In this document: positions 1 through 64,000 of the stretch, in pieces
Layout: each line of letters opens with the position of its first letter
Numbering within the stretch: position 1 is the stretch's first letter
Program-made: the position numbers and the translations under genes
Source of the DNA: Streptomyces iconiensis
Lineage (GTDB): Bacteria; Actinomycetota; Actinomycetes; Streptomycetales; Streptomycetaceae
Assembly (NCBI RefSeq): GCF_028657195.3
Contig: NZ_JANCPR020000053.1
Span: forward strand, 1-64,000
Length of the DNA: 64,000 nucleotides
Direction of reading: 5' to 3'
Notes under the pieces: generated by a model
The model's input: only the letters and a program-made list of their open reading frames with translations
Databases searched by the model: none
What the model was told of the DNA's origin: nothing

Positions 1-1
1 C

Positions 2-22
2 GGAAAGGAAGCGATGTCCTGA
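2..22 (+). CDS. Tail of an upstream gene (partial, probable)
   Basis: The reading frame from base 2 encodes a short tail (G-K-E-A-M-S) and stops at TGA 20-22, whose final A is the first base of the next gene's ATG (TGATG overlap). Such overlaps usually mean translational coupling, so the M81 gene is probably the second or later gene of an operon that begins outside the window. Only seven codons are visible, so nothing can be said about function. Confidence 0.35.
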   Translation, partial: GKEAMS

Positions 23-1605
23 TGACACCCGCACCCCCCGACCCCGCCCCCGTTCCGGGCCACGCTCCGGGGCAGTCCCCCGGCCACACTCAGGGCAGGG
101 CCCCGGGCAGGGCCCCGGCCACGGCTCCGGGCCACGTGCCGGGGCGCACGCTGCGCGTAGGCATCGGTGGCATGTCCATCGAGTCCAGCGGGTTCTGCCC
201 GCACCGCACCACGTACGAGGACTTCCGCGTCACCCGCGGCGCCGACCTCCTCTCCCGCTACACCTGGACCGATCCCGCCGACCCGATGGCGGCGCAGGTC
301 GAGTGGGTGCCGCTGGTGCACGCCGTCGCACTGCCCGGGGGCCCCGTAGAGCGGGAGACGTACGAGCGCATACGGGACGAACTCACCGACCGCATACGGG
401 AGGCCGGTCCCCTCGACGGGCTCGTGTACGACATACACGGTGCGATGAGCGTGGTCGGGCTCACCGACGCCGAGGCCGGACTGACCGCCGCCGTACGCGA
501 GGCGACCGGTCCCGACGCCATGATCTCCGCGGCCATGGACCTGCACGGCAACGTGTCGTACGAGTTCGCGCGCCACCTCGACCTCCTCACGGCCCACCGC
601 CTCGCCCCCCACGAGGACGCCTGGGAGACCCGGGAGCGCGCGGCGCGCAAGCTCGTCGCGCGCCTGGCGACCGGTGCGGGCCGCCCGTACCGCGCCTGGG
701 TCCAGGTGCCCGTGCTGCTGCCGGGCGAGAAGACCAGCACCCGGCTGGAGCCCGCCACGTCCCTGTACGGCTCGCTCGCGGACGTCGAAGCGCTGGACGG
801 GGTCACCGACGCCGCGATCTGGGTCGGCTACGCCTGGGCCGACGAACCACGCTGCCGCGCCGCCGTAGTCGTCACAGGGGACGACGCCGAACTCGTCTCG
901 GCGCAGGCCGGAATGCTGGCCCGCGGCTACTGGGAGTCACGGCATGAATTCACCTTCGTCGGCCCCACCGGGCAGGCGGACGAGTGCGTCGCGCGCGCCG
1001 TGGCCTCCCAGGCCCGCCCGTTCCTGATCAGCGACTCGGGCGACAACCCCACGGCGGGCGGCGCCGGCGACCTCGCCTACATGCTCGGGCGCCTCCTCGC
1101 CCACGACGACCTCGCCACCGGCCGCGCCACGGCCCTGCACCCCGGCATCACGGACCCCGCCGCCGTCGCCGCCTGCTTCGCAGCGGGCACGGGTGCCGAG
1201 GTCACCCTGTGGGTCGGCGGCCACGTCAGCGCCGGCACGGGCCCCCACGCCGAGCCGTACGAGCTGACAGGCGAGGTCGTCTCCCTCCAGGTCCTCGACG
1301 GGGTACGCGCGGCGGCCGTACGGCGGGGCGGGGTCACCGCCGTCCTCACCGAGCGCCGCAAGCCGTTCCACACCCTGGCCGACTTCGGCGAGCTGGACCC
1401 CCGCGGCTATGACCTGGTCGTGGTCAAGATCGGCTACCTGGAACCCGAGCTGTACGCCATGGCGGCGGACTGGCTCCTCGCCCTCACCCCCGGCGGCGTC
1501 GACCAGGACCTCCTCCGCCTCGGCCACACCCGCATCGCCCGCCCCCTCTACCCGTTCGACGACGAGGGCTTCACCGATCCGGACCTTGCCCCGGTGCTGC
1601 TGTGA
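22..1605 (+). CDS. M81 family metallopeptidase (MlrC-like)
   Basis: The 527-residue protein resembles the M81/MlrC family (microcystinase-type zinc peptidases; natural substrates in most bacteria unknown). The fold starts near residue 41 with RVGIGGMSIESSGF. The DxHG motifs YDIHGAMS (about 138-145) and MDLHGNVS (about 173-180) and the run AHRLAPHEDAWETRERA are typical, and metal ligands are expected in them. The family C-terminal part ends in LEPELYAMAADWLLALTPGG. The first 40 residues are a Pro/Gly/Ala low-complexity extension with no family counterpart; an internal start could not be ruled out. ATG 22 overlaps the preceding stop, and a weak AAGGA lies at 5-9. Cytoplasmic; no signal peptide. 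Confidence 0.85.
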   Translation: MTPAPPDPAPVPGHAPGQSPGHTQGRAPGRAPATAPGHVPGRTLRVGIGGMSIESSGFCPHRTTYEDFRVTRGADLLSRYTWTDPADPMAAQVEWVPLVHAVALPGGPVERETYERIRDELTDRIREAGPLDGLVYDIHGAMSVVGLTDAEAGLTAAVREATGPDAMISAAMDLHGNVSYEFARHLDLLTAHRLAPHEDAWETRERAARKLVARLATGAGRPYRAWVQVPVLLPGEKTSTRLEPATSLYGSLADVEALDGVTDAAIWVGYAWADEPRCRAAVVVTGDDAELVSAQAGMLARGYWESRHEFTFVGPTGQADECVARAVASQARPFLISDSGDNPTAGGAGDLAYMLGRLLAHDDLATGRATALHPGITDPAAVAACFAAGTGAEVTLWVGGHVSAGTGPHAEPYELTGEVVSLQVLDGVRAAAVRRGGVTAVLTERRKPFHTLADFGELDPRGYDLVVVKIGYLEPELYAMAADWLLALTPGGVDQDLLRLGHTRIARPLYPFDDEGFTDPDLAPVLL

Positions 1606-1683
1606 ACCGCCCTTCCGGCTGAAGGCCACCGCCCCCGCCCAGAGAGCCCACGCAACGAGCCCACGCAACGAGCCCGCACGACA

Positions 1684-1728
1684 AAGAGGAGCGGGTGAGA
1701 GGAAGTGTTCCTCTCACCCGCTCCTCTT
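1684..1728. terminator. Bidirectional hairpin terminator
   Basis: Two perfectly complementary 20-base arms (1684-1703 and 1709-1728) enclose a 5-base loop. The hairpin lies between the convergent M81 and transglycosylase genes, so it can end transcription from both sides. There is no U-tract, as is usual in Streptomyces. Confidence 0.85.
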
Positions 1729-1808
1729 CATGTGCGCGGGGATGGGGCGGCCCCCGGGCCGCCCCCGGTGGAGCGGCGGGCTGAGCCCGCCGGGTCCATT
1801 CCGCTCAC

Positions 1809-2378
1809 TCAGTACGCCGAGTCGACGTTGTCCATGGAGCCGTAGCGGTCGGCCGCGTAGTTACAGGCGGCGACGATATTGGCCACCGGGTCGGTGAGCT
1901 TGTCCTTGGTGCCCTTGACGTGGAACTGGTCGAACGTGGGCTGGATCACCTGGAGCAGACCACGCGAGGGCGTGCCCTTCTTCGCATTCACGTCCCAGTC
2001 ATTGGACGCGTTGGGGTCACCGGCCGACTCGCGGATGATGTTCCGCTTGATGCTGTCGTAGGACCCGGGAATGTCCTTGTCCTTCATGATGGCGCGCGCC
2101 TCACGGATCCAGCCGTCCAGGTTGTCCGCGTGCCCCTTCGCCTTGTCGTCGGCCTTGTCGGCCTTGGAGTCCTTGTCGGCCTTCGCGGCCTTGGAGTCCT
2201 TGGCCGCGGCGGCCTTCGCGGAGACCTGCGCTGCGGGCTTGGCGGGAGTGGGCGCCGCCTGCGCGGTGCCGGCCATCGCCGCGGTGGCGATACCTGCAGC
2301 ACCCAGCGCGGTGATGCCGGTGGTGGTGATACGGGCGAGCTTGGTGTTACGGACGGTGCCAGTGAGGGCGTTACGCAT
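1809..2378 (-). CDS. Secreted transglycosylase SLT-domain protein
   Basis: The 189-residue exported protein has a signal peptide of about 42 residues (basic start, Ala/Gly-rich core, AQA-A cleavage region). A Lys/Asp/Ala low-complexity linker spans about residues 50-88, and a C-terminal SLT-like lysozyme domain about 90-189. The domain holds the catalytic-glutamate context IIRESAGDPNA, then TPSRGLLQVIQPTF and IVAACNYAADRYGS. It should cleave peptidoglycan glycan strands in the cell wall. Related Streptomyces genes act in spore germination and wall remodelling. It is monocistronic, with a terminator downstream. Confidence 0.9.
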   Translation of the reverse strand: MRNALTGTVRNTKLARITTTGITALGAAGIATAAMAGTAQAAPTPAKPAAQVSAKAAAAKDSKAAKADKDSKADKADDKAKGHADNLDGWIREARAIMKDKDIPGSYDSIKRNIIRESAGDPNASNDWDVNAKKGTPSRGLLQVIQPTFDQFHVKGTKDKLTDPVANIVAACNYAADRYGSMDNVDSAY

Positions 2379-2845
2379 GAGAGCGGGAAGCCTTTCTCAG
2401 GGGACGTCATCGCAGATGCCGGAGTGGCGGTGAGCGCCGGGTTCGTTCCGACGTCTTGCGATCTGCCCCCACCGTGGAGAGCACCCCCGGAGCACCGCAA
2501 ATATGTGACGTACTATCCCGCTTAGTCCGTTTTGCCCCTCCTGATGGACCGAGAGCCCCACGCCCGCGAATCGGATACATCGGACATACGACAGGGGTTC
2601 GTGAGTGACGTGGCCCCTATGGGTCGCCTCACAAATACCCCCTCCCACCGGGCGCTTCAGATCGACAGCGGGTCATGGGTCATGTGCATAACGCACTCAT
2701 TTTGCCGCCCCATATCCCCACCAATCACGCCAAAACGGACCCCCTTCACGCGCCCCCGCCGGAACCCACACTCGGACCCCCTACCGAACCCCCGCCCGGA
2801 TCCTTGTCCGCGCCCCTGCCCGCGTCCTTCCCGCCACCCGGGGCA
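2379..2845. other. Intergenic region: leader of the transglycosylase gene
   Basis: No gene is supported here. On the minus strand the roughly 160 bases before the transglycosylase start contain ordered short motifs (GAACCCGGCGCTCACC, CCGGCATC, GAGAAAGG) loosely like the 3' half of a ydaO-type cyclic-di-AMP riboswitch, an element known to precede Streptomyces wall-hydrolase genes. The 5' half is not convincing, so this is only a possibility. The part at 2640-2845 is low-complexity C-rich DNA. Confidence 0.3.
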
Positions 2846-3045
2846 GCGCAGCCCAGGATCCGCAGCAGCTCACGTGAAGCGCGCTGCGGGCCGGGGCCGC
2901 GCCCATGCGGGCCCGCTTCGGTCTCGCCCGCGGCGCCATGGGCGAGCTGCACGATGCCGAGAGAGAGCCAGTCCGCAGAGAGCGCGCCGCTGCACTGGCC
3001 CGCCTCCTGACCTCGGCGAACGATCCGCTTGAGCACATCCGGTGA
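2846..3045 (-). pseudogene. Remnant of a TetR-family regulator (C-terminal part)
   Basis: On the minus strand bases 3045 to 2846 encode VLKRIVRRGQEAGQ, then SADWLSLGIVQLAHGAAGE and LRELLRILGC. This strongly resembles the end of a TetR/AcrR ligand-binding domain. No helix-turn-helix N-terminus precedes it in any minus-strand frame, so only the tail survives. The call is by resemblance; the opposite strand shares the same wobble position, which weakens codon-bias evidence. Confidence 0.4.
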
Positions 3046-3343
3046 CGGAGGCGTGCTGGGCACGGACGCATCGGGCACCTGGGGCCTGGCGGCGACCCGC
3101 TGGACCAGCCCGGACATCGCCCAGATCGCCGACGGGCACCGGACGGACCGCGACAAGCTCATCGCGCGCACCCGCCCCGTGCGCAAGACCAGGCCGGAGA
3201 GCCGGCTGGAGATGCATGAGGCGCTGACCGACGGAACACGGCTCTCGGCCCGCTGCACACCGCACGTACAGGACCGTAAGGAGCGGCTCACGACAGAGGT
3301 GCACTTCTTCGGGGAGTTCGCTCCCGACGGGGAGGCCGGGGGC
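3029..3343 (+). other. Unrecognised coding-like fragment
   Basis: A plus-strand frame opening with TTG at 3029 has very high third-position GC and a natural amino-acid mix (for example RWTSPDIAQIADGHRTDRDK and TTEVHFFGEFAPDGE). It has no good ribosome-binding site. It also has no stop before it runs into the PadR gene in another frame, so it is not an intact gene as it stands. It may be a remnant left with the neighbouring TetR tail. No family was recognised. Confidence 0.3.
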
Positions 3344-3434
3344 GGGGCCGCCCGCACCCCGCCCGCACCTATGGCCCACCCGCCTGGGCCACCCCTGACC
3401 CACCCCGGGCTTTTCCGTAACACCCCTCGCAAGG

Positions 3435-3440
3435 TACTGT
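3435..3440 (+). promoter_or_regulatory. -10 box for a leaderless padR transcript
   Basis: TACTGT fits the actinobacterial TANNNT -10 consensus and ends exactly 7 bases before ATG 3448, so transcription should begin at the start codon. This decides the padR start in favour of ATG 3448 over GTG 3439. Confidence 0.5.
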
Positions 3441-3447
3441 GCATTGC

Positions 3448-3867
3448 ATGGAACCTGCCGAGGCAAGTAACCCTGCGACGCAGGCCGGAAAGGCGGCGAG
3501 CCAGCTGCGCAAGGGCGTACTGGAGTATTGCGTGCTCGCGCTGCTGCGCGACGGCCCGCGGTACGCCGTCGAGCTGCTGCGCGGCCTGGAAGCCGTCGAG
3601 CTGATGGCGACCAGCCAGGGCACGGTGTATCCGCTGCTGTCCCGGCTGCGCCGGGACGAGCTGGTCGCCACCAACTGGCAGGAGTCCACGTCGGGCCCGC
3701 CCCGGCGCTACTACGAACTGACCCCGACAGGGCGTGCGGCACTGGACGCGTTCGCCGCCATCTGGCCGGACTTCCGGGATGCCGTCGACCTGTTTCTCGG
3801 CACACCCCGGTCCGACCCCTCCCATCCCCCCATGAAGCACCTGAAGGAGCAACGTGAAGACCGCTGA
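3448..3867 (+). CDS. PadR-family transcriptional regulator
   Basis: The 139-residue winged-helix protein follows the PadR pattern: LRKGVLEYCVLALLRDGPRYAVELLRGL, then QGTVYPLLSRLRRDELV (recognition helix and wing) and PPRRYYELTPTGRAALDAF. It has only a short C-terminal dimerisation helix, as in the small PadR-s2 subfamily. It overlaps the next gene, a HAAS-domain membrane protein, by 14 bases. PadR plus HAAS gene pairs are common, with the regulator usually repressing its own operon in response to envelope stress. ATG 3448 is preferred because a -10 box sits 7 bases upstream. Confidence 0.88.
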   Translation: MEPAEASNPATQAGKAASQLRKGVLEYCVLALLRDGPRYAVELLRGLEAVELMATSQGTVYPLLSRLRRDELVATNWQESTSGPPRRYYELTPTGRAALDAFAAIWPDFRDAVDLFLGTPRSDPSHPPMKHLKEQREDR

Positions 3868-4468
3868 GAACGAGGCAGTCCAGCAGTACCTGACGGCGGT
3901 CGAGCGTGAGACGTCCGGGCTGCCCGCCGACCGGCGCCAGGAGCTGCTCGCCGACCTGGCAGAGCACATCGAGGTGACCCTCGCCGAGCGGCAGGAGCAG
4001 GACGCGGACGCCGTACGGAGCGTGCTGCGCGAGCTGGGCGACCCCCGCACCATCGCCGCCACCGCGCTCGGCGAGACCGGCGTCGGCCGACCGGGACCCG
4101 CGGGCCCTACCGGCCCCACGGCACCGCGTCAGCCCTCGGCCCGTACCCGCATACCCGCCTGGATCACGGTCGTCCTGCTGGCCATAGCCACCCCGGTCGG
4201 ACTGCTGGCGGCCGACTTCGGCGGGGGTGTCATCGCGAGCCTGCTGCGCATCGCGGGCGTCGTCATGCTGTGGGTGACGCTGCGCTGGACAACGGCCCAG
4301 AAGACGTGGGGCACGGTGCTCAGCTTCGCCTGCATCCTCATCCCGAACCTGGCCGTGCTCGGCGCCGACCCGGTGGGCGACGGGGCCTTGGCCGCCGTGC
4401 ACACCGTGCAGGTCGTCTTCCCGCTCGCCATCTCCGTCTGGCTGTGGATGACCCACCGCCGCGACTGA
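3854..4468 (+). CDS. HAAS-domain integral membrane protein
   Basis: Starts at GTG 3854 inside the end of padR, so it is translationally coupled. The N-terminal 75 residues form a HAAS (DUF1700-like) helical domain: YLTAVERETSGLPADRRQELLADLAEHI and VRSVLRELGDPRTIAATAL. After a Pro/Gly linker come about four hydrophobic segments (ITVVLLAIATPVGLLA, IASLLRIAGVVMLWVTL, VLSFACILIPNLAVLG, VQVVFPLAISVWLWM). Length is 204 residues. The family role is thought to be membrane stress sensing or signalling together with its PadR partner; the ligand is unknown. Confidence 0.8.
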   Translation: MKTAENEAVQQYLTAVERETSGLPADRRQELLADLAEHIEVTLAERQEQDADAVRSVLRELGDPRTIAATALGETGVGRPGPAGPTGPTAPRQPSARTRIPAWITVVLLAIATPVGLLAADFGGGVIASLLRIAGVVMLWVTLRWTTAQKTWGTVLSFACILIPNLAVLGADPVGDGALAAVHTVQVVFPLAISVWLWMTHRRD

Positions 4469-4490
4469 ACCCGCACACCACGGGACACCA

Positions 4491-4533
4491 CGAGGGGCGG
4501 CACACCGGTAAACTTCCGGTGTGCCGCCCCTCG
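4491..4533. terminator. Bidirectional hairpin terminator
   Basis: An 18-base perfect inverted repeat (arms 4491-4508 and 4516-4533) with a 7-base AT-rich loop lies between the convergent HAAS gene and gatB. It is a strong factor-independent-like terminator for both strands. Confidence 0.85.
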
Positions 4534-4552
4534 TTGGCGTGGAAACGCGCGG

Positions 4553-6061
4553 TCAGCCCTCGACGCCCAGCTTCTCCAGGATCAGCTCCTTGACCCGCCC
4601 TGCGTCCGCCTGGCCGCGTGTGGCCTTCATGACGGCGCCGACCAGGGCGCCCGCTGCGGCGACCTTGCCGCCGCGGATCTTGTCGGCGATGGCCGGGTTG
4701 CCGGCGATCGCCTCGTCGACGGCGGTGCCGAGCGCGCCCTCGTCGGAGACCACGGCGAGGCCGCGCTTCTCGACGACCTCGTCGGGGGTGCCCTCGCCCG
4801 CGAGAACGCCCTCGATGGTCTGGCGGGCCAGCTTGTCGTTGAGGGAACCCTCGGCGACCAGTGCCGAGATCCGCGCGACGTCCGCCGGGGTGATCGTCAG
4901 CGCGGCCGGCTCGACGCCTGCCTCGTTGGCGCTGCGGGCCAGTTCGCCCATCCACCACTTGCGGGCCGAAGCCGCGTCGGCGCCCGCCTCGATCGTGGCG
5001 ACGATCAGGTCCACGGCGCCCGCGTTGAGCACGGACTGCATCTCGTGCTCGGTGATGCCCCACTCCTCGCGCAGCCGGTTACGGCGTTCGCGCGGCGGCT
5101 CGGGGAGGGTGGCGCGCAGCTCCTCGACCCACTCGCGTGAGGGGGCGACGGGCACGAGGTCGGGCTCGGGGAAGTAGCGGTAGTCCTCCGCCTCCTCCTT
5201 GACGCGGCCCGACGTGGTGGAGCCGTCCTCCTCGTGGAAGTGGCGGGTCTCCTGCACGATCGTGCCGCCGGACGAGAGCACGGCGGCGTGCCGCTGGACC
5301 TCGAACCTGGCCGCGCGCTCGACACTGCGCAGCGAGTTGACGTTCTTCGTCTCGCTGCGGGTACCGAACTTCTTCTGACCCTTGGGGCGCAGCGAGAGGT
5401 TCACGTCGCAGCGCATCTGGCCCTGTTCCATCCGGGCCTCGGAGACGCCGAGCGCCTTGATCAGCTCGCGCAGCTCGGCGACGTACGCCTTGGCGACTTC
5501 GGGGGCACGCTCACCCGCGCCCTCGATGGGCTTGGTGACGATCTCGATGAGCGGGATGCCCGCGCGGTTGTAGTCGAGCAGCGAGTGCGAGGCGCCGTGG
5601 ATGCGGCCCGTCGCCCCGCCCACGTGGGTGGACTTGCCGGTGTCCTCCTCCATGTGCGCGCGTTCGATCTCGACGCGGAAGACCTCCCCGTCCTCCAGCT
5701 GGACGTCCAGATAGCCGTTGAAGGCGATCGGCTCGTCGTACTGGGAGGTCTGGAAGTTCTTCGGCATGTCCGGATAGAAGTAGTTCTTCCGGGCGAAGCG
5801 GCACCATTCGGCGATCTCGCAGTGCAGGGCGAGGCCGATGCGGATCGCGGACTCGACGCCGGACGCGTTGACGACCGGAAGCGCGCCGGGCAGGCCCAGA
5901 CAGGTCGGGCAGACCTGGCTGTTGGCATCGGCACCCAGCTCCGTCGAACAGCCGCAGAACATCTTGGTCCTGGTGCCGAGTTCGACATGGACCTCAAGGC
6001 CCATGACGGGGTCGTACGTGGCCAGCGCCTCGTCGTACGACACCAGTTCAGTGACGGTCAC
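4553..6061 (-). CDS. gatB: Asp/Glu-tRNA amidotransferase subunit B
   Basis: The 502-residue tRNA-binding and kinase-like subunit of GatCAB converts Glu-tRNA(Gln) and Asp-tRNA(Asn) to the amidated forms, using ammonia channelled from GatA. Diagnostic stretches are [41 protein letters not shown] and [16 protein letters not shown]. The C-terminal helical YqeY/tail domain (about 360-502) ends in [12 protein letters not shown]. The GTG start at 6061 has GAAAGG about 9 bases upstream. It is the last gene of the gatC-gatA-orf-gatB operon, 31 bases after the 81-residue membrane gene, and is followed by a strong terminator. Confidence 0.98.
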
Positions 6062-6092
6062 GGAAACTTACCTTTCTCTCCCGCGTCGGTCG

Positions 6093-6338
6093 TCAGTCGT
6101 CCGCGAGCACGTCGTCGGAGGTCATCCGGCGCAGTTCTCGTACGAGCAGAGCGACGCCGGTCACGATGGCGGCGGCGGACACGACGGCGTCCACGAGCTG
6201 GAGCTTGTCGCCCTCCAGCTTCGCCTTCTTCGCCTGCTTCGCGACACTGACGGCCCCGAAGAGCGTGGTGCCGATGGACAGGTACGTACCGGGCTTCGAC
6301 TTCTTGAAGTCCTTGGCCTTGCTCAGCTTTCCACTCAC
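6093..6338 (-). CDS. Small membrane protein within the gat operon
   Basis: The GTG start at 6338 overlaps the gatA stop as GTGA (4-base overlap), with AGGAGG about 10 bases upstream. An upstream in-frame start at 6374 would lie inside gatA and has no such support. The 81 residues comprise a basic Lys-rich N-terminal half ([16 protein letters not shown]), a short hydrophobic stretch, one clear membrane helix (about 48-68, [19 protein letters not shown]) and an acidic end. No enzyme motif is visible. Coupling between gatA and gatB suggests stoichiometric co-expression with the amidotransferase, but the function is unknown. Confidence 0.8.
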
Positions 6339-7840
6339 AGCGACGGTGCCTCCTCTAGCAGCGGGTGACCCCAACGTGCCTCCAGCGCGGCTTCGACCGC
6401 CGCACCGACACGGTAGAGCCGGTCATCGGCCATGGCGGGGGCCATGATCTGAAGCCCCACCGGGAGCCCGTCCTCGGGCGCGAGTCCGCACGGCAGTGAC
6501 ATGGCGGAGTTGCCCGCCAGGTTGGACGGGATGGTGCACAGGTCGGCGAGGTACATCGCCACCGGGTCGTCGGCGCGCTCACCGATCGGGAAGGCCGTGG
6601 TGGGCGTCGTGGGCGAGACCACCACATCCACCTGCTCGAACGCCTTCTCGAAGTCACGGGCGATCAGCGTACGTACCTTCTGCGCCGAGCCGTAGTACGC
6701 GTCGTAATAGCCGGAGCTGAGCGCGTAGGTACCGAGCATCACGCGGCGCTTGACCTCGTCGCCGAAGCCGGCCTCGCGGGTGAGCGCGGTGACCGTCTCG
6801 GCGGAGTGCGTGCCGTCGTCGCCGACGCGCAGGCCGTAGCGCATCGCGTCGAAGCGCGCGAGGTTGGAGGAGCACTCGGAGGGCGCGATGAGGTAGTAGG
6901 CGGCGAGCGCCTTGGTGAACGAGGGGCAGGACAGCTCCACGATCTCGGCGCCCAGTTCGCGCAGCAGCTCGACGGACTCGTCGAAGCGCTGCATCACTCC
7001 GGCCTGGTAGCCCTCGCCGCGGAACTCCTTGACGATGCCGATCCGCAGGCCCCGCACCTCGCCGTTCCGCGCGGCCTCGACCACGTCGGGGACGGGCTGG
7101 TCGATGGAGGTGGAGTCCATCTCGTCGTGCCCGGCGATCACGCTGTGCAGCAGCGCGGCGTCCAGCACCGTACGGGCGCAGGGGCCGCCCTGGTCCAGGG
7201 ACGAGGAGAAGGCCACCATGCCGTAGCGGGAGACCCCGCCGTACGTCGGCTTCACGCCGACCGTGCCGGTCACGGCCGCCGGCTGGCGGATCGAGCCGCC
7301 GGTGTCCGTGCCGAGCGCGAGCGGCGCCTCGTACGCGGCGAGCGAGGCCGAGGAGCCGCCGCCCGAGCCCCCGGGGACACGGGTCAGGTCCCAGGGGTTG
7401 CCCGTGGGGCCGTACGCGCTGTTCTCGGTCGAGGACCCCATGGCGAACTCGTCCATGTTGGTCTTGCCGAGGATGACGACGTCCGCCTCCTTGAGGCGCC
7501 TGGTCACCGTCGCGTCGTACGGCGGGATCCAGCCTTCGAGGATCTTCGATCCCACCGTCGTCGGGATGCCCTCGGTCGTGAAGATGTCCTTCAGCGCCAC
7601 GGGGACGCCGGCGAGCGGACCCAGCGTCTCGCCCCGCTCGCGCTTCGCGTCGACCTCGCGCGCCGCGGCGAGGGCGCCCTCGCGGTCCACGTGCAGGAAC
7701 GCGTGGACCTTCTCGTCGACGGCCTCGATGCGCGCGAGATGCGCCTCCGCCACCTCGACGGCCGTCACCTCGCCCCGCGCGATCCTGCCCGCGATCTCGG
7801 CGGCCGAGAGCTTGATGAGGTCCGTGTTCATGCCGGTCAT
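6335..7840 (-). CDS. gatA: Asp/Glu-tRNA amidotransferase subunit A
   Basis: The 501-residue amidase-signature enzyme hydrolyses glutamine and passes ammonia to GatB. The Ser-cisSer-Lys triad context is clear: catalytic Lys in [14 protein letters not shown], the Gly/Ser loop [20 protein letters not shown], and the nucleophile region [19 protein letters not shown] 7840 overlaps the gatC stop as ATGA, showing coupling; ATG 7831 is an alternative with better spacing to the same GGAGGAGG. The next gene overlaps its stop by 4 bases. Length is standard for the family. Confidence 0.98.
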
Positions 7841-8136
7841 GCCTCCTCCCCCAGAATCTGTGGCACCTTGAAACGCTGCTGCTCCTGCGCGGGCGCTCCG
7901 GAGAGCGCCTGCTGCGCCGTCAGCGACGGGCGGACCTCGTCCGGTCGCATGACGTTGGTGAGCGGGAGCGGGTGGGAGGTCGGTGGTACGTCCTCGTCGG
8001 CGACATCCGAGACGGCGGCAACAGCGCCGATGATGTCGTCGAGCTGTCCGGCGAAGTGGTCGAGCTCTTCGCCTTTCAGCTCCAGGCGTGCCAGCTTCGC
8101 GAGGTGGGCGACCTCCTCGCGTGAGATGCCAGGCAT
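7837..8136 (-). CDS. gatC: Asp/Glu-tRNA amidotransferase subunit C
   Basis: The 99-residue stabilising subunit wraps around GatA and GatB. Family signature: [22 protein letters not shown], then the [15 protein letters not shown] motif and the C-terminal FKVPQIL that contacts GatA. First gene of the operon; ATG 8136 has AGAGGA about 7 bases upstream. Together with gatA and gatB it indicates the indirect route to Gln-tRNA and/or Asn-tRNA usual in actinobacteria. Confidence 0.97.
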
Positions 8137-8316
8137 GCAGCGGTCCTCTGGGTGAGTGATGGATTTTCCGCCCCAATCCTATGGGGCGGGCGGCCATGCC
8201 CGCGAAGGGCTTGTGAACGGACCCGCACACGGGCTCGTACAACCCCGGACATGCCTCGGGTGTCCACAGACAGAGACGGATTTCCGTCTCCTCATCGCGC
8301 TGACACTGGGGGATTC

Positions 8317-8835
8317 ATGAAGCGCACCACCACCGACCGGCGCCGCTCACGTCACGTACGTGCCGCAGCGCTCGCCGCCGCCACCGCTGCCGCCGCGCTC
8401 GTCGCGGGCTCGACGACGGCAACGGCCTCGGCCGCCGCCCCTTCCGCCACCGCCTCTGCCTCTGCGGGGGCCGAAGTGGCGCCGGCCGGCAAGGCCGTTG
8501 AGGAGGAACGGATCGCCACGACCACCCTCGGCGACGACTACAAGCTCGCGCTCACGGCCCTCCGCGACACCGGCGACCCCTACGCGGCCAGCGTGCGGCT
8601 GACCGTCTACGGCCACACCTCCGGCGCGTGGAAGGAGACGGACCGGGTCACGATCGGTGAGACGGGCGGCTGGTTCTGGTATCCGCTGACCGGCAACGGC
8701 GCGGTGTGCCGCTTCACCGCCGGCTCCACGAACCCGGCACCGATCGAGGTGAGCCTCACCGTGACCCCGTCCATCGGCTGCTCGCCCACCGAGCACTTCA
8801 CGCTCAAGGACGGACGGGTGTACGGACAGCCGTAG
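8317..8835 (+). CDS. Small secreted protein of unknown function
   Basis: ATG 8317 has GGGGGA 5 bases upstream. The first 45 residues look like a Sec signal peptide (MKRTTTDRRRSRHVR, then a long Ala/Thr-rich hydrophobic core). The mature part of about 125 residues is rich in Thr/Gly/Trp and beta-prone segments (DDYKLALTALRDTGDPYAAS, RLTVYGHTSGAWKETDRV, GWFWYPLTGNGAVCRF) and holds two cysteines (AVCRF, IGCSP) that could form a disulfide. No catalytic motif or known domain was recognised. It is monocistronic, divergent from gatC and followed by a terminator. Confidence 0.75.
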   Translation: MKRTTTDRRRSRHVRAAALAAATAAAALVAGSTTATASAAAPSATASASAGAEVAPAGKAVEEERIATTTLGDDYKLALTALRDTGDPYAASVRLTVYGHTSGAWKETDRVTIGETGGWFWYPLTGNGAVCRFTAGSTNPAPIEVSLTVTPSIGCSPTEHFTLKDGRVYGQP

Positions 8836-8842
8836 AACGGGC

Positions 8843-8869
8843 GGGGAGGCCGACGTCGCCGGCCTCCCC
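8843..8869 (+). terminator. Hairpin terminator
   Basis: A 10-base perfect stem (8843-8852 with 8860-8869) and 7-base loop begin 7 bases after the stop of the small secreted protein gene; it also faces the end of the convergent GGDEF-EAL gene. Confidence 0.75.
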
Positions 8870-8956
8870 CAACGGGCCCGGCGGGTACCGGGCTCCGCCC
8901 TGCCGTAGGGCCCGGGCCGTACGTACCTGCGCCCTACGCGCCCGGGCCGTACGTAT

Positions 8957-11143
8957 CTACGGCGTACGCGCCGGAGGCAGGGCCCGCGACGGGGCCTCGC
9001 GGGCGCGGAGCCAGGCCGTCGTCTCGCCGGGGGGCATGGCCGCGGCGACCAGCCACCCCTGCACCGCGTCGCAGCCGAGATCGCGCAGCCGCTCCCAGGT
9101 CTCGTCGTCCTCCACGCCCTCGGCCACGACCAGCAGCCCCAGCGAATGCGCGAGGTCGACGGTGCAGCGCACGATCTCGGCGTCCTCGGTGTCGACGGCC
9201 AGTCTGGCGACGAACGAGCGGTCGATCTTCAGCTCGCTGACGGGCAGCCGGCGCAGGTGTACGAGCGAGGAGTAGCCGGTGCCGAAGTCGTCCAGCGACA
9301 TCTTGACGCCGTGCCCCGTCAGTCCGGCGAGCGTGTCGGCCGCCTGCTGCGGGTCCTCCAGGAGGACATGCTCGGTGATCTCCAGTTGGAGCGCGCCGGG
9401 CGGGACCCCGTGCCGGGCGAGGCGCGCGGCGACGGCGCCCGCGAAGCCCGGTGAGTGCACGTCGCGGGGCGAGACGTTGACGGCGACGGGGACCATGAGC
9501 CCGCAGGAGCGCCAGGTGGCGACCTGGGCCAGCGCGGTCTCCAGTACGTACTCGGTGAGGCGCGGCATGAGGCCCGAGGTCTCCGCGATGGCGATGAACT
9601 CGTCGGGGGGTACCCGGCCGCGCTCGGGGTGCACCCAGCGCACCAGGGCCTCCAGTCCGGAGACGGTGCCGTCGAAGCCGACCTTCGGCTGGTAGTGCAG
9701 CTCGACCTCGCCGGCGTCGAGCGCGCGGCGCAGGTCGGCGAGCAGCCCGAGGCGGTCGGGGGTGTTGCCGTCCCTGGTCGCCTCGTAGACCTCGACGGCC
9801 GTACGGTCCCGCTTGGCCTCGTACATGGCCACGTCGGCGCGGCGCAGCAGGCCCTCGGCCTCGCGCGCGTGGTCCGGGAAGACGGCGACGCCCGCGCTGG
9901 CCTCCAGTACGAGGGTGAGCCCGTCCAGGTCGAGCGGGGAGCTGAGCGCGGAGACGAGGCCGCGTGCGATGCGCTTGGCGCTGGTGGTGGAGTCGGCGGC
10001 GGGCAGCAGCACGGCGAACTCGTCGCCGCCCAGCCGCGCCGCCTCGGCCCCGCGCGGGAGCGCGGCGCGCAGGCGTTCCGCTATCTGCAACAGGAGCCTG
10101 TCGCCCGCGAGATGGCCGAGGGTGTCGTTGACGGAGCGGAAGCGGTCGAGGTCGATGAGGACGAGCGCGGCACGCGTGCCCTTGCGTTCGGCCTCGTCCA
10201 GCGCGGACCAGGTGCGCTCCAGGAGCCACAGCCGGTTGGGCAACCCGGTGAGCGGGTCGCGCAGTTGCTCCTCGGCGCGGGCGCGGGCGATGCGCAAGGT
10301 GGCGTCGAGCGCGATGAGCGGCACGGCGAACAGCGGGAGCAGCAGCGGCTTGTGGACGGCGACGACCGCGATGAGCGGGGCGATGCCGAGGAGCGCGACG
10401 CCGACGAGGCCCTGCCGTACGAGCCCGGTGCGCAGGGCCGAGGGCAGTCCGGTGGCGTGCGGCGCGACGGTGAACCACTGGAGGGCGCGGGTGACGAAGA
10501 GATAGGCCCCGGCGACGAGGATGATCTCGGGCACTGCCGAGAGCGTCCATGTCTCGGGCTCCCAGGGCTCCTCGACGGAGGGGCGCACGCCGAAGAGCGC
10601 GAGGGTGAGCGCTCCGGCTCCGACGCCGAGGATGTCGATGGCGCCGTGCACGAACGCCTGCCGCCAGCGGTGGCGGCGTGCGGCACCGACGAGCACGACG
10701 ACGGCGAGGCTGACGAGCAGCGCTGGCACCCAGCCGCACAGCAGCAGGATGGCGAGGGTCAGTGCGGGCGCCGAGCCCGTGCCGCCCCACCAGCGCTCGC
10801 GGCCCGTGGCCACCAGGTGCGCGACGACGCAGCCGGTGAGCACCGCGAACGACCAGCCGGCCGAGCCGTCGGGGAAGAGCGCGTGCCCGCGTGCGAGGAC
10901 ACGGACGACGCCGAGGATGAGCGCCACGGCCGCAGCCGCGAGCACGACGGCGGGCAGCAGCGGAGGGCGCAGGGCCACGAACCGCTGGAGCCAGGGAGGT
11001 TCCTCACCGGTGACACGCGTGCCACCTGACGCCGGTGCCCCGGCGGCGTCCCTCCCTCGTCCTGTGCCCTGTGCCGCGCCGCCCGCGCCGTCCGAGGGCA
11101 GGCGGGAGAACGGGGGTTGGGATCCCCCGGAGAATTCCAGCAT
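8957..11143 (-). CDS. rmdB: Membrane GGDEF-EAL cyclic-di-GMP protein, probable RmdB
   Basis: The 728-residue protein has about seven N-terminal membrane helices (residues 55-290), then a GGDEF domain (DPLTGLPNR, LDRFRSVNDTLGHLAGD, intact RLGGDEF) and a complete EAL phosphodiesterase domain (LEALVRW, NVSPRD, EITEH, DDFGTGYSS, LKIDRSF, AEGVED). All recognisable catalytic residues of the EAL are kept, so c-di-GMP hydrolysis is expected; the GGDEF could synthesise c-di-GMP or bind GTP. In Streptomyces a GGDEF-EAL gene next to ligA is the rmdB locus, a phosphodiesterase affecting development. The symbol rests on that remembered synteny plus architecture. ATG 11143 has AGGGA 5 bases upstream. Confidence 0.9.
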   Translation of the reverse strand: MLEFSGGSQPPFSRLPSDGAGGAAQGTGRGRDAAGAPASGGTRVTGEEPPWLQRFVALRPPLLPAVVLAAAAVALILGVVRVLARGHALFPDGSAGWSFAVLTGCVVAHLVATGRERWWGGTGSAPALTLAILLLCGWVPALLVSLAVVVLVGAARRHRWRQAFVHGAIDILGVGAGALTLALFGVRPSVEEPWEPETWTLSAVPEIILVAGAYLFVTRALQWFTVAPHATGLPSALRTGLVRQGLVGVALLGIAPLIAVVAVHKPLLLPLFAVPLIALDATLRIARARAEEQLRDPLTGLPNRLWLLERTWSALDEAERKGTRAALVLIDLDRFRSVNDTLGHLAGDRLLLQIAERLRAALPRGAEAARLGGDEFAVLLPAADSTTSAKRIARGLVSALSSPLDLDGLTLVLEASAGVAVFPDHAREAEGLLRRADVAMYEAKRDRTAVEVYEATRDGNTPDRLGLLADLRRALDAGEVELHYQPKVGFDGTVSGLEALVRWVHPERGRVPPDEFIAIAETSGLMPRLTEYVLETALAQVATWRSCGLMVPVAVNVSPRDVHSPGFAGAVAARLARHGVPPGALQLEITEHVLLEDPQQAADTLAGLTGHGVKMSLDDFGTGYSSLVHLRRLPVSELKIDRSFVARLAVDTEDAEIVRCTVDLAHSLGLLVVAEGVEDDETWERLRDLGCDAVQGWLVAAAMPPGETTAWLRAREAPSRALPPARTP

Positions 11144-11356
11144 CCTGGTCCCTCTCGCAGCCGTCCGCGCCTGTCCCTCGCCACAGGCTCACGCTTCAAC
11201 AGTAGGCCGCTGGCTGGGGAGAGGGGCAGCGATCGGCCGCTGTTGCCTGAATGCGTCTACGACGATCGTGCCCATCTTCCCCGCACCGTACGGGTGCTGC
11301 GACCAATCCGCGCCTGCCGGGGGGCGGAAAGGAGGGGGCATGTGGGGGCGAGTGGT

Positions 11357-11389
11357 GCCCGTGCGCGAAAAGGGGCGCCACGCACGGGC
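11357..11389 (-). terminator. Hairpin downstream of ligA
   Basis: A 9-base perfect inverted repeat (11357-11365 with 11381-11389) lies 41 bases past the ligA stop, in the 286-base gap before the GGDEF-EAL gene. It may end or attenuate the ligA transcript. Confidence 0.5.
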
Positions 11390-11429
11390 GTTGGGACATG
11401 ACCCGGACTCGCCCCTGTCCGTTACCGGC

Positions 11430-14667
<3,238 letters not shown>

Positions 14668-14686
14668 CCGGGAAGCGTACGGCGAG

Positions 14687-15376
14687 TCAGCCGCCGGGCC
14701 GCACCGAGAGGTCGGTGACCTCGGCGCCCCTGGGCAGGTCGAGCGCGGTGAGCACCGTCGTGGCCACGGCGTCCACCGGGATGAAGCGCCCCTCGTCGTA
14801 CTCCTTGCCCTCCTGCCTGTGCACCTTCTCCTGCATGGGGGTCGCCGTGCGGCCCGGATAGACGGAGGTGACCCGTACCCGGTTGCCGGCCTCCTCGGCG
14901 CGCAGCGCGTCGGCCAGCGCCTTGAGGCCGTGCTTGCTCGCCGCGTACGCGCCCCACTCGGGGTTGGCGCGCAGCCCGGCGCCGGAGTTGAGGAAGACGA
15001 CGTGCCCGGCGGCCTGCCGCAGCTGCGGCAGGAACAGCCTCGTCAGCTCGGCCGGCGCGACGAGGTTGGCGGCGAGGGTCGCGTTCCAGAGCTTGGGGGT
15101 GGTCTCGCCGACGGTGCCCAGCTCGACGAAGCCCGCGATGTGCAGCAGGGAGTCGACGCTGTCGGGGAGCGTCTGGTGGCCGAACGCCCAGGAGAGGCGC
15201 TCGGGTTCGCCGAGGTCACCCACGAGCGTGTGGGCGCCCTCGAACTGCTCGGCCAGCTCCTTGGCCCGGCCCGCGTTCCGCGCGAGCAGATAAAGGGTGT
15301 CGCCGCGGTCCAGGAGACGGCGTGCGACCTGCGCGCCGATGCCGGAACCCGCACCTGTGATCACGTGTGTTGCCAT
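14687..15376 (-). CDS. Short-chain dehydrogenase/reductase
   Basis: A 229-residue Rossmann-fold SDR. It has the cofactor motif TGAGSGIGA near the N-terminus, an N-H-A-G variant (LLHIAGFVELG), and catalytic Tyr/Lys in YAASKHGLK preceded by the Ser region VFLNSGAG. Short classical SDR, cytoplasmic, NAD(P)H-dependent; substrate unknown. ATG 15376 is chosen because the Rossmann beta-strand begins directly after it. It is followed within 20 bases by the MetE-like gene and then ligA. Confidence 0.88.
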   Translation of the reverse strand: MATHVITGAGSGIGAQVARRLLDRGDTLYLLARNAGRAKELAEQFEGAHTLVGDLGEPERLSWAFGHQTLPDSVDSLLHIAGFVELGTVGETTPKLWNATLAANLVAPAELTRLFLPQLRQAAGHVVFLNSGAGLRANPEWGAYAASKHGLKALADALRAEEAGNRVRVTSVYPGRTATPMQEKVHRQEGKEYDEGRFIPVDAVATTVLTALDLPRGAEVTDLSVRPGG

Positions 15377-15552
15377 GCCCCCATGCTCTCGCACGCCGGG
15401 CGGTGCGGCCCCACGAGCTATGCTGAGGGTGGACGTCCCGGACCCTGACGCCACCCGGATCACCGCCCGGACACCCTCCGGGCACCTCCCGGACGAAACG
15501 GCGCAGCCGCTCGGCTTCGCGCTACGGGCCCCCTCCGACGAACTGAGGCGTC

Positions 15553-16239
15553 ATGCCCCTAACGCGGTCCCACTCCTTTTTCCCCGCTGCGCAGAGGCGT
15601 CCCGCACCCCCGGCCCGCCCGCCGGCGCCTGCCCGTCCCAGCGGCAGGGCCTCCACGCTGGAGGCCGTACGGCTCCGCCGTGTGAACCGGATGCTGGCCG
15701 ACGGGCTGCGGGACGAACTGGCCGACCTGCACATGGAGCTGCGCGCCAGAACGCCGGGCGAGTTCGCCCGGTGCGGTGGGCGCGAACAGGTCAGGGAGGA
15801 CTTCCTGAGCCATCTGACGGCGCGCATCAAGCGGCCGGGCTTCGCGCTCGCGGTCGCGGAGGCGAACGGCCTGGTGGGGTGCGCCTTCGGCTTCCCCGCA
15901 CGGGGCGACAGCTTCCGCAGGCCCGACTCCGGCTGGTCACCGCCGGGCGACGACCTGGACCTGCTGGCGGCCTGCGACAACGTGTTCGTCGTCACCACCC
16001 TGCTCGTGCGCTCCCAGCCGCAGGAGAAGGACGTGGCCAGGCGGCTGGCGGAACGGCTGATCATCGACCACCACGCCTCGCTGGGCGCCACGTTGGTGGG
16101 CCACGAGGACTACGCCTCGCTCGCCTCCCTGCGCTCGTGGGGCTGGCAGGACGCGGGCGAGAGCTGGGGCCCCTCCAGCGCCTCGCTCTCCCGCGTCCTG
16201 GTCCTCCCCCTCACGGAACGCCCGCCCACCGCACGTTGA
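15553..16239 (+). CDS. GNAT-like N-acetyltransferase (probable)
   Basis: The 228-residue protein has a Pro/Ala-rich N-terminus, so the true start may be downstream of ATG 15553. Middle and C-terminal parts follow a GNAT-like order: ALAVAEANGLVGCAFGFPARG, VFVVTTLLVRSQPQEKDVARRLAERLI (acetyl-CoA-binding helix region) and a final strand ending LSRVLVLPL. The canonical Q/RxxGxG/A loop is degenerate (QPQEKDVA), so the assignment is moderate. Divergent from the SDR gene and convergent with the MreB-like gene. Confidence 0.6.
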   Translation: MPLTRSHSFFPAAQRRPAPPARPPAPARPSGRASTLEAVRLRRVNRMLADGLRDELADLHMELRARTPGEFARCGGREQVREDFLSHLTARIKRPGFALAVAEANGLVGCAFGFPARGDSFRRPDSGWSPPGDDLDLLAACDNVFVVTTLLVRSQPQEKDVARRLAERLIIDHHASLGATLVGHEDYASLASLRSWGWQDAGESWGPSSASLSRVLVLPLTERPPTAR

Positions 16240-16243
16240 GCGG

Positions 16244-16284
16244 GCGCCCCATGAAGGGGCGCGGGGAACTGCGCGCCCGGCCAC
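16244..16284. repeat. Dispersed palindromic repeat, partial copy
   Basis: Just past the acetyltransferase stop lies a hairpin (arms 16244-16250 and 16256-16262) followed by GGGGAACTGCGCGC. The same sequence forms one arm of the long perfect palindrome at 34381-34422 and recurs, slightly varied, three times at 28208-28405. This copy lacks most of the other arm. Confidence 0.6.
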
Positions 16285-16405
16285 GCATCAGTGGCAGCCT
16301 GCGACGCGCAGTCAGGGGCACGCAGGACGCAGGGGCACCCTCTTCGCAGGGGCGCCCCTTGCCCGGGGGCACCCCCTCCTCGAAACGGGCCCCTCCCCGG
16401 AGGGG

Positions 16406-17416
16406 CTACGCGGCGAAGATCGAGTCCAGCTTGTCGAACTCCTCCAGACAGCGGCCCGTTCCCAGCGCCACACATCCCAGCGGCTCGTCGGCGACGACGA
16501 CCGGCATGCCGGTCTCCTTCACCAGCCGCTCGTCCAGCCCGTGCAGGAGCGCGCCGCCGCCCGTGAGGACGATGCCGCGTTCCATCACGTCCCCGTACAG
16601 CTCCGGCGGGCAGTCGTCGAACGCCGCCTGCACGGCGGCGACGATGGAGCGTACGGGCGGCTCGACGGCTTCCCGGATCTCGTCGGGCGTCAGCTCGACG
16701 ACCTTGGGCATACCGGTGTTCTTGTCGCGTCCGCGCACCGGCACCGGCTGTTCGCTGCCGAGTGACATCTTGATCTCCTCGGCGGTGCGTTCACCGACGG
16801 CGATCGCGAACTGCCGCTCCACATAGGTGGCGATGGCGGCGTCCAGTGCGTCGCCGGCCACTCGGGCGGAATGGGAGGCGACCATTCCGCCGAGCGAGAT
16901 GATCGCGATCTCCGTGCTGCCGCCGCCGATGTCGACCACCATCGAGCCGCGTGCCTCGTGCACAGGAAGTCCCGCGCCGATCGCCGCGGCCATCGGCTCC
17001 TCGATCAGCCGGACAGAACGGGCACCCGCGCGGGAAGCGGTCTGGAGAACCGCACGCCGCTCGACGCCCGTCACACCGCTGGGCACGCACACCACCACAC
17101 GCGGCGAACGGCCTCGTCTGCCACCGGAAGCGGCCCTGATGAAGTGCCTCAGCATTCCCTCCGTCGCCTCGAAGTCGGTGATCACTCCGCCCTTCAGCGG
17201 GCGGGTGGCCCTGATCGAGCCCGGGGTACGGCCGACCGCCTGGCGCGCTGCGGCCCCAACTGCCAGGACCTTTCCGGTGCGTGAGTCGATCGCGACGACC
17301 GAGGGTTCGTCGAGGACAACGCCACGTCCGCGCGCATACACCAGGGTGTTGGCCGTGCCAAGGTCTATGCCGATGTCGCGGCCGTTGACCGCCGTGAACG
17401 GGGTGCGCTTAGCCAT
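16406..17416 (-). CDS. MreB/Mbl-like actin-family protein
   Basis: The 336-residue actin-fold ATPase has DIGIDLGTANTLVYARGRG (phosphate 1), VVVCVPSGVTGVERRAV, VRLIEEPMAAAIGAGLPV, VVDIGGGSTEIAIISLGG (phosphate 2) and ERGIVLTGGGALLHGLDERL (adenosine). Length matches MreB. It is a solitary gene, not followed by mreC/mreD, so it is more likely an Mbl-type paralogue used in spore-wall synthesis than the primary MreB. The last residues carry no obvious amphipathic helix. ATG 17416 follows the usual family start, and the gene is divergent from the betaine-pathway methyltransferase. Confidence 0.92.
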   Translation of the reverse strand: MAKRTPFTAVNGRDIGIDLGTANTLVYARGRGVVLDEPSVVAIDSRTGKVLAVGAAARQAVGRTPGSIRATRPLKGGVITDFEATEGMLRHFIRAASGGRRGRSPRVVVCVPSGVTGVERRAVLQTASRAGARSVRLIEEPMAAAIGAGLPVHEARGSMVVDIGGGSTEIAIISLGGMVASHSARVAGDALDAAIATYVERQFAIAVGERTAEEIKMSLGSEQPVPVRGRDKNTGMPKVVELTPDEIREAVEPPVRSIVAAVQAAFDDCPPELYGDVMERGIVLTGGGALLHGLDERLVKETGMPVVVADEPLGCVALGTGRCLEEFDKLDSIFAA

Positions 17417-17716
17417 GTGTTCTCGCCATGTTCGGTGCGGGGTGTACGAGACGTACTGAATTGTCGTGCTGACATCCGCAGCATACCCAACTGTCCCGTT
17501 TGCTGCGGTGGGCCGTGGCCACCGCTCCCCCAGAAATCTGGATCCGGAAAGGCGCTGGTCGGAGCTGGTTTTTACGTCAATCTAACCTGTCGGAGCGCGA
17601 CTTGGTGGCATAGATCTGCCGGGCTTGGATAGCTATGCATCGGAGACCATGCGCGGTTCCTGCCCGAAGCCTGGTGCGTCCTCGGGACCGCGCCGTAGGC
17701 CACCGTCTCTTCTACT
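17417..17716. other. Divergent intergenic region between mreB-like and methyltransferase genes
   Basis: About 300 bases, lower in GC than the surroundings, must hold both promoters and the methyltransferase leader. No reading frame continues the methyltransferase upstream, because an in-frame TAG lies at 17696-17698. No known riboswitch consensus was recognised. Confidence 0.6.
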
Positions 17717-17731
17717 GGAGGTTTCGTCATT
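17717..17731 (+). promoter_or_regulatory. Shine-Dalgarno site pointing at an ATT start codon
   Basis: GGAGG at 17717-17721 is 7 bases before ATT 17729-17731, which is in frame with the methyltransferase. No ATG, GTG or TTG occurs in that frame between the upstream TAG (17696) and GTG 17951. The site therefore selects either a genuine ATT start or the position of a lost or misread ATG. Confidence 0.75.
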
Positions 17732-19399
17732 TCCGCGCGACCGGCTCAGGAATTCGGAGACAACCCCGTCGATGTCCGGGAAACCGGACACTACACAGAG
17801 GAGTACGTCCCAAGTTTCGTAGAAAAGTGGGATGCCCTCATAGACTGGGAAAAGCGAGCAGAGAGCGAGGGAAATTTCTTCATCGACCTGCTGAGGAAGC
17901 GGGGAGTCAAGAGCGTTCTCGATGTCGCGACGGGGACCGGGTTCCACTCGGTGCGGCTTCTGGACGCCGGCTTTGAAACCGTGAGCGCGGACGGAAGCGC
18001 CGACATGCTCGCGATGGCGTTCGAGAACGGAATGAAGAACGGCGACCACATTCTGCGGGTCGTCCAGGCCGACTGGCGCTGGCTCAACCGAGACGTTCAC
18101 GGTGAGTACGACGCCATCGTGTGCCTCGGCAACTCGTTCACGCATCTCTTCTCGGAGCGCGACAGGCGCAAGGCACTGGCCGAGTTCTACGCCATGCTGA
18201 AGCACGACGGAATCCTCATTCTGGACCAGCGGAACTACGACGCGATCCTGGACGAGGGCTATTCCAGCAAGCACACGTACTACTACTGCGGCGAAGATGT
18301 CGCGGTGGAGCCCGAGTACGTGGACGAGGGCCTGTGTCGCATGCGGTACACATTCCGCGACAGCTCCTACCACCTCAATATGTTCCCGTTGCGCAAGGAC
18401 TACACGCGCCGGCTCATGACCGATGTCGGCTTCCAGCGCATCGAGACATACGGGGACTTCCAGCACACGTACAGGGCCGAACAGCCCGACTTCTTCGTGC
18501 ATGTTGCGGAGAAGGAATACAGAATGGAGGATTCTGAGGGCGCTTATGGCGCGACGGTCAGCACGGCGCGTACCTATTACAACTCCCCCGACGCTGACAC
18601 CTTTTACGCCTCCGTCTGGGGCGGTGAGGATATTCACGTCGGCGTCTACAAGAGCGACGACGAGCCCATCGCGGACGCGAGCCGCCGCACCGTCGAGCGC
18701 ATGGCGGCCGGTCTCGGTCTGACGAAGGACTCCCTGGTCCTCGACCTCGGCTCCGGCTTCGGCGGCTCGGCCCGCTACCTCGCCGACACGTTCGGGTGCC
18801 GTGTCCAGGCACTCAACCTCAGCGAGGTGGAGAACGAGCGCCACAGGGAGCTGAACTCGGAGCGGAAGCTCACCGACCGTATCGACGTCGTGGACGGCTC
18901 CTTCGAGAGCATCCCGTTCCCCGACTCCAGCGTCGACGTCGTCTGGTCCCAGGACGCGTTCCTGCACAGCGGGGACCGTATCCGCGTCCTGGAGGAGATA
19001 CGCCGCGTCCTGAAGCCGGGCGGTCAGCTCGTCTTCACGGACCCCATGGCAGCCGACGGCACCTCCGTCAGCGCGATCCAGCCCATCCTGGACCGCATCC
19101 ACCTCGACGACATGGGGTCCCCGGGCTTCTACACCCGTGAACTCACCCGTCTGGGCTTCGTTCCGCACGAGCGGAAGGAAGCGACGAACGGCTTCGAGGA
19201 CCTCCGCGAACAACTCGTCACCCACTACGGGCGCGTCCTGCAGGAGACCGAGCGCCAGGAGGGCGAAGGTCTCGCCTCCAAGGTGAGTTCGGACTACCTG
19301 CTCCAGATGAAGAAGGGTCTGACCCACTGGGTCGAGGGCGGCACCAAGCGCCAGCTCACGTGGGGCATCTTCCACTTCACCCTGGACGAGGGCCGCTAG
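17729..19399 (+). CDS. Fused glycine/sarcosine and dimethylglycine N-methyltransferase
   Basis: A 556-residue two-domain SAM-dependent enzyme, expected to methylate glycine three times to glycine betaine, an osmoprotectant. Domain 1 (about 20-270) is GSMT-like: HYTEEYVPSFVEKWDALIDW, motif I DVATGTGFHSVRLLDAGFE, and DAIVCLGNSFTHLF. Domain 2 (about 285-556) is SDMT-like: TYYNSPDADTFYASVWGGED, motif I LDLGSGFGGSARYLAD, and VWSQDAFLHSGDR. The fusion matches the roughly 565-residue Actinopolyspora-type GSDMT. The apparent start is ATT 17729 with an ideal GGAGG. Starting at GTG 17951 (residue 75) would delete motif I of domain 1. The 5' part uses more A/T-ending codons than its neighbours, consistent with transfer. 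Confidence 0.88.
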   Translation: MSARPAQEFGDNPVDVRETGHYTEEYVPSFVEKWDALIDWEKRAESEGNFFIDLLRKRGVKSVLDVATGTGFHSVRLLDAGFETVSADGSADMLAMAFENGMKNGDHILRVVQADWRWLNRDVHGEYDAIVCLGNSFTHLFSERDRRKALAEFYAMLKHDGILILDQRNYDAILDEGYSSKHTYYYCGEDVAVEPEYVDEGLCRMRYTFRDSSYHLNMFPLRKDYTRRLMTDVGFQRIETYGDFQHTYRAEQPDFFVHVAEKEYRMEDSEGAYGATVSTARTYYNSPDADTFYASVWGGEDIHVGVYKSDDEPIADASRRTVERMAAGLGLTKDSLVLDLGSGFGGSARYLADTFGCRVQALNLSEVENERHRELNSERKLTDRIDVVDGSFESIPFPDSSVDVVWSQDAFLHSGDRIRVLEEIRRVLKPGGQLVFTDPMAADGTSVSAIQPILDRIHLDDMGSPGFYTRELTRLGFVPHERKEATNGFEDLREQLVTHYGRVLQETERQEGEGLASKVSSDYLLQMKKGLTHWVEGGTKRQLTWGIFHFTLDEGR

Positions 19400-19493
19400 C
19401 CGCTGCGCGGTGCCGTGTCTCGCGGGCCGTACCGTGCATCTCGCCTGAGCTACGGGCTCGGGCTGTCCGTTCAGGCTCGCTCGCGCTCGTCCT

Positions 19494-19533
19494 CAGCGCC
19501 GGACCGGCTGAATTCCCAGCCGGTCCGGCGCTG
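19494..19533. terminator. Bidirectional hairpin terminator
   Basis: A 17-base perfect inverted repeat (19494-19510 with 19517-19533) and 6-base loop lie between the convergent methyltransferase and RCK-protein genes. Confidence 0.85.
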
Positions 19534-19584
19534 CTGCCCCGCCTCCCGGCGGCCCCCCTCGTCCCCTGCTCCCTCCGGCATCCC

Positions 19585-21507
19585 CTACTCCCTCCAGCGC
19601 AGCGCGCGGGTGACGTCGTGCTCGCCCGTGCCCGGCATCGGCGGGGGTCCCACCTCCGGTGACTCCGCGAGGAGTTGTCCGAGGCCGCGGCGGGTGGCGG
19701 CGACCACCACGCGTTCGCCGGCCCGCAGCGGGTGGCCGGGGTCGAGCTGCCAGCTGAGCGACTGCTCGGCGGGCGGCCGGGCCGTGTGATGTGCCAGATC
19801 GAGGGCGAGCACCCGCCACGCGCCCGCGCGGAACGCCTCGGCGACGGTGCGCCCCTCCAGCAGCGGGTTGCCCGCGACATCCACGGCGGCGAACACGAGA
19901 ACACGCCGCCCGACCGGGATCGCGCCGAGCACCTGCCGCCCCATCATCGCCCCGGCGAAGGCGGGCGCGGCGAGCGCCGAGACGGAACGGCTGCGGGTCT
20001 GCGCCGCTGGATACGTGTCGCGCAGCGTGCGGTAGACGGTCGTGGCGAACTCGTCGTCGAACAGCCGCATCACGACCCGCACTTCCGGCTTGAGCTGGCG
20101 CGCGTAGAGCGACGCCTCCAGATTCGTGCCGTCGCTGCTGGTCAGCGCGAGCAGCGCACGGGCCCTGCGCAGCCTCGCGTCCTGCAGGACACCGCTCTCG
20201 GTGACATCGGCGATCAGCGTCGGGACCCGCTTCTTCCTGGCGAGCGCGACGCCGCGTGCCTCCGGGTCCCGTTCGACGCAGACGACCGGAATCTCGTGTT
20301 CGAGCAGCTCCTCCAGCACCCGCGCGCCCACCTTGCCCAGCCCGAGCAGCACCACATGGCCGGAGAGCCCGCGCGGCGGGTCGGGGAGCGCGGCGGCCTT
20401 GCGGAAGGCTCCGTAGCTCTCCAGGACGATCGCGAGGAAGAGGGGCAGCAGCAGCATTCCGGCGAATCCGGCGAGGAGTTGGAGCAGCTGTTCGTCGGCG
20501 GGCTCGTCCGTCTTGGGATCATTGATCCCGAAAACATCCAGAAGCGTGACATACCCGGCATGCGCCGGAGAGTCGCCGCTCATGATCCAGTTGAACGCGG
20601 CCAGCCCGATGACGACACCGGTCAGGGCCAGCAGGGAGTAGCGCAGCCGCCGCGAGAACAGCTCCTTGAACGCGAACAGGCGGGGCAGCCGGGGCGCGCG
20701 CGGCGGCGCGGGAGCGCCGGGAGTACGGGTGATCGCCTCCAGCACGATGGCACCGCGCTGCGCAGGCAACCCTTCCAGCGAGGCGTCGTCCGGCAGCAGA
20801 ACGGGCCCTTCCCGGCCCCCCTCGCGCCGCCGCTGCTGCGTGTCGGCCTCCTCCTCCGTGTCGCCCTCGTCGGCGTCGTCGGAGCCGGGCAGGAGCGCGA
20901 GCGTGCACAGCGGGTTGCGGCGCGCTGCCGTGGCGAGGGTGCGCTCCTTGGCGCGCAGCATCAGCCCGTCCGCGTACACGATCTTGTCGCTGCCGACGAC
21001 GGCCGCCGCCACCAGCGAGGGCGCCGCCGTGTCGGAGTCCGAGAGCACCGTCGTGGAGGCGTCTATGGCGGACTGGTCCAGATGCGGCGTACGCACCCGC
21101 GCCGCGCGGTCGAGCAGGCTCTCCAGATAGCCGCCGAGCGTACGGTTGAACATCCGGATCACCAGCCGCAGTTCCGGGTTGATACGGCGGGCGCGCAGCG
21201 CGATGTGGATGTTGAGCTGGTCGTCGCCCGAGGTGAGGGCCAGCGCACTGGCCCCCTCGATACCGGCTCGCCGCAGCGCCTCGTCGTCCGGCACCTGCGC
21301 CTCGACCGCGTTCACCCGCAGCCGTCTGTTCCCGACCAGTCCCGCGATCTGCGGACCGTGATCCCCGCCACGCAGTGACGGCAGTACGACGGTCACACGC
21401 TGCCCGTAGACGCTGGCCAGCTCCTTGACGAGCCGCTGCGCGAGCGAGTTGTCCCCGCATACGACCATGTGTCCACGGCGCGCGTTCCCGCTTAGGCTGT
21501 AAGCCAT
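19585..21507 (-). CDS. Double-RCK (TrkA-N) membrane protein, channel-like
   Basis: A 640-residue protein. An N-terminal RCK/TrkA-N Rossmann domain (about 10-150: GHMVVCGDNSLAQRLVKEL, ALTSGDDQLNIHIAL) and a linker lead to two membrane helices (about 305-330, RYSLLALTGVVIGLAAFNWI; about 365-395, LAGFAGMLLLPLFLAIVLESY). A second RCK domain (about 410-540: HVVLLGLGKVGARVLEELLE) and RCK_C-like regions follow. The order resembles plant CASTOR/POLLUX-like channels and related actinobacterial proteins. The stretch between the helices has no TVGYG selectivity filter, so K+ conduction is not assured. ATG 21507 lies in the CCATGG palindrome shared with the LOG gene start; ATG of HMVVCG is an alternative. 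Confidence 0.82.
   Translation of the reverse strand: MAYSLSGNARRGHMVVCGDNSLAQRLVKELASVYGQRVTVVLPSLRGGDHGPQIAGLVGNRRLRVNAVEAQVPDDEALRRAGIEGASALALTSGDDQLNIHIALRARRINPELRLVIRMFNRTLGGYLESLLDRAARVRTPHLDQSAIDASTTVLSDSDTAAPSLVAAAVVGSDKIVYADGLMLRAKERTLATAARRNPLCTLALLPGSDDADEGDTEEEADTQQRRREGGREGPVLLPDDASLEGLPAQRGAIVLEAITRTPGAPAPPRAPRLPRLFAFKELFSRRLRYSLLALTGVVIGLAAFNWIMSGDSPAHAGYVTLLDVFGINDPKTDEPADEQLLQLLAGFAGMLLLPLFLAIVLESYGAFRKAAALPDPPRGLSGHVVLLGLGKVGARVLEELLEHEIPVVCVERDPEARGVALARKKRVPTLIADVTESGVLQDARLRRARALLALTSSDGTNLEASLYARQLKPEVRVVMRLFDDEFATTVYRTLRDTYPAAQTRSRSVSALAAPAFAGAMMGRQVLGAIPVGRRVLVFAAVDVAGNPLLEGRTVAEAFRAGAWRVLALDLAHHTARPPAEQSLSWQLDPGHPLRAGERVVVAATRRGLGQLLAESPEVGPPPMPGTGEHDVTRALRWRE
21493..21498 (+). 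promoter_or_regulatory. -10 box for a leaderless LOG-gene transcript
   Basis: TAGGCT (TANNNT) ends 7 bases before ATG 21506. No Shine-Dalgarno sequence is present, so the transcript probably begins at the start codon. The box lies within the first codons of the divergent RCK gene. Confidence 0.5.
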
Positions 21508-22075
21508 GGCCTCCGACATCTCCCCCGCTACCGCTGCTGCCCGTACCCCGCTCAACATCTGCGTCTTCTGCTCGGCCGCAGACCTCGACGGCGTCTACAC
21601 CGACGCCGCCCGCGAGTTCGCCGGCCTCATCGGCAAACGGGGCCACAGTCTCGTGTGGGGAGGCTCGGACTCCGGGCTGATGAAGGTGGTCGCGGACGGC
21701 GTACAGGAGGCGGGCGGCCGTCTCGTCGGAATCTCGGTCGAGTTCCTCCGCAACGTCGCGCGCCCGAACGCCGACGAGATGATCGTCACCGCGGATCTGG
21801 CCGAACGCAAGGCCGTCATGCTGGCGCGTGCCGACGCGATCGTCGTCATGGTCGGCGGCACCGGCACGCTGGACGAGGCCACCGAGATCCTCGAACTCCG
21901 CAAACACGGCATGCACACCAAGCCCATCGTCATACTCAACACCGCGGGCTTCTACGACGGCCTCCAGCAACAGATGCGCCGCATGGAAGCCGAAGGCTTT
22001 CTGCCGCTCGCCCTCGACGAGTTGGTGACCTTCGCCGATGACGGGTTGCAGGTGCTGGAGCTGCTGGGCGCCTGA
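21506..22075 (+). CDS. LOG-family nucleotide phosphoribohydrolase-like protein
   Basis: The 189-residue Rossmann-like protein of the LOG/TIGR00730 type: NICVFCSAADLDGVYTDAAREFAGLI, LVWGGSDSGLMKVVADGV and GRLVGISVEFL. The PGGxGTxxE signature appears as VGGTGTLDEATEI, with Val replacing Pro, while the Arg of LAERKAVMLARAD is kept. Relatives cleave ribose 5-phosphate from purine or cytokinin nucleotides; substrate here is uncertain. Its start codon overlaps that of the divergent RCK protein gene, so the two cannot be fully independent in transcription initiation. Confidence 0.82.
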   Translation: MASDISPATAAARTPLNICVFCSAADLDGVYTDAAREFAGLIGKRGHSLVWGGSDSGLMKVVADGVQEAGGRLVGISVEFLRNVARPNADEMIVTADLAERKAVMLARADAIVVMVGGTGTLDEATEILELRKHGMHTKPIVILNTAGFYDGLQQQMRRMEAEGFLPLALDELVTFADDGLQVLELLGA

Positions 22076-22151
22076 GCCTTTGCCGCGCTGTGCGGTTTGC
22101 CCGTTCAGGCGGCGAGGGCGTTCTTGAGTGGCGGGCCGCCGCCCTGCCCCA

Positions 22152-22180
22152 CCGCCTCCGGCTTGCGAAGGCGGAGGCGG
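22152..22180. terminator. Hairpin between convergent genes
   Basis: A 9-base perfect inverted repeat (22152-22160 with 22172-22180) and 11-base loop lie between the ends of the LOG gene and the reductase gene. Confidence 0.6.
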
Positions 22181-22200
22181 AGGGCGCCGCGAGGGAAGGG

Positions 22201-22845
22201 CTACTTGCGCCAGAAGAGATGGTGGGTCACGCCACTGGCGCTGGGGACGATCTCCAGGTGGAAGCGGTCACGCAACTCGTCAGGGGACTCCCAGAAGCGT
22301 GAGCCTGCGCCGAGTCGTACGGGCGCGACGGCCACGTGGAGGGTGTCGACGAGGTCGGCATCGAGGAACTCCCGGATGGTGTGCGCCCCACCGCCGAGCC
22401 GCACGTCCTTGCCGTCGGCGGCATCGCGTGCCTGCGCGAGGACCGTGGCGGGGGCGGCGTCCACGAAGTGGAACGTGGTGCCGGAGAGCGTGAACGACGG
22501 CCGCGTGTGGTGGGTCATCACGAACACCGGGGTGTGGAACGGGGGTTCGTCGCCCCACCAGCCCTGCCACTCGTGGTCGGCCCAGGGGCCGCGGTGGGGG
22601 CTGAACTTGTTGCGGCCCATGATCTCGGCGCCGATGTTACGGGTGAAGTCCCGAGTGAAGTAGTCCTCGAGCCCTCGGCTCCCGCCCGGCTCGGTCCGGT
22701 TGGGCCAGCTCGCCGTGGCACCGGCCCAACTGACCAACTCCCCCGGATCGGCGTGCCCGAACGGTCTCTCCAGACTCTGCCCCTCCCCCGCGCCGAACCC
22801 GTCGGCCGAGACACAGAAGTTCTGGACCCTCACAAGCTGAGACAT
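22201..22845 (-). CDS. RibD C-terminal (DHFR-fold) family reductase
   Basis: The 214-residue protein has the dihydrofolate-reductase fold of RibD_C proteins: VQNFCVSADGFGAGEGQS, GAEIMGRNKFSPHRGPW, HTPVFVMTHHTRPSF, DVRLGGGAHTIREFLDADLVD and VAVAPVRLGAGSRFWE. Such stand-alone proteins usually reduce unknown substrates with NADPH, not riboflavin precursors. ATG 22845 has AGGAGA 7 bases upstream. Monocistronic and convergent with the LOG gene. Confidence 0.88.
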   Translation of the reverse strand: MSQLVRVQNFCVSADGFGAGEGQSLERPFGHADPGELVSWAGATASWPNRTEPGGSRGLEDYFTRDFTRNIGAEIMGRNKFSPHRGPWADHEWQGWWGDEPPFHTPVFVMTHHTRPSFTLSGTTFHFVDAAPATVLAQARDAADGKDVRLGGGAHTIREFLDADLVDTLHVAVAPVRLGAGSRFWESPDELRDRFHLEIVPSASGVTHHLFWRK

Positions 22846-23008
22846 GCGCTGTTCTCCTACGGTTCTACGTTGCAGACGAGAAGGAGACCACCACCGCCCC
22901 GAATAATCATCGGTTCGGCGACCGCGGCGATCAGGCTCCGGATCATCTTCTGGGCCGGCCCTCGTGGAGGCCCTGAAACTACTGAGCGCCTGAGCCGTTC
23001 CCTCCGAC

Positions 23009-23758
23009 TCAGCCCTTGACCGCCCCGCGCCACATCTTCGGCTCCGCCTGCGCGAAGCGGCGCTCCAAGTCGTCCAGGTCCGCCAGCACGAGCCGCATCC
23101 TGCGCCGGAAAGCGGGGCCGTGCGTCGCGATCCGCAGATGGGCCAGCTCATGAACCAGGACGAGGTCCAGCAGAGTCGGGTGGAGCTGCATCACCGCCCA
23201 GTGCAGGACGATCCGGCCGTCCGGTTCGCAGGCTCCCCACCGTCCTCCGAGATCGCGAACGGAGACCCCTGAAGCCTCAACACCGGCGCGTGCGGCCAGC
23301 GGCCCCATACGGGGGGAGGCCCATTCCTCGCCCCGTCGGGCGTACCACTCGCCGATACGTTGCGCCCCCTCACGCTGCGTGGCGGGCCGGGGCAGCTCCA
23401 GCCAGCCATGCCGGAGCCGCACCTTCGCACCCCTGTCACCCGAAATGTCCCCCGGAACCAGCTTGAGGCGGTGCCGGCGGCCGAGATAGGCGAAGCTCTC
23501 CCCGCCCACCAGCTCCTTCACAGGCTGCCCGCCGCCCCGCCTGCGCTTGGTGACCTCCGCCGCCAGCCGAGGAAGCTTGGAGCGCACCGCGTCCGCCACC
23601 GCGACCGGGTCGGCGTCAGGCGGCACCGCGAAGAGCACGTCGCCCTCCTCGCGGATCTCGATGCCGAGAGTCTTCCGTCGCGGCCGTATGACGACCTCCC
23701 ACGACCACTCCCCGGGCAGGGGCAGCGACGCGATGGCGGACGTGACGGAGTTACTCAC
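23009..23758 (-). CDS. YgjP-like (M48/DUF45) metallopeptidase
   Basis: A 249-residue protein with the zinc motif VLVHELAHLRIATHGPAFRR (HExxH plus downstream His). The family N-terminal domain shows RPRRKTLGIEIREEGDVLFAVP, LGRRHRLKLVPG and GGRWGACEPDGRIVLHWAVMQL. These proteins are often found beside restriction or other defence genes; their substrate is not established. Here it lies downstream of the RloA/RloB-type pair on the same strand. GTG 23758 (with AAGGA close by) is preferred; GTG 23791 is possible and would begin 3 bases after the stop of the small gene upstream. Confidence 0.85.
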   Translation of the reverse strand: MSNSVTSAIASLPLPGEWSWEVVIRPRRKTLGIEIREEGDVLFAVPPDADPVAVADAVRSKLPRLAAEVTKRRRGGGQPVKELVGGESFAYLGRRHRLKLVPGDISGDRGAKVRLRHGWLELPRPATQREGAQRIGEWYARRGEEWASPRMGPLAARAGVEASGVSVRDLGGRWGACEPDGRIVLHWAVMQLHPTLLDLVLVHELAHLRIATHGPAFRRRMRLVLADLDDLERRFAQAEPKMWRGAVKG

Positions 23759-23794
23759 CGTTCCTTCGTACCACCTGGCACCGACAGCCACGTG

Positions 23795-23932
23795 TCACGG
23801 TCGGTCCCGGTAATCGAGGAAATCGTCACGTCTCGCCTTGGCGAGCTCAAGCAGGTCCGCTGCCAGGTCCCCCGTGTCGTCCCAGTCCATGCCGAGACGG
23901 CGCTCCAAGCGAAACCGCAGCTCCATGCGCAC
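23795..23932 (-). CDS. Small gene between rloB-like and peptidase genes
   Basis: Forty-five codons from GTG 23932 (ATG 23926 possible), with AGGA 5 bases upstream, encode an acidic/basic helical peptide ([40 protein letters not shown]). About 80% of codons end in G or C. The frame is the same as the upstream RloB-like gene and stays open back to that gene's TGA (24005-24007). It is therefore either a separate small protein or the cut-off tail of a longer RloB. No similarity recognised. Confidence 0.45.
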   Translation of the reverse strand: MRMELRFRLERRLGMDWDDTGDLAADLLELAKARRDDFLDYRDRP

Positions 23933-24004
23933 CTCGTCCTGCGCACCGCGTTGGGTGACGAAGTGGGGAGGCCGGACGTAATCGGCCGGGCGGGCAGCCT
24001 CGCC

Positions 24005-24775
24005 TCAGGATTTGTCCTTGACGATGCCCAGCCGGAGCAGCAGCCGCCATACGTCGGTCGACGGATCGCGATCCAGGATCGGGCAGTCGAGAGCGTGGCC
24101 GGACCTGGCCGACCACTTGCGCCACGACTGGGGCAGGTGGTCCGGGTTCTCCGGGCTTGTGCGATCGACCGGCTCCACTTTCCGCTGGCTGGCCTTGCAC
24201 GCACCGTGCTCGCACTGTGACACCAGAGCCTTGGCGTGGGCGACGGCGTCCTGTTCCTTGCCCTTGAGGGCCGCCCTTCTCGGGCCCTGGACACTTTTGT
24301 CGTTGCGCTGATCGAACCGCTTGAACGCCGGGTGGGCGTCACGGAGCTTGTCCTTCACGAGCTTGCTGCTTCCGCTCTGCTTCCCTCCGAACGCCTGGAA
24401 GTGCAGCAGCAGCCACAGGTCGAAGGACGGATGGGAGAAGCAGATCTCAGTGCTGTCCTCCGCGGCTTCCTCGACGGCCTGCGGGATGTCCACGTGCCGG
24501 TCGCGGTCGAAGAGGACCCAAGTCTCGGCGTTCTCCGCGTGCTCCCGCACGGCCGCGACGGTCTGCTCGGGCAGCAGTCCGTTCTTGACCGAGACCGGGT
24601 GGATGCGGAACGACTGGGCTTCGCCGTAAGCCTCGTTGAGGTGGTCCAGGTAATCCGGCTCGGTGGACTCGCCCTCGCAGCCGACGTACAGGATGTTCTC
24701 CCGCTTGTTCTGCTCCGGCACGAACGGGCTGAGCGGAGGCGCCTCCTGCGCCTTGCTACGTCGCTTTTCGCTCAC
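24005..24775 (-). CDS. RloB-family (Toprim-like) defence protein
   Basis: The 256-residue protein shows the RloB hallmark order: ENILYVGCEGESTEPDYLDHL (Toprim-like Glu), ETWVLFDRDRH (acidic pair) and CFSHPSFDLWLLLHFQAFGG. RloB/AbiLii proteins pair with an AAA ATPase in abortive-infection systems and are presumed nucleases activated on phage infection. ATG 24775 overlaps the ATPase stop by 4 bases (ATGA), so the two subunits are co-translated. The C-terminal third is Lys/Arg-rich. The reading frame remains open for about 70 codons beyond its TGA. Phage defence is inferred from family and pairing only. Confidence 0.82.
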   Translation of the reverse strand: MSEKRRSKAQEAPPLSPFVPEQNKRENILYVGCEGESTEPDYLDHLNEAYGEAQSFRIHPVSVKNGLLPEQTVAAVREHAENAETWVLFDRDRHVDIPQAVEEAAEDSTEICFSHPSFDLWLLLHFQAFGGKQSGSSKLVKDKLRDAHPAFKRFDQRNDKSVQGPRRAALKGKEQDAVAHAKALVSQCEHGACKASQRKVEPVDRTSPENPDHLPQSWRKWSARSGHALDCPILDRDPSTDVWRLLLRLGIVKDKS

Positions 24776-26082
24776 GCTGACGCCTTCGCCTCCCGCTCAT
24801 GTTCCCGCTCCTTCTCCCGCCAGGCCAGTGCTCGGGCGATCTCTCCGGCGCTGACCCGGGGGGCTCCGCCGTACCGCCCCCGTAGGTACTCCTGCTCCAG
24901 GTCCTCGTCCTGGCGGGGGTGCGCGGCCTCCAGCGGATAGAACTCCGACTCACCCGTCGACCGCTTCGCGGCGATCCAGACCTGCTCCCGTTCGAGTGGA
25001 CGCCCCAGCACCGCCTTGCCGAGCAGGGTCGCGTCGTGGGTGGTGAAGAGCAACTGGGCGTCGCGGGGGTTCGATTTGGGGTCCTGGAAGAGGCGGACAA
25101 CCTCGGCCGCGAGGGTGGGGTGGAGGCTGGAGTCCAGCTCATCGACCATCAACGTGGTCCCGGCGTCCAGCACTTGCAGCATGGGGCCGATGAACGCGAA
25201 CCAGGCGTGCGTGCCGAGCGATTCCTCCCCGAGGAACTCCAGCGGGGCCTCTCCCCCGTCGGGTGTGCGGTGGCGGAGGGTGAGTTCGCCGGTCTCCTCG
25301 TCCACGTCCACGCCGGTGAGGCCCAGATCGGCGATGCCCAACAGTTCGGTCAGCCAGGCGTGTTGGGCTTCGTTCCGTTGTGGCCCGCTGAGCAGGCGCT
25401 GCGTCCACGTCGTCCGCGCCGCGACATCCGCTCCCGGTGTGACCAGCCACAGGTTGTTGAGGAACCACCGGTGAATCGCCGAGAGTTGCGGGTCATTGAG
25501 CGCGGCGCCGGTCGAGAGGAAGAGGGAGTCAGGACGGGTGACGTCCACGAGCACGTCGCGCTTTCCCTGGAATCCCTCACCGGGGAAGAGGAACTCGCCG
25601 CCTTCGTCCTCGGGCCTGTCCGCCTCGCGGTCGAACCAGACGACTTGCACGCCGTCGGGATAGGCATGGAGCCATTCCGCCTCCACCCGCTCGTCCGACA
25701 GCTCGAACCCGTAGGTGTAGCGGACGGGGTTGGTGCCGAGCACCAGGTCGACCTCGAAGAGGGTGGTCTCCTCCGCGCACGCGGGATCCAGTTTGAACGG
25801 CTGACGGGGAATCCCAGGACGAGTGTTCCACTCGGAGAAGGAGACACGGACGGCCTCGCGCATCTCGTACAACGCGCTGAGCAGGTTGGACTTTCCAGAG
25901 GCATTCGCGCCGAACACCCCGAGCACGGGCAGGACCTGGATGTTCGGCCACGTACGGCGCAGCTTCGCCTGCCGTGGGGTACGGCTGTCGTCGGCTTCGT
26001 CCGCGTCGCTGATCAACGACAGCGTGCACTCGTCACGGATGGATCGATGGTTCGCCACCCGGAAGCGCAGGAGCACCGTCAA
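24772..26082 (-). CDS. AAA-family ATPase (RloA/AbiLi-like)
   Basis: A 436-residue ABC/SMC-type AAA15/21 ATPase without a long coiled coil. Sequence: FRVANHRSIRDECTLSLI, Walker A GVFGANASGKSNLLSAL (about 57-70), Q-loop region, signature-like LEFLGEESLGTHAWFAF, Walker B TTLMVDELDSSLHP and the H-loop LLFTTHDATLLG. It ends in a Lys/Glu-rich basic tail and overlaps the rloB-like start by 4 bases. In AbiL and related systems the ATPase is thought to hold the nuclease partner inactive until phage is sensed. Lies between ordinary genes, as a small island. Confidence 0.88.
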   Translation of the reverse strand: MTVLLRFRVANHRSIRDECTLSLISDADEADDSRTPRQAKLRRTWPNIQVLPVLGVFGANASGKSNLLSALYEMREAVRVSFSEWNTRPGIPRQPFKLDPACAEETTLFEVDLVLGTNPVRYTYGFELSDERVEAEWLHAYPDGVQVVWFDREADRPEDEGGEFLFPGEGFQGKRDVLVDVTRPDSLFLSTGAALNDPQLSAIHRWFLNNLWLVTPGADVAARTTWTQRLLSGPQRNEAQHAWLTELLGIADLGLTGVDVDEETGELTLRHRTPDGGEAPLEFLGEESLGTHAWFAFIGPMLQVLDAGTTLMVDELDSSLHPTLAAEVVRLFQDPKSNPRDAQLLFTTHDATLLGKAVLGRPLEREQVWIAAKRSTGESEFYPLEAAHPRQDEDLEQEYLRGRYGGAPRVSAGEIARALAWREKEREHEREAKASA

Positions 26083-26196
26083 CCTCCAGGGTGAGCGGGC
26101 ACTGGCCCCGCTCGTTCAAGCCTCAGTGCGGACGTTCCGCAGGGGCAGCTTATGCGCACGCACAGAGCGCGACCAGTGCGGACCAGCCCGTACAGG

Positions 26197-27339
26197 TCAG
26201 ACCCCCGCCGCCACCCGCTCCGTAGAGGCGATCGTCGCGGAGCCGACCACCCGCGTGCCGTCGTAGAGGACGAGGGCCTGGCCGGGGGCCACGCCGCGTT
26301 CGGGGTGGGAGAAGTGGACGTGGAGGGTGCCGTCCTTCAGCTCGGCCTCCACCTCCGTCTCGGCGCCGTGGGCGCGGAGCTGGGCGGTGTACGTACGGGG
26401 TCCTGCCGCCGGGGGTTCGCCGCACCAGCGGGGGTTGAGGGCTGTGAGGGACCAGACGTCGAGGGAGGCGGCGGGGCCGACCGTGACGGTGTTGTCGACC
26501 GGGGAGATGTCGAGGACGTAGCGCGGCTTGCCGTCGGGGGCCGGGTGGCCGAGGCGCAGGCCCTTGCGCTGGCCGATGGTGAAGCCGTACGCGCCCTCGT
26601 GCGTGCCCAGGTGGGTGCCGGACTCGTCGACGATGTCGCCCTCGGCCTTGCCGAGGCGGTTGGCGAGGAAGCCCTGGGTGTCGCCGTCGGCGATGAAGCA
26701 GATGTCGTGGCTGTCGGGCTTCTTGGCCACCGACAGGCCCCGGCGCTCGGCCTCGTCGCGGATCTCGCCCTTGGTGGTGAGGGTGTCGCCGAGCGGGAAC
26801 ATCGCGTGGGCGAGCTGGCGCTCGTCCAGCACGCCGAGTACGTAGCTCTGGTCCTTGGCCGCGTCACTGGCGCGGTGCAGTTCGCGGGCACCGTCCTCGC
26901 GGGTCACGACGGTGGCGTAGTGGCCGGTGCAGACCGCGTCGAAGCCGAGCGCGAGCGCCTTGTCGAGCAGCGCCGCGAACTTGATCTTCTCGTTGCAGCG
27001 CAGGCACGGGTTCGGCGTGCGGCCCGCCTCGTACTCGGCGACGAAGTCCTCCACGACGTCTTCGCGGAAGCGTTCTGCCAGGTCCCAGACGTAGAAGGGG
27101 ATGCCGATCACATCGGCGGCGCGGCGCGCGTCGTTGGAGTCCTCGACGGTGCAGCAGCCGCGCGCACCGGTACGGAACGACTTAGGGTTGGCGGACAGGG
27201 CCAGGTGCACGCCCGTGACCTCGTGTCCGGACTCGGCGGCGCGGGCCGCCGCGACGGCGGAGTCGACGCCGCCCGACATGGCGGCCAGCACACGCAGCGG
27301 GCGCGCGGAGGTCGTACCCCGCGAGGATGCAGTAGTCAT
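26197..27339 (-). CDS. mnmA: tRNA-specific 2-thiouridylase
   Basis: The 380-residue enzyme adenylates and thiolates U34 of Lys/Glu/Gln tRNAs. PP-loop [14 protein letters not shown]; first catalytic Cys in [24 protein letters not shown]; second Cys in [23 protein letters not shown]; a C-terminal beta-barrel ends at [19 protein letters not shown]. Sulfur is relayed from a cysteine desulfurase, probably the one encoded 1 kb away. ATG 27339 has GGAGGAG upstream. Divergent from the amidase gene. Confidence 0.97.
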
Positions 27340-27393
27340 AGCTCCTCCAGGGTAGACGGAACCTCCCGATGACCCGAACGCGTTAGGGAGCGC

Positions 27394-28188
27394 ATGGGAC
27401 AGGCGGCAGATCAAGGACCGGAGAGCGGCGGGCAGCAGGAGGGGCGTTCGGAGGGGAGTCCGGGCGCCGAGGGGGGCGAGAGCCCGCGGGCTGGAGGGGA
27501 CGGGCGGGGCGGTGTGAGCAGACGCCGCCTGCTCATCGGGGGTGGCGTCGCCGTCGGGCTGGCCGTGGCGGGTGCCGTGGCGCACGACGACATCGCGCGC
27601 TGGTGGTGGCGCGTCCCGGGCAACGAGAAGCCCCGTAAGCAAGGCGTGGTCGATGACGCGCGTGCCCAGTGGGTCGCCGCTTCGGAGGCGAACTGGCGCC
27701 GCGCCAACCGTCCGGACGACTACAGGATCGACCGCGTGGTCATCCACGTGGTGCAGGGCACGTACCCCATCGCGCTCAAGGTCTTCCGCGACCCCGCACA
27801 CGGTTCGGCGGCCCACTACGTCGTACGCAAGGACGGGCATCTCGCGCAGACGGTGCGCGAGCTGGATGTCGCGTTCCAGGCGGGCAACCGCGAGTACAAC
27901 GAGCGCAGCATCGGGATCGAGCACGAGGGGTGGATAGACCAGCCGGCGTACTTCACGGACGCCATGTACCGCTCCTCGGCCAGGCTGACCGCCGGCATCT
28001 GCCGCCGTTACGGGTTTCCCGCCGACCGGGAGCACATCATCGGGCACATCGAGGTACCCGGCGCGGACCATACGGATCCGGGCAGGTACTGGGACTGGAA
28101 CAAGTACATGCGGATGATCCGGGCTGAGCTGACCGAGGTGAGCGATGCGCCATCCTCGCGGGGCGTCGCCGGGTTCTTCGGTCGTTGA
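27394..28188 (+). CDS. Tat-exported N-acetylmuramoyl-L-alanine amidase
   Basis: The 264-residue protein has a 40-residue Gly/Glu-rich N-terminus, then a twin-arginine signal ([22 protein letters not shown], shown in two runs: [10 protein letters not shown] and [11 protein letters not shown]). An Amidase_2/PGRP domain follows: [49 protein letters not shown] and [13 protein letters not shown]. Zn ligands are His in VIHVV, His in GHIEVP and the Asp/His near DHTDPG. It cleaves the glycan-peptide bond of peptidoglycan outside the membrane. It lies between mnmA and the desulfurase but on the opposite strand, so is not co-transcribed. Confidence 0.88.
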
Positions 28189-28207
28189 CCCGGCTCGGGT
28201 CGGTTGG

Positions 28208-28405
28208 TGGCTGAGCGCGCCGTTCCCCGCGCCCCCTCCGGGGCGCCCTGTGCCATGTCCGGTCGGACGCCGGGCTCCCGTGCGTTGTGGCTGAGCGCGC
28301 CGTTCCCCGCGCCCCTTCGGGGCACCTTGTGCCAGGTCCCGTTGGGCGCCGGGCTTCCGTCCGATGTCGCTGAGCGCGCCGTTCCCCGCGCCCCTTCGGG
28401 GCGCT
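28208..28405. repeat. Three direct copies of a hairpin-forming repeat
   Basis: A unit of about 37 bases beginning GCTGAGCGCGCCGTTCCCCG and ending in a GCGCCCC..GGGGCGC hairpin occurs at about 28209-28247, 28289-28325 and 28369-28404, spaced about 80 bases apart. The spacer sequences are also related to one another. Each copy is a half-version of the palindrome at 34381-34422. The array fills the gap between the convergent amidase and cysteine desulfurase genes and can act as a multiple terminator. Confidence 0.75.
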
Positions 28406-28406
28406 G

Positions 28407-29594
28407 TCAGGTGAGGCCCGCGTTGCGGGCTCGGGTTACTACGGGGGCGATGGTTTCGGCTACGGCCTCTATGTCGGCCTTGGTGGAGGTGTGGCCGAGG
28501 GAGAAGCGGAGGGTGCCGCGGGCCAGGTCGGGGTCGGTGCCGGTGGCGAGGAGGACGTGGCTGGGCTGGGCCACGCCCGCCGTACAGGCCGAGCCGGTCG
28601 AGCACTCGATGCCCTGCGCGTCCAGGAGCAGCAGCAGGGAGTCGCCCTCGCAGCCGGGGAAGGAGAAGTGCGCGTTGGCGGGGAGGCGGCCTGCCGGGTC
28701 GGGGTCGCCGTTGAGTACGGCGTCGGGCACGGCGTCGAGCACCGCTTCGACGAGCGCGTCCCGCAGGGGCCCGACCTCCCGCACGAATTCGTCGCGCCGC
28801 TCGACGGCGAGCCTGCCCGCGGTGGCGAAGGCCGCGACGGCCGGGGTGTCGAGGGTGCCGGAGCGTACGTGCCGCTCCTGGCCGCCGCCGTGCAGCAGCG
28901 GTACGGGCGTGTACTCGCGGCCCAGCAGGAGCGCGCCGATGCCGTAGGGGCCGCCGATCTTGTGGCCCGTGACGGTCAGCGCCGCGAGGCCGGAGTCCTC
29001 GAACCCGATGTCGAGCTGGCCGAACGCCTGCACCGCGTCGGCGTGCAGCGGTACGCCGAACTCGGCGGCGATCTGAGCGAGTTCCCGTACGTCCGTGACG
29101 GTGCCGATCTCGTTGTTGGCCCACATCACGGTGGCGAGCGCCACGTCGTCGGGGTCGCGTTCCAGTGCCTCGCGAAACGCGTCGGGCCGTACGCGGCCGT
29201 ACACGTCGACCGGAAGCCATTCCACGCGGGCGCCCTCGTGCTCGGCCAGCCACTCGACGGCGTCGAGGACGGCGTGGTGCTCGACGGGGCTGGCGAGTAC
29301 GCGCGTACGGGCCTCGTCGGCGTCTCTGCGCGCCCAGTAGAGCCCCTTGACCGCGAGGTTGTCGGCCTCGGTGCCGCCGCCGGTGAAGACCACCTCGCTG
29401 GGCCGCGCGCCGAGCGAGGCGGCGAGCGATTCCCTGGACTCCTCGACCGTGCGGCGCGCGCGGCGTCCCGCTCCGTGCAGGGACGAGGCGTTGCCGACGA
29501 CCGTGAGCTGCTCGGTCATCGTCCGCACCGCTTCGGGCCACATGGGCGTGGTTGCGGCGTGGTCGAGATAGACGGAATGGGCGGTGTCAGCCAT
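28407..29594 (-). CDS. Cysteine desulfurase (NifS/IscS family)
   Basis: A 395-residue PLP enzyme that removes sulfur from cysteine and passes it as persulfide. [15 protein letters not shown] at the start; [19 protein letters not shown] lysine in [19 protein letters not shown]; the persulfide cysteine in [21 protein letters not shown] (short, IscS-like loop). Proximity to mnmA suggests it supplies the thiouridylase, and possibly Fe-S assembly. A -10-like TAGAAT lies about 9 bases before the ATG. Confidence 0.95.
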
Positions 29595-29852
29595 GGTTCC
29601 CCGATTCTACGGGCCTCCGCGGGGCGCATGACGGGCGCGTGGAGGCGTGAGCGCTCGCCACCCTCTGAATCGCCGCAAGTCCGCTATTTATTGCGTGGGT
29701 TGAGGAATCCGCCGGTCACGGTGGTGTGCTTCCCGGGGCCGCACAGGGGACGGCGCCCGGCTGCCGGTGCCGAGCGGCCGGCTGGGAGAGAGTCCGTCCG
29801 GGAGAGAGGGCGGCGGGGAGAGGGGGCGGCGGCGGGCGCAGTGGATTCGAAC

Positions 29853-29858
29853 TAATAT
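29853..29858 (+). promoter_or_regulatory. -10 box for a leaderless transcript
   Basis: TAATAT, the best -10 match in the window, ends 7 bases before ATG 29866, and there is no Shine-Dalgarno sequence. This fixes the start of the following gene. Confidence 0.6.
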
Positions 29859-29865
29859 ACGAACC

Positions 29866-30342
29866 ATGAATGGGTGGCGTGAACTGGCGGGTCCGTGGGC
29901 GCGGGCCACCCTGCCCGACGGGCAGGAGCTGGACGTCATCGTCACCAGCCGCACGCGCACCCGCGACGGCCGCTGGTGGTACGACTGCGAGGCGATCCTG
30001 CCGAGCAGGACCGAGCACGCCGACGGGCGCACCGAGGCCAAGGGAGCGCCGACGCCGATCTGTGTGGCCGCCGACCACATCACCCCGGTCCCGGGCGAGG
30101 ACTACAGCGCCGTGCCCACCGACGGCATCACGGCCGGGCGGCCCTGGCTCGCCGTCCGCGTACACGGTCCGCGTGACGAGCACCCGTGGTGGTGCCTGCA
30201 CCGCCCGGACTGCGGACAGGCCACCGAATACCGCCAGCACCGCCGCCTGACGACCCAGGAGGCGGCCACCCTCCTCGCCACGGCGGAAGAGGCACACGCC
30301 TGCACCGTCTGCCGCCCCGACCGCGCCCTGCGCGCCCACTAG
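29866..30342 (+). CDS. Hypothetical Trp/Cys-containing protein
   Basis: The 158-residue soluble protein was not recognised with certainty. The N-terminal half resembles a small beta-barrel (ARATLPDGQELDVIVTSRTR, DGRWWYDCEAILPSR). The C-terminal half carries two Cys pairs (WWCLHRPDCGQ and HACTVCRPDRAL) that could bind a metal, separated by a helix (RRLTTQEAATLLATAEEA). Start fixed by the -10 box 7 bases upstream; an upstream in-frame start at 29767 would lie in front of this promoter. A strong terminator follows. Confidence 0.72.
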   Translation: MNGWRELAGPWARATLPDGQELDVIVTSRTRTRDGRWWYDCEAILPSRTEHADGRTEAKGAPTPICVAADHITPVPGEDYSAVPTDGITAGRPWLAVRVHGPRDEHPWWCLHRPDCGQATEYRQHRRLTTQEAATLLATAEEAHACTVCRPDRALRAH

Positions 30343-30372
30343 CGAGAGCCGCCGCGCGGGCGTCACGCACAC

Positions 30373-30404
30373 AAGGCCCCCGACCGCGTGCGGTCGGGGG
30401 CCTT
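30373..30404. terminator. Bidirectional hairpin terminator
   Basis: A 15-base perfect inverted repeat (30373-30387 with 30390-30404) and 2-base loop lie between the convergent hypothetical gene and dps. Confidence 0.85.
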
Positions 30405-30426
30405 CCAGCGCCGGAGCCGAGAGGGC

Positions 30427-30903
30427 TCAGCGGCCGTTCTCCGCCTGGAACATCCACGCCTCCTTCTCCAGCTCCCCGATGAGCTGGATGAAGACGTCCT
30501 CGGTGACCGGGTCCACCGGGCCCACGGCCTTCATCCGCTCGCGGGCCTTGCCGATGACGGCGGCGAGAGCGGTGACCATCGCCTGTACGGCCTCGGTGTC
30601 GGGCTGCCAGCCCTCGGAAGCCGCGGGGATGGCGCTGCCGCGCGAGACGGTCGCGGAGCGCCCGTCAGGGGAGACGCCGACGGCCGAGGCACGCTCGGCG
30701 ACGGTGTCGGAGTACTGCCGTGCCGTGTCGACGACCTCGTCGAGCTGGAGATGGATGGACCGGAAGCGCGGGCCGACCACGTTCCAGTGGATCTGCTTGG
30801 CGACGAGGGAGAGGTCGATCAGATCCATCAGCGTGCCCTGAAGCGCCTCACCGACGGTCTTGAGGTCTGTCTCGGGAAGCGTGCTCTTCACTGCGTAGGT
30901 CAC
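30427..30903 (-). CDS. dps: Dps-family ferritin-like DNA-protection protein
   Basis: The 158-residue protein shows the inter-subunit ferroxidase motif KQIHWNVVGPRFRSIHLQLDEVVD. Helices match Dps: TVGEALQGTLMDLIDLSLVA at the start and PVTEDVFIQLIGELEKEAWM at the end. It should form a dodecamer that oxidises and stores iron and protects DNA from peroxide. GTG 30903 is chosen because the conserved fold starts right after it; there is only a weak GAAAG upstream. Streptomyces has several Dps paralogues, so the exact paralogue is unknown. Confidence 0.9.
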   Translation of the reverse strand: MTYAVKSTLPETDLKTVGEALQGTLMDLIDLSLVAKQIHWNVVGPRFRSIHLQLDEVVDTARQYSDTVAERASAVGVSPDGRSATVSRGSAIPAASEGWQPDTEAVQAMVTALAAVIGKARERMKAVGPVDPVTEDVFIQLIGELEKEAWMFQAENGR

Positions 30904-31102
30904 TTGAGGTCGCTTTCTCTCGAATTGCCCCTTCTCCCCTCCAACGTAAGCACACGCGGCGAAAAGGGACACTCGTGGCGAAGAAGAGGGGAAAGGTGAG
31001 GACTTTCGGCCCCCTTCGCCCCGTGTTCGCGACCCGGGTTCCCTGCTCCTGGGGATCTACGCCCTGAGCCCGGCGATCTGCGTCCCCGGCACGGGCACCG
31101 GG

Positions 31103-31960
31103 CTACGTGCGCGCGAGCTGGCGGGACTGGGCGACCAGCCGGTCAGCGCTGTCCCAGACCTCGGCGTCCTCCTCCAGGTAGCCGCCCGCGAGGTTGCGGG
31201 TGGTGACGGAGACGCGCAGGGGGCCGGGCGCGGGGCGGGCGCGTACGTGCACGGTGAGTTCGACGGTGGGCAGCCAGCCGGTCAGGCCCAGCTCGAAGCC
31301 GGTGGGCGGGAGCGCGTCCACGGCCGTGAGGAGCGAGAGCGGGTCGGGCTCACGCCCGTCGGCCAGCGCGAACCAGCCACGCATCTCGCCGCGGTGACTG
31401 GGCGCACCCAGTGCCCAGCCGCTGGTCCCTGGGTCGATACGCAGGTCGAGGCGGCGTGCCATCTCGGGTACCGACTGGGTGCCATCGGGGTGGTCGGTCG
31501 GGCGGAAGCACTTCTCAAGGGGTGTGATGGCGGGCGGCTCAGCGCTCGTGCGCACGTCGTCGGACAGCCCGGCGAGGTCGCCGTACGTGGCCAGGACGCG
31601 GATGCGCTCGGTCTCCCCGCCGTTCCCGTCGGCCTGGAAGAGGCCGGCCGAGCCCGTGGAGACCGTGCGGCCCGTGCGCGCGGTGTCCGTACGGATCACG
31701 GCAGGGCCCGCGACGGTCGCGGTGAGGTAGTGGGCGCTGATCGTGAACGGGTCCTGATGCGGCAGCGCCTCGCCCAGCGCGCGGGCGAGCACGGACAGGA
31801 GGTAGCCGCCGTTGAGGGCCTTGCCTATCGCCCAGCCCGGGGAGAGCCGCGCTTCGTACACCCCGGGCTCGCGGGCCCGCACGGCGGTGTCGCGGTCGAA
31901 CTCACTGGTCACGGGTGTCACCCGGGGAGCAACTACGGCGTCAACTGGTGCGTCGGACAT
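31103..31960 (-). CDS. Acyl-CoA thioesterase-like (double hotdog) protein
   Basis: A 285-residue protein with two hotdog-like halves. N-terminal half: LSPGWAIGKALNGGYLLSVLARALGEAL (the N-G-G-Y-L stretch is typical of TesB-like thioesterases), PFTISAHYLTATVAGPAVI. C-terminal half: RGWFALADGREPDPLSLLTAVDALPPTGF and TVELTVHVRARPAPGPLRVS. It probably hydrolyses acyl-CoA esters; substrate unknown. A -10 box 7 bases before the ATG suggests leaderless expression. Divergent from the aldehyde-dehydrogenase-like gene. Confidence 0.82.
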   Translation of the reverse strand: MSDAPVDAVVAPRVTPVTSEFDRDTAVRAREPGVYEARLSPGWAIGKALNGGYLLSVLARALGEALPHQDPFTISAHYLTATVAGPAVIRTDTARTGRTVSTGSAGLFQADGNGGETERIRVLATYGDLAGLSDDVRTSAEPPAITPLEKCFRPTDHPDGTQSVPEMARRLDLRIDPGTSGWALGAPSHRGEMRGWFALADGREPDPLSLLTAVDALPPTGFELGLTGWLPTVELTVHVRARPAPGPLRVSVTTRNLAGGYLEEDAEVWDSADRLVAQSRQLART

Positions 31961-31967
31961 GGCAGGA

Positions 31968-31973
31968 ACGGTA
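31968..31973 (-). promoter_or_regulatory. -10 box for a leaderless thioesterase transcript
   Basis: On the minus strand TACCGT ends exactly 7 bases before ATG 31960, with no Shine-Dalgarno sequence in between. Confidence 0.45.
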
Positions 31974-32108
31974 CACGGGGCGGTTACCCGTGGGTAGGGA
32001 CCATGGGGCGGGCGTGGATCCGGGGTGGATCACTGCTCTGGCCCCCTTCACCAATTCCCCCTCCCCGTACTTAACTTGTGCCCCGACCGGCGAAAGGAAC
32101 CCAGCGGC

Positions 32109-33536
32109 ATGTCGTACTTCGCGGATCTCGCGCTCCAGCACGTCGACGGCGTGTGGCGGCAGGGCTCCGGCGCCTGGGACATCATCGACTTCGACCCGTA
32201 CAGCGGCGAGAAGCTCGCATCCGTCACAGTCGCCACCGAGAGCGAGATCGACGACGCCTTCGCCGCCGCCGAGCGGGCGCGGCCCGCCTGGGCCGCCGCC
32301 GGGGGCCACGCCCGGCGGGAGGTCCTGGAGCGCGTCGTACGGCTGATCGAGGAGCGGGGCACGGCGCTGGCCGGGGCGCTGACCGCCGAGACGGGCACGA
32401 CACGGAGCCGTGCGGAGTACGAACTGCGCCTCGCACGCGAGTGCCTGCGGGACGCGGGCGCGCTCGCCGTCGAGCCCTCGGTCCACATGCCGCCCTCGCC
32501 CGTCGAGGGCAAGGAGAACCACGTGCTGCGCGAGCCGGCCGGGGTGGTGTGCGCGATCACCCCGTTCCACCACCCGTTCCTGCGGGCGCTCGCCACCGTC
32601 GCGCCCGCGCTGGCCCTCGGCAACACCGTCGTGCTCAAGCCGCACCAGAGCACCCCGGTGGCGGGCGGCACCCTGCTCGCACACCTGCTGGAGGAGGCGG
32701 GACTGCCCGGCGGGGTGCTGAACGTCGTGATCACCGACATCGCCGAGATCGGCGACGCGCTGCTCGCACACCCCACGCCCGGCGTCATCGCGTACGCGGG
32801 CTCCGAGCGGACAGGCCGCGAGGTCGCGGCCGTCGCTGCGGGCCACTTCAAGCGGTGCGTGCTGGACGTCAGCGGCGGCGGGCCCTTCATCGTGCTCGAC
32901 GACGCGGATGTGCGGCGCGCGGCCGAGGCCGCCTGCTTCAGCCGCCTGGTCCACCAGGGGCAGGGCGGCGGAGCCCCCGCGAGCAGGGTCCTGGTGGACC
33001 GCGCCGTCGAGCGGGAGTTCACCGAGGCGTTCACCGCGCTGGCCTCGGCCCTCGTCACGGGTGACCCCCGCGACCCGGCGACCCGCGTGGGCCCGCTCGT
33101 CAGCCCCGCGCAGGCCGAGTCGACAGCGGGGCTCCTGCGCCAGGCCGTCGCCGGGGGCGCCGTGGCGCTCGTACCGGGCGGGACCGAGGAGGTGGACGGC
33201 GCCCTGCTGCGCCCCACCGTGCTGGGCGAACTCCCGGAGGACGCCGCGCTGCTGCACCAGGAGGTGCACGGCCCCGTGGCGCTGGTGCTCCCGTTCAAGG
33301 ACGAGGACGAGGCCGTACGGCTGGCCAGTCGGACCCCGTACGGAAGCGGCGGCGCCGTCCACACCCGCGACCTGTCCCGTGGCCTCGCCCTCGCACACCG
33401 CCTGGAGGGCGGCGCCGTCCAGATCAACGGCACGGGCGTACCGGACGAACCCCTGGTGGGCCGCGGGGCGCTGGAGGCGTTCACGAAGGTGCGGTGGCTG
33501 TCGGTGCAGCACGGCCGCAGCGTCTTCCCGTTCTGA
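32109..33536 (+). CDS. Aldehyde dehydrogenase-fold protein lacking catalytic residues
   Basis: A 475-residue protein collinear with ALDH along its length. The NAD-binding part is well kept (NTVVLKPHQSTPVAGGTLLA; PFIVLDDADVRRAAEAA; dimer region QINGTGVPDEPLVGRG). All three catalytic positions differ. The oxyanion Asn (usually TPWNFP) is His154 in ITPFHHPF. The general-base Glu (usually LELGG) is Asp253 in VLDVSGGGP. The nucleophile Cys after GQx is Gly287 in HQGQGGGAPASR, a loop one residue longer than usual. It may be a pseudoenzyme that binds NAD or partners. No frameshift and normal codon use argue against decay. ATG 32109 with AAAGGA upstream. Confidence 0.88.
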   Translation: MSYFADLALQHVDGVWRQGSGAWDIIDFDPYSGEKLASVTVATESEIDDAFAAAERARPAWAAAGGHARREVLERVVRLIEERGTALAGALTAETGTTRSRAEYELRLARECLRDAGALAVEPSVHMPPSPVEGKENHVLREPAGVVCAITPFHHPFLRALATVAPALALGNTVVLKPHQSTPVAGGTLLAHLLEEAGLPGGVLNVVITDIAEIGDALLAHPTPGVIAYAGSERTGREVAAVAAGHFKRCVLDVSGGGPFIVLDDADVRRAAEAACFSRLVHQGQGGGAPASRVLVDRAVEREFTEAFTALASALVTGDPRDPATRVGPLVSPAQAESTAGLLRQAVAGGAVALVPGGTEEVDGALLRPTVLGELPEDAALLHQEVHGPVALVLPFKDEDEAVRLASRTPYGSGGAVHTRDLSRGLALAHRLEGGAVQINGTGVPDEPLVGRGALEAFTKVRWLSVQHGRSVFPF

Positions 33537-33576
33537 TCCCGTCCCGCGAGGCCGGGCCGCGCACCCGGAACAGGCG

Positions 33577-34263
33577 CTAGAGGCCCAGGTTGCCGTCCGG
33601 TCCTGCCGCCTCCGTGTCGGCCTTGGCGCTGCGGCGGTGCCAGGCGCGCGGGGCACGCCAGTTGTAGCGGAGGGCCAGGAGGCGCAGCAGGAAGGCGAGG
33701 GCGGCGGCGGTGAGCGTCGTGCTGGGGCGTACGGCGTCGAAGTGGATGAGCAGTGCGACGGCCGAGGAGCCGACGAGTGCGGGCACCGCGTAGATCTCGC
33801 GGTCCCACCGCAGCAGCGACGGCACCTCGTTCGCGAGCACGTCCCGCAGCACACCGCCGCCAGCCGCCGTGGCGAGACCGAGGACGACGGAAGAGGTGAG
33901 GCTGAGCCCGTACTCGTGCGCCTTCAGCGTCCCTGTCACGCAGAAGAACCCGAGCCCCGCCGCATCGAAGACGTTCACCGCCTTGTTGATGCGCTCGACC
34001 ACCGGGTGCAGGAAGAAGACCAGAACGGTCGAGAGGAGGGGCGTCAGGAAGTATCCGAGGTCGGTGAAGGCCGCCGGCGGTACGGCCCCGATCACGACGT
34101 CCCTGAACAGCCCTCCGCCGAGACCCGTGACAGCCGCGAGCACGGCGATACCGAACACGTCGAAGTTCCGGCGCACGGCCAGCAGGGCGCCGGAGATCGC
34201 GAAGACGAAGATGCCGGCGAGGTCCAGCCAGTGCTGGAGCGAGGGGTCGAAGGCTGTGTCCAC
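33577..34263 (-). CDS. TRIC/UPF0126-type cation channel protein
   Basis: The 228-residue membrane protein has two repeats of three helices plus a seventh helix. The Gly-rich motif appears twice: LAAVTGLGGGLFRDVVIG and LATAAGGGVLRDVLANEVP. Prokaryotic TRIC proteins are homotrimeric monovalent cation channels. GTG 34263 matches the usual family start just before DPSLQHWLDLAGIFVFAISG; GTG 34284 is an alternative. Convergent with the aldehyde-dehydrogenase-like gene. Confidence 0.9.
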   Translation of the reverse strand: MDTAFDPSLQHWLDLAGIFVFAISGALLAVRRNFDVFGIAVLAAVTGLGGGLFRDVVIGAVPPAAFTDLGYFLTPLLSTVLVFFLHPVVERINKAVNVFDAAGLGFFCVTGTLKAHEYGLSLTSSVVLGLATAAGGGVLRDVLANEVPSLLRWDREIYAVPALVGSSAVALLIHFDAVRPSTTLTAAALAFLLRLLALRYNWRAPRAWHRRSAKADTEAAGPDGNLGL

Positions 34264-34380
34264 GACCCCTTTGTATCCGCCCACCGGGCGGTACGGCCCT
34301 GCGGGCCCCGCGGGCGCCCCTGCGGAAAAGAACTCGGGCCCACCGCCTGTCCCCCGGCCGCGGCTTGTCCGTGGTCACTC

Positions 34381-34422
34381 GCGCAGTTCCCCGCGCCCCT
34401 GAAGGGGCGCGGGGAACTGCGC
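34381..34422. repeat. Perfect dispersed palindrome, terminator-like
   Basis: A 19-base perfect inverted repeat (34381-34399 with 34404-34422) with a TGAA loop. Related half-copies occur at 16244-16284 and three times at 28208-28405. It lies in the 290-base gap between oppF (ends 34554) and the start of the TRIC gene, downstream of the opp operon, so it may serve as its terminator. Such GTTCCCCGCGCCCC palindromes are common between Streptomyces genes. Confidence 0.85.
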
Positions 34423-34553
34423 GCTCAGCCACACACAACCGACGGCCGGCCGACCGGAGACCCCGCCGAGCTCTCGACCCGCCCCACGGAGGGGGCGAGC
34501 CGGACTCCCGACCCGCACCCCACGGGGCAAGGCGGCAGGCGGCGGAGCCAACC

Positions 34554-35692
<1,139 letters not shown>

Positions 35693-35696
<4 letters not shown>

Positions 35697-36982
35697 AGCT
35701 TCGGGACAATCTCTTCGGTCCAGATCCGCTGCCTGTCCTCCGGCTCCATGTGGCAGGCGGACAGGTGCCCGGGCTGGGTCTCCCGCAGTTCGGGACGCTC
35801 GGTCCTGGTGACACCGCCGGCCGGTACGTCCGCGTAGGGGCAGCGCGGGTTGAAGGCGCAGCCCTGCGGGATGTTGATCAGGCTGGGCGGGGAGCCCTTG
35901 ACCGGGATGAGGCGGTCGGCCCTGTCCCTGTCGATGCGCGGCATCGAACCGAGGAGACCCCAGGTGTAGGGGTGCTGGGGCTCGTAGAAGACCTTCTCGG
36001 CCGTGCCGTACTCGACGCAGCGGCCCCCGTACATGACCAGGATGTCGTCGGAGAGTTCGGCGACGACGCCCAGGTCGTGGGTGATGATGATGACGGCCGA
36101 GCCGAACTCCTGCTGGAGGTCCCTGATCAGGTCGAGGATCTGGGCCTGGACGGTGACGTCCAGCGCGGTGGTCGGCTCGTCGGCTATCAGCAGCTCGGGG
36201 TTGTTGACCAGCGACATCGCGATCATCGCGCGCTGCCGCATACCGCCGGAGAACTCGTGCGGGTAGCTGGAGAACCGCTTGGCCGGCTCGGGGATACCGA
36301 CCCTGTCCAGCAGTTCGATCGCGCGCCTGCGTGCCGCCTTCTTGTCGACCTTGTGGTGGACGCGGTACGCCTCCACGATCTGATCGCCGACGGTGAAGAA
36401 GGGGTGCAGCGCCGACAGCGGGTCCTGGAAGATCATGGAGATCTCCCGGCCCCTGAGCTTGCGCATCTCGTCCGGGTCGGCCGTCAGCAGCTCCTGGCCG
36501 TTGAGCCAGATCTCGCCGGACAGGTGCGGGCGCTGACGCCCGTACTGGCCGACCGTGTGCAGGCCCATGAGGCCGAGCGAGGTGACCGACTTGCCGGACC
36601 CCGACTCGCCGACGATGCCGAGCGTCTTGCCCTTCTCCAGCGAGAAGGAGAGCCCGTCGACGGACTTGACGAGGCCGTCCTGGGTGGGGAAGTGCACGCG
36701 CAGGTCCCGGACCTCCAGGAACGCCTTCGGCGGCTGCTTCTCCAGCTCGGGCTCGCCGGCCGCTGTGCCGGAGGAGGCGAGACCGCCGGCCCCCCTCGCG
36801 GGAGCCGCGTCCTCGGGGGTCACGGAGGCCCCGGTCGTCCCGGTGGCCTTGGTGGACTCCGCCTTGGACTCCGCTGTGGGGGACTCGGCCTCGGGGGACT
36901 CCGCCTTGGCCGCGTCCGTCCCCTTGCCGGCTTTCACCTTCTTCGCCGGGACGGCGTCGTCTTTGTGCTCGTGGTCTGTCAT
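35693..36982 (-). CDS. oppD: Oligopeptide ABC transporter ATPase, OppD type
   Basis: A 429-residue ABC ATPase: Walker A GIVGESGSGKSVTSLG, Q-loop MIFQDPLSALHPF, signature FSGGMRQRAMIAMSL, Walker B LLIADEPTTALDVTVQ, H-loop IITHDLGVVAEL, and the Cys-rich C-terminal extension (GCAFNPRCPYA). It differs from typical OppD by an N-terminal low-complexity extension of about 90 residues rich in Lys, Ala, Glu, Ser and Thr, with a repeated AESxxAES pattern. ATG 36982 overlaps the oppB stop by 4 bases, supporting this start despite the extension. Confidence 0.93.
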
Positions 36983-37977
36983 CCCAGCCTCACTCGGGGG
37001 TCGATCACGCCGTACAGCAGGTCCACTATGAGGTTCGCGATGACGACGGCGGTTGCGGTGATGAGGGTGACGCCCAGGATCAGCGGGAGGTCGCGTTCGT
37101 TGATCGCCTTGAGCACCGCCTGGCCGAGGCCGGGGATGCTGAAGGTGGTCTCGGTGAGAATCGCGCCGCCCATCAGGGCGCCGATGTCGATGCCGAGGAG
37201 CGTGAGGATGGGCGTCATCGTCGAGCGCATGGCGTGCTTGCCGATGACGACGGGTTCCTTGAGCCCCTTGGCGCGGGCCGTTCTGATGTAGTCCTCGCCC
37301 ATCACCTCCAGCATGGTCGCCCGGGTGAGCCGGGCGTACATCGCGCCGAAGAGGAAGGCGAGCGTGATCCACGGCAGGATCATGCCGCTGAACCATTTGG
37401 ACACGTTCTCGCCGAAGGGCGTGAACGAGTTGGCCACCAGGTCGAATTGGTAGGCGAAGACCGCCAGCGAGAGCAGACCGGTGAAGTAGACGGGCAGCGA
37501 GACGCCGGCCAGCGCGCCGGTCATGGCGAGCCGGTCCCACAGGCTGCCGCGCTTGAGCGCGGAGAGCACACCGACGCTGAGGCCGATCAGCAGCCAGATG
37601 ATGGCCGCGCCCAGTGCCAGCGAGAGCGTGACGGGCAGGCGGTCGGTCAGTACGGGCCAGATCTCCTGCTCGGAGCGGAAGGAGTAGCCGAAGCAGGGCG
37701 CTGAGCAGTGCGTCGTGTCACCGCCGCCGACGTAGTCCCGCCCGAAGAAGATGCCCTTGAAGAACTCGAAGAGCTGGACGAGGACCGGATCGTCGAGTTG
37801 GAGCTTCTGGCGGATGCCCTCAATGGACTCCTTGTCGGCCTGCTTGCCGACGAACATCGTGGCCGGGTCCGTGCCCGTCCACTTGGGAATCAGGAAGAAG
37901 ATGCAGAAGACCGCCAGGATGATGACGACCAGCATCACTGCGACGGCGAACAGCCGCCTGATGAGGTATGTGAGCAC
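36979..37977 (-). CDS. oppB: Oligopeptide ABC transporter permease, OppB type
   Basis: A 332-residue permease with six membrane helices. N-terminal MLTYLIRRLFAVAVMLVVIIL is typical of OppB/DppB. The EAA-loop consensus is seen in YIRTARAKGLKEPVVIGKHAM. The periplasmic loop after helix 1 contains two cysteines (THCSAPCFGYSF). It overlaps oppD by 4 bases and follows the substrate-binding gene across a hairpin. Confidence 0.93.
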   Translation of the reverse strand: MLTYLIRRLFAVAVMLVVIILAVFCIFFLIPKWTGTDPATMFVGKQADKESIEGIRQKLQLDDPVLVQLFEFFKGIFFGRDYVGGGDTTHCSAPCFGYSFRSEQEIWPVLTDRLPVTLSLALGAAIIWLLIGLSVGVLSALKRGSLWDRLAMTGALAGVSLPVYFTGLLSLAVFAYQFDLVANSFTPFGENVSKWFSGMILPWITLAFLFGAMYARLTRATMLEVMGEDYIRTARAKGLKEPVVIGKHAMRSTMTPILTLLGIDIGALMGGAILTETTFSIPGLGQAVLKAINERDLPLILGVTLITATAVVIANLIVDLLYGVIDPRVRLG

Positions 37978-37995
37978 TGCTCTCAGCCGCCCATC

Positions 37996-38042
37996 GGCGG
38001 CCCGGCCCTTCCTCCCGGTCAGGGAGTCACGGCCGGGCCGCC
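37996..38042 (-). terminator. Intra-operon hairpin between oppA and oppB
   Basis: A 12-base perfect inverted repeat (37996-38007 with 38031-38042) encloses a second short stem (CTCCC/GGGAG). It lies just past the oppA stop in the only large gap of the operon. Such hairpins often stabilise the upstream message, so more binding protein than permease is made. Confidence 0.6.
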
Positions 38043-38117
38043 TCAGCGGCCTTCACCTGCCCTTCGTGCCAGCGGCGGGTGGCGCCGTCAGATGGTGATG
38101 TCGGTGACTGTCAGGAG

Positions 38118-39872
38118 TTACTTGACGCCCAGGGAAGCGAAGTCGTACCAACCGCTGAAGGACTGCGCCGAGTAGACGTTCGTCAGGCGGTCGGAACGCC
38201 ACTGGACGACCTTCAGGTTCGTCAGCGGAAGGTAGTAAGCACCCGCCATGACGTTCTTGTTGACCTCGGCGTACTTGGTCGCGGCCTTCTCCGGGTCCAG
38301 CTCGGCGATGGCCTCGTCGAGCCCTTCGTCGATCTTCTTGTCGTCGATCAGCGCGTAGTTGTTGTTCGCGTTGTCGCGGATCTTGGAGCTGTGCCACAGC
38401 TCGATGCCGTAGCCCTGGCCACTCGGGAAGTCCGGGCCCCAGCCGTACAGCACCATGCCGTAGTTCTTGTCCTTGACCTTCTGCTGGTTGCCCACGATGG
38501 ACGAGCCCTGGGCACCGTCGAAGGCGTCGATCTCGACCTTGATGCCGACCTTCTTCAGCGATGCCTGGATCGCCTCGGACGACTTCATGTCGGACTTGTC
38601 CGTGTTACGGACGGCCAGCGTGGTGGAGAAGCCGTTCGGCTTCCCGCACTTCTTCAGCTCTTCCTTGGCCTTGGCGACGTTCGCCTTGCCACCGTTGTCG
38701 CGCATCCCGTACTGGTCGTCGTTCTTGTCGTAGCCGGGGACGACCGGGGGAAGCATGTTGGTGGAGATGTCACCGCCCGCCATCGGACCACCGCGCGCGG
38801 TCTGGACCGACTTGTGGTCGGTGCCGTAGATCGCGGCCTTGCGGCAGTGGATGTTGTTGAACGGCTTCACGCTCTGCGGGAAGGCGACGTAGGAGATGAA
38901 CCCGGACTGCGGGTTGTCGACGTTGCCCTTGTGCTGCTTGAGCGCCGTCGCACGGCCCTGCGAGTCCATGCCGCGCTGGTTCAGGTCGAGGTCCGCGTCA
39001 CCGTTGATGAGGCGCTTGTCGCGCTCATCGGCGTTGGTGAGCAGGGTGACCTTGACCTGGTCGGGCAGCGCCTTGCGCAGCGGGTCGGTCTTCTTGTCCC
39101 AGTTCTTGTTGCGCACCAGCGTCAGCCCCTTGTTGGGGGTGTACGACTGGAACTTGTACGGGCCCGAGGAGAACGGCTTGAGCGCGTACTTGGACTTGGC
39201 GTCCTTGTCCTCGCGGACCGGCGAGTTCGTCGGCATCGCGAGCATCTGCTCGAAGTCACCGTTGCGCTCGGCGAGGTGGAACTCGATGGTCTTGTCATCG
39301 GGGGTCTTGATGCCCTCGAAGTCGCCCTTCTCCTCGTACGGGCCCTTCCACTTGCCGTCCGGGTCGAGGACGTCCTTGAGGTAGGTGGGGCCGCCGGAGA
39401 GCGTCTTCTGCGCCCATTGGCGCTCGATGCCGTACTTGACGTCCTCGGAAGTGATGGGCTTGCCATCCTCCCACTTCAGGCCGTCCTTCAGCTCGTACTT
39501 GTACGTCTTGCCGTCATTGGTGATCTTGGCGTTGTCCTTGGCCAGGTCCGGCTTCAGGTCGATGGCCTTCGCACCCGGCTCAGGCGTGTAGCTCACCAGC
39601 TGGCGGCTGTAGAAGCGCGCGAAGTCGAAGGCGAAGCCGTAGTACATGCGGGTGGTGTCCCAGGAGTCGGCGTCCTGGACCCCGATGAACTTCAGCGTGC
39701 CACCCTTCTTGTCCGAAGCGTTGGCGACCTTGTTGATGCCGGCGTTGAACTTGCCGCCCGCGCTGTCGCTGTCGCTGTCACCTCCGCCGCACGCCGATGT
39801 GGCGAACAGCGTGGCGACGGCTACGGCGGATACCGCCACCAGCCGGCGCCTCGATGTGCGTAGGGTTCTCAC
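38118..39872 (-). CDS. oppA: Peptide-binding lipoprotein, OppA type (SBP family 5)
   Basis: A 584-residue extracytoplasmic solute-binding protein. Lipoprotein signal of about 28 residues ending FATSAC-GGG (lipidated Cys). Then KGGTLKFIGVQDADSWDTTR, the family-5 signature region YELKDGLKWEDGKPITSEDV, and TLVRNKNWDKKTDP. The C-terminal part VLYGWGPDFPSGQGYG with a following SSKIRDNANNN is typical for peptide binders. GTG 39872 is chosen for GGAGG 10 bases upstream and the immediate basic signal start. Second gene of the operon; a hairpin follows. Confidence 0.93.
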   Translation of the reverse strand: MRTLRTSRRRLVAVSAVAVATLFATSACGGGDSDSDSAGGKFNAGINKVANASDKKGGTLKFIGVQDADSWDTTRMYYGFAFDFARFYSRQLVSYTPEPGAKAIDLKPDLAKDNAKITNDGKTYKYELKDGLKWEDGKPITSEDVKYGIERQWAQKTLSGGPTYLKDVLDPDGKWKGPYEEKGDFEGIKTPDDKTIEFHLAERNGDFEQMLAMPTNSPVREDKDAKSKYALKPFSSGPYKFQSYTPNKGLTLVRNKNWDKKTDPLRKALPDQVKVTLLTNADERDKRLINGDADLDLNQRGMDSQGRATALKQHKGNVDNPQSGFISYVAFPQSVKPFNNIHCRKAAIYGTDHKSVQTARGGPMAGGDISTNMLPPVVPGYDKNDDQYGMRDNGGKANVAKAKEELKKCGKPNGFSTTLAVRNTDKSDMKSSEAIQASLKKVGIKVEIDAFDGAQGSSIVGNQQKVKDKNYGMVLYGWGPDFPSGQGYGIELWHSSKIRDNANNNYALIDDKKIDEGLDEAIAELDPEKAATKYAEVNKNVMAGAYYLPLTNLKVVQWRSDRLTNVYSAQSFSGWYDFASLGVK

Positions 39873-39964
39873 TGTCTCGCAACCTCCGTGTAGGTCACGG
39901 CCCGCACGATCGCGCGGCCGGGGGGCTCTTGGGGGTGTGGGGGTGGGGGTCGGCAAATCCGCTG

Positions 39965-40960
39965 TCACCGGGTCCCCTTCGGATCGAGCGCGTCGCGCAC
40001 GCCGTCACCGAAGAGGTTGAAGGCGAGCACCGTGATGAAGATGGCGACGCCAGGAACGATCATGTACATCGGGTCCGACTCGTAGTACGTCACGGCGTCG
40101 GAGAGCATCGAACCCCAGGAGGCCGTGGGGGGCTTGACGCCCACGCCCAGGAAGCTGAGCGCTGCCTCGGTGAGGATGTTCGTGGGGATCATCAGTGTCG
40201 TGTAGACGGTGATCGGCGCCACGAGGTTGGGCAGCAGTTCCTTGGTCAGGATGTACCGCCGTCCCGCGCCGAGGCTGCGTGCGGCCTCGATGTACTCCCG
40301 TTCCCTCAGGGAGAGCACCTGGCCCCTGACGATGCGCCCGATGTACGGCCATCCGAAGAAGCCGATCACCAGGATCATCACCACGAGCCGTACACCCGTG
40401 CCGGTCAGTCCGAGCAGGTCGTTTGGCATGACCGAGATCAGCGAGATGATGAAGAGCAGCTGCGGGAAGGCCAGCAGCATGTCCATCACGCGGCTGATGA
40501 GCGCGTCGAGCCAGCCGCCGAAGTATCCGGCGAGGGTGCCCAGGATGGTGCCGAAGACGACCGCCACGAAGGCGGACAGGAAGCCGACGAGGATCGAGAC
40601 CCGGGCGCCGTACACGATGCGGGCGAAGATGTCGCGTCCGCTGACGGGCTCCACACCGAGCAGGTGGTCGCCCGAGATCCCGCCGAAGGCGCCGTTCGGC
40701 GTACTGAACAGCGGGTCGATCAGGTCCTCGTGGCGCTCCGTCGGCGACTGCCCGGTCAGCGCGGTGATCAAGGGCGCGAAGATCGCGACCAGAACCAGCA
40801 GAAGCACGATCGCGCCGCCGATGAGCGCCACCTTGTCGCGCCTGAGCCGATCCCAGGCAATGCGGCCGAGTGAGCGGCCTTCGATCGCCTTCTCCGCGCC
40901 GGTGGGCGCCGGCTCCGCGACCGCGGACTCCGCGGACGTTTCGTGCAGTGGTGCCGTCAT
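39965..40960 (-). CDS. oppC: Oligopeptide ABC transporter permease, OppC type
   Basis: A 331-residue permease: N-terminal cytoplasmic segment, RLRRDKVALIGGAIVLLLVL as helix 1, a large periplasmic loop with HLLGVEPVSGRDIFARIVYG, and an EAA loop YIEAARSLGAGRRYILTKE. The C-terminal end is FNLFGDGVRDALDPKGTR. All OppC features are present. First gene of oppC-A-B-D-F, an unusual order with both permeases split by the binding protein. ATG 40960 has AAGGGG about 12 bases upstream. Confidence 0.93.
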   Translation of the reverse strand: MTAPLHETSAESAVAEPAPTGAEKAIEGRSLGRIAWDRLRRDKVALIGGAIVLLLVLVAIFAPLITALTGQSPTERHEDLIDPLFSTPNGAFGGISGDHLLGVEPVSGRDIFARIVYGARVSILVGFLSAFVAVVFGTILGTLAGYFGGWLDALISRVMDMLLAFPQLLFIISLISVMPNDLLGLTGTGVRLVVMILVIGFFGWPYIGRIVRGQVLSLREREYIEAARSLGAGRRYILTKELLPNLVAPITVYTTLMIPTNILTEAALSFLGVGVKPPTASWGSMLSDAVTYYESDPMYMIVPGVAIFITVLAFNLFGDGVRDALDPKGTR

Positions 40961-41498
40961 CGTGTTGGGGACCCCTTCTCGACCGGCAGTTGACCAGTCC
41001 ACGCACACCGCTGTAGCGGCCACTTCGCAAGCAGTTCGTACACAAGGCCGAGGGGCCTCATGGCTCGGGAGTCTCCATCGCGCTCACGATCAGTTGCCAG
41101 ACTTCAAGGGGAAAGGATGCGTAACTGTGATGCGACGCGTCATGTTCCGTTATGCGGACGCAAGTTGACGTTGAGCGGTGCCGGGACGGGAGTTTTGCCC
41201 GGGTCTGATCCGTCTGAGTTACGCCTCCGACTCCCGCTCAGCGCACTGCCGTTCGCTGAGCGCCGCGCGCCGCCGAAGGACTCCTTCCGCCGTGGCGGAA
41301 GAGCACACAGGCGGGCGGGAGAGGAACGCGGACATCCCGGTCAGCGGGCTCCGGGGGCGGGACGATCAAGTGGCCCACCGCAGCGGGCAGGAGGCGGCAG
41401 AAGTGACCCGGCAAGCGGTCAGGGGGAAGGCCGGGAGCGGAGCGGGAGAAGCCGGGAAGCCGGTCCTGAGAGAGCGGGAAGCGGCGTCCGGCAGGTGC
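40961..41498. other. Promoter region of opp and gap to sseB-like gene
   Basis: No gene is supported. The left part should hold the opp promoter on the minus strand. Two hairpins lie in the right part: arms 41235-41243 with 41254-41262, and 41284-41291 with 41294-41301. They can end transcription coming from the sseB-like gene at 41499. The rest is G-rich with no recognisable coding pattern. Confidence 0.55.
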
Positions 41499-42281
41499 TC
41501 AGTAGGCCCTGGGGTAGCCGTAGCCGAAACCCGGAGCCGCGGTGGGTGCCGCACCGGCCACGTGCGCGTCGCGGTCGAAGAACGGGCGGGACTGGCGGCG
41601 CAGCCACATCGCCACCGGGTCGTAGTCGTCGGACATGGCCACGCTGGAGACCGGCAGCCCCTCGGGGACGGTGCCGACCGAGCGGGCCATCATCGCGCGC
41701 GCCGCCTCGACCGAGGCGGGAGCGGCGTCGTACAGCTCCAGGCCGATCGCCAGATACGGCACCCCCAGCGCGGGCTGCACCCAGGCGCGGCGCAGCGACC
41801 TGACGGCGGGCGTGTGGTGCGCGTTCTGCGCGAGCAGCGCGTAGAACTGCGGGATGTCCAGGGCAGGTTCGGAGATCCGCAGCGGTCCGGGCGGCAGGTT
41901 GTCGAGGCCGGCGGCGATCCTGCGCAGATCCAGCCAGGGAATGCCGAGCCCACCGCCGGGCGCGTGCGGATTCAGCCAGATGCCCCAGCGGTCGGGGAAG
42001 AGCGCGGAGGCGATGTCACGGCCGCCGACCACCTCGTGCGCGCGGTTCCATCCGGAGGCGGCCAGCTCCTGCGCCGAGGTCACACAGGGCGCGTAGCCGT
42101 ACCCGGCGACCTCCATGTTTCCGTACTGCGCCTCGGGGGACCCGGCCTGCCCGTTCCACAGCAGCATCCACAGCCGGCTTCCGGCGAGCGCCTGGAGCAG
42201 GGCCTCGTAGGTCTCGTAGGTGTCGTACCGGCCCGGCGACACCTGTCGCAGGAGCTGCTCGACGCTTCCACCCGCGCTCAC
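41499..42281 (-). CDS. SseB-domain protein (serine-sensitivity family), copy 1
   Basis: A 260-residue protein with a C-terminal SseB-like half: VQPALGVPYLAIGLELYDA, ARAMMARSVGTVPEGLPV, and DPVAMWLRRQSRPFFDRD. N-terminal half: SRLWMLLWNGQAGSPEAQYG and YAPCVTSAQELAASGWNR. E. coli SseB alters sensitivity to serine; the Streptomyces versions have no known biochemistry. GTG 42281 has GGGCGG upstream. It follows the second SseB-like gene by 140 bases on the same strand and lies 3-7 kb from serine and glycine genes. Confidence 0.78.
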   Translation of the reverse strand: MSAGGSVEQLLRQVSPGRYDTYETYEALLQALAGSRLWMLLWNGQAGSPEAQYGNMEVAGYGYAPCVTSAQELAASGWNRAHEVVGGRDIASALFPDRWGIWLNPHAPGGGLGIPWLDLRRIAAGLDNLPPGPLRISEPALDIPQFYALLAQNAHHTPAVRSLRRAWVQPALGVPYLAIGLELYDAAPASVEAARAMMARSVGTVPEGLPVSSVAMSDDYDPVAMWLRRQSRPFFDRDAHVAGAAPTAAPGFGYGYPRAY

Positions 42282-42421
42282 CTGGCCGCCCTTCCCTTAC
42301 CTCTGCCGCTTCCGACGCGCTCACCTGCACCGGGGCACGCCTGTGCGCCCCCGTTCCGCCATCCAACCAGCTTACGAGGCGGGCGGGACATCGGTCTTCG
42401 TACTCAGTCGCCCACTTCGCG

Positions 42422-43204
42422 TCACTCGGGCCGCACGTAGAACGGGCGCACGCACTGCCTCATCCACTCCACGACCGGATCACGCGCGGCGTCCAGAAGC
42501 ACCATCTGTACGGGCCATCTGACCTCGGCACCGTGCAGCGCGCGGCCGAGGGCATCGTGCGCCGCCTGTCTCGACTCCGGCTCCAGCAGGTCGAGTTCGA
42601 GCCCGATGAACAGCGCGGGCGGGTCGCCCTCCGTGCTGGCGAGCGCGCGCCGCGCGGTCCGTACGGGCGCGAGCGCGGCGAACTGGGAGGACGCGGCGGC
42701 GAGGAAGTCCACCGGGTCGTCCTGCCAGTCGGGCTCGAACAGCCGGACCCGCGCCCCGCGTGCCACACCAGCGACGGCCTGCTCCGCCGCGGTGTTGCCG
42801 CACAGTTCGGCGACGGCCTCGGGCGGCAGCGGCATCCCCACCGTGCCCTCGGGGTTCACGGCGATGCCCACCTGCGGGGGCAGCCCGCGCGCGAACTCGC
42901 GGGCCGGGGCGATGGTGAACGACATATGAGAGCCGGCGACATGGAGGAACTGCTCCTCCGAACTGAAGACCGGCACATAGGCGGCGCCGTCCAACTCGAT
43001 GGTCGGCAGGGACAGATCGCGGCTGTCGGGCCCGCCGCCCTCGGGCAGCGGAACCCATACGCTGCTGCGCCCCAGTACCTCCAGCAGCCTGGCGCCCGCG
43101 TGAGGCACCTGGAGCGAGGCGCTCAGGGCCTCCTCCAACTCGTTCCCGGGCCAACCGCCTCCGTGGCCCGGGCCGTAGTGCTGCGGCTGCGGCGGAATCG
43201 TCAT
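42422..43204 (-). CDS. SseB-domain protein, copy 2
   Basis: A 260-residue paralogue of the neighbouring protein with the order of a full SseB: ELEEALSASLQVPHAGARLLEVL, SVWVPLPEG, YVPVFSSEEQFLHVAGS, FARGLPPQVGIAVNPEGTVGM (split runs), the C-terminal FIGLELDLLEPESRQAA and DPVVEWMRQCVRPFY. The C-terminal motif DPVxxWxRxxxRPF is shared with copy 1. A -10-like TAGGCT lies 6 bases before ATG 43204 with no Shine-Dalgarno sequence. Confidence 0.82.
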   Translation of the reverse strand: MTIPPQPQHYGPGHGGGWPGNELEEALSASLQVPHAGARLLEVLGRSSVWVPLPEGGGPDSRDLSLPTIELDGAAYVPVFSSEEQFLHVAGSHMSFTIAPAREFARGLPPQVGIAVNPEGTVGMPLPPEAVAELCGNTAAEQAVAGVARGARVRLFEPDWQDDPVDFLAAASSQFAALAPVRTARRALASTEGDPPALFIGLELDLLEPESRQAAHDALGRALHGAEVRWPVQMVLLDAARDPVVEWMRQCVRPFYVRPE

Positions 43205-43210
43205 GGTCCA

Positions 43211-43216
43211 AGCCTA
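43211..43216 (-). promoter_or_regulatory. -10 box close to the sseB-like start
   Basis: Minus-strand TAGGCT ends 6 bases before ATG 43204, one base closer than in the other leaderless candidates here; leaderless or near-leaderless initiation is likely. Confidence 0.4.
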
Positions 43217-43354
43217 TCCGTGATCTCCAGCAGCCCCGAGGGCCCCGGCTGAACACGTACGGCGACGCTCCGGTTGCGGCGTGCACCCCACAGACGAAAA
43301 GTGGTTTTCGTCCCATTACGTGCTATTTGGCACGCTCACTGGAGGAAACCACAC

Positions 43355-44245
43355 ATGCGCGTGAACAGGATCACCGCCACCGCCGTCACCGTCTCGCTGG
43401 CCGGCTCGCTCGCGCTCGGCGCCGCGGGCGCCGCATTCGCCGGCCCTGCCGCCCATGGACCGGCCCGCGGCATCGGCATGGAGCAGCCCGGGGAGGCACG
43501 GTCCGACGTGACCGCCGCCAGCGCGACGGCACGCATGGCACAGCAGGTCGGTGCGATGCAGGACGTTCTCAAGCCGCTCGACCACGTCGCCAGGGTGCTG
43601 ACCACCGTCAGCAAGCTCAAGGACAAGAAGCTGGCCCCCGAGCAGGCCGAGCGCCTCCGCGCGGAGATGGAGCGCACGGTCAAGCCGCTGATCACGTCCC
43701 GTGCGGCGTCCGAGGGCACGCGCGCTGCCGGTTCGGCCCCCACCGAGGACCTGACGGCGCAGGCGGCAACCGACCTGCGCAGCCGTATGAACGCGCTGCT
43801 CAACGCGTCCGTGCAGGGCACGACCGAGCAGCGGAGCACGGCAGCGAACCGCGCGCTGGCCGGCGGCAGCAACCTGCTCGCCGCGACCCTCTACAGCGGC
43901 AGACTGGCCGCCCCCGACCTCAAGGGCCTGCCGAAGGTCTCCGGCGCGGCTCAAACACCCCAGAAGCCGCAGGCACCCCAGCAGCAGAAGCCGCAGGCGC
44001 CGAAGCAGGAGCAGGCACCGCAGACACCGCCGAAGCCGCAGACACCGCCGAAGCCCCAGACACCGCCGAAGCCGCAGGCGCCCAAGCAGGAGCAGGCACC
44101 GCAGAAGCAGCAGGGGCAGGCACCTCAGACGCCGCAGGCGCCGCAGCAGGGCCAGGCACCGCAGGCCCCACAGGCTCCTCAGCAGCAGTCACCGCAGGCC
44201 GCGCAGGCGCCCGCCGCCCCTGTCACGCCTGAGCAGGGCCGCTGA
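43355..44245 (+). CDS. Secreted Pro/Gln-rich repetitive protein
   Basis: ATG 43355 has GGAGG 9 bases upstream. A Sec signal peptide (MRVNRITATAVTVSLAGSLA, cleavage near AFA-GPA) is followed by a helical domain of about 160 residues (MAQQVGAMQDVLKPLDHVAR, LAPEQAERLRAEMERTVKPL). Then comes a C-terminal Pro/Gln/Lys/Ala tail of about 100 residues built of short repeats (TPPKPQ, QAPKQEQAPQ, QAPQ). The tail resembles wall-spanning linkers. No sorting motif or enzyme domain is seen; function unknown. Its last 23 bases overlap the end of the convergent P-loop gene. Confidence 0.78.
   Translation: MRVNRITATAVTVSLAGSLALGAAGAAFAGPAAHGPARGIGMEQPGEARSDVTAASATARMAQQVGAMQDVLKPLDHVARVLTTVSKLKDKKLAPEQAERLRAEMERTVKPLITSRAASEGTRAAGSAPTEDLTAQAATDLRSRMNALLNASVQGTTEQRSTAANRALAGGSNLLAATLYSGRLAAPDLKGLPKVSGAAQTPQKPQAPQQQKPQAPKQEQAPQTPPKPQTPPKPQTPPKPQAPKQEQAPQKQQGQAPQTPQAPQQGQAPQAPQAPQQQSPQAAQAPAAPVTPEQGR
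43979..44190 (+). repeat. In-gene tandem repeats encoding Pro/Gln tail
   Basis: The DNA here is built of 6-18 base units; the 18-base unit encoding Q-T-P-P-K-P is repeated three times near 44027-44080. The longer block encoding A-P-K-Q-E-Q-A-P-Q occurs twice. Such tracts can change length by slippage. Confidence 0.7.
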
Positions 44246-45068
44246 CGCCGGTCGCGTCCGGGGTTCTGCCGTTCGCGTCCCCCGTGTCCCCGTTCACGGT
44301 CCCGTCACCCCTCGCGGGTGGCGGGACCGTGGGCGTGGGCGCGGGTCCGTGCAGGGGCGCGGCTCCGTGCGTGGGTGCGTGCGCGGTGAAGGTGATACCG
44401 CGCAGTGCCTGGGCCGCCGCCCTGTCGAGCAGCACCGAGGAGACACAACCTGCCGGCAGCCGTCCGGACTCGGCCGCGGCCGTGAGCTTCCGTACGGCCC
44501 GCAGGTGGCGGCGGAACGCGTAACCCGAGACTCCGCGTCCGCGTGCGGCCTGGCCCGCGAGCGCGTCCTCGGGCGTGACGTCGAGCAGCAACAGGTGCAG
44601 CGCACGCCGGCGCCGCACCGCGTCCCTGGCCAGCCAGCGCCGCACCCACGACTGGGTGCCGCAGTCGTGCACGACGACGGAGGCGCCGGACGCGAGGGCC
44701 CTGCGCAGCCCGGCGTAGTGGGCCATCCGCACGAGAGGGCGGTAGACGCCGTAGGGCAGCCAGACGGGGAGGCGGCGCTCCCAGCGCTCCCTGGTGTCCT
44801 GCGAATCGATCCGGACGACATCCTTCCGGGCGGGGGCCGCCTCCTGCGCGAGGGCGGGCCGGACGAGCGCCGACTGGACGAAGGCGGACCTGATCAGCGT
44901 GGACTTGCCTCCGCCCGGCAGCCCCGACACCACCAGCACATCGCCCGCCGGGTAGCGGAGCGTACGTCTGGTGGCGGTCCCCCGCAGGTCATGGCAGGCG
45001 ACGGCACCCGTACCCGCCTCCACGCCCGCACTCGTCACCGTCGCGTCAGCACCGCTCAGGCTGCCCAC
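44223..45068 (-). CDS. P-loop AAA/zeta-type nucleotide kinase-like protein
   Basis: A 281-residue protein with Walker A VVSGLPGGGKSTLIRSAF near residue 45, RIDSQDTRERWERRLP, SVVVHDCGTQSWVRRWLARDA (Walker-B-like strand) and LHLLLLDVTPEDALAGQAARG. The pattern fits small ATP-dependent kinases of the AAA_33/zeta-like class; substrate unknown. N- and C-terminal ends are low-complexity. GTG 45068 has GGAGGGG about 6 bases upstream. Its 3' end overlaps the convergent Pro/Gln-rich gene. Confidence 0.75.
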   Translation of the reverse strand: MGSLSGADATVTSAGVEAGTGAVACHDLRGTATRRTLRYPAGDVLVVSGLPGGGKSTLIRSAFVQSALVRPALAQEAAPARKDVVRIDSQDTRERWERRLPVWLPYGVYRPLVRMAHYAGLRRALASGASVVVHDCGTQSWVRRWLARDAVRRRRALHLLLLDVTPEDALAGQAARGRGVSGYAFRRHLRAVRKLTAAAESGRLPAGCVSSVLLDRAAAQALRGITFTAHAPTHGAAPLHGPAPTPTVPPPARGDGTVNGDTGDANGRTPDATGVSGPAQA

Positions 45069-45230
45069 AGATCACCCCTCCCCGGACGCGACGGCTCTGC
45101 CGCCGCTCTCTCCAGAGAGTGTCAAGAAAAGGTAATGCGGTTCAAGACGATTGCCCCTCGCTCAGGGGCAGTCAGCGCCCGCTCACGCGTGCGATGATGT
45201 CCGGGTCAACTCCATACAGGCCGTTCGAAC

Positions 45231-45460
45231 CCGCGCGGGAGAGTCCCCGGAGCCAGCACGTGCCGGGGCGCCGAAGGAGCAAGATCCTCCCTTGAATCTC
45301 TCAGGCCCCGTTACCGCGCAGGGCGAGGCAGATCTGAAAAGCGAACCGTCCGCCGCCGGTCAGGGCAGCGCGGGCGGTTCCACCCAAGGTGCAAGCCGGC
45401 TCCAGCCGTTCTGGGGGTCCCGGCGAACCTCTCAGGTTCCGATGACAGATGGGGAGGACA
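45231..45460 (+). promoter_or_regulatory. Tandem glycine riboswitch (gcvT type)
   Basis: Two glycine aptamers in series upstream of gcvT. Aptamer 1 (about 45232-45343): GCGGGAGAG, GGCGCCGAAGGAGCAA, CTCTCAGG, then a GGCAGATCTGA-type end. Aptamer 2 (about 45344-45459): CACCCAAGGTGCAAGCC, CCTCTCAGGTTCC, GATGACAGATGGGGAGG. This is the classical cooperative gcvT arrangement. Glycine binding normally switches on the downstream cleavage genes. The leader ends about 30 bases before gcvT. Confidence 0.93.
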
Positions 45461-45490
45461 TCCGCGTCACACCCAGTTCCGGGAGCCTGA

Positions 45491-46651
45491 ATGACTGACC
45501 CCTCGGCCGGCTCGGCCACCGCGCACAAGACCGCCCTCGATGCCACGCACCGTGAGCTGGGCGCGACCATGACCGACTTCGCGGGCTGGGAGATGCCGCT
45601 GCGCTACGGCAGCGAGCGCGAGGAACACCTCGCCGTCCGTTCGCACGCCGGCCTGTTCGACCTCTCCCACATGGGCGAGATCACCATCACGGGCCCCGAG
45701 GCCGGGGAACTGCTGGACTACGCGCTGGTCGGCAACCTCACCAAGCTGGCCGTCGGCCGTGCCCGCTACACGATGATCTGCGACGAGAACGGCGGCATCC
45801 TCGACGACCTGATCGTCTACCGCCTGGCCGACCAGGAGTACATGGTCGTCGCCAACGCCTCCAACTCACAGACCGTGCTCGACGCGCTGCGTGCGCGCCA
45901 GGACGCCCCGGAGGGTAAGCGCAGCGGAGCCGAGGTGCGCGACGACCGCGACAAGTACGCGCTGCTGGCCGTCCAGGGCCCGGAGGCCGTGGGCATCCTG
46001 CGCGGGCTGACCGGCTTCGACCTGGACGGGCTGCGGTACTACGCGGGCGAGCGCGACATCGTCGCCGGCAAGAGCGCGCTGATCGCTCGTACGGGGTACA
46101 CGGGCGAGGACGGGTTCGAGCTGTTCGTCGCGCCGGAGGACGCGGTGGCCGTGTGGGACGCCGTACGGGAGGCGGGCGCGGGCGCCGGTCTCGTCCCCTG
46201 CGGCCTGAGCTGCCGGGACACGCTGCGCCTCGAAGCCGGGATGCCGCTGTACGGGAACGAGCTGTCCACGGCGCTCACCCCGTTCGACGCGGGTCTGGGC
46301 AGGACGGTCAAGTTCGCCAAGACCACGAACGACGGGCGTTTCGTCGGCCGCGAGCGGCTGGAGGCGGCGGCCGAGCGCGCCGAGACCGACCCGCCGCGCA
46401 AGCTCGTCGGCCTGGTCGCGACGGGCCGCAGGGTGCCGCGTGCGGGGTACCCGGTGGTGGCGGCCGGCGACGGCACGGTCATCGGAGAGGTCACCTCCGG
46501 CGCCCCCTCCCCCACCCTGGGCAAGCCGATCGCGATGGCGTACGTCGATACCGGGTACGCCGCAGCGGGTACGGAGGGCGTCGCGGTGGACATCCGCGGC
46601 TCTCATGAGCCGTACGAGGTCGTCGCGCTTCCCTTCTACAAGCGTTCCTGA
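45491..46651 (+). CDS. gcvT: Aminomethyltransferase (glycine cleavage T protein)
   Basis: A 386-residue protein that transfers the methylene group of the H-protein-bound intermediate to tetrahydrofolate, releasing ammonia. GATMTDFAGWEMPLRYGSER, GLFDLSHMGEITITGP, DENGGILDDLIVYRL, RTGYTGEDGFELFV, LSCRDTLRLEAGMPLYGNEL and FVGRERLEA are characteristic. First gene after the riboswitch, followed by gcvH 243 bases later. The P protein gene is not in the window, so it must lie elsewhere. Confidence 0.97.
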   Translation: MTDPSAGSATAHKTALDATHRELGATMTDFAGWEMPLRYGSEREEHLAVRSHAGLFDLSHMGEITITGPEAGELLDYALVGNLTKLAVGRARYTMICDENGGILDDLIVYRLADQEYMVVANASNSQTVLDALRARQDAPEGKRSGAEVRDDRDKYALLAVQGPEAVGILRGLTGFDLDGLRYYAGERDIVAGKSALIARTGYTGEDGFELFVAPEDAVAVWDAVREAGAGAGLVPCGLSCRDTLRLEAGMPLYGNELSTALTPFDAGLGRTVKFAKTTNDGRFVGRERLEAAAERAETDPPRKLVGLVATGRRVPRAGYPVVAAGDGTVIGEVTSGAPSPTLGKPIAMAYVDTGYAAAGTEGVAVDIRGSHEPYEVVALPFYKRS

Positions 46652-46894
46652 CGCACGGGCGCCGTGGCTCAGCGAGCGAGTGCCTGCCGGCCAGGCGGGC
46701 TCCGCGGCTCCACGGGCATGGCTCCGCTCGCGCTCGCCGGCTCCACGGGCACCCGATTCGGCTCCGCAGGGCACCCGCGTCGGCACGCAGGGGACCGCCT
46801 ACGCACCACCCGGCGGCCCCGTTTCCGGCGTGACCCTCGTCCCACCAGCCAAGACCGTTACCACCGCACGTATCTCATCCGGGAGAATCAGACC

Positions 46895-47275
46895 ATGAGC
46901 AACCCCCAGCAGCTCCGCTACAGCAAGGAGCACGAGTGGCTGTCGACCGCCGAGGACGGCGTCTCGACGGTCGGGATCACGGCACACGCCGCCGAAGCAC
47001 TCGGCGATGTCGTCTACGTCCAGCTGCCCGCAGCGGGAGACACCGTCACCGCGGGCGAGACCTGCGGTGAGCTGGAGTCGACCAAGTCCGTCAGCGACCT
47101 GTACTCGCCGGTCTCCGGTGAGGTCACCGAGCTCAACCAGGACGTGGTGGACGACCCCGCGCTGGTGAACTCGGCGCCGTTCGAGGGAGGTTGGCTGTTC
47201 AAGGTGAAGCTTTCCGAGGAGCCGGACGACCTGCTCTCGGCCGACGAGTACACCGCCTTCGCCTCGGGAAACTGA
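46895..47275 (+). CDS. gcvH: Glycine cleavage H protein
   Basis: A 126-residue lipoyl carrier: [20 protein letters not shown], the lipoylation lysine in [18 protein letters not shown], and [17 protein letters not shown]. It shuttles the aminomethyl group between P, T and L proteins. ATG 46895 has GGGAGA about 8 bases upstream. The same frame is open for 231 bases upstream but that part is not H-protein-like. The 243-base gap from gcvT contains GC-rich repeats (GGCTCCACGGGCA twice). Confidence 0.97.
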
Positions 47276-47309
47276 GGCTCTCGCCGCTGTCCGCCCCGCC
47301 TTCTCCTCC

Positions 47310-47357
47310 AGGGATGGTTCCTCCATGTCGCTCAGGGATGGTTCTTCCATGTCGCTT
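47310..47357 (+). repeat. 24-base tandem duplication of RBS plus start codon
   Basis: Units 47310-47333 and 47334-47357 differ at only two positions. Each contains AGGGATGG and, 15 bases into the unit, ATGTCGCT. Because 24 is a multiple of three, both ATGs (47325 and 47349) are in frame with glyA. Confidence 0.9.
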
Positions 47358-48617
47358 CTGAACAGCTCTCTCCACGAGGTGGACCCGGACGTCGCCGCCG
47401 CCGTCGACGCCGAACTCCACCGCCAGCAGTCCACCCTCGAAATGATCGCGTCGGAGAACTTCGCCCCCGTCGCCTCCATGGAGGCCCAGGGCTCGGTCCT
47501 CACCAACAAGTACGCCGAGGGCTACCCCGGACGCCGCTACTACGGCGGCTGCGAGCACGTCGATGTGGTCGAGGATCTGGCCAGGGACCGGGTGAAGGCC
47601 CTGTTCGGGGCCGAGGCCGCGAATGTGCAGCCGCACTCGGGCGCGCAGGCGAACGCCGCCGCGATGGTGGCCGTACTGAAGCCGGGCGACACGATCATGG
47701 GCCTGGACCTGGCGCACGGTGGTCATCTGACGCATGGCATGAAGATCAATTTCTCCGGCAAGCTCTACAACGTCGTCGCCTACAAGGTCGATGAGAAGAC
47801 CAGCCAGGTCGACATGGAAGAGGTCGAGCGCCTCGCCAAGGAGCACCGCCCGCAGATGATCATCGCGGGCTGGTCCGCCTACCCGCGCCAGCTCGACTTC
47901 GCCGCCTTCCGCCGTATCGCCGACGAGGTCGGCGCGCTGCTGATGGTCGACATGGCCCACTTCGCCGGGCTCGTCGCCGCCGGTCTGCACCCGAGCCCCG
48001 TGCCGTACGCCGATATCGTCACCACCACCACGCACAAGACCCTCGGCGGTCCGCGCGGTGGCGTGATCCTGTCGAAGAAGGAGTACGCGAAGAAGATCAA
48101 CTCCGCGGTCTTCCCCGGCCAGCAGGGCGGCCCGCTGGAGCATGTCATCGCGGCGAAGGCCGTCTCCTTCAAGATCGCGGCCAGCGACGAGTTCAAGGAG
48201 CGCCAGGCCCGCACGCTCTCCGGCGCGCGTGCCCTCGCCGAACGCCTGCTGCACCAGGACGCCGTGGACGCGGGCGTCTCCGTGCTCTCCGGCGGTACGG
48301 ACGTCCACCTCGTCCTCGTCGACCTGCGCCACAGCGAACTCGACGGCCAGCAGGCCGAGGACCGCCTCCACGAGGTCGGCATCACCGTCAACCGCAACGC
48401 GGTGCCGAACGACCCGCGCCCGCCCATGGTCACCTCGGGCCTGCGCATCGGCACCCCCGCGCTCGCCACGCGCGGCTTCCAGGACGAGGACTTCACCGAG
48501 GTCGCGGACATCATCGCGCAGGCGCTGCTGCCGGGCTTCGACGAGGACACGTCGAAATCGCTCGCAGCGCGTGTCACCGCACTCGCGGAGAAGCACCCGC
48601 TGTACCCGGGGCTGTAA
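47349..48617 (+). CDS. glyA: Serine hydroxymethyltransferase
   Basis: A 422-residue PLP enzyme interconverting serine and glycine with tetrahydrofolate. [43 protein letters not shown] lysine in [33 protein letters not shown]. The start could be ATG 47349 or, through a 24-base in-frame duplication, ATG 47325 (8 residues longer, adding MSLRDGSS). Lies 73 bases after gcvH, so probably under the same riboswitch-controlled transcript. Confidence 0.97.
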
Positions 48618-48680
48618 CCCTCCTTCCCGCCGTCCCCGTGAACCGCGCGCGCTCGCCCTCCAGTGCCTCTGGGGGAACCT

Positions 48681-48697
48681 CCCGGCCGAAGGCCGGG
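48681..48697 (+). terminator. Hairpin after glyA
   Basis: A 7-base perfect stem (48681-48687 with 48691-48697, loop GAA), followed by a second overlapping inverted repeat (CCCCCGGCC against GGGGG near 48700-48720), lies in the 224-base gap between glyA and sdaA. The whole block looks like a common Streptomyces intergenic repeat. Confidence 0.5.
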
Positions 48698-48841
48698 GGC
48701 CCCCGGCCGAAGCTGGGGGGAGGGCCGCATTCCAGTCAGTCCGTCCGGCGCTGGAGGACCCGGGGTCGGCGGGGCAGGGGCAACCCCTCGGCCCCGACCC
48801 ACGAAGCAACCGCACCACACCGCCCAGAGGGAGCCACCACC

Positions 48842-50224
48842 ATGGCCATTTCGGTCTTCGACCTCTTCTCCGTCGGCATCGGCCCGTCCAGCTCGCACAC
48901 GGTCGGCCCCATGCGGGCCGCGCGCATGTTCGCGCGCCGCCTCAAGAACGAGGGCGTGCTCGCGCACACGGCCTCCGTACGCGCGGAACTCTTCGGCTCC
49001 CTCGGCGCCACAGGACACGGCCACGGCACGCCGAAGGCCGTACTCCTGGGCCTCGAAGGCAACTCACCGCGCACCGTCGACGTGGAGACCGCCGACGAAC
49101 AGGTCGCGCGCATCCGCGAGTCGGGGCGGCTGCGGCTGCTCGCCGCCGAGATCGGTGACACGCACGAGATCCCGTTCGACGAGCCCCGGCAGCTGATACT
49201 GCACCGGCGCCGCTCCCTCCCGTACCACGCGAACGGCATGACCCTCTTCGCGTACGACAGCGCGGGCACGCCGCTGCTGGAGAAGACGTACTACTCCGTC
49301 GGCGGCGGCTTCGTCGTCGACGAGGACGCGGTCGGCGAGGACCGCATCATGCTCGACGACACGGTGCTGCGCCACCCCTTCCGTACGGGCGACGAACTGC
49401 TGCGCCTCACCCGCGAGACGGGCCTGTCCGTGTCCCGGCTGATGCTGGAGAACGAGAAGGCGTGGCGGACCGAGGAGGAGATCCGCGAGGGCCTCCTGGA
49501 GATCTGGCGCGTCATGCGGGCCTGCGTCGCGCGCGGCCTCACCCAGGAGGGCATCCTGCCCGGCGGCCTCAAGGTCCGCCGCCGCGCTGCCACTTCGGCC
49601 CGCCAGCTGCGCGCCGAGGGCCATGCCGAGGCGCACTCGATGGAGTGGACCACGCTGTACGCGATGGCCGTCAACGAGGAGAACGCCGCGGGCGGACGCG
49701 TGGTGACCGCGCCCACCAACGGCGCCGCGGGGATCATCCCCGCCGTCCTGCACTACGCGCACCACTTCGTGCCCGGCACCGACGACGACGCCATCGTGCG
49801 CTTCCTGCTCGCGGCGGGCGGCATCGGCATGCTCTACAAGGAGAACGCGTCCATCTCCGGCGCCGAGGTCGGCTGCCAGGGAGAGGTCGGCTCCGCCTGC
49901 TCCATGGCGGCCGGCGGCCTCGCCGAGATCCTCGGCGGTAGCCCCGAACAGGTCGAGAACGCCGCCGAGATCGGCATGGAACACAACCTCGGCCTCACCT
50001 GCGACCCGGTCGGCGGCCTCGTCCAGATCCCCTGCATCGAACGCAACGGCATGGCAGCAGTCAAGGCCGTCACCGCAGCCCGCATGTCCCTCCGCGGCGA
50101 CGGCCGCCACCATGTCTCCCTCGACAAGGTCATCAAGACGATGCGGGAGACCGGTGCGGACATGAAGGTCAAGTACAAGGAGACCGCGCGGGGCGGGCTC
50201 GCCGTGAATGTCATCGAGTGCTGA
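48842..50224 (+). CDS. sdaA: L-serine ammonia-lyase (serine deaminase), Fe-S type
   Basis: A 460-residue single-chain enzyme converting serine to pyruvate and ammonia. Beta domain: [20 protein letters not shown] with the conserved [18 protein letters not shown]. Catalytic domain: [19 protein letters not shown], and Fe-S cysteines in [16 protein letters not shown] and [20 protein letters not shown] 48842 has GAGGGAG about 9 bases upstream. Downstream of glyA, it can drain serine made from glycine when glycine is high. Confidence 0.97.
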
Positions 50225-50849
50225 ACGTATCCGCTCTGACCAGGTGATTCGCGTCTTTCAGCACTGTCACGGGCTTGCCCTTCCGCCCGGCGGAAAGTCC
50301 CTCAGAAGTCCCTGTGACAGAGCTGAAAGTCTTTGAAAAGTCCCTGGGATGTCCCTCACCGCGCTGGGCGTAGAGGGCTTCTGCTGCACCGTGAGTGGCA
50401 CCCAGGGCAGTGCCTCCGCCACGCCGGAGTGCGGCGGATGCTTGGCGGTGTCCAGAGTTGAATCCGGCTGGGCTCGTGAACGCCCGGCCGCGCGACAGGA
50501 CCTGCCCCCACATTCCCGCGCCCGGGACCGGCCAGAAGCTCACGCCGATACGTACTCGACTGCACTGCAGCATGGACACCGAAACGCTGTTCGCGGGGGC
50601 CGGTTCAGCGTGGAATTTCGAGGCGCCCGAGTCGCTTTCTCCCCTGCTGCGGAGGATTCGAGCCACCGCTGGCCCGGGGTAGCTCAACAACACCGTCGTC
50701 CGGCACAGCGGCTGTGGATTCCGTATGGAGACAACGTACGGACCACACTGCACTGATTCTCATCTCCTACCTCCGCGAGGGACCCACGAGTCTCGGACGG
50801 AGAGTGGAATGGCAATGGTGCTACTGCGCATCCGTCGAACGGACCACCG
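50225..50849. other. Intergenic region without a supported gene
   Basis: About 620 bases after sdaA show no coding frame with convincing codon bias or recognisable motif on either strand. GC is somewhat lower and the composition irregular, as in decayed DNA. It borders an IS-like fragment. Confidence 0.5.
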
Positions 50850-51010
50850 GCTAGCGGGACTCGACGCGGGCGGCAACGCCCTCGGCCGCGAGGTGGCTCT
50901 TCGTCGTCGGGCCGCCGCGTGAGCGGCCGATCGCATGGTGGTCGGCGGTGTGCTCCGGGCGGTGGGGGGCAACCCTGGCGGGTGCCACAGCGTCCAAGAG
51001 ACTGCGTGTC
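50850..51010 (-). pseudogene. IS5-like transposase fragment
   Basis: On the minus strand a short frame encodes HTADHHAIGRSRGGPTTKSH followed by LAAEG. This closely resembles the catalytic-core GRSRGGxxTKxHLAxDG motif of actinobacterial IS5-family transposases. The frame stops soon after (VESR-stop), and the remaining two thirds of a transposase are not seen in the flanks. No terminal inverted repeats were found. Confidence 0.45.
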
Positions 51011-51090
51011 CGGGTCTGTTCCTGGTGCGCCGGAACGGAACAGCAATGGGCCGGCAGTTGCGGACGAGCGGCCATGGAGGGACGTCAGAC

Positions 51091-51474
51091 GTGCAGGTGA
51101 ACGTGGAATGGGTCGATGCGCGCGAGAGGCTGCCCGAACCCGGGGAGCCCGTAGCGGCGGCCACGTACGGTATCTGGCCGCAGGACTTTCATGACCGAGA
51201 GGCCGCGGGTGAGGATTACTGGCTCGTCAGGCCCATGGTCTTCCACGACGTATACATCCCCATGACCTTTACCGAGTCCGAGGACGACAGCGAGTACTAC
51301 AACTGCTTCGCGGACTCCGACGGCGTCGTTCGCTACCCTCCGGGCCGGCCGAGCCAGGAGCACGTCACCCACTGGGCGGCACTGCCCTTCCTCCCCGGCA
51401 CCTCGGTGCACGAGGCGGACGGCGCCGAAGCACGGTCAGCCTTTCAGCGAGTCGGCGACCACCGCTCCCCATAG
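51091..51474 (+). CDS. DUF551-like small protein
   Basis: A 127-residue protein. WVDARERLPEPGEPVAAATY at the start and EHVTHWAALPFLPG near the end match the pattern of DUF551 proteins (W-x-x-x-ExLP ... VTHWMPLPxxP), which are mostly phage- or plasmid-borne and of unknown function. The middle is rich in Asp/Glu/Tyr (FTESEDDSEYYNCFADSDG). GTG 51091 has GAGGGA about 9 bases upstream; a longer in-frame start at 50935 lies within the IS fragment and is unlikely. Confidence 0.6.
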   Translation: MQVNVEWVDARERLPEPGEPVAAATYGIWPQDFHDREAAGEDYWLVRPMVFHDVYIPMTFTESEDDSEYYNCFADSDGVVRYPPGRPSQEHVTHWAALPFLPGTSVHEADGAEARSAFQRVGDHRSP

Positions 51475-51821
51475 CCTGGGAACTCGACCCGCCATCCCTG
51501 GGGTTGCCGTGTTGCCCCGCCCGGCCGCTCGGGCTGGGCGGGGCAGGGGATCAGGGAAGTCGGCCATTGCCTGCGGCCCGGTGGCGCGTTCACCCCGCTG
51601 ACGTTCCAACCCGCCACCGGGCCGGTCTACCGCTGCTTCCGGATCGCCATCGAGGACTGTCCGGGAGTAGGCAGCTTCCCGCGGGACGCCCGCCCTGCGC
51701 GCGAGCCTCGCCGCCGCCGGGATGTCCGTACGGGAGACGTGGGCGCCGGGCACGTTCCTGATCCTGACTGCGGTTACGGAGAGTTGACGCCGGCAGGGAG
51801 GTGAGGGTGACCGGGGCCAGG
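51475..51821. other. Gap with an unrecognised coding-like stretch (+)
   Basis: Between the two flanking genes, the plus-strand frame from about 51543 to 51680 reads REVGHCLRPGGAFTPLTFQP then ATGPVYRCFRIAIEDCPGVG, with strongly G/C-ending codons. It lacks a credible start, so it looks like a gene fragment of unknown origin. Confidence 0.3.
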
Positions 51822-52145
51822 TCAGGCGTTGTCCTGACGCGCTTCCGCCGCCTGCCGCGAAGTCTCCAGGATGCCTTGCAGCGCCACCACATGACTCTCC
51901 AGCGCTGCCCTTCCGGCCTGGCTCAGATTGAGCCAGGTCCGGGGGCGTTTGCCCACGTAGCCCTTCTCGACCTCGACGTAGCCATGATTGCCGAGCGTGG
52001 TGACCTGCTTGGACAGGGCCGAGGCGGAAGCGCCCACACTCTCCCGCACCCAGGCGAACTCCGCCCACTCCACGCCCGCCAGCAGCGACACGATCGACAG
52101 CCGCGTCGGGTCGAGCAGCACAGGGTCGAGTTCAGTGGGAGCCAT
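51822..52145 (-). CDS. Winged-helix transcriptional regulator (ArsR/MarR-like)
   Basis: A 107-residue DNA-binding protein: LDPVLLDPTRLSIVSLLAGV, ESVGASASALSKQVTTLGNHGY (recognition helix) and VEVEKGYVGKRPRTWLNLSQ, GRAALESHVVALQGIL. This is the small wHTH type often paired with a membrane protein. ATG 52145 lies within the last codons of the upstream membrane-protein gene (14-base overlap), so the pair is co-translated. A long inverted repeat in front of the pair is a likely autoregulatory operator. Confidence 0.85.
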   Translation of the reverse strand: MAPTELDPVLLDPTRLSIVSLLAGVEWAEFAWVRESVGASASALSKQVTTLGNHGYVEVEKGYVGKRPRTWLNLSQAGRAALESHVVALQGILETSRQAAEARQDNA

Positions 52146-52650
52146 GGGCCACACTGCCCGGGCCGCCGCGACCGGACTTCGTCTTCGTGAACAGCCAGTC
52201 CCTGGAGCGCGGCCCGAAATAGATCAGTGTGCCGCCCAGGACGACCCCCAGCCCGGTCCGCCAGTAGGGGACCGTCAGCCCGTCCGGCACCAGCGCGGCG
52301 AGGGCGACCGTCAGGACGAGGACGAGCAGTACCAGCAGCACGTTCCGGAAGTACTGACGGGAAAACTCCTGCTTGCGGACACTGGTGGGCCGGCCGAGCA
52401 CGGAGGCGCCCCGGCGCGTGCGCTGAAGGATGCCGTACGTGATGAACGTCGCGATGAACGCCCACGAACTCCAGCTGACCGCCTCCTGGCCAAGGAAGTC
52501 CGGTATCGCCAGGAACAGGAAAATCACGATGCCGAACACCACGCTGACCCAGCGGGCCTCACGTTGGGTGGAGCTGAATGCCTGGTCACGGCGCTCATCG
52601 ACGTCCTGGAGTGCGCGAGCCGCCTCAGCGGCCGTGGGTCGTTCGGTCAT
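52132..52650 (-). CDS. Four-helix membrane protein paired with wHTH regulator
   Basis: A 172-residue protein with a cytoplasmic N-terminus (TAAEAARALQDVDERRDQAF) and four hydrophobic segments (WVSVVFGIVIFLFLAIPDFL, WSSWAFIATFITYGIL, YFRNVLLVLLVLVLTVALAA, TGLGVVLGGTLIYF). No catalytic motif. ATG 52650 has GGAGG 5 bases upstream. First gene of a two-gene unit with the regulator; function unknown. Confidence 0.82.
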   Translation of the reverse strand: MTERPTAAEAARALQDVDERRDQAFSSTQREARWVSVVFGIVIFLFLAIPDFLGQEAVSWSSWAFIATFITYGILQRTRRGASVLGRPTSVRKQEFSRQYFRNVLLVLLVLVLTVALAALVPDGLTVPYWRTGLGVVLGGTLIYFGPRSRDWLFTKTKSGRGGPGSVAHGSH

Positions 52651-52679
52651 GAGTACCTCCATGAAGCTGTCCTCAACAG

Positions 52680-52706
52680 AACTTCTTTCCTGACAGGAAA
52701 GTAGTT
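52680..52706. promoter_or_regulatory. Inverted-repeat operator before the membrane-protein/wHTH unit
   Basis: Two 13-base arms, AACTTCTTTCCTG and CAGGAAAGTAGTT, are separated by one base and match at 12 of 13 positions. The repeat begins 30 bases before ATG 52650, at the expected promoter position. It is probably bound by the wHTH protein encoded as the second gene. Confidence 0.7.
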
Positions 52707-53063
52707 TCCCAGATGGGCTACCGTCAAGCGGCAGGTAGCAACTGGTGTGACAGGGCGCAGCGTTGGAGGTTGGGTCCGCCCTGCCGAACGGCCGCGCCGA
52801 GCCGTGGAGGAAGCCTGCTTCTCTGGCGCCCGCGCGTGCCCGGGGAACGGCTCAGCGGTGAATGTGCCGGTTGCAGGCGTGGCAGAAGGGCTTCCTCAAG
52901 GCAGGCAAACCGACGTGCCGTGGCAAGAGGCCGAAGCCGCATGGTTGTTCGAGTCGATAGGATCACGTCTGCGAAGCACCCAGCCGCCCGCACCACTTCG
53001 ACGCGTCCGCCGCGGCACCTGTACGGACCGTCAGCCGTTCGGTACCCCGCACCCAAGGAGACG
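52707..53063. other. Upstream region of the GMC gene
   Basis: About 360 bases with no recognisable gene. The GMC frame stays open through it but the translated sequence is Arg/Ser-rich and not GMC-like. It should contain the GMC promoter. Confidence 0.5.
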
Positions 53064-54695
53064 ATGAGCATGAGCAGCGATTCCGGGCAGAACGGCGCCA
53101 CGGCTGCCGCGTCCCCGCACCGGCTCGAACTCGCCGACCACATCGACGACGGCGCCACGTTCGACTACATCGTCTGCGGCGCCGGTTCGTCCGGTTCCGT
53201 TCTCGCCGGCAGACTCGCGGCCGATCCGGCCGTCACGGTGCTGCTCGTCGAGAGCGGCGGCGACGACGATGACGAGCGGGTGCGCGATCCCGACCTGTGG
53301 CCGGCCAACCTCGGCAGCGAGCGGACCTGGGACCACGTCACCGAGGAGAACACGCACCTGAACGGGCGCCGGCTCGCTTACGCGACGGGCCGTGGGCTGG
53401 GCGGGGGAGGCGCCGTCAACGCGGGCGTGTGGGCGCGTGGTCACCGGAGCGACTGGGACTCCTTCGCCGAGCAGGTGGGCGATCCCGCATGGGGCTACGC
53501 GCACGTGCTGGGGCACTACCGGAACATCGAGGACTGGCAGGGCGCGCCCGACCCCGAACGCCGGGGCAGTGGCGGGCCGATGCGGATACGGCCGTCGCAG
53601 GACGTGCACCCGCTTTTCAGCGCCTTCCTCGACGGCGCCGAGGCCACCGGCATCTCCCGTTTCGACAGTGCCAACGGCGCCATGATGGAGAAGGACTCCG
53701 GCTGCGCCGTGCGGGACGAGAACATCCACGACGGTGTACGGCAGACCCCCTTCCGCCGCTATGTCGCCGATCGTGTGGGACAGCCGAACCTCACGGTCCT
53801 GCCGCACACGACGGTCTCCCGTGTCCTGCTCCGCGCAGGCCGGGCCTTCGGCGTCGAGATCGTCCGCGAGGGCAAGCCGCTGCGCGCTCACGCGTCGCAG
53901 GAGGTGGTGCTGTCGCTGGGCGCGATCGGTACCCCGGCCGTCCTCATCCGGTCCGGGATCGGGGACGAGGCCGAACTGCGGGCCGCCGGCATCCCGGTGG
54001 TCCAGCACGTGCCCGGCGTCGGCCGTAACCTCGACGACCACATACGCCTGCCCTGCGTGTGGGAGGCGACGGACGTGCCGCTGCCTGTGCCCACACGCAG
54101 CCAGGCCGTCTGTTTCTGGGAGGACGGAACACGGCCGGGTGCACCGGAGTTCGTCATGTACGTCTCGCCGGCGCCGTCCGTCTCCCCCGAGAGCGCGGCG
54201 CAGTATCCGCCGCCGGAGCGGTGTTTCACCCTGATGCCCGCCATGCGCCTGCGCGGCGGCAGCCGCGGCCGGGTCCGCCTGGCGAGCACGGACCCGCTGA
54301 CCCGACCGCGCATCGAGACGAACTTCCTCGCTGACCCCGACGACGTCCGCTCGGCTCTGTCCGCCGTCGCCATGGCCCGCGAGATCGGCAACTCCGCCGC
54401 GCTCCGCCCGTTCGCCAAGCGGGAGGTGTCCCCCGCGTCCTCCGCGACGGACACGGTTGAGCTGTTCGTACGGAACGCCGTTGAGACCTACTGGCACCAG
54501 AGCGGTACGGCCCGGATGGGACGCGACGATGACACCGACGCCGTTGTGGACGCGCGGCTCAAGGTGCACGGCATCGACGGCCTCCGCGTCGCCGACGCCT
54601 CGGTGCTGCCCCATGTGACGGTCGCCAACACCATGGCCCCTTCCATGGTGGTCGGCGAGCGGGCAGCCGAGATCCTCACGGCCGAGCACGGCTGA
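53064..54695 (+). CDS. GMC-family FAD oxidoreductase
   Basis: A 543-residue flavoprotein of the choline dehydrogenase/alcohol oxidase type. FAD motif DYIVCGAGSSGSVLAGRLA, then GRGLGGGGAVNAGVWARGH (the usual GGSSAIN is GGGGAVN), SLGAIGTPAVLIRSGIGD, NLDDHIRLPCVWEA. Catalytic His in YWHQSGTARMG and the partner Asn in HVTVANTMAPSMVVGERAAE. Substrate unknown. AAGGAG lies 3 bases before ATG 53064 and 9 bases before ATG 53070, so the latter may be the true start. Confidence 0.93.
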   Translation: MSMSSDSGQNGATAAASPHRLELADHIDDGATFDYIVCGAGSSGSVLAGRLAADPAVTVLLVESGGDDDDERVRDPDLWPANLGSERTWDHVTEENTHLNGRRLAYATGRGLGGGGAVNAGVWARGHRSDWDSFAEQVGDPAWGYAHVLGHYRNIEDWQGAPDPERRGSGGPMRIRPSQDVHPLFSAFLDGAEATGISRFDSANGAMMEKDSGCAVRDENIHDGVRQTPFRRYVADRVGQPNLTVLPHTTVSRVLLRAGRAFGVEIVREGKPLRAHASQEVVLSLGAIGTPAVLIRSGIGDEAELRAAGIPVVQHVPGVGRNLDDHIRLPCVWEATDVPLPVPTRSQAVCFWEDGTRPGAPEFVMYVSPAPSVSPESAAQYPPPERCFTLMPAMRLRGGSRGRVRLASTDPLTRPRIETNFLADPDDVRSALSAVAMAREIGNSAALRPFAKREVSPASSATDTVELFVRNAVETYWHQSGTARMGRDDDTDAVVDARLKVHGIDGLRVADASVLPHVTVANTMAPSMVVGERAAEILTAEHG

Positions 54696-54869
54696 CCGCG
54701 CGAACGGCTGCCGGCCCTCATTGCCGACCGGCGGAGCGCATCGAGTGCGACCCGTGTGCTCTGCAGCCGCTTCCGCGGGGTGCGAAGAGGTTGTCTGCGC
54801 CGTCCGGAGGGTTTGCCGAGCTGACGGCGGTGCTCCGGGGTGCGGCGGTGGTGCCGCTTCGCACGGCGG

Positions 54870-55655
54870 TCATCGCACCGTGGACGGGAGAAGAACGGGT
54901 TCCCCGTCGGCCACGAGTGCCGCCGTGATGCCCCGTGCTTCGGCGGCTTCACGGAAGCGCCGTTCGATGTCGGGTTGTTCGGTGTAGACGGGCGGGTTGT
55001 GGAAGAGCCCGTAGTGGATCGCGCAGGCGGTGGTGGCCCCGAGCGCCGCGGCGGCCTCGACCGCCTGCTCGGGTGTCATGGTGACGGGCACGTTGGCCTC
55101 GTAGCCTTCGAAACGCGCTATGACGCCGTTGACGGGTACGAACGCGACGTCGAACGGACCGTGGTCGCGGGCGATCTGCCACCAGTTGCCGTGCCACATG
55201 GTGTCGCCGCAGTGGATGATCCGTCGCCCGGCGCCCTCGACGATCCAGGCGACCTGGTCGGCGTCGCTGCCGCGCCAGTCCAGCGAGGTGACCGGTGTGA
55301 CGGTCAACGGGCCGAGGTGGCGACGGTGCCCGATCTCCTGGGGGACCACGTCGATGCCGGCTTCCCTCAGCGTGGGTGCGATCGGTGTGTGGCAGCCGAT
55401 GGTCCCGGAGGCCGCGAGCCGCGCGACCAGTTCGTGGTCGTAGTGGTCGGGGTGCAGGTGGGTGAGCAGGACGTGGGTGCCGGGAGGCGGGTCGATGGAG
55501 GGCAGAGGCTGCCGCGGGAGCCCTTGGACGGGGGCGAGTGGCTCGGCGTGCTCCAGCGGGTCGATCAGCAGACGGGTGTCGCCGAGACGGATCTCGACGC
55601 CCGCCCACGCCAGGCGACGCAGTCGGAGCGTGTCGGTGTGATCTTCGGTGGTCAT
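54870..55655 (-). CDS. MBL-fold metallo-hydrolase
   Basis: A 261-residue metallo-beta-lactamase-fold protein with the metal motif LLTHLHPDHYDHELVARL (HxHxDH), GRRIIHCGDTMWHGNW and final metal histidine in CAIHYGLFHNP. It resembles the UlaG/L-ascorbate-6-phosphate lactonase-like class. ATG 55655 has AGGAG 6 bases upstream. Substrate unknown; it is in the same orientation as the downstream-lying (upstream in transcription) NmrA-like gene but 160 bases apart. Confidence 0.88.
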   Translation of the reverse strand: MTTEDHTDTLRLRRLAWAGVEIRLGDTRLLIDPLEHAEPLAPVQGLPRQPLPSIDPPPGTHVLLTHLHPDHYDHELVARLAASGTIGCHTPIAPTLREAGIDVVPQEIGHRRHLGPLTVTPVTSLDWRGSDADQVAWIVEGAGRRIIHCGDTMWHGNWWQIARDHGPFDVAFVPVNGVIARFEGYEANVPVTMTPEQAVEAAAALGATTACAIHYGLFHNPPVYTEQPDIERRFREAAEARGITAALVADGEPVLLPSTVR

Positions 55656-55816
55656 GTGAATCTCCTGATGCGGCCGATCGCCGCTGGTCGGGTAAGGAAG
55701 TGCGGGGCGGCCGGTCATGGGACAGGTCCGCCGCGTGGTTCGGGTGATGCCTGGCATGCGGCCGTACGGGTGCGAGGGGGTTCCGTGGATCGGATCGTGC
55801 TTCGTTGCCGCCGTGT

Positions 55817-56677
55817 TCAGGACGTCAGCGATGCCCGGACGATGTCGGCCAGCGCTGTCGGCTTGTGGCCGGTCACGTCGGCGACCGTCGAGCTGACGGC
55901 CGCGAGGAAGCCGCCGCGCGCCGCGGCGCCGAACGACGTCACGACGTTCGCCGCCTCCTCCGGGAGCCCGGACGCGCGCAGGCCGGCCGAAGACGCGGCG
56001 TCGTCGATGTCGACGAGTTCGACCTCCCGGCCGGAGATCTCGCGCGCGAGCGCCGCGAGGTCGACGGCGGTCAGTGCCTCGGGACCTGTGACGTCGTAGG
56101 CCATGCCCTCGTGCCCGTCCTGGGTCAGGGCAGCGGCGGCCACCGCGGCGCAGTCCTCACGGGTCACGTAGGCGGTGGCTCCGCTGCCGGTGTTGGTCTC
56201 CAGCCGACCCGACGCGATGGCCCGCTCGATGGCCGGCACCCACATGTGCGCGTACAGGTTGTTGCGCAGCATCGTCCACCGCATGCCGCTGTCGCGCAGT
56301 GCTTGCTCCGTGCCCGCGTGGTCGGGGACCACCAGGGCGGGGTTGGCCGGGACCGGGCGGGGGACGGAGGTGTAGAGAAGGTGCTGGACGCCCGCGTCAG
56401 CCGCTGCGGTAACGGCCGCGCGCTGTTGACCGAGGCGCGCACCGACCGCGTCGGTGGAGATGAGCAGCAGGCGGTCGACACCCTCGAACGCGGTGGTGAG
56501 GGTGCGGGGATCGGCGAAGTCGGCCCGCCGTACCTCGGCACCGCGAGCGGCGAGGTCGGCGAGCGTGTCCGGGTTGCGGGTGGTGAGTACGACCTCATCC
56601 GCATCGACGGCCCTCAAGACGAGTTCAGCGGTGGCCCGTCCCAGTGCGCCGGAGGCTCCGGTGATGGCGATCGTCAT
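55817..56677 (-). CDS. NmrA-like NAD(P)-binding oxidoreductase
   Basis: A 286-residue atypical SDR like quinone oxidoreductase 2: TIAITGASGALGRATAELVL (NADPH motif), EVVLTTRNPDTLADLAARGA, RLLLISTDAVGARLGQQRAA, RWTMLRNNLYAHMWV, and DCAAVAAAALTQDGHEGMAY. ATG 56677 has GGAG upstream. Divergent from a broken Rrf2 regulator; the intergenic region retains two palindromes. YwnA/YwnB-like pairs of Rrf2 regulator and NmrA-type reductase are a known arrangement. Confidence 0.9.
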   Translation of the reverse strand: MTIAITGASGALGRATAELVLRAVDADEVVLTTRNPDTLADLAARGAEVRRADFADPRTLTTAFEGVDRLLLISTDAVGARLGQQRAAVTAAADAGVQHLLYTSVPRPVPANPALVVPDHAGTEQALRDSGMRWTMLRNNLYAHMWVPAIERAIASGRLETNTGSGATAYVTREDCAAVAAAALTQDGHEGMAYDVTGPEALTAVDLAALAREISGREVELVDIDDAASSAGLRASGLPEEAANVVTSFGAAARGGFLAAVSSTVADVTGHKPTALADIVRASLTS

Positions 56678-56701
56678 GCCCGCTCCAAAATTGTAGTCAA
56701 C

Positions 56702-56728
56702 GTGATTACGAATCACCGTTACCGTAAC
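56702..56728. promoter_or_regulatory. Two palindromes in the nmrA-like/Rrf2 intergenic region
   Basis: GTGATTACGAATCAC (56702-56716, perfect 6-base arms) is followed at once by GTTACCGTAAC (56718-56728, perfect 5-base arms). The 82-base region is AT-rich and lies between divergent genes. They are probable binding sites for the Rrf2 regulator now encoded by a broken gene. Confidence 0.6.
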
Positions 56729-56759
56729 TGTAGTGGTTGCAATATGGCAAGATGAAGGC

Positions 56760-57183
56760 ATGGCACGGTCGAAGAACACTCAGTTCGCGGTCGCTGCGCA
56801 CGTGTTGACGTATCTCGCGGGCCGCACCGAAGGGGGCGCCTGGTGAGTTCGGGCGAACCCGCGGAGAGTACCAACGTCAACTCCACCTGCGTGCGCCGCG
56901 TTCCCGGGCCGCTGCGTGACGCCGGACCGGTGCGCTCCCGCCCCGGCGCGCACAGCGGTTCGGAGTTGGCGACGGCCGCCCGGCACATCACACCCGCCCA
57001 GGTCTGGCGACTCCTCCAGGGGCCCGCCCCCGTGCTCGGTCCGCACGGAGCCGCCCCGACCTGTTCGGTCGGCCGCGGTGTCCAGGAATCGCTGGCCGCT
57101 CGACAGGGTCGTCGCCGGGGCCGTCGCGACAGAGCGGGAGCGGTTCACCGTGCACGACGTCCTGGAGCGGGGCGTGGAATTCC
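56760..57183 (+). pseudogene. Frameshifted Rrf2-family regulator
   Basis: Frame 1 from ATG 56760 encodes ARSKNTQFAVAAHVLTYLAG, a clear Rrf2 N-terminus, then hits TGA at 56844. The family sequence resumes in another frame at 56843 (VSSGEPAESTNVN, VRSRPGAHSG, ITPAQVWRLLQG, CSVGRGVQESLAA) and shifts again near 57100 (TERERFTVHDVLERGV). Two frameshifts plus Leu-to-Pro-like changes within conserved positions indicate a dead gene. No iron-sulfur cysteine cluster is evident, as in YwnA-type members. Confidence 0.82.
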
Positions 57184-57267
57184 GAACCGCCCCGCGCGAG
57201 GCCGGAAGCAGCATCCCATTCATACAACTGTGCCGATGTCATGGGACACGGCGAACGGAGCAGAAAC

Positions 57268-57942
57268 ATGGCAGCGGACCATGAGCCCGACGTCGGACGT
57301 GAGGTCATCGAGAGCGGATTCCGCGTCCTGCGCGCACTGCCGCAGTCGGACGAGCGCCGTCAGCTCTCCAGCCTGGCCGAGTTGACGCGCATCCCCCGGA
57401 CCACGGTCTCCCGGTTGCTGCGCCAACTGCGCAGGAGCGGGGCGGTCGAACGGGCCCCAGGGGGGCGGTGGGCGGTCTCCCCGCAGCTGCTCGGAATGGG
57501 CGCGCGTGCCCGGACGCTGGGGCATGCGCGTACCCGCGCCAACCGCGTGATCCAGGAGCTGCGCGACCAGACGGGCGCCACCGTCTCGCTCGTCGTGCCG
57601 GCGCAGACAGGGCTGGTGGCGGTGGAGATGATCCCCGGCAGGGAGGAGCTGCCCATCGACGCCTACGCCGGGATCGAGATGCCCGACATGTCGGCGGCGG
57701 CCATGGTCCTCGACCCGATCCGGCGCGACTCCTCCCGGTTACGGCCGTTCGCCGCGGCCGTGGACGAGGAGGACATGCTTGAGGGACTCACCTGTTACGC
57801 GCGGCTGCTGACCCTGGCGGACGGGCAGCGGGCCTCGTTGCAGATCGCCATGGCGTCCCGCCTCCCGGCGGAGAACTTCGCCGCGCACGTCCAGCGTGCG
57901 GCCCTGGCCATCGAGAGGCTCGCGGCGACCGATGGCCACTGA
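57268..57942 (+). CDS. IclR-family-like transcriptional regulator
   Basis: A 224-residue protein: N-terminal wHTH (ESGFRVLRALPQSDERRQLS, LAELTRIPRTTVSRLLRQLR) and an IclR-like effector domain (HARTRANRVIQELRDQTGAT, VSLVVPAQTGLVAVEMIPGR, LTCYARLLTLADGQRASLQI). Slightly shorter than typical IclR (about 250). ATG 57268 has GGAG 8 bases upstream; ATG 57241 is possible. Followed 47 bases later by an SDR that it may regulate. Confidence 0.8.
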   Translation: MAADHEPDVGREVIESGFRVLRALPQSDERRQLSSLAELTRIPRTTVSRLLRQLRRSGAVERAPGGRWAVSPQLLGMGARARTLGHARTRANRVIQELRDQTGATVSLVVPAQTGLVAVEMIPGREELPIDAYAGIEMPDMSAAAMVLDPIRRDSSRLRPFAAAVDEEDMLEGLTCYARLLTLADGQRASLQIAMASRLPAENFAAHVQRAALAIERLAATDGH

Positions 57943-57989
57943 GTGGACATCCGGTGGTCGGCTCGTCGGCGCCCCGCCATGATTCCCGC

Positions 57990-58745
57990 ATGACACAGCC
58001 GAAGATCGCCCTCGTCACCGGCGCAAGCCGGGGATTCGGGCGCAGTATGGCCGCCCACCTGACCGATTCCGGGGTCTCCGTCATCGGTACCTACCACCGC
58101 GCTCGCGACGAGGCGGACGCGTTGGCGGCCCGCGTCACCGGGAGCGGCGGACGCCTGACGTTCCTCCACCTGGACGCGGCGCGCACCGAGGACTTCCCGG
58201 CCTTCGTGGACGGTGTCGCGCGCGTGCTGCGCGGCTGGGGGACGGACAGGTTCGACCACCTGATCAACAACGCGGGAATCGGCGCCTTCACCCCGTACGC
58301 CGAAACCTCCCAGGAACAGTTCGACGAACTGGTCGCGGTCAACCTCAAAGCGCCGTACTTCCTCACGCAGCAGCTCTTGCCGCTGCTCGCGGACGGGGGC
58401 AGCGTCCTCAACCTGTCCACCGCGCTGACCAGGGCAGTCGTCCCCGGCGGATCCGCGTACGCTGCGACGAAGGGCGCGCTGGAGGTGCTGACCCGGTACC
58501 AGGCCGTGGAGTTGGCCGAACGCGGGATCCGCGTGAACACCCTGCGGGGCGGCGCGACCGACAGCGACTTCGGCGACGGCATCATGCACACCGAGGCCGT
58601 GCGGGACGTGTCGGCCCACAGCATCGCCCTGGGCAGGATCGGCACTCCGGACGATCTCGGCGCCGCTGTCCCCAGCATCCTCTCCGCCGCTTTCGGCTGG
58701 GCCAACGGCTCCTCCATTGAACTCAGCGGTGGCCAGAGCCTGTAG
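57990..58745 (+). CDS. SDR-family oxidoreductase (3-oxoacyl reductase-like)
   Basis: A 251-residue classical SDR: IALVTGASRGFGRSMAAHL, HLINNAGIGAFTPYAETS, SVLNLSTALTR and catalytic SAYAATKGALEVLTR, NTLRGGATDSDF, NGSSIELSGGQSL. NADP(H)-dependent; substrate unknown. Follows the IclR-like gene closely. Its last 23 bases overlap the end of the convergent GlxA-type regulator gene. Confidence 0.9.
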   Translation: MTQPKIALVTGASRGFGRSMAAHLTDSGVSVIGTYHRARDEADALAARVTGSGGRLTFLHLDAARTEDFPAFVDGVARVLRGWGTDRFDHLINNAGIGAFTPYAETSQEQFDELVAVNLKAPYFLTQQLLPLLADGGSVLNLSTALTRAVVPGGSAYAATKGALEVLTRYQAVELAERGIRVNTLRGGATDSDFGDGIMHTEAVRDVSAHSIALGRIGTPDDLGAAVPSILSAAFGWANGSSIELSGGQSL

Positions 58746-59718
58746 CCCTGGCCGGGTCCGGCGCGTTGTGGGCGCGGCGGTAGGCCAGGGGGGACAGGCC
58801 CACGTGCATGTGGAAGTGCTTGCGCAGCGTGACGGGGTCGCCGAATCCGCTGGCCGTGGCGACGCGTGCGACGGCCAGGTCGGTGGACTCCAACAGTCGG
58901 CGTGCCTGGTTCAGTCGGCGCTGCAGCACCCACTTGAGCGGGCTCATGCCGACCTCGCCACGGAACCGCCGGGTGAACGTGCGCACGCTCATGTGCGCGT
59001 GCCGGGCCATGTCCTCCAGGGTGATCGGTTCGGCCAGCCGGTCCAGGACCCACTGCCGGGTGGCCGAGGTGGAACGGTCGTCGTCCTCGGGAACCGGGTG
59101 CTCGATGAACTGGGCCTGCCCGCCCTCGCGCCAGGGGGCCACCACGCACCGTCGCGCGGCGGCTGCGGCCACGGTCGCGCCGTGGTCCTGGCGGACCAGG
59201 TGCAGGCACAGGTCGATGCCGGCCGCGCCGCCGGCGGACGTCAGGATGTGCCCGTTGTCGACGAACAGCACGTCGGGATCGACCTCGACGGCGGGGAACA
59301 TGCGCGCGAACTGCTCGCACAGCGCCCAGTGGGTCGTGGCCCGCCTGCCGTCCAGCAGGCCGGCCGCGGCGAGCAGGAACGCCGACGTGCACAGGCTGAC
59401 GATGCGGGTCAGCTCCCGCACCCGTTCCAGCGTGGCGGTCAGCTCGGCGGGCAGCTTCCCGGTGGCGAGCAGTTCCTCCGTGGGCTCCTGGGTGGCGATC
59501 ACCACGGTGTCCGCGGTCTGAAGGAGCGACTCGTCGTGGTCGACGACGACCCGGAAGTCCTCGTTCGTACGGACCGCCCGGCCACCGAGCGAGCAGACCT
59601 TCACGGAGTAGAGGCGCTCCCCGTCCGGGCCGACGGCCTGGTTGAACACCCGGGCCGCTATGCCCAGGTCCATCGGCATGACCCCGTCGAGGGCGAGTAC
59701 GGCAACGCGATGCGGCAT
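58723..59718 (-). CDS. GlxA-type AraC-family regulator (DJ-1/PfpI + HTH)
   Basis: A 331-residue protein: N-terminal DJ-1/PfpI amidotransferase-like domain (MPHRVAVLALDGVMPMDLGI, RIVSLCTSAFLLAAAGLLDG with the nucleophile-elbow Cys, ILTSAGGAAGIDLCLHLVRQ). The C-terminal AraC domain has EDMARHAHMSVRTFTRRFRG and VATASGFGDPVTLRKHFHMH. Members sense small metabolites and regulate neighbours. ATG 59718 is preceded 7 bases upstream by a -10 box without a Shine-Dalgarno sequence. Divergent from the MDR gene, its likely target. Confidence 0.9.
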   Translation of the reverse strand: MPHRVAVLALDGVMPMDLGIAARVFNQAVGPDGERLYSVKVCSLGGRAVRTNEDFRVVVDHDESLLQTADTVVIATQEPTEELLATGKLPAELTATLERVRELTRIVSLCTSAFLLAAAGLLDGRRATTHWALCEQFARMFPAVEVDPDVLFVDNGHILTSAGGAAGIDLCLHLVRQDHGATVAAAAARRCVVAPWREGGQAQFIEHPVPEDDDRSTSATRQWVLDRLAEPITLEDMARHAHMSVRTFTRRFRGEVGMSPLKWVLQRRLNQARRLLESTDLAVARVATASGFGDPVTLRKHFHMHVGLSPLAYRRAHNAPDPARATGSGHR

Positions 59719-59725
59719 GGCCCGA

Positions 59726-59731
59726 ATAGTA
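59726..59731 (-). promoter_or_regulatory. -10 box for a leaderless regulator transcript
   Basis: Minus-strand TACTAT ends exactly 7 bases before ATG 59718; the intervening TCGGGCC is not a ribosome-binding site. Confidence 0.55.
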
Positions 59732-59867
59732 CGACGGCTGGCTGCCCGGCCACTCACCGCTCCTGCGGGCACGGACGAGGCTGGAGAAGCCCGCGAGTCC
59801 CCCGCCGGACCAAGCGGCGGGGGCCCGGCGGATGAACGTGAACGAAGCGAAAGCGAACGAGGAGAGC

Positions 59868-60830
59868 ATGAGCGAGCAGACGATGCGGGCCGTGACCATC
59901 GAGGAGTTCGGCGGGCCAGAGGTGATGAGGACCCGCCGGGTGGCACGCCCGGAGCCGCTGCCGACCGAGGTGCTGGTGCGCGTGCACGCCGCCGGGATCA
60001 ACCCGGTGGACTGGAAGACCCGCGCCGGCCATGGCATGGCAGGGCTGCAGAGCTTCCCGCTGATCCCGGGCTGGGACGTCTCCGGCGTCGTCGAGGAGGT
60101 CGGCTTCGGCGTCACCACGCTCGCTCCCGGCGACGAGGTCTACGCCATGCCGTGGTTCCCGCGCCCGGCAGGCGCCTACGCCGAGTTCGTCACGGCCCCC
60201 TCCCGCCAGTTCGCCCGCAAACCGGCCTCGCTCCCGCACACCGGGGCGGCGGCTCTGCCCCTCGCCGCGCTCACCGCGTGGCATGCCCTGGTCGACGCCG
60301 CCGGCGTCGCCGCCGGGCAGCGGGTACTGGTGCACGCCGCGGCCGGCGGCGTCGGGCACCTGGCGGTGCAGTTCGCCAAGCACTTCGGCGCCGAAGTGAT
60401 CGCGACCGCCCGCGAACCCCGGCACGCCTGGCTCAAAGAACTCGGCGCCGACGAGACGATCGACTACACCCAGCGGCGGTTCGAGGACGCCACCGGCGGA
60501 GTCGATGCCGTCATCGACCTGCTCGGCACGCTGGACGAGACCGATGTGCGCTCTGTGTCGGTGACCCGGCCGGGCGGCATCGTCGTCTCCGTACCCGGCG
60601 GCGTCTCCCCCGGCCTGGCCACCGCAGCGGGCCGGGCGGGCGTGCGCACCAGCCCGCTCCTGGTCGAACCGGACGCGGCGGCACTGACGGCCATCGCGGA
60701 ACTGGTCGACGCCGGCGCCGTCCAGGTCCAGATCGAACGCACCTTCGCCCTCGAAGAGGCCGCCGAAGCCCACCGGCTGGGCGAGACCAACCGCACACGC
60801 GGCAAGCTCGTCTTCGAGGTCGCGAAGTGA
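59868..60830 (+). CDS. Zinc-independent MDR/quinone oxidoreductase
   Basis: A 320-residue medium-chain reductase: MRAVTIEEFGGPEVMRTRRV, VRVHAAGINPVDWKTRAGHG, LIPGWDVSGVVEEVG, the NADPH motif VLVHAAAGGVGHLAVQFAKH, GADETIDYTQRRFED. No zinc-binding cysteines. ATG 59868 has GAGGAG 3 bases upstream and fits the family start; ATG 59832 would add 12 residues. Probably reduces quinones or enones, controlled by the adjacent GlxA-type regulator. Confidence 0.9.
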   Translation: MSEQTMRAVTIEEFGGPEVMRTRRVARPEPLPTEVLVRVHAAGINPVDWKTRAGHGMAGLQSFPLIPGWDVSGVVEEVGFGVTTLAPGDEVYAMPWFPRPAGAYAEFVTAPSRQFARKPASLPHTGAAALPLAALTAWHALVDAAGVAAGQRVLVHAAAGGVGHLAVQFAKHFGAEVIATAREPRHAWLKELGADETIDYTQRRFEDATGGVDAVIDLLGTLDETDVRSVSVTRPGGIVVSVPGGVSPGLATAAGRAGVRTSPLLVEPDAAALTAIAELVDAGAVQVQIERTFALEEAAEAHRLGETNRTRGKLVFEVAK

Positions 60831-60931
60831 CCGGAGCGACCACGCTCGTGGTCGGGGACACCGGGCCCATGGGCGCCCGCATCGTCCACGCCCTCGCCAC
60901 GGGTATACCGGCGACGCCGTACGGCTGCTGA
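60827..60931 (+). pseudogene. Truncated NAD(P)-binding (NmrA-like) gene
   Basis: GTG 60827 overlaps the MDR stop (GTGA) and starts TGATTLVVGDTGPMGARIVH, a clear NmrA/SDR Rossmann start, but the frame stops after 34 codons. A neighbouring frame shortly afterwards reads GDAVRLLKRGT, the expected continuation, so a frameshift plus loss of the rest is likely. Confidence 0.6.
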
Positions 60932-61237
60932 AGCGGGGCACGCCTCCGGCCGGGCCAGGGTCCTGGTCGAGCACACCCCGGTGACGTGCGCGGCGCCTCT
61001 GCCGTGACTCGGACGACCAGCAGCCCCTGACAGCCACCTTCTACGGCGTCAGCCTGGCGCCCCGGCGAACCCGGCTGCCCGACGGGTGGGAGGGGTTGGC
61101 GCCGGCTGCGCGGCGTTCGACCTGGCTGTCATGGAGCACAGGGGCGCTCGGCGAGGCGGAAGCGAGCCTTCACGTCCGACAGACCGCCGCATGTCGCACG
61201 GCCTCACATCACCGATTTCCGCAAGGAGGAGGACCAG
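60932..61237. other. Gap after the truncated NmrA-like gene
   Basis: About 300 bases with no credible gene; it may contain eroded remains of the NmrA-like gene and the promoter of the SnoaL-like gene. A very strong GGAGGAGGA-type ribosome-binding site lies at its right end (61225-61233). Confidence 0.45.
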
Positions 61238-61642
61238 TTGACCGATCAGGAACTCGATCTGTCCAAGGCATTGACGGAGTTGCTGTACGGGGACGAGAGC
61301 GCCGAGCCGCTGGAGGAAGCCCTGGACAGGCTCATCACGCCGCACTTCGTTCAGCGCATCAATGGGCAGGAGTACCAGCGGGCCGCGTACACCGCGCATG
61401 TGCGTGAGATGCGCCGGATGGTGGTCGGCGGGGGCGGGCTGCGGGTGCTGGAACAGTTCTCCTCGGACACCGGGACCGCCGGCCGGTACCTCTTCACGAT
61501 GGTGCCCGCCGACCGGCCGCCCCTGCGCTTCGAATCCCATATCTTCGCGCGGGTCGAGGACGGCCGGATCGCCCGCCTCGTCGAGGTCTCCCGACAGATC
61601 GGCGACGACGAGAAGGAACCCCCGGCCGCCGACTCGGCCTGA
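61238..61642 (+). CDS. SnoaL/NTF2-like protein
   Basis: A 134-residue alpha+beta cone-like protein: LDLSKALTELLYGDESAEPL, LDRLITPHFVQRINGQEYQR, YTAHVREMRRMVVGGGGLRV, SHIFARVEDGRIARLVEVSR. The pattern fits NTF2-like/SnoaL proteins, which act as small-molecule isomerases, hydratases or binding proteins. TTG 61238 is the start because AAGGAGGAGGA ends just upstream and the fold begins at once. Function unknown. Confidence 0.75.
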   Translation: MTDQELDLSKALTELLYGDESAEPLEEALDRLITPHFVQRINGQEYQRAAYTAHVREMRRMVVGGGGLRVLEQFSSDTGTAGRYLFTMVPADRPPLRFESHIFARVEDGRIARLVEVSRQIGDDEKEPPAADSA

Positions 61643-61862
61643 GTACGGGCGCTCGATCGTCTTGTGCACCCTGTGCGGGAATCGCCCCGTCAGGACTGTC
61701 GCCCACGGACAACCGCCCACGCGGGGAACGGCAGGGCATGCGGAGGAATGCCACAGCGCACCGCATGGCCCCCGTTCGTCCCGCCCCGAACCACTCGGCG
61801 CGAGTTACCAACAATTGTGCGACTGCCGAAAACGGCCGGTCGCTTCTTCGAAAGGATGAGAC

Positions 61863-62690
61863 ATGCCCACCATCACCACCCGCGACGGTGCCGAGATCTT
61901 CTACAAGGACTGGGGCCAGGGCCGCCCGGTGGTCTTCCTCCACGGCTGGCCGCTCAACGGTGATGCCTGGCAGGACCAGCTCAAGGCCGTCGCCGATGCC
62001 GGCTTCCGCGGCATCGCGCACGACCGTCGCGGCCACGGGCGTTCCACGCCGGTCTACGGCGGCTACGACTTCGACACGTTCGCCGACGACCTCAACGACC
62101 TCCTCACCGAGCTCGACCTGCGGGACGTCACGCTGGTCGCCCACTCCATGGGCGGCGGCGAACTCGCCCGCTACATAGGCCGTCACGGCACCGGCCGCGT
62201 ACGGTCCGCCGTACTGCTCTCCGCCATCACACCCCTGATGTTCCAGACCCCGAGCAGCCCCGACGGCGTGCCGCAGAGCGTCTTCGACGATCTCAGGAAC
62301 GGCCTCCTCACGGAGCGCTCACAGTTCTGGAAGGACACCGCCGTCCCGTTCTTCGGCGCGAACCGGGACGGCAACACCGTCACCCAGGGAAACCAGGACG
62401 CCTTCTGGTACATGGGCATGGCCCAGACCCTCCAGGGCGGGGTCGACTGCGTGAACGCCTTCGGCTCGACGGACTTCACCGATGACCTCAAGAAGTTCGA
62501 CATCCCCACGCTCGTGGTGCACGGCGACGACGACCAGATCGTGCCCGTCGAGGCCACCGCCCGCAAGAGCGCGGAGATCATCCCGGACGCGACGCTCAAG
62601 GTGTACGAGGGCGGCTCCCACGGCATCGCCCTCGTCCCCGGCGAGAAGGAGCAGTTCAACCGGGACCTTCTGGAATTCCTCAAGCGCTGA
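61863..62690 (+). CDS. Alpha/beta hydrolase of the non-haem chloroperoxidase/arylesterase type
   Basis: A 275-residue hydrolase: TTRDGAEIFYKDWGQGRPVV, LHGWPLNGDAWQDQL (oxyanion region), IAHDRRGHGRSTPVYGGYDF, nucleophile VAHSMGGGELARYIGRHG, acid VVHGDDDQIVPVEAT, and His in EGGSHGIALVPGEKEQF. It is the typical length of cofactor-free bromo-/chloroperoxidase-like esterases from Streptomyces. Halogenation is a side reaction of peracid formation; the natural substrate is unknown. AAAGGA lies about 8 bases before the ATG. Confidence 0.93.
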   Translation: MPTITTRDGAEIFYKDWGQGRPVVFLHGWPLNGDAWQDQLKAVADAGFRGIAHDRRGHGRSTPVYGGYDFDTFADDLNDLLTELDLRDVTLVAHSMGGGELARYIGRHGTGRVRSAVLLSAITPLMFQTPSSPDGVPQSVFDDLRNGLLTERSQFWKDTAVPFFGANRDGNTVTQGNQDAFWYMGMAQTLQGGVDCVNAFGSTDFTDDLKKFDIPTLVVHGDDDQIVPVEATARKSAEIIPDATLKVYEGGSHGIALVPGEKEQFNRDLLEFLKR

Positions 62691-62939
62691 ATCCGGCAGA
62701 GGCTCCTGCACGGACCGACGCCTCACCACCCCACCCGCGCGACCGGCGAGCAACCCCCAAGGCCGCCCGGACGTGCGGCCGGGGCCCTGGGGCCGGTCGG
62801 CTTCTGTGATCCCCGGACGCTCGCCACGTTGCCGACCCCGGCCCCGGCCCCGGAAGGGGGGCCGGGGCCGGCAACGCCCCGCGAACTCACGGCGGAGAGA
62901 ACCGGACAGAACGAAGAAGACGAGCACTGCTGATCGAGC

Positions 62940-63213
62940 GGGCGAAGCGCCCCACCGGGGCGTCCGGGTCCTGGTGATCCTAGGACCGCTTGTTGCGCTC
63001 GGGCCATTGATCATCAACGCTTACGTGCCAGGGCTGCCTCACCTCGCCGACGCCCTGGGCCGTCCTCCCCCGGCAGCCCAGCCCGTCGTCATGACCTGCC
63101 TGGTCGGTCTGGCCGTCGGTCAGCTCGCGGCCGGGCCGATGAGCGGCGCGTCGGGCAGCGCCGACGGGCGTGCCGGCAGCGCCCCAACGATGACCACCAC
63201 GGCGAAGGTATGA
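62940..63213 (+). pseudogene. Truncated Bcr/CflA-like MFS transporter
   Basis: The frame encodes RVLVILGPLVALGPLIINAY, VPGLPHLADALGRPPPAAQP and MTCLVGLAVGQLAAGPMSGA, the first two helices and the loop of a drug-resistance MFS transporter. It then degenerates (SGSADGRAGSAPTMTTTAKV) and stops at 63213. About 85% of the protein is missing, and no good start codon is visible. The next gene starts 6 bases after the stop. Confidence 0.7.
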
Positions 63214-63219
63214 CGAACG

Positions 63220-64000
63220 ATGAATTCACTTGCTGACCAGACCCGTTGGCTTGACGCGACCGGCCAGGCCGAACTGCTCGCCTCGGGGGAGGTGAAGTCC
63301 GGCGAGCTCGTCGAGGCCGCTGTCGAACGGATCGAGCAGCTCGACCCAGCTCTCGGCGCGGTCACTCTGCGCTACTTCGATCAGGCGCGCACGGCCGTGG
63401 CAGCCGGCCCGACCGGGCCGCTGGCCGGTGTTCCGTTCCTGATCAAGGACCTTCTCACCGATGTCGCCGGGCAGGTCTGCACCGACGCCAACGTCGCACT
63501 CAAGGCGCACGCCCGGCAGGCCGCCGCGGACAGTCCGCTGGTGGCGCGCTACCGCGCTGCCGGCCTGATCTTCGTCGGACGGACGGCGAGCAGCGAGTTC
63601 GGCACCGTACCCGCTGCCGAGTCCGCGGCCTGGGGAGCCACCCGCAACCCGTGGAACACCGCGCTCTCGCCCGGCGGGTCCAGCGGTGGTTCCGCAGCCG
63701 CTGTGGCCGCGGGAATGGTGCCGATCGCCCATGGAACCGACGCCGCCGGCTCGATACGCATCCCGGCGTCCTGCTGCGGACTGGTCGCTCTCAAACCCTC
63801 CCGCGCGAGCCGGCACACCACCGTCGAGTCCGTGCAGGACCTGATCGTGCCCTCGGCCGTGACGCGGTCGGTGCGCGACACCGCACTGCTGCTGGACATC
63901 GCGCACGGCGTCGAGAGCCCGGCCCCCACCGGTGGCTACCTCGCCGAACTGGGCGCGGATCCGGGCAGGCTGCGGGTCGGCCTGCTCGACACCCAGGTCG
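63220..64000 (+). CDS. Amidase-signature family hydrolase (partial, runs off window)
   Basis: ATG 63220 opens a frame that is still open at the window end (260 codons). It shows the amidase signature: catalytic Lys in GVPFLIKDLLTDVAG, the Gly/Ser loop in NPWNTALSPGGSSGGSAAAV, and the nucleophile region HGTDAAGSIRIPASCCGLVA. N-terminus: LDATGQAELLASGEVKSGEL. It is a second amidase-signature protein besides GatA and, standing alone, probably an amide hydrolase of unknown specificity. The C-terminal half is not in the window. Confidence 0.92.
   Translation, partial: MNSLADQTRWLDATGQAELLASGEVKSGELVEAAVERIEQLDPALGAVTLRYFDQARTAVAAGPTGPLAGVPFLIKDLLTDVAGQVCTDANVALKAHARQAAADSPLVARYRAAGLIFVGRTASSEFGTVPAAESAAWGATRNPWNTALSPGGSSGGSAAAVAAGMVPIAHGTDAAGSIRIPASCCGLVALKPSRASRHTTVESVQDLIVPSAVTRSVRDTALLLDIAHGVESPAPTGGYLAELGADPGRLRVGLLDTQV

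Follow-up and report, generated by a model that had tools for sequence, protein, structure and literature searches.

AUU start codons are very rare; the one that opens pcnB of E. coli, an unrelated gene in an unrelated phylum, appears to be shared by the methyltransferase gene described here. Other near-cognate starts are found in infC, which begins with ATT in E. coli and with ATC in Streptomyces and is autoregulated (PMC5472188), and in sigR of Streptomyces, where repression of a GTC start by IF3 has been demonstrated experimentally and where the start codon is reported as GTC in 32 and GTT in 2 of 34 species (PMC5472188). In vitro, for AUU read by a CAU anticodon, the share of full-length product is lower with more IF3 (PMC10158994). 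Across 36 sets of related genomes, a published survey counts a switch to AUU in 1 of 61,358 ancestral AUG starts and in 1 of 5,080 ancestral GUG starts (PMC5622118). The enzyme family itself is represented among halophiles by the GSMT and SDMT betaine enzymes (for example of Methanohalophilus), where GSMT is described as controlled through the action of K+/Na+ and betaine on the enzyme itself (PMC3176816). Our literature search covered titles and the beginnings of abstracts, with subscription journals mostly outside its reach, and none of the matches listed dealt with an AUU start in GSMT-SDMT.

We analysed a 64,000-nucleotide stretch of Streptomyces iconiensis DNA (the window), which belongs to a draft genome of 9.83 Mb in 124 contigs carrying a single full-length copy of the gene. 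The gene lies on the forward strand at 17729-19399 and encodes a GSMT-SDMT-type fusion of 556 codons followed by the stop TAG (19397-19399), an enzyme for the synthesis of betaine, which protects against salt. Its first domain (residues 7-265; 17747-18523) matches the glycine/sarcosine N-methyltransferase profile NF051855 over its full length (profile positions 1-259 of 259) with 480 bits against a cut-off of 350. The second domain (residues 276-551; 18554-19381) covers positions 8-276 of 278 of the sarcosine/dimethylglycine N-methyltransferase profile NF041675 with 381.8 bits, which is under the cut-off of 550, and it is therefore named SDMT-like here. Position 1 of the GSMT profile aligns with residue 7 of the frame counted from ATT, indicating that little of the N-terminus is missing and that the length of this frame is about right.

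Reading of the sequence confirmed the main features reported in the initial annotation, namely a Shine-Dalgarno GGAGG (17717-17721) 7 bases ahead of an in-frame ATT (17729-17731), the 556-codon fusion that follows, and an in-frame TAG (17696-17698) that closes the frame upstream. No ATG, GTG or TTG occurs in any frame at 17717-17764. The first in-frame canonical start codon is a GTG at 17951-17953, as had been stated; it had been placed inside SAM motif I, whereas it is codon 75 and follows just after the motif, which we read by eye as residues 63-71. A protein begun at this GTG would therefore be without the motif. The combination GGAGG-N5-9-ATT was found 3 times in the window against a mean of 3.61 expected in shuffles, which is chance level, and it is conservation, not the motif alone, that raises the GGAGG-ATT pair above chance.

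Orthologues were gathered by a genus search (present in 30 of 392 genomes, the window's own included), by a family search (14 of 394 genomes, all of the same genus) and from relatives in named genome records, of which 80 were kept of 471; the closest relatives of the window gene in the last set are Streptomyces. An annotated plasmid collection held no Streptomyces copy and one distant relative only. These searches gave 116 loci in total, 24 of them with identical gene sequences that were counted once, and together with the window they comprise 93 distinct genes. Seventy-two are from Streptomyces or Streptomycetaceae, and the 21 non-Streptomyces rows are excluded from the 72-row counts given below. 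L187 was left out as a 100% match to L107, and L188 and L189 as duplicates; L156, L182 and L186 are not in the trees. L210 and five further matches to the SDMT half contain the second half of the gene only and stop short of the start region. The Streptomyces gene tree was built without codons 1-10.

No ATG, GTG or TTG is present at codons -2 to +4 in 47 of the 72 distinct Streptomyces orthologues, and every one of these 47 has ATT at codon 1 with GGAGG before it, separated by 7 bases in 39 genes and by 6 in 8. The remaining 25 have no ATT and carry a canonical codon 3 without exception (GTG in 24, ATG in 1), while ATG at the ATT site is seen in 0 of 72. Holders of the ATT include S. cacaoi, S. 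albus, S. qinglanensis, S. himastatinicus, S. violaceusniger and S. abyssalis, and three of the carrier genomes (L014, L036 and L037) are single-contig assemblies. This comparison of start codons at orthologous loci, which the initial annotation had proposed as a check, strongly supports the non-canonical start that it had suggested.

The ATT is also constant in a neighbourhood that is not. Across the tree of the 47 ATT genes, codon -1 changes at least 5 times and codon 2 at least 5 times, and codon 1 shows no change. There are 257 columns in these genes with an invariant residue that more than one codon could encode, and 35 of them never change codon; 34 of the 35 hold the preferred codon, codon 1 being the only one that is non-preferred (ATT accounts for 6.6% of Ile codons). 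Under a model with three Ile codon states, whose rates come from the four other Ile columns that are invariant, a rough estimate given its protein branch lengths and few columns, the probability that synonymous drift would leave an all-ATT column is 1.9e-9, or 2.8e-8 with an ATT root. The rows for this model were chosen by their ATT; choosing them by the absence of a near canonical start picks the same 47. With the codon held in 47 of 47 genes across species, we consider it very likely that the AUU start is real and under selection.

The leaders of the two groups differ in predicted strength. Pairing with the anti-Shine-Dalgarno, predicted with the sequence that we take to be the 16S tail, averages -11.25 kcal/mol over the 47 ATT rows (from -12.5 to -10.7) and -7.86 kcal/mol over the 25 canonical rows (from -9.4 to -7.1); the two ranges do not overlap. 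On the tree, ATT occurs across the base of the Streptomyces genes; those lacking it fall into one clade of 24 and L093, giving 2 changes; both of these lineages have the weaker predicted Shine-Dalgarno. The exchange of codon against Shine-Dalgarno rests on two events, since the state changes just twice among these related rows, and as a pattern of sequence it fits a putative selection for limited total initiation strength. One gene tree thus offers a natural comparison of AUU with a strong Shine-Dalgarno and GUG with a weak one.

Several other readings of the site have to be set against these data. The initial annotation had also entertained a mutated or miscalled ATG. ATT is one base from ATG and the window comes from a draft assembly, yet 47 distinct Streptomyces genes, sequenced in many separate assemblies, have the same ATT and Shine-Dalgarno, none of the 72 having ATG in its place, and we give a sequencing error or a recent mutation in this strain a negligible probability. 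A codon kept with a strong ribosome-binding site across dozens of species is neither a sequencing error nor the mark of a damaged gene, and its conservation leads us to reject this explanation. It is also very unlikely that a canonical codon further upstream, or downstream in certain rows, serves as the start and leaves the ATT as an ordinary Ile codon, although such canonical codons are common in the alignment. In 36 of the 47 ATT rows there is an in-frame canonical codon upstream or the frame is still open at 300 bases (the latter in 6), and in 24 of the 47 the upstream codon lies within 60 bases. Their distribution mostly follows clades: an ATG at -57 and a GTG at -33 are common to 12 closely related rows of one 17-row clade, and L085 has an ATG at -18. 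A GTG at codon 6 occurs in five rows (L048, L062, L066, L068 and L091), and many outgroup genes, of other families, have extensions that begin at ATG. In 11 of the 47, however, there is no in-frame ATG, GTG or TTG from the upstream stop to the ATT; the window is among these, as are L089, L090 and L094, which are members of the ATG -57/GTG -33 clade. GGAGG stands at start-codon distance from the ATT in all 47, the sole start that these rows have in common is the ATT with its GGAGG, and under the drift model an ordinary Ile codon should not have remained ATT. On these sequence patterns a canonical start is disfavoured.

Initiation might instead take place one codon earlier, at the GTC of 17726-17728, as in sigR, or at both codons. 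Codon -1 is GTC in 21 and GTT in 16 of the 47 ATT rows, and these are the very codons reported for sigR, with GTT in 2 of 34 species (PMC5472188). In the other 10 rows, however, this position is CCC (7), ATC (1), GCT (1) or CTC (1); GTC/GTT at codon -1 has been gained or lost at least 4 times on the tree, where ATT is constant; and GTC or GTT precedes the ATT or ATC in 0 of 30 rows of family f19, discussed below. A start at the codon -1 GTC is disfavoured by these comparisons and appears improbable. The alternative that retains the largest share of our doubt, though still an unlikely one, accepts the AUU as the start and regards it as frozen and weak, offset by the strong Shine-Dalgarno and subject to no physiologically meaningful regulation by IF3. 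In prokaryotes generally, genes with GUG or UUG starts tend toward stronger Shine-Dalgarno sequences (PMC5622118), and the exchange seen here is similar. Against a frozen codon stands the single-base change to ATG, which any lineage could have made and none of the 72 genes shows, suggesting that a stronger start is disfavoured.

Our preferred explanation, which we judge to be likely, is that ATT 17729 is the true start, that selection keeps it weak and that output is limited through discrimination by IF3. The AUU would be decoded as formyl-Met by the initiator tRNA, and IF3 would, after the example of sigR, destabilise the mispaired complex of AUU and initiator. In Streptomyces the strong Shine-Dalgarno would offset the weak AUU, so that GSMT-SDMT output might stay under the level of an AUG gene and track IF3 activity. 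Selection would keep the start weak across much of Streptomyces, and apparently in related Actinobacteria too, with the presumed purpose of restraining a pathway that spends three AdoMet per betaine. The role of IF3 in holding output down is drawn from the sigR and infC precedents and from the in vitro behaviour of AUU; by this analogy, IF3-limited throttling of GSMT-SDMT seems somewhat better than an even prospect, and it would be consistent with both the codon/Shine-Dalgarno exchange and the sigR case. A further step would be that under salt stress changed cell ions or lowered IF3 activity relax start discrimination, such that the AUU gene is translated more. Betaine synthesis would then act as a read-out of initiation fidelity without a dedicated regulator, an idea that we regard as speculative and improbable. 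For sigR, enhanced translation under oxidative stress could not be demonstrated (PMC5472188), which cautions against presuming a stress response of such starts.

Both precedents are present in the genome of the window. On the minus strand of L157, AGGAGGTGGGTCCTGTC opens a frame adjoining an rsrA match, in which the published GTC start is kept (AGGAGGTG); this sigR frame was identified by its position beside rsrA and by its start site, not by a family search. The infC gene (L118) has ATC after GAGGAGG (GAGGAGGCCCCATC), and the 30 bases upstream contain no canonical start in its frame. Among 31 Streptomyces infC genes (30 of 60 matches, plus that of the window genome) 30 have the ATC start, and the remaining one has this ATC ahead of a short duplication; an additional in-frame GTG, 24 bases upstream, occurs in 10 of the 31. 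The GSMT-SDMT gene is like sigR in that a rare start codon is kept across Streptomyces, with a strong Shine-Dalgarno, on a stress-response gene, and in that it sets a trap for annotation. It is unlike sigR in having AUU and not GUC, in encoding a metabolic enzyme and not a sigma factor and in the kind of stress concerned; furthermore, the repression of sigR by IF3 is experimental, whereas GSMT-SDMT is known here by its sequence. With infC it shares an AUH start and a strong Shine-Dalgarno, but its product is not the factor that reads its own codon, and a feedback loop of that type is thus lacking. On the speculative fidelity read-out raised above, infC (AUC), sigR (GUC) and GSMT-SDMT (AUU) would belong to a single group of Streptomyces stress genes tuned by IF3. 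A conserved AUU on a metabolic stress gene would extend IF3-discriminated near-cognate starts beyond infC and sigR to osmolyte synthesis. Gene callers restricted to ATG, GTG and TTG would be expected to mis-start the enzyme in dozens of genomes.

The near-cognate start is also found outside Streptomyces. In family f19, ATT is present in 8 of 8 distinct Actinomadura-like genes in the form GGAGG-N7-ATT, the named Actinomadura loci among them being L104, L107, L109 and L110. In a second clade of the same family, the codon homologous to the Streptomyces ATT is ATT in 14 genes and ATC in 8, thus AUH in 22 of 22. Two members of this clade, L160 and L195, have an ATG at codon 4, three codons past the AUH codon. 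Over the family as a whole, the stretch from the upstream stop to 30 bases past the AUH codon is free of canonical in-frame starts in L107, L190 and L206. Among the 22 genes of the second clade, 18 (L159, L161, L162, L166, L168, L194, L196-L201, L203-L205 and L207-L209) carry an in-frame GTG 15 bases before the ATT or ATC, within the Shine-Dalgarno stretch GTGAGGAG; in L160 and L195 the GTG of this stretch falls out of frame, and L206 lacks it. These 18 rows are weaker evidence, because a GTG that overlaps the Shine-Dalgarno in frame is the trap described for sigR, and it is possibly a systematic source of start mis-annotation. Predicted pairing in the 22 genes of this clade is moderate (-8.89), and the rule of a strong Shine-Dalgarno consequently fails there. 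On a wider tree of 131 genes the start must have switched between AUH and canonical codons at least 4 times, and as the deep branches of this tree are weak, one and several origins of the AUH start are indistinguishable on it. On the same speculative read-out, the AUU device would be of ancient date in Actinobacteria, being carried by Streptomyces, Actinomadura and the second clade. Two further gene arrangements were seen. Genome G1059 carries a GSMT-SDMT fusion together with a separate second copy matching the GSMT part alone (L177, L186), and in genus g54 (G901, G1033, G1294, G1306 and G1323) the match at the E-value used is solely to the SDMT-like half, at about 60% identity.

The region around the start was also searched for RNA structure. 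At E<=1 no Rfam family matched positions 17300-17900, and changes on both sides were seen in 0 of 20 predicted pairs (18 sequences, L123 left out); a riboswitch or structured leader RNA was rejected on these two results. A conserved two-box element, GGCATAG-n-TGGATAGCTATGC, lies at 17607-17638 on the forward strand and, matched as a loose pattern, is found upstream of 42 of the 47 ATT genes vs 5 of the 25 others. It is a candidate that may serve as a promoter or operator. On the minus strand at 16406-17416 is a divergent neighbour that appears MreB/Mbl-like by eye, and the intergenic region between it and the GSMT-SDMT gene probably holds the promoters of both.
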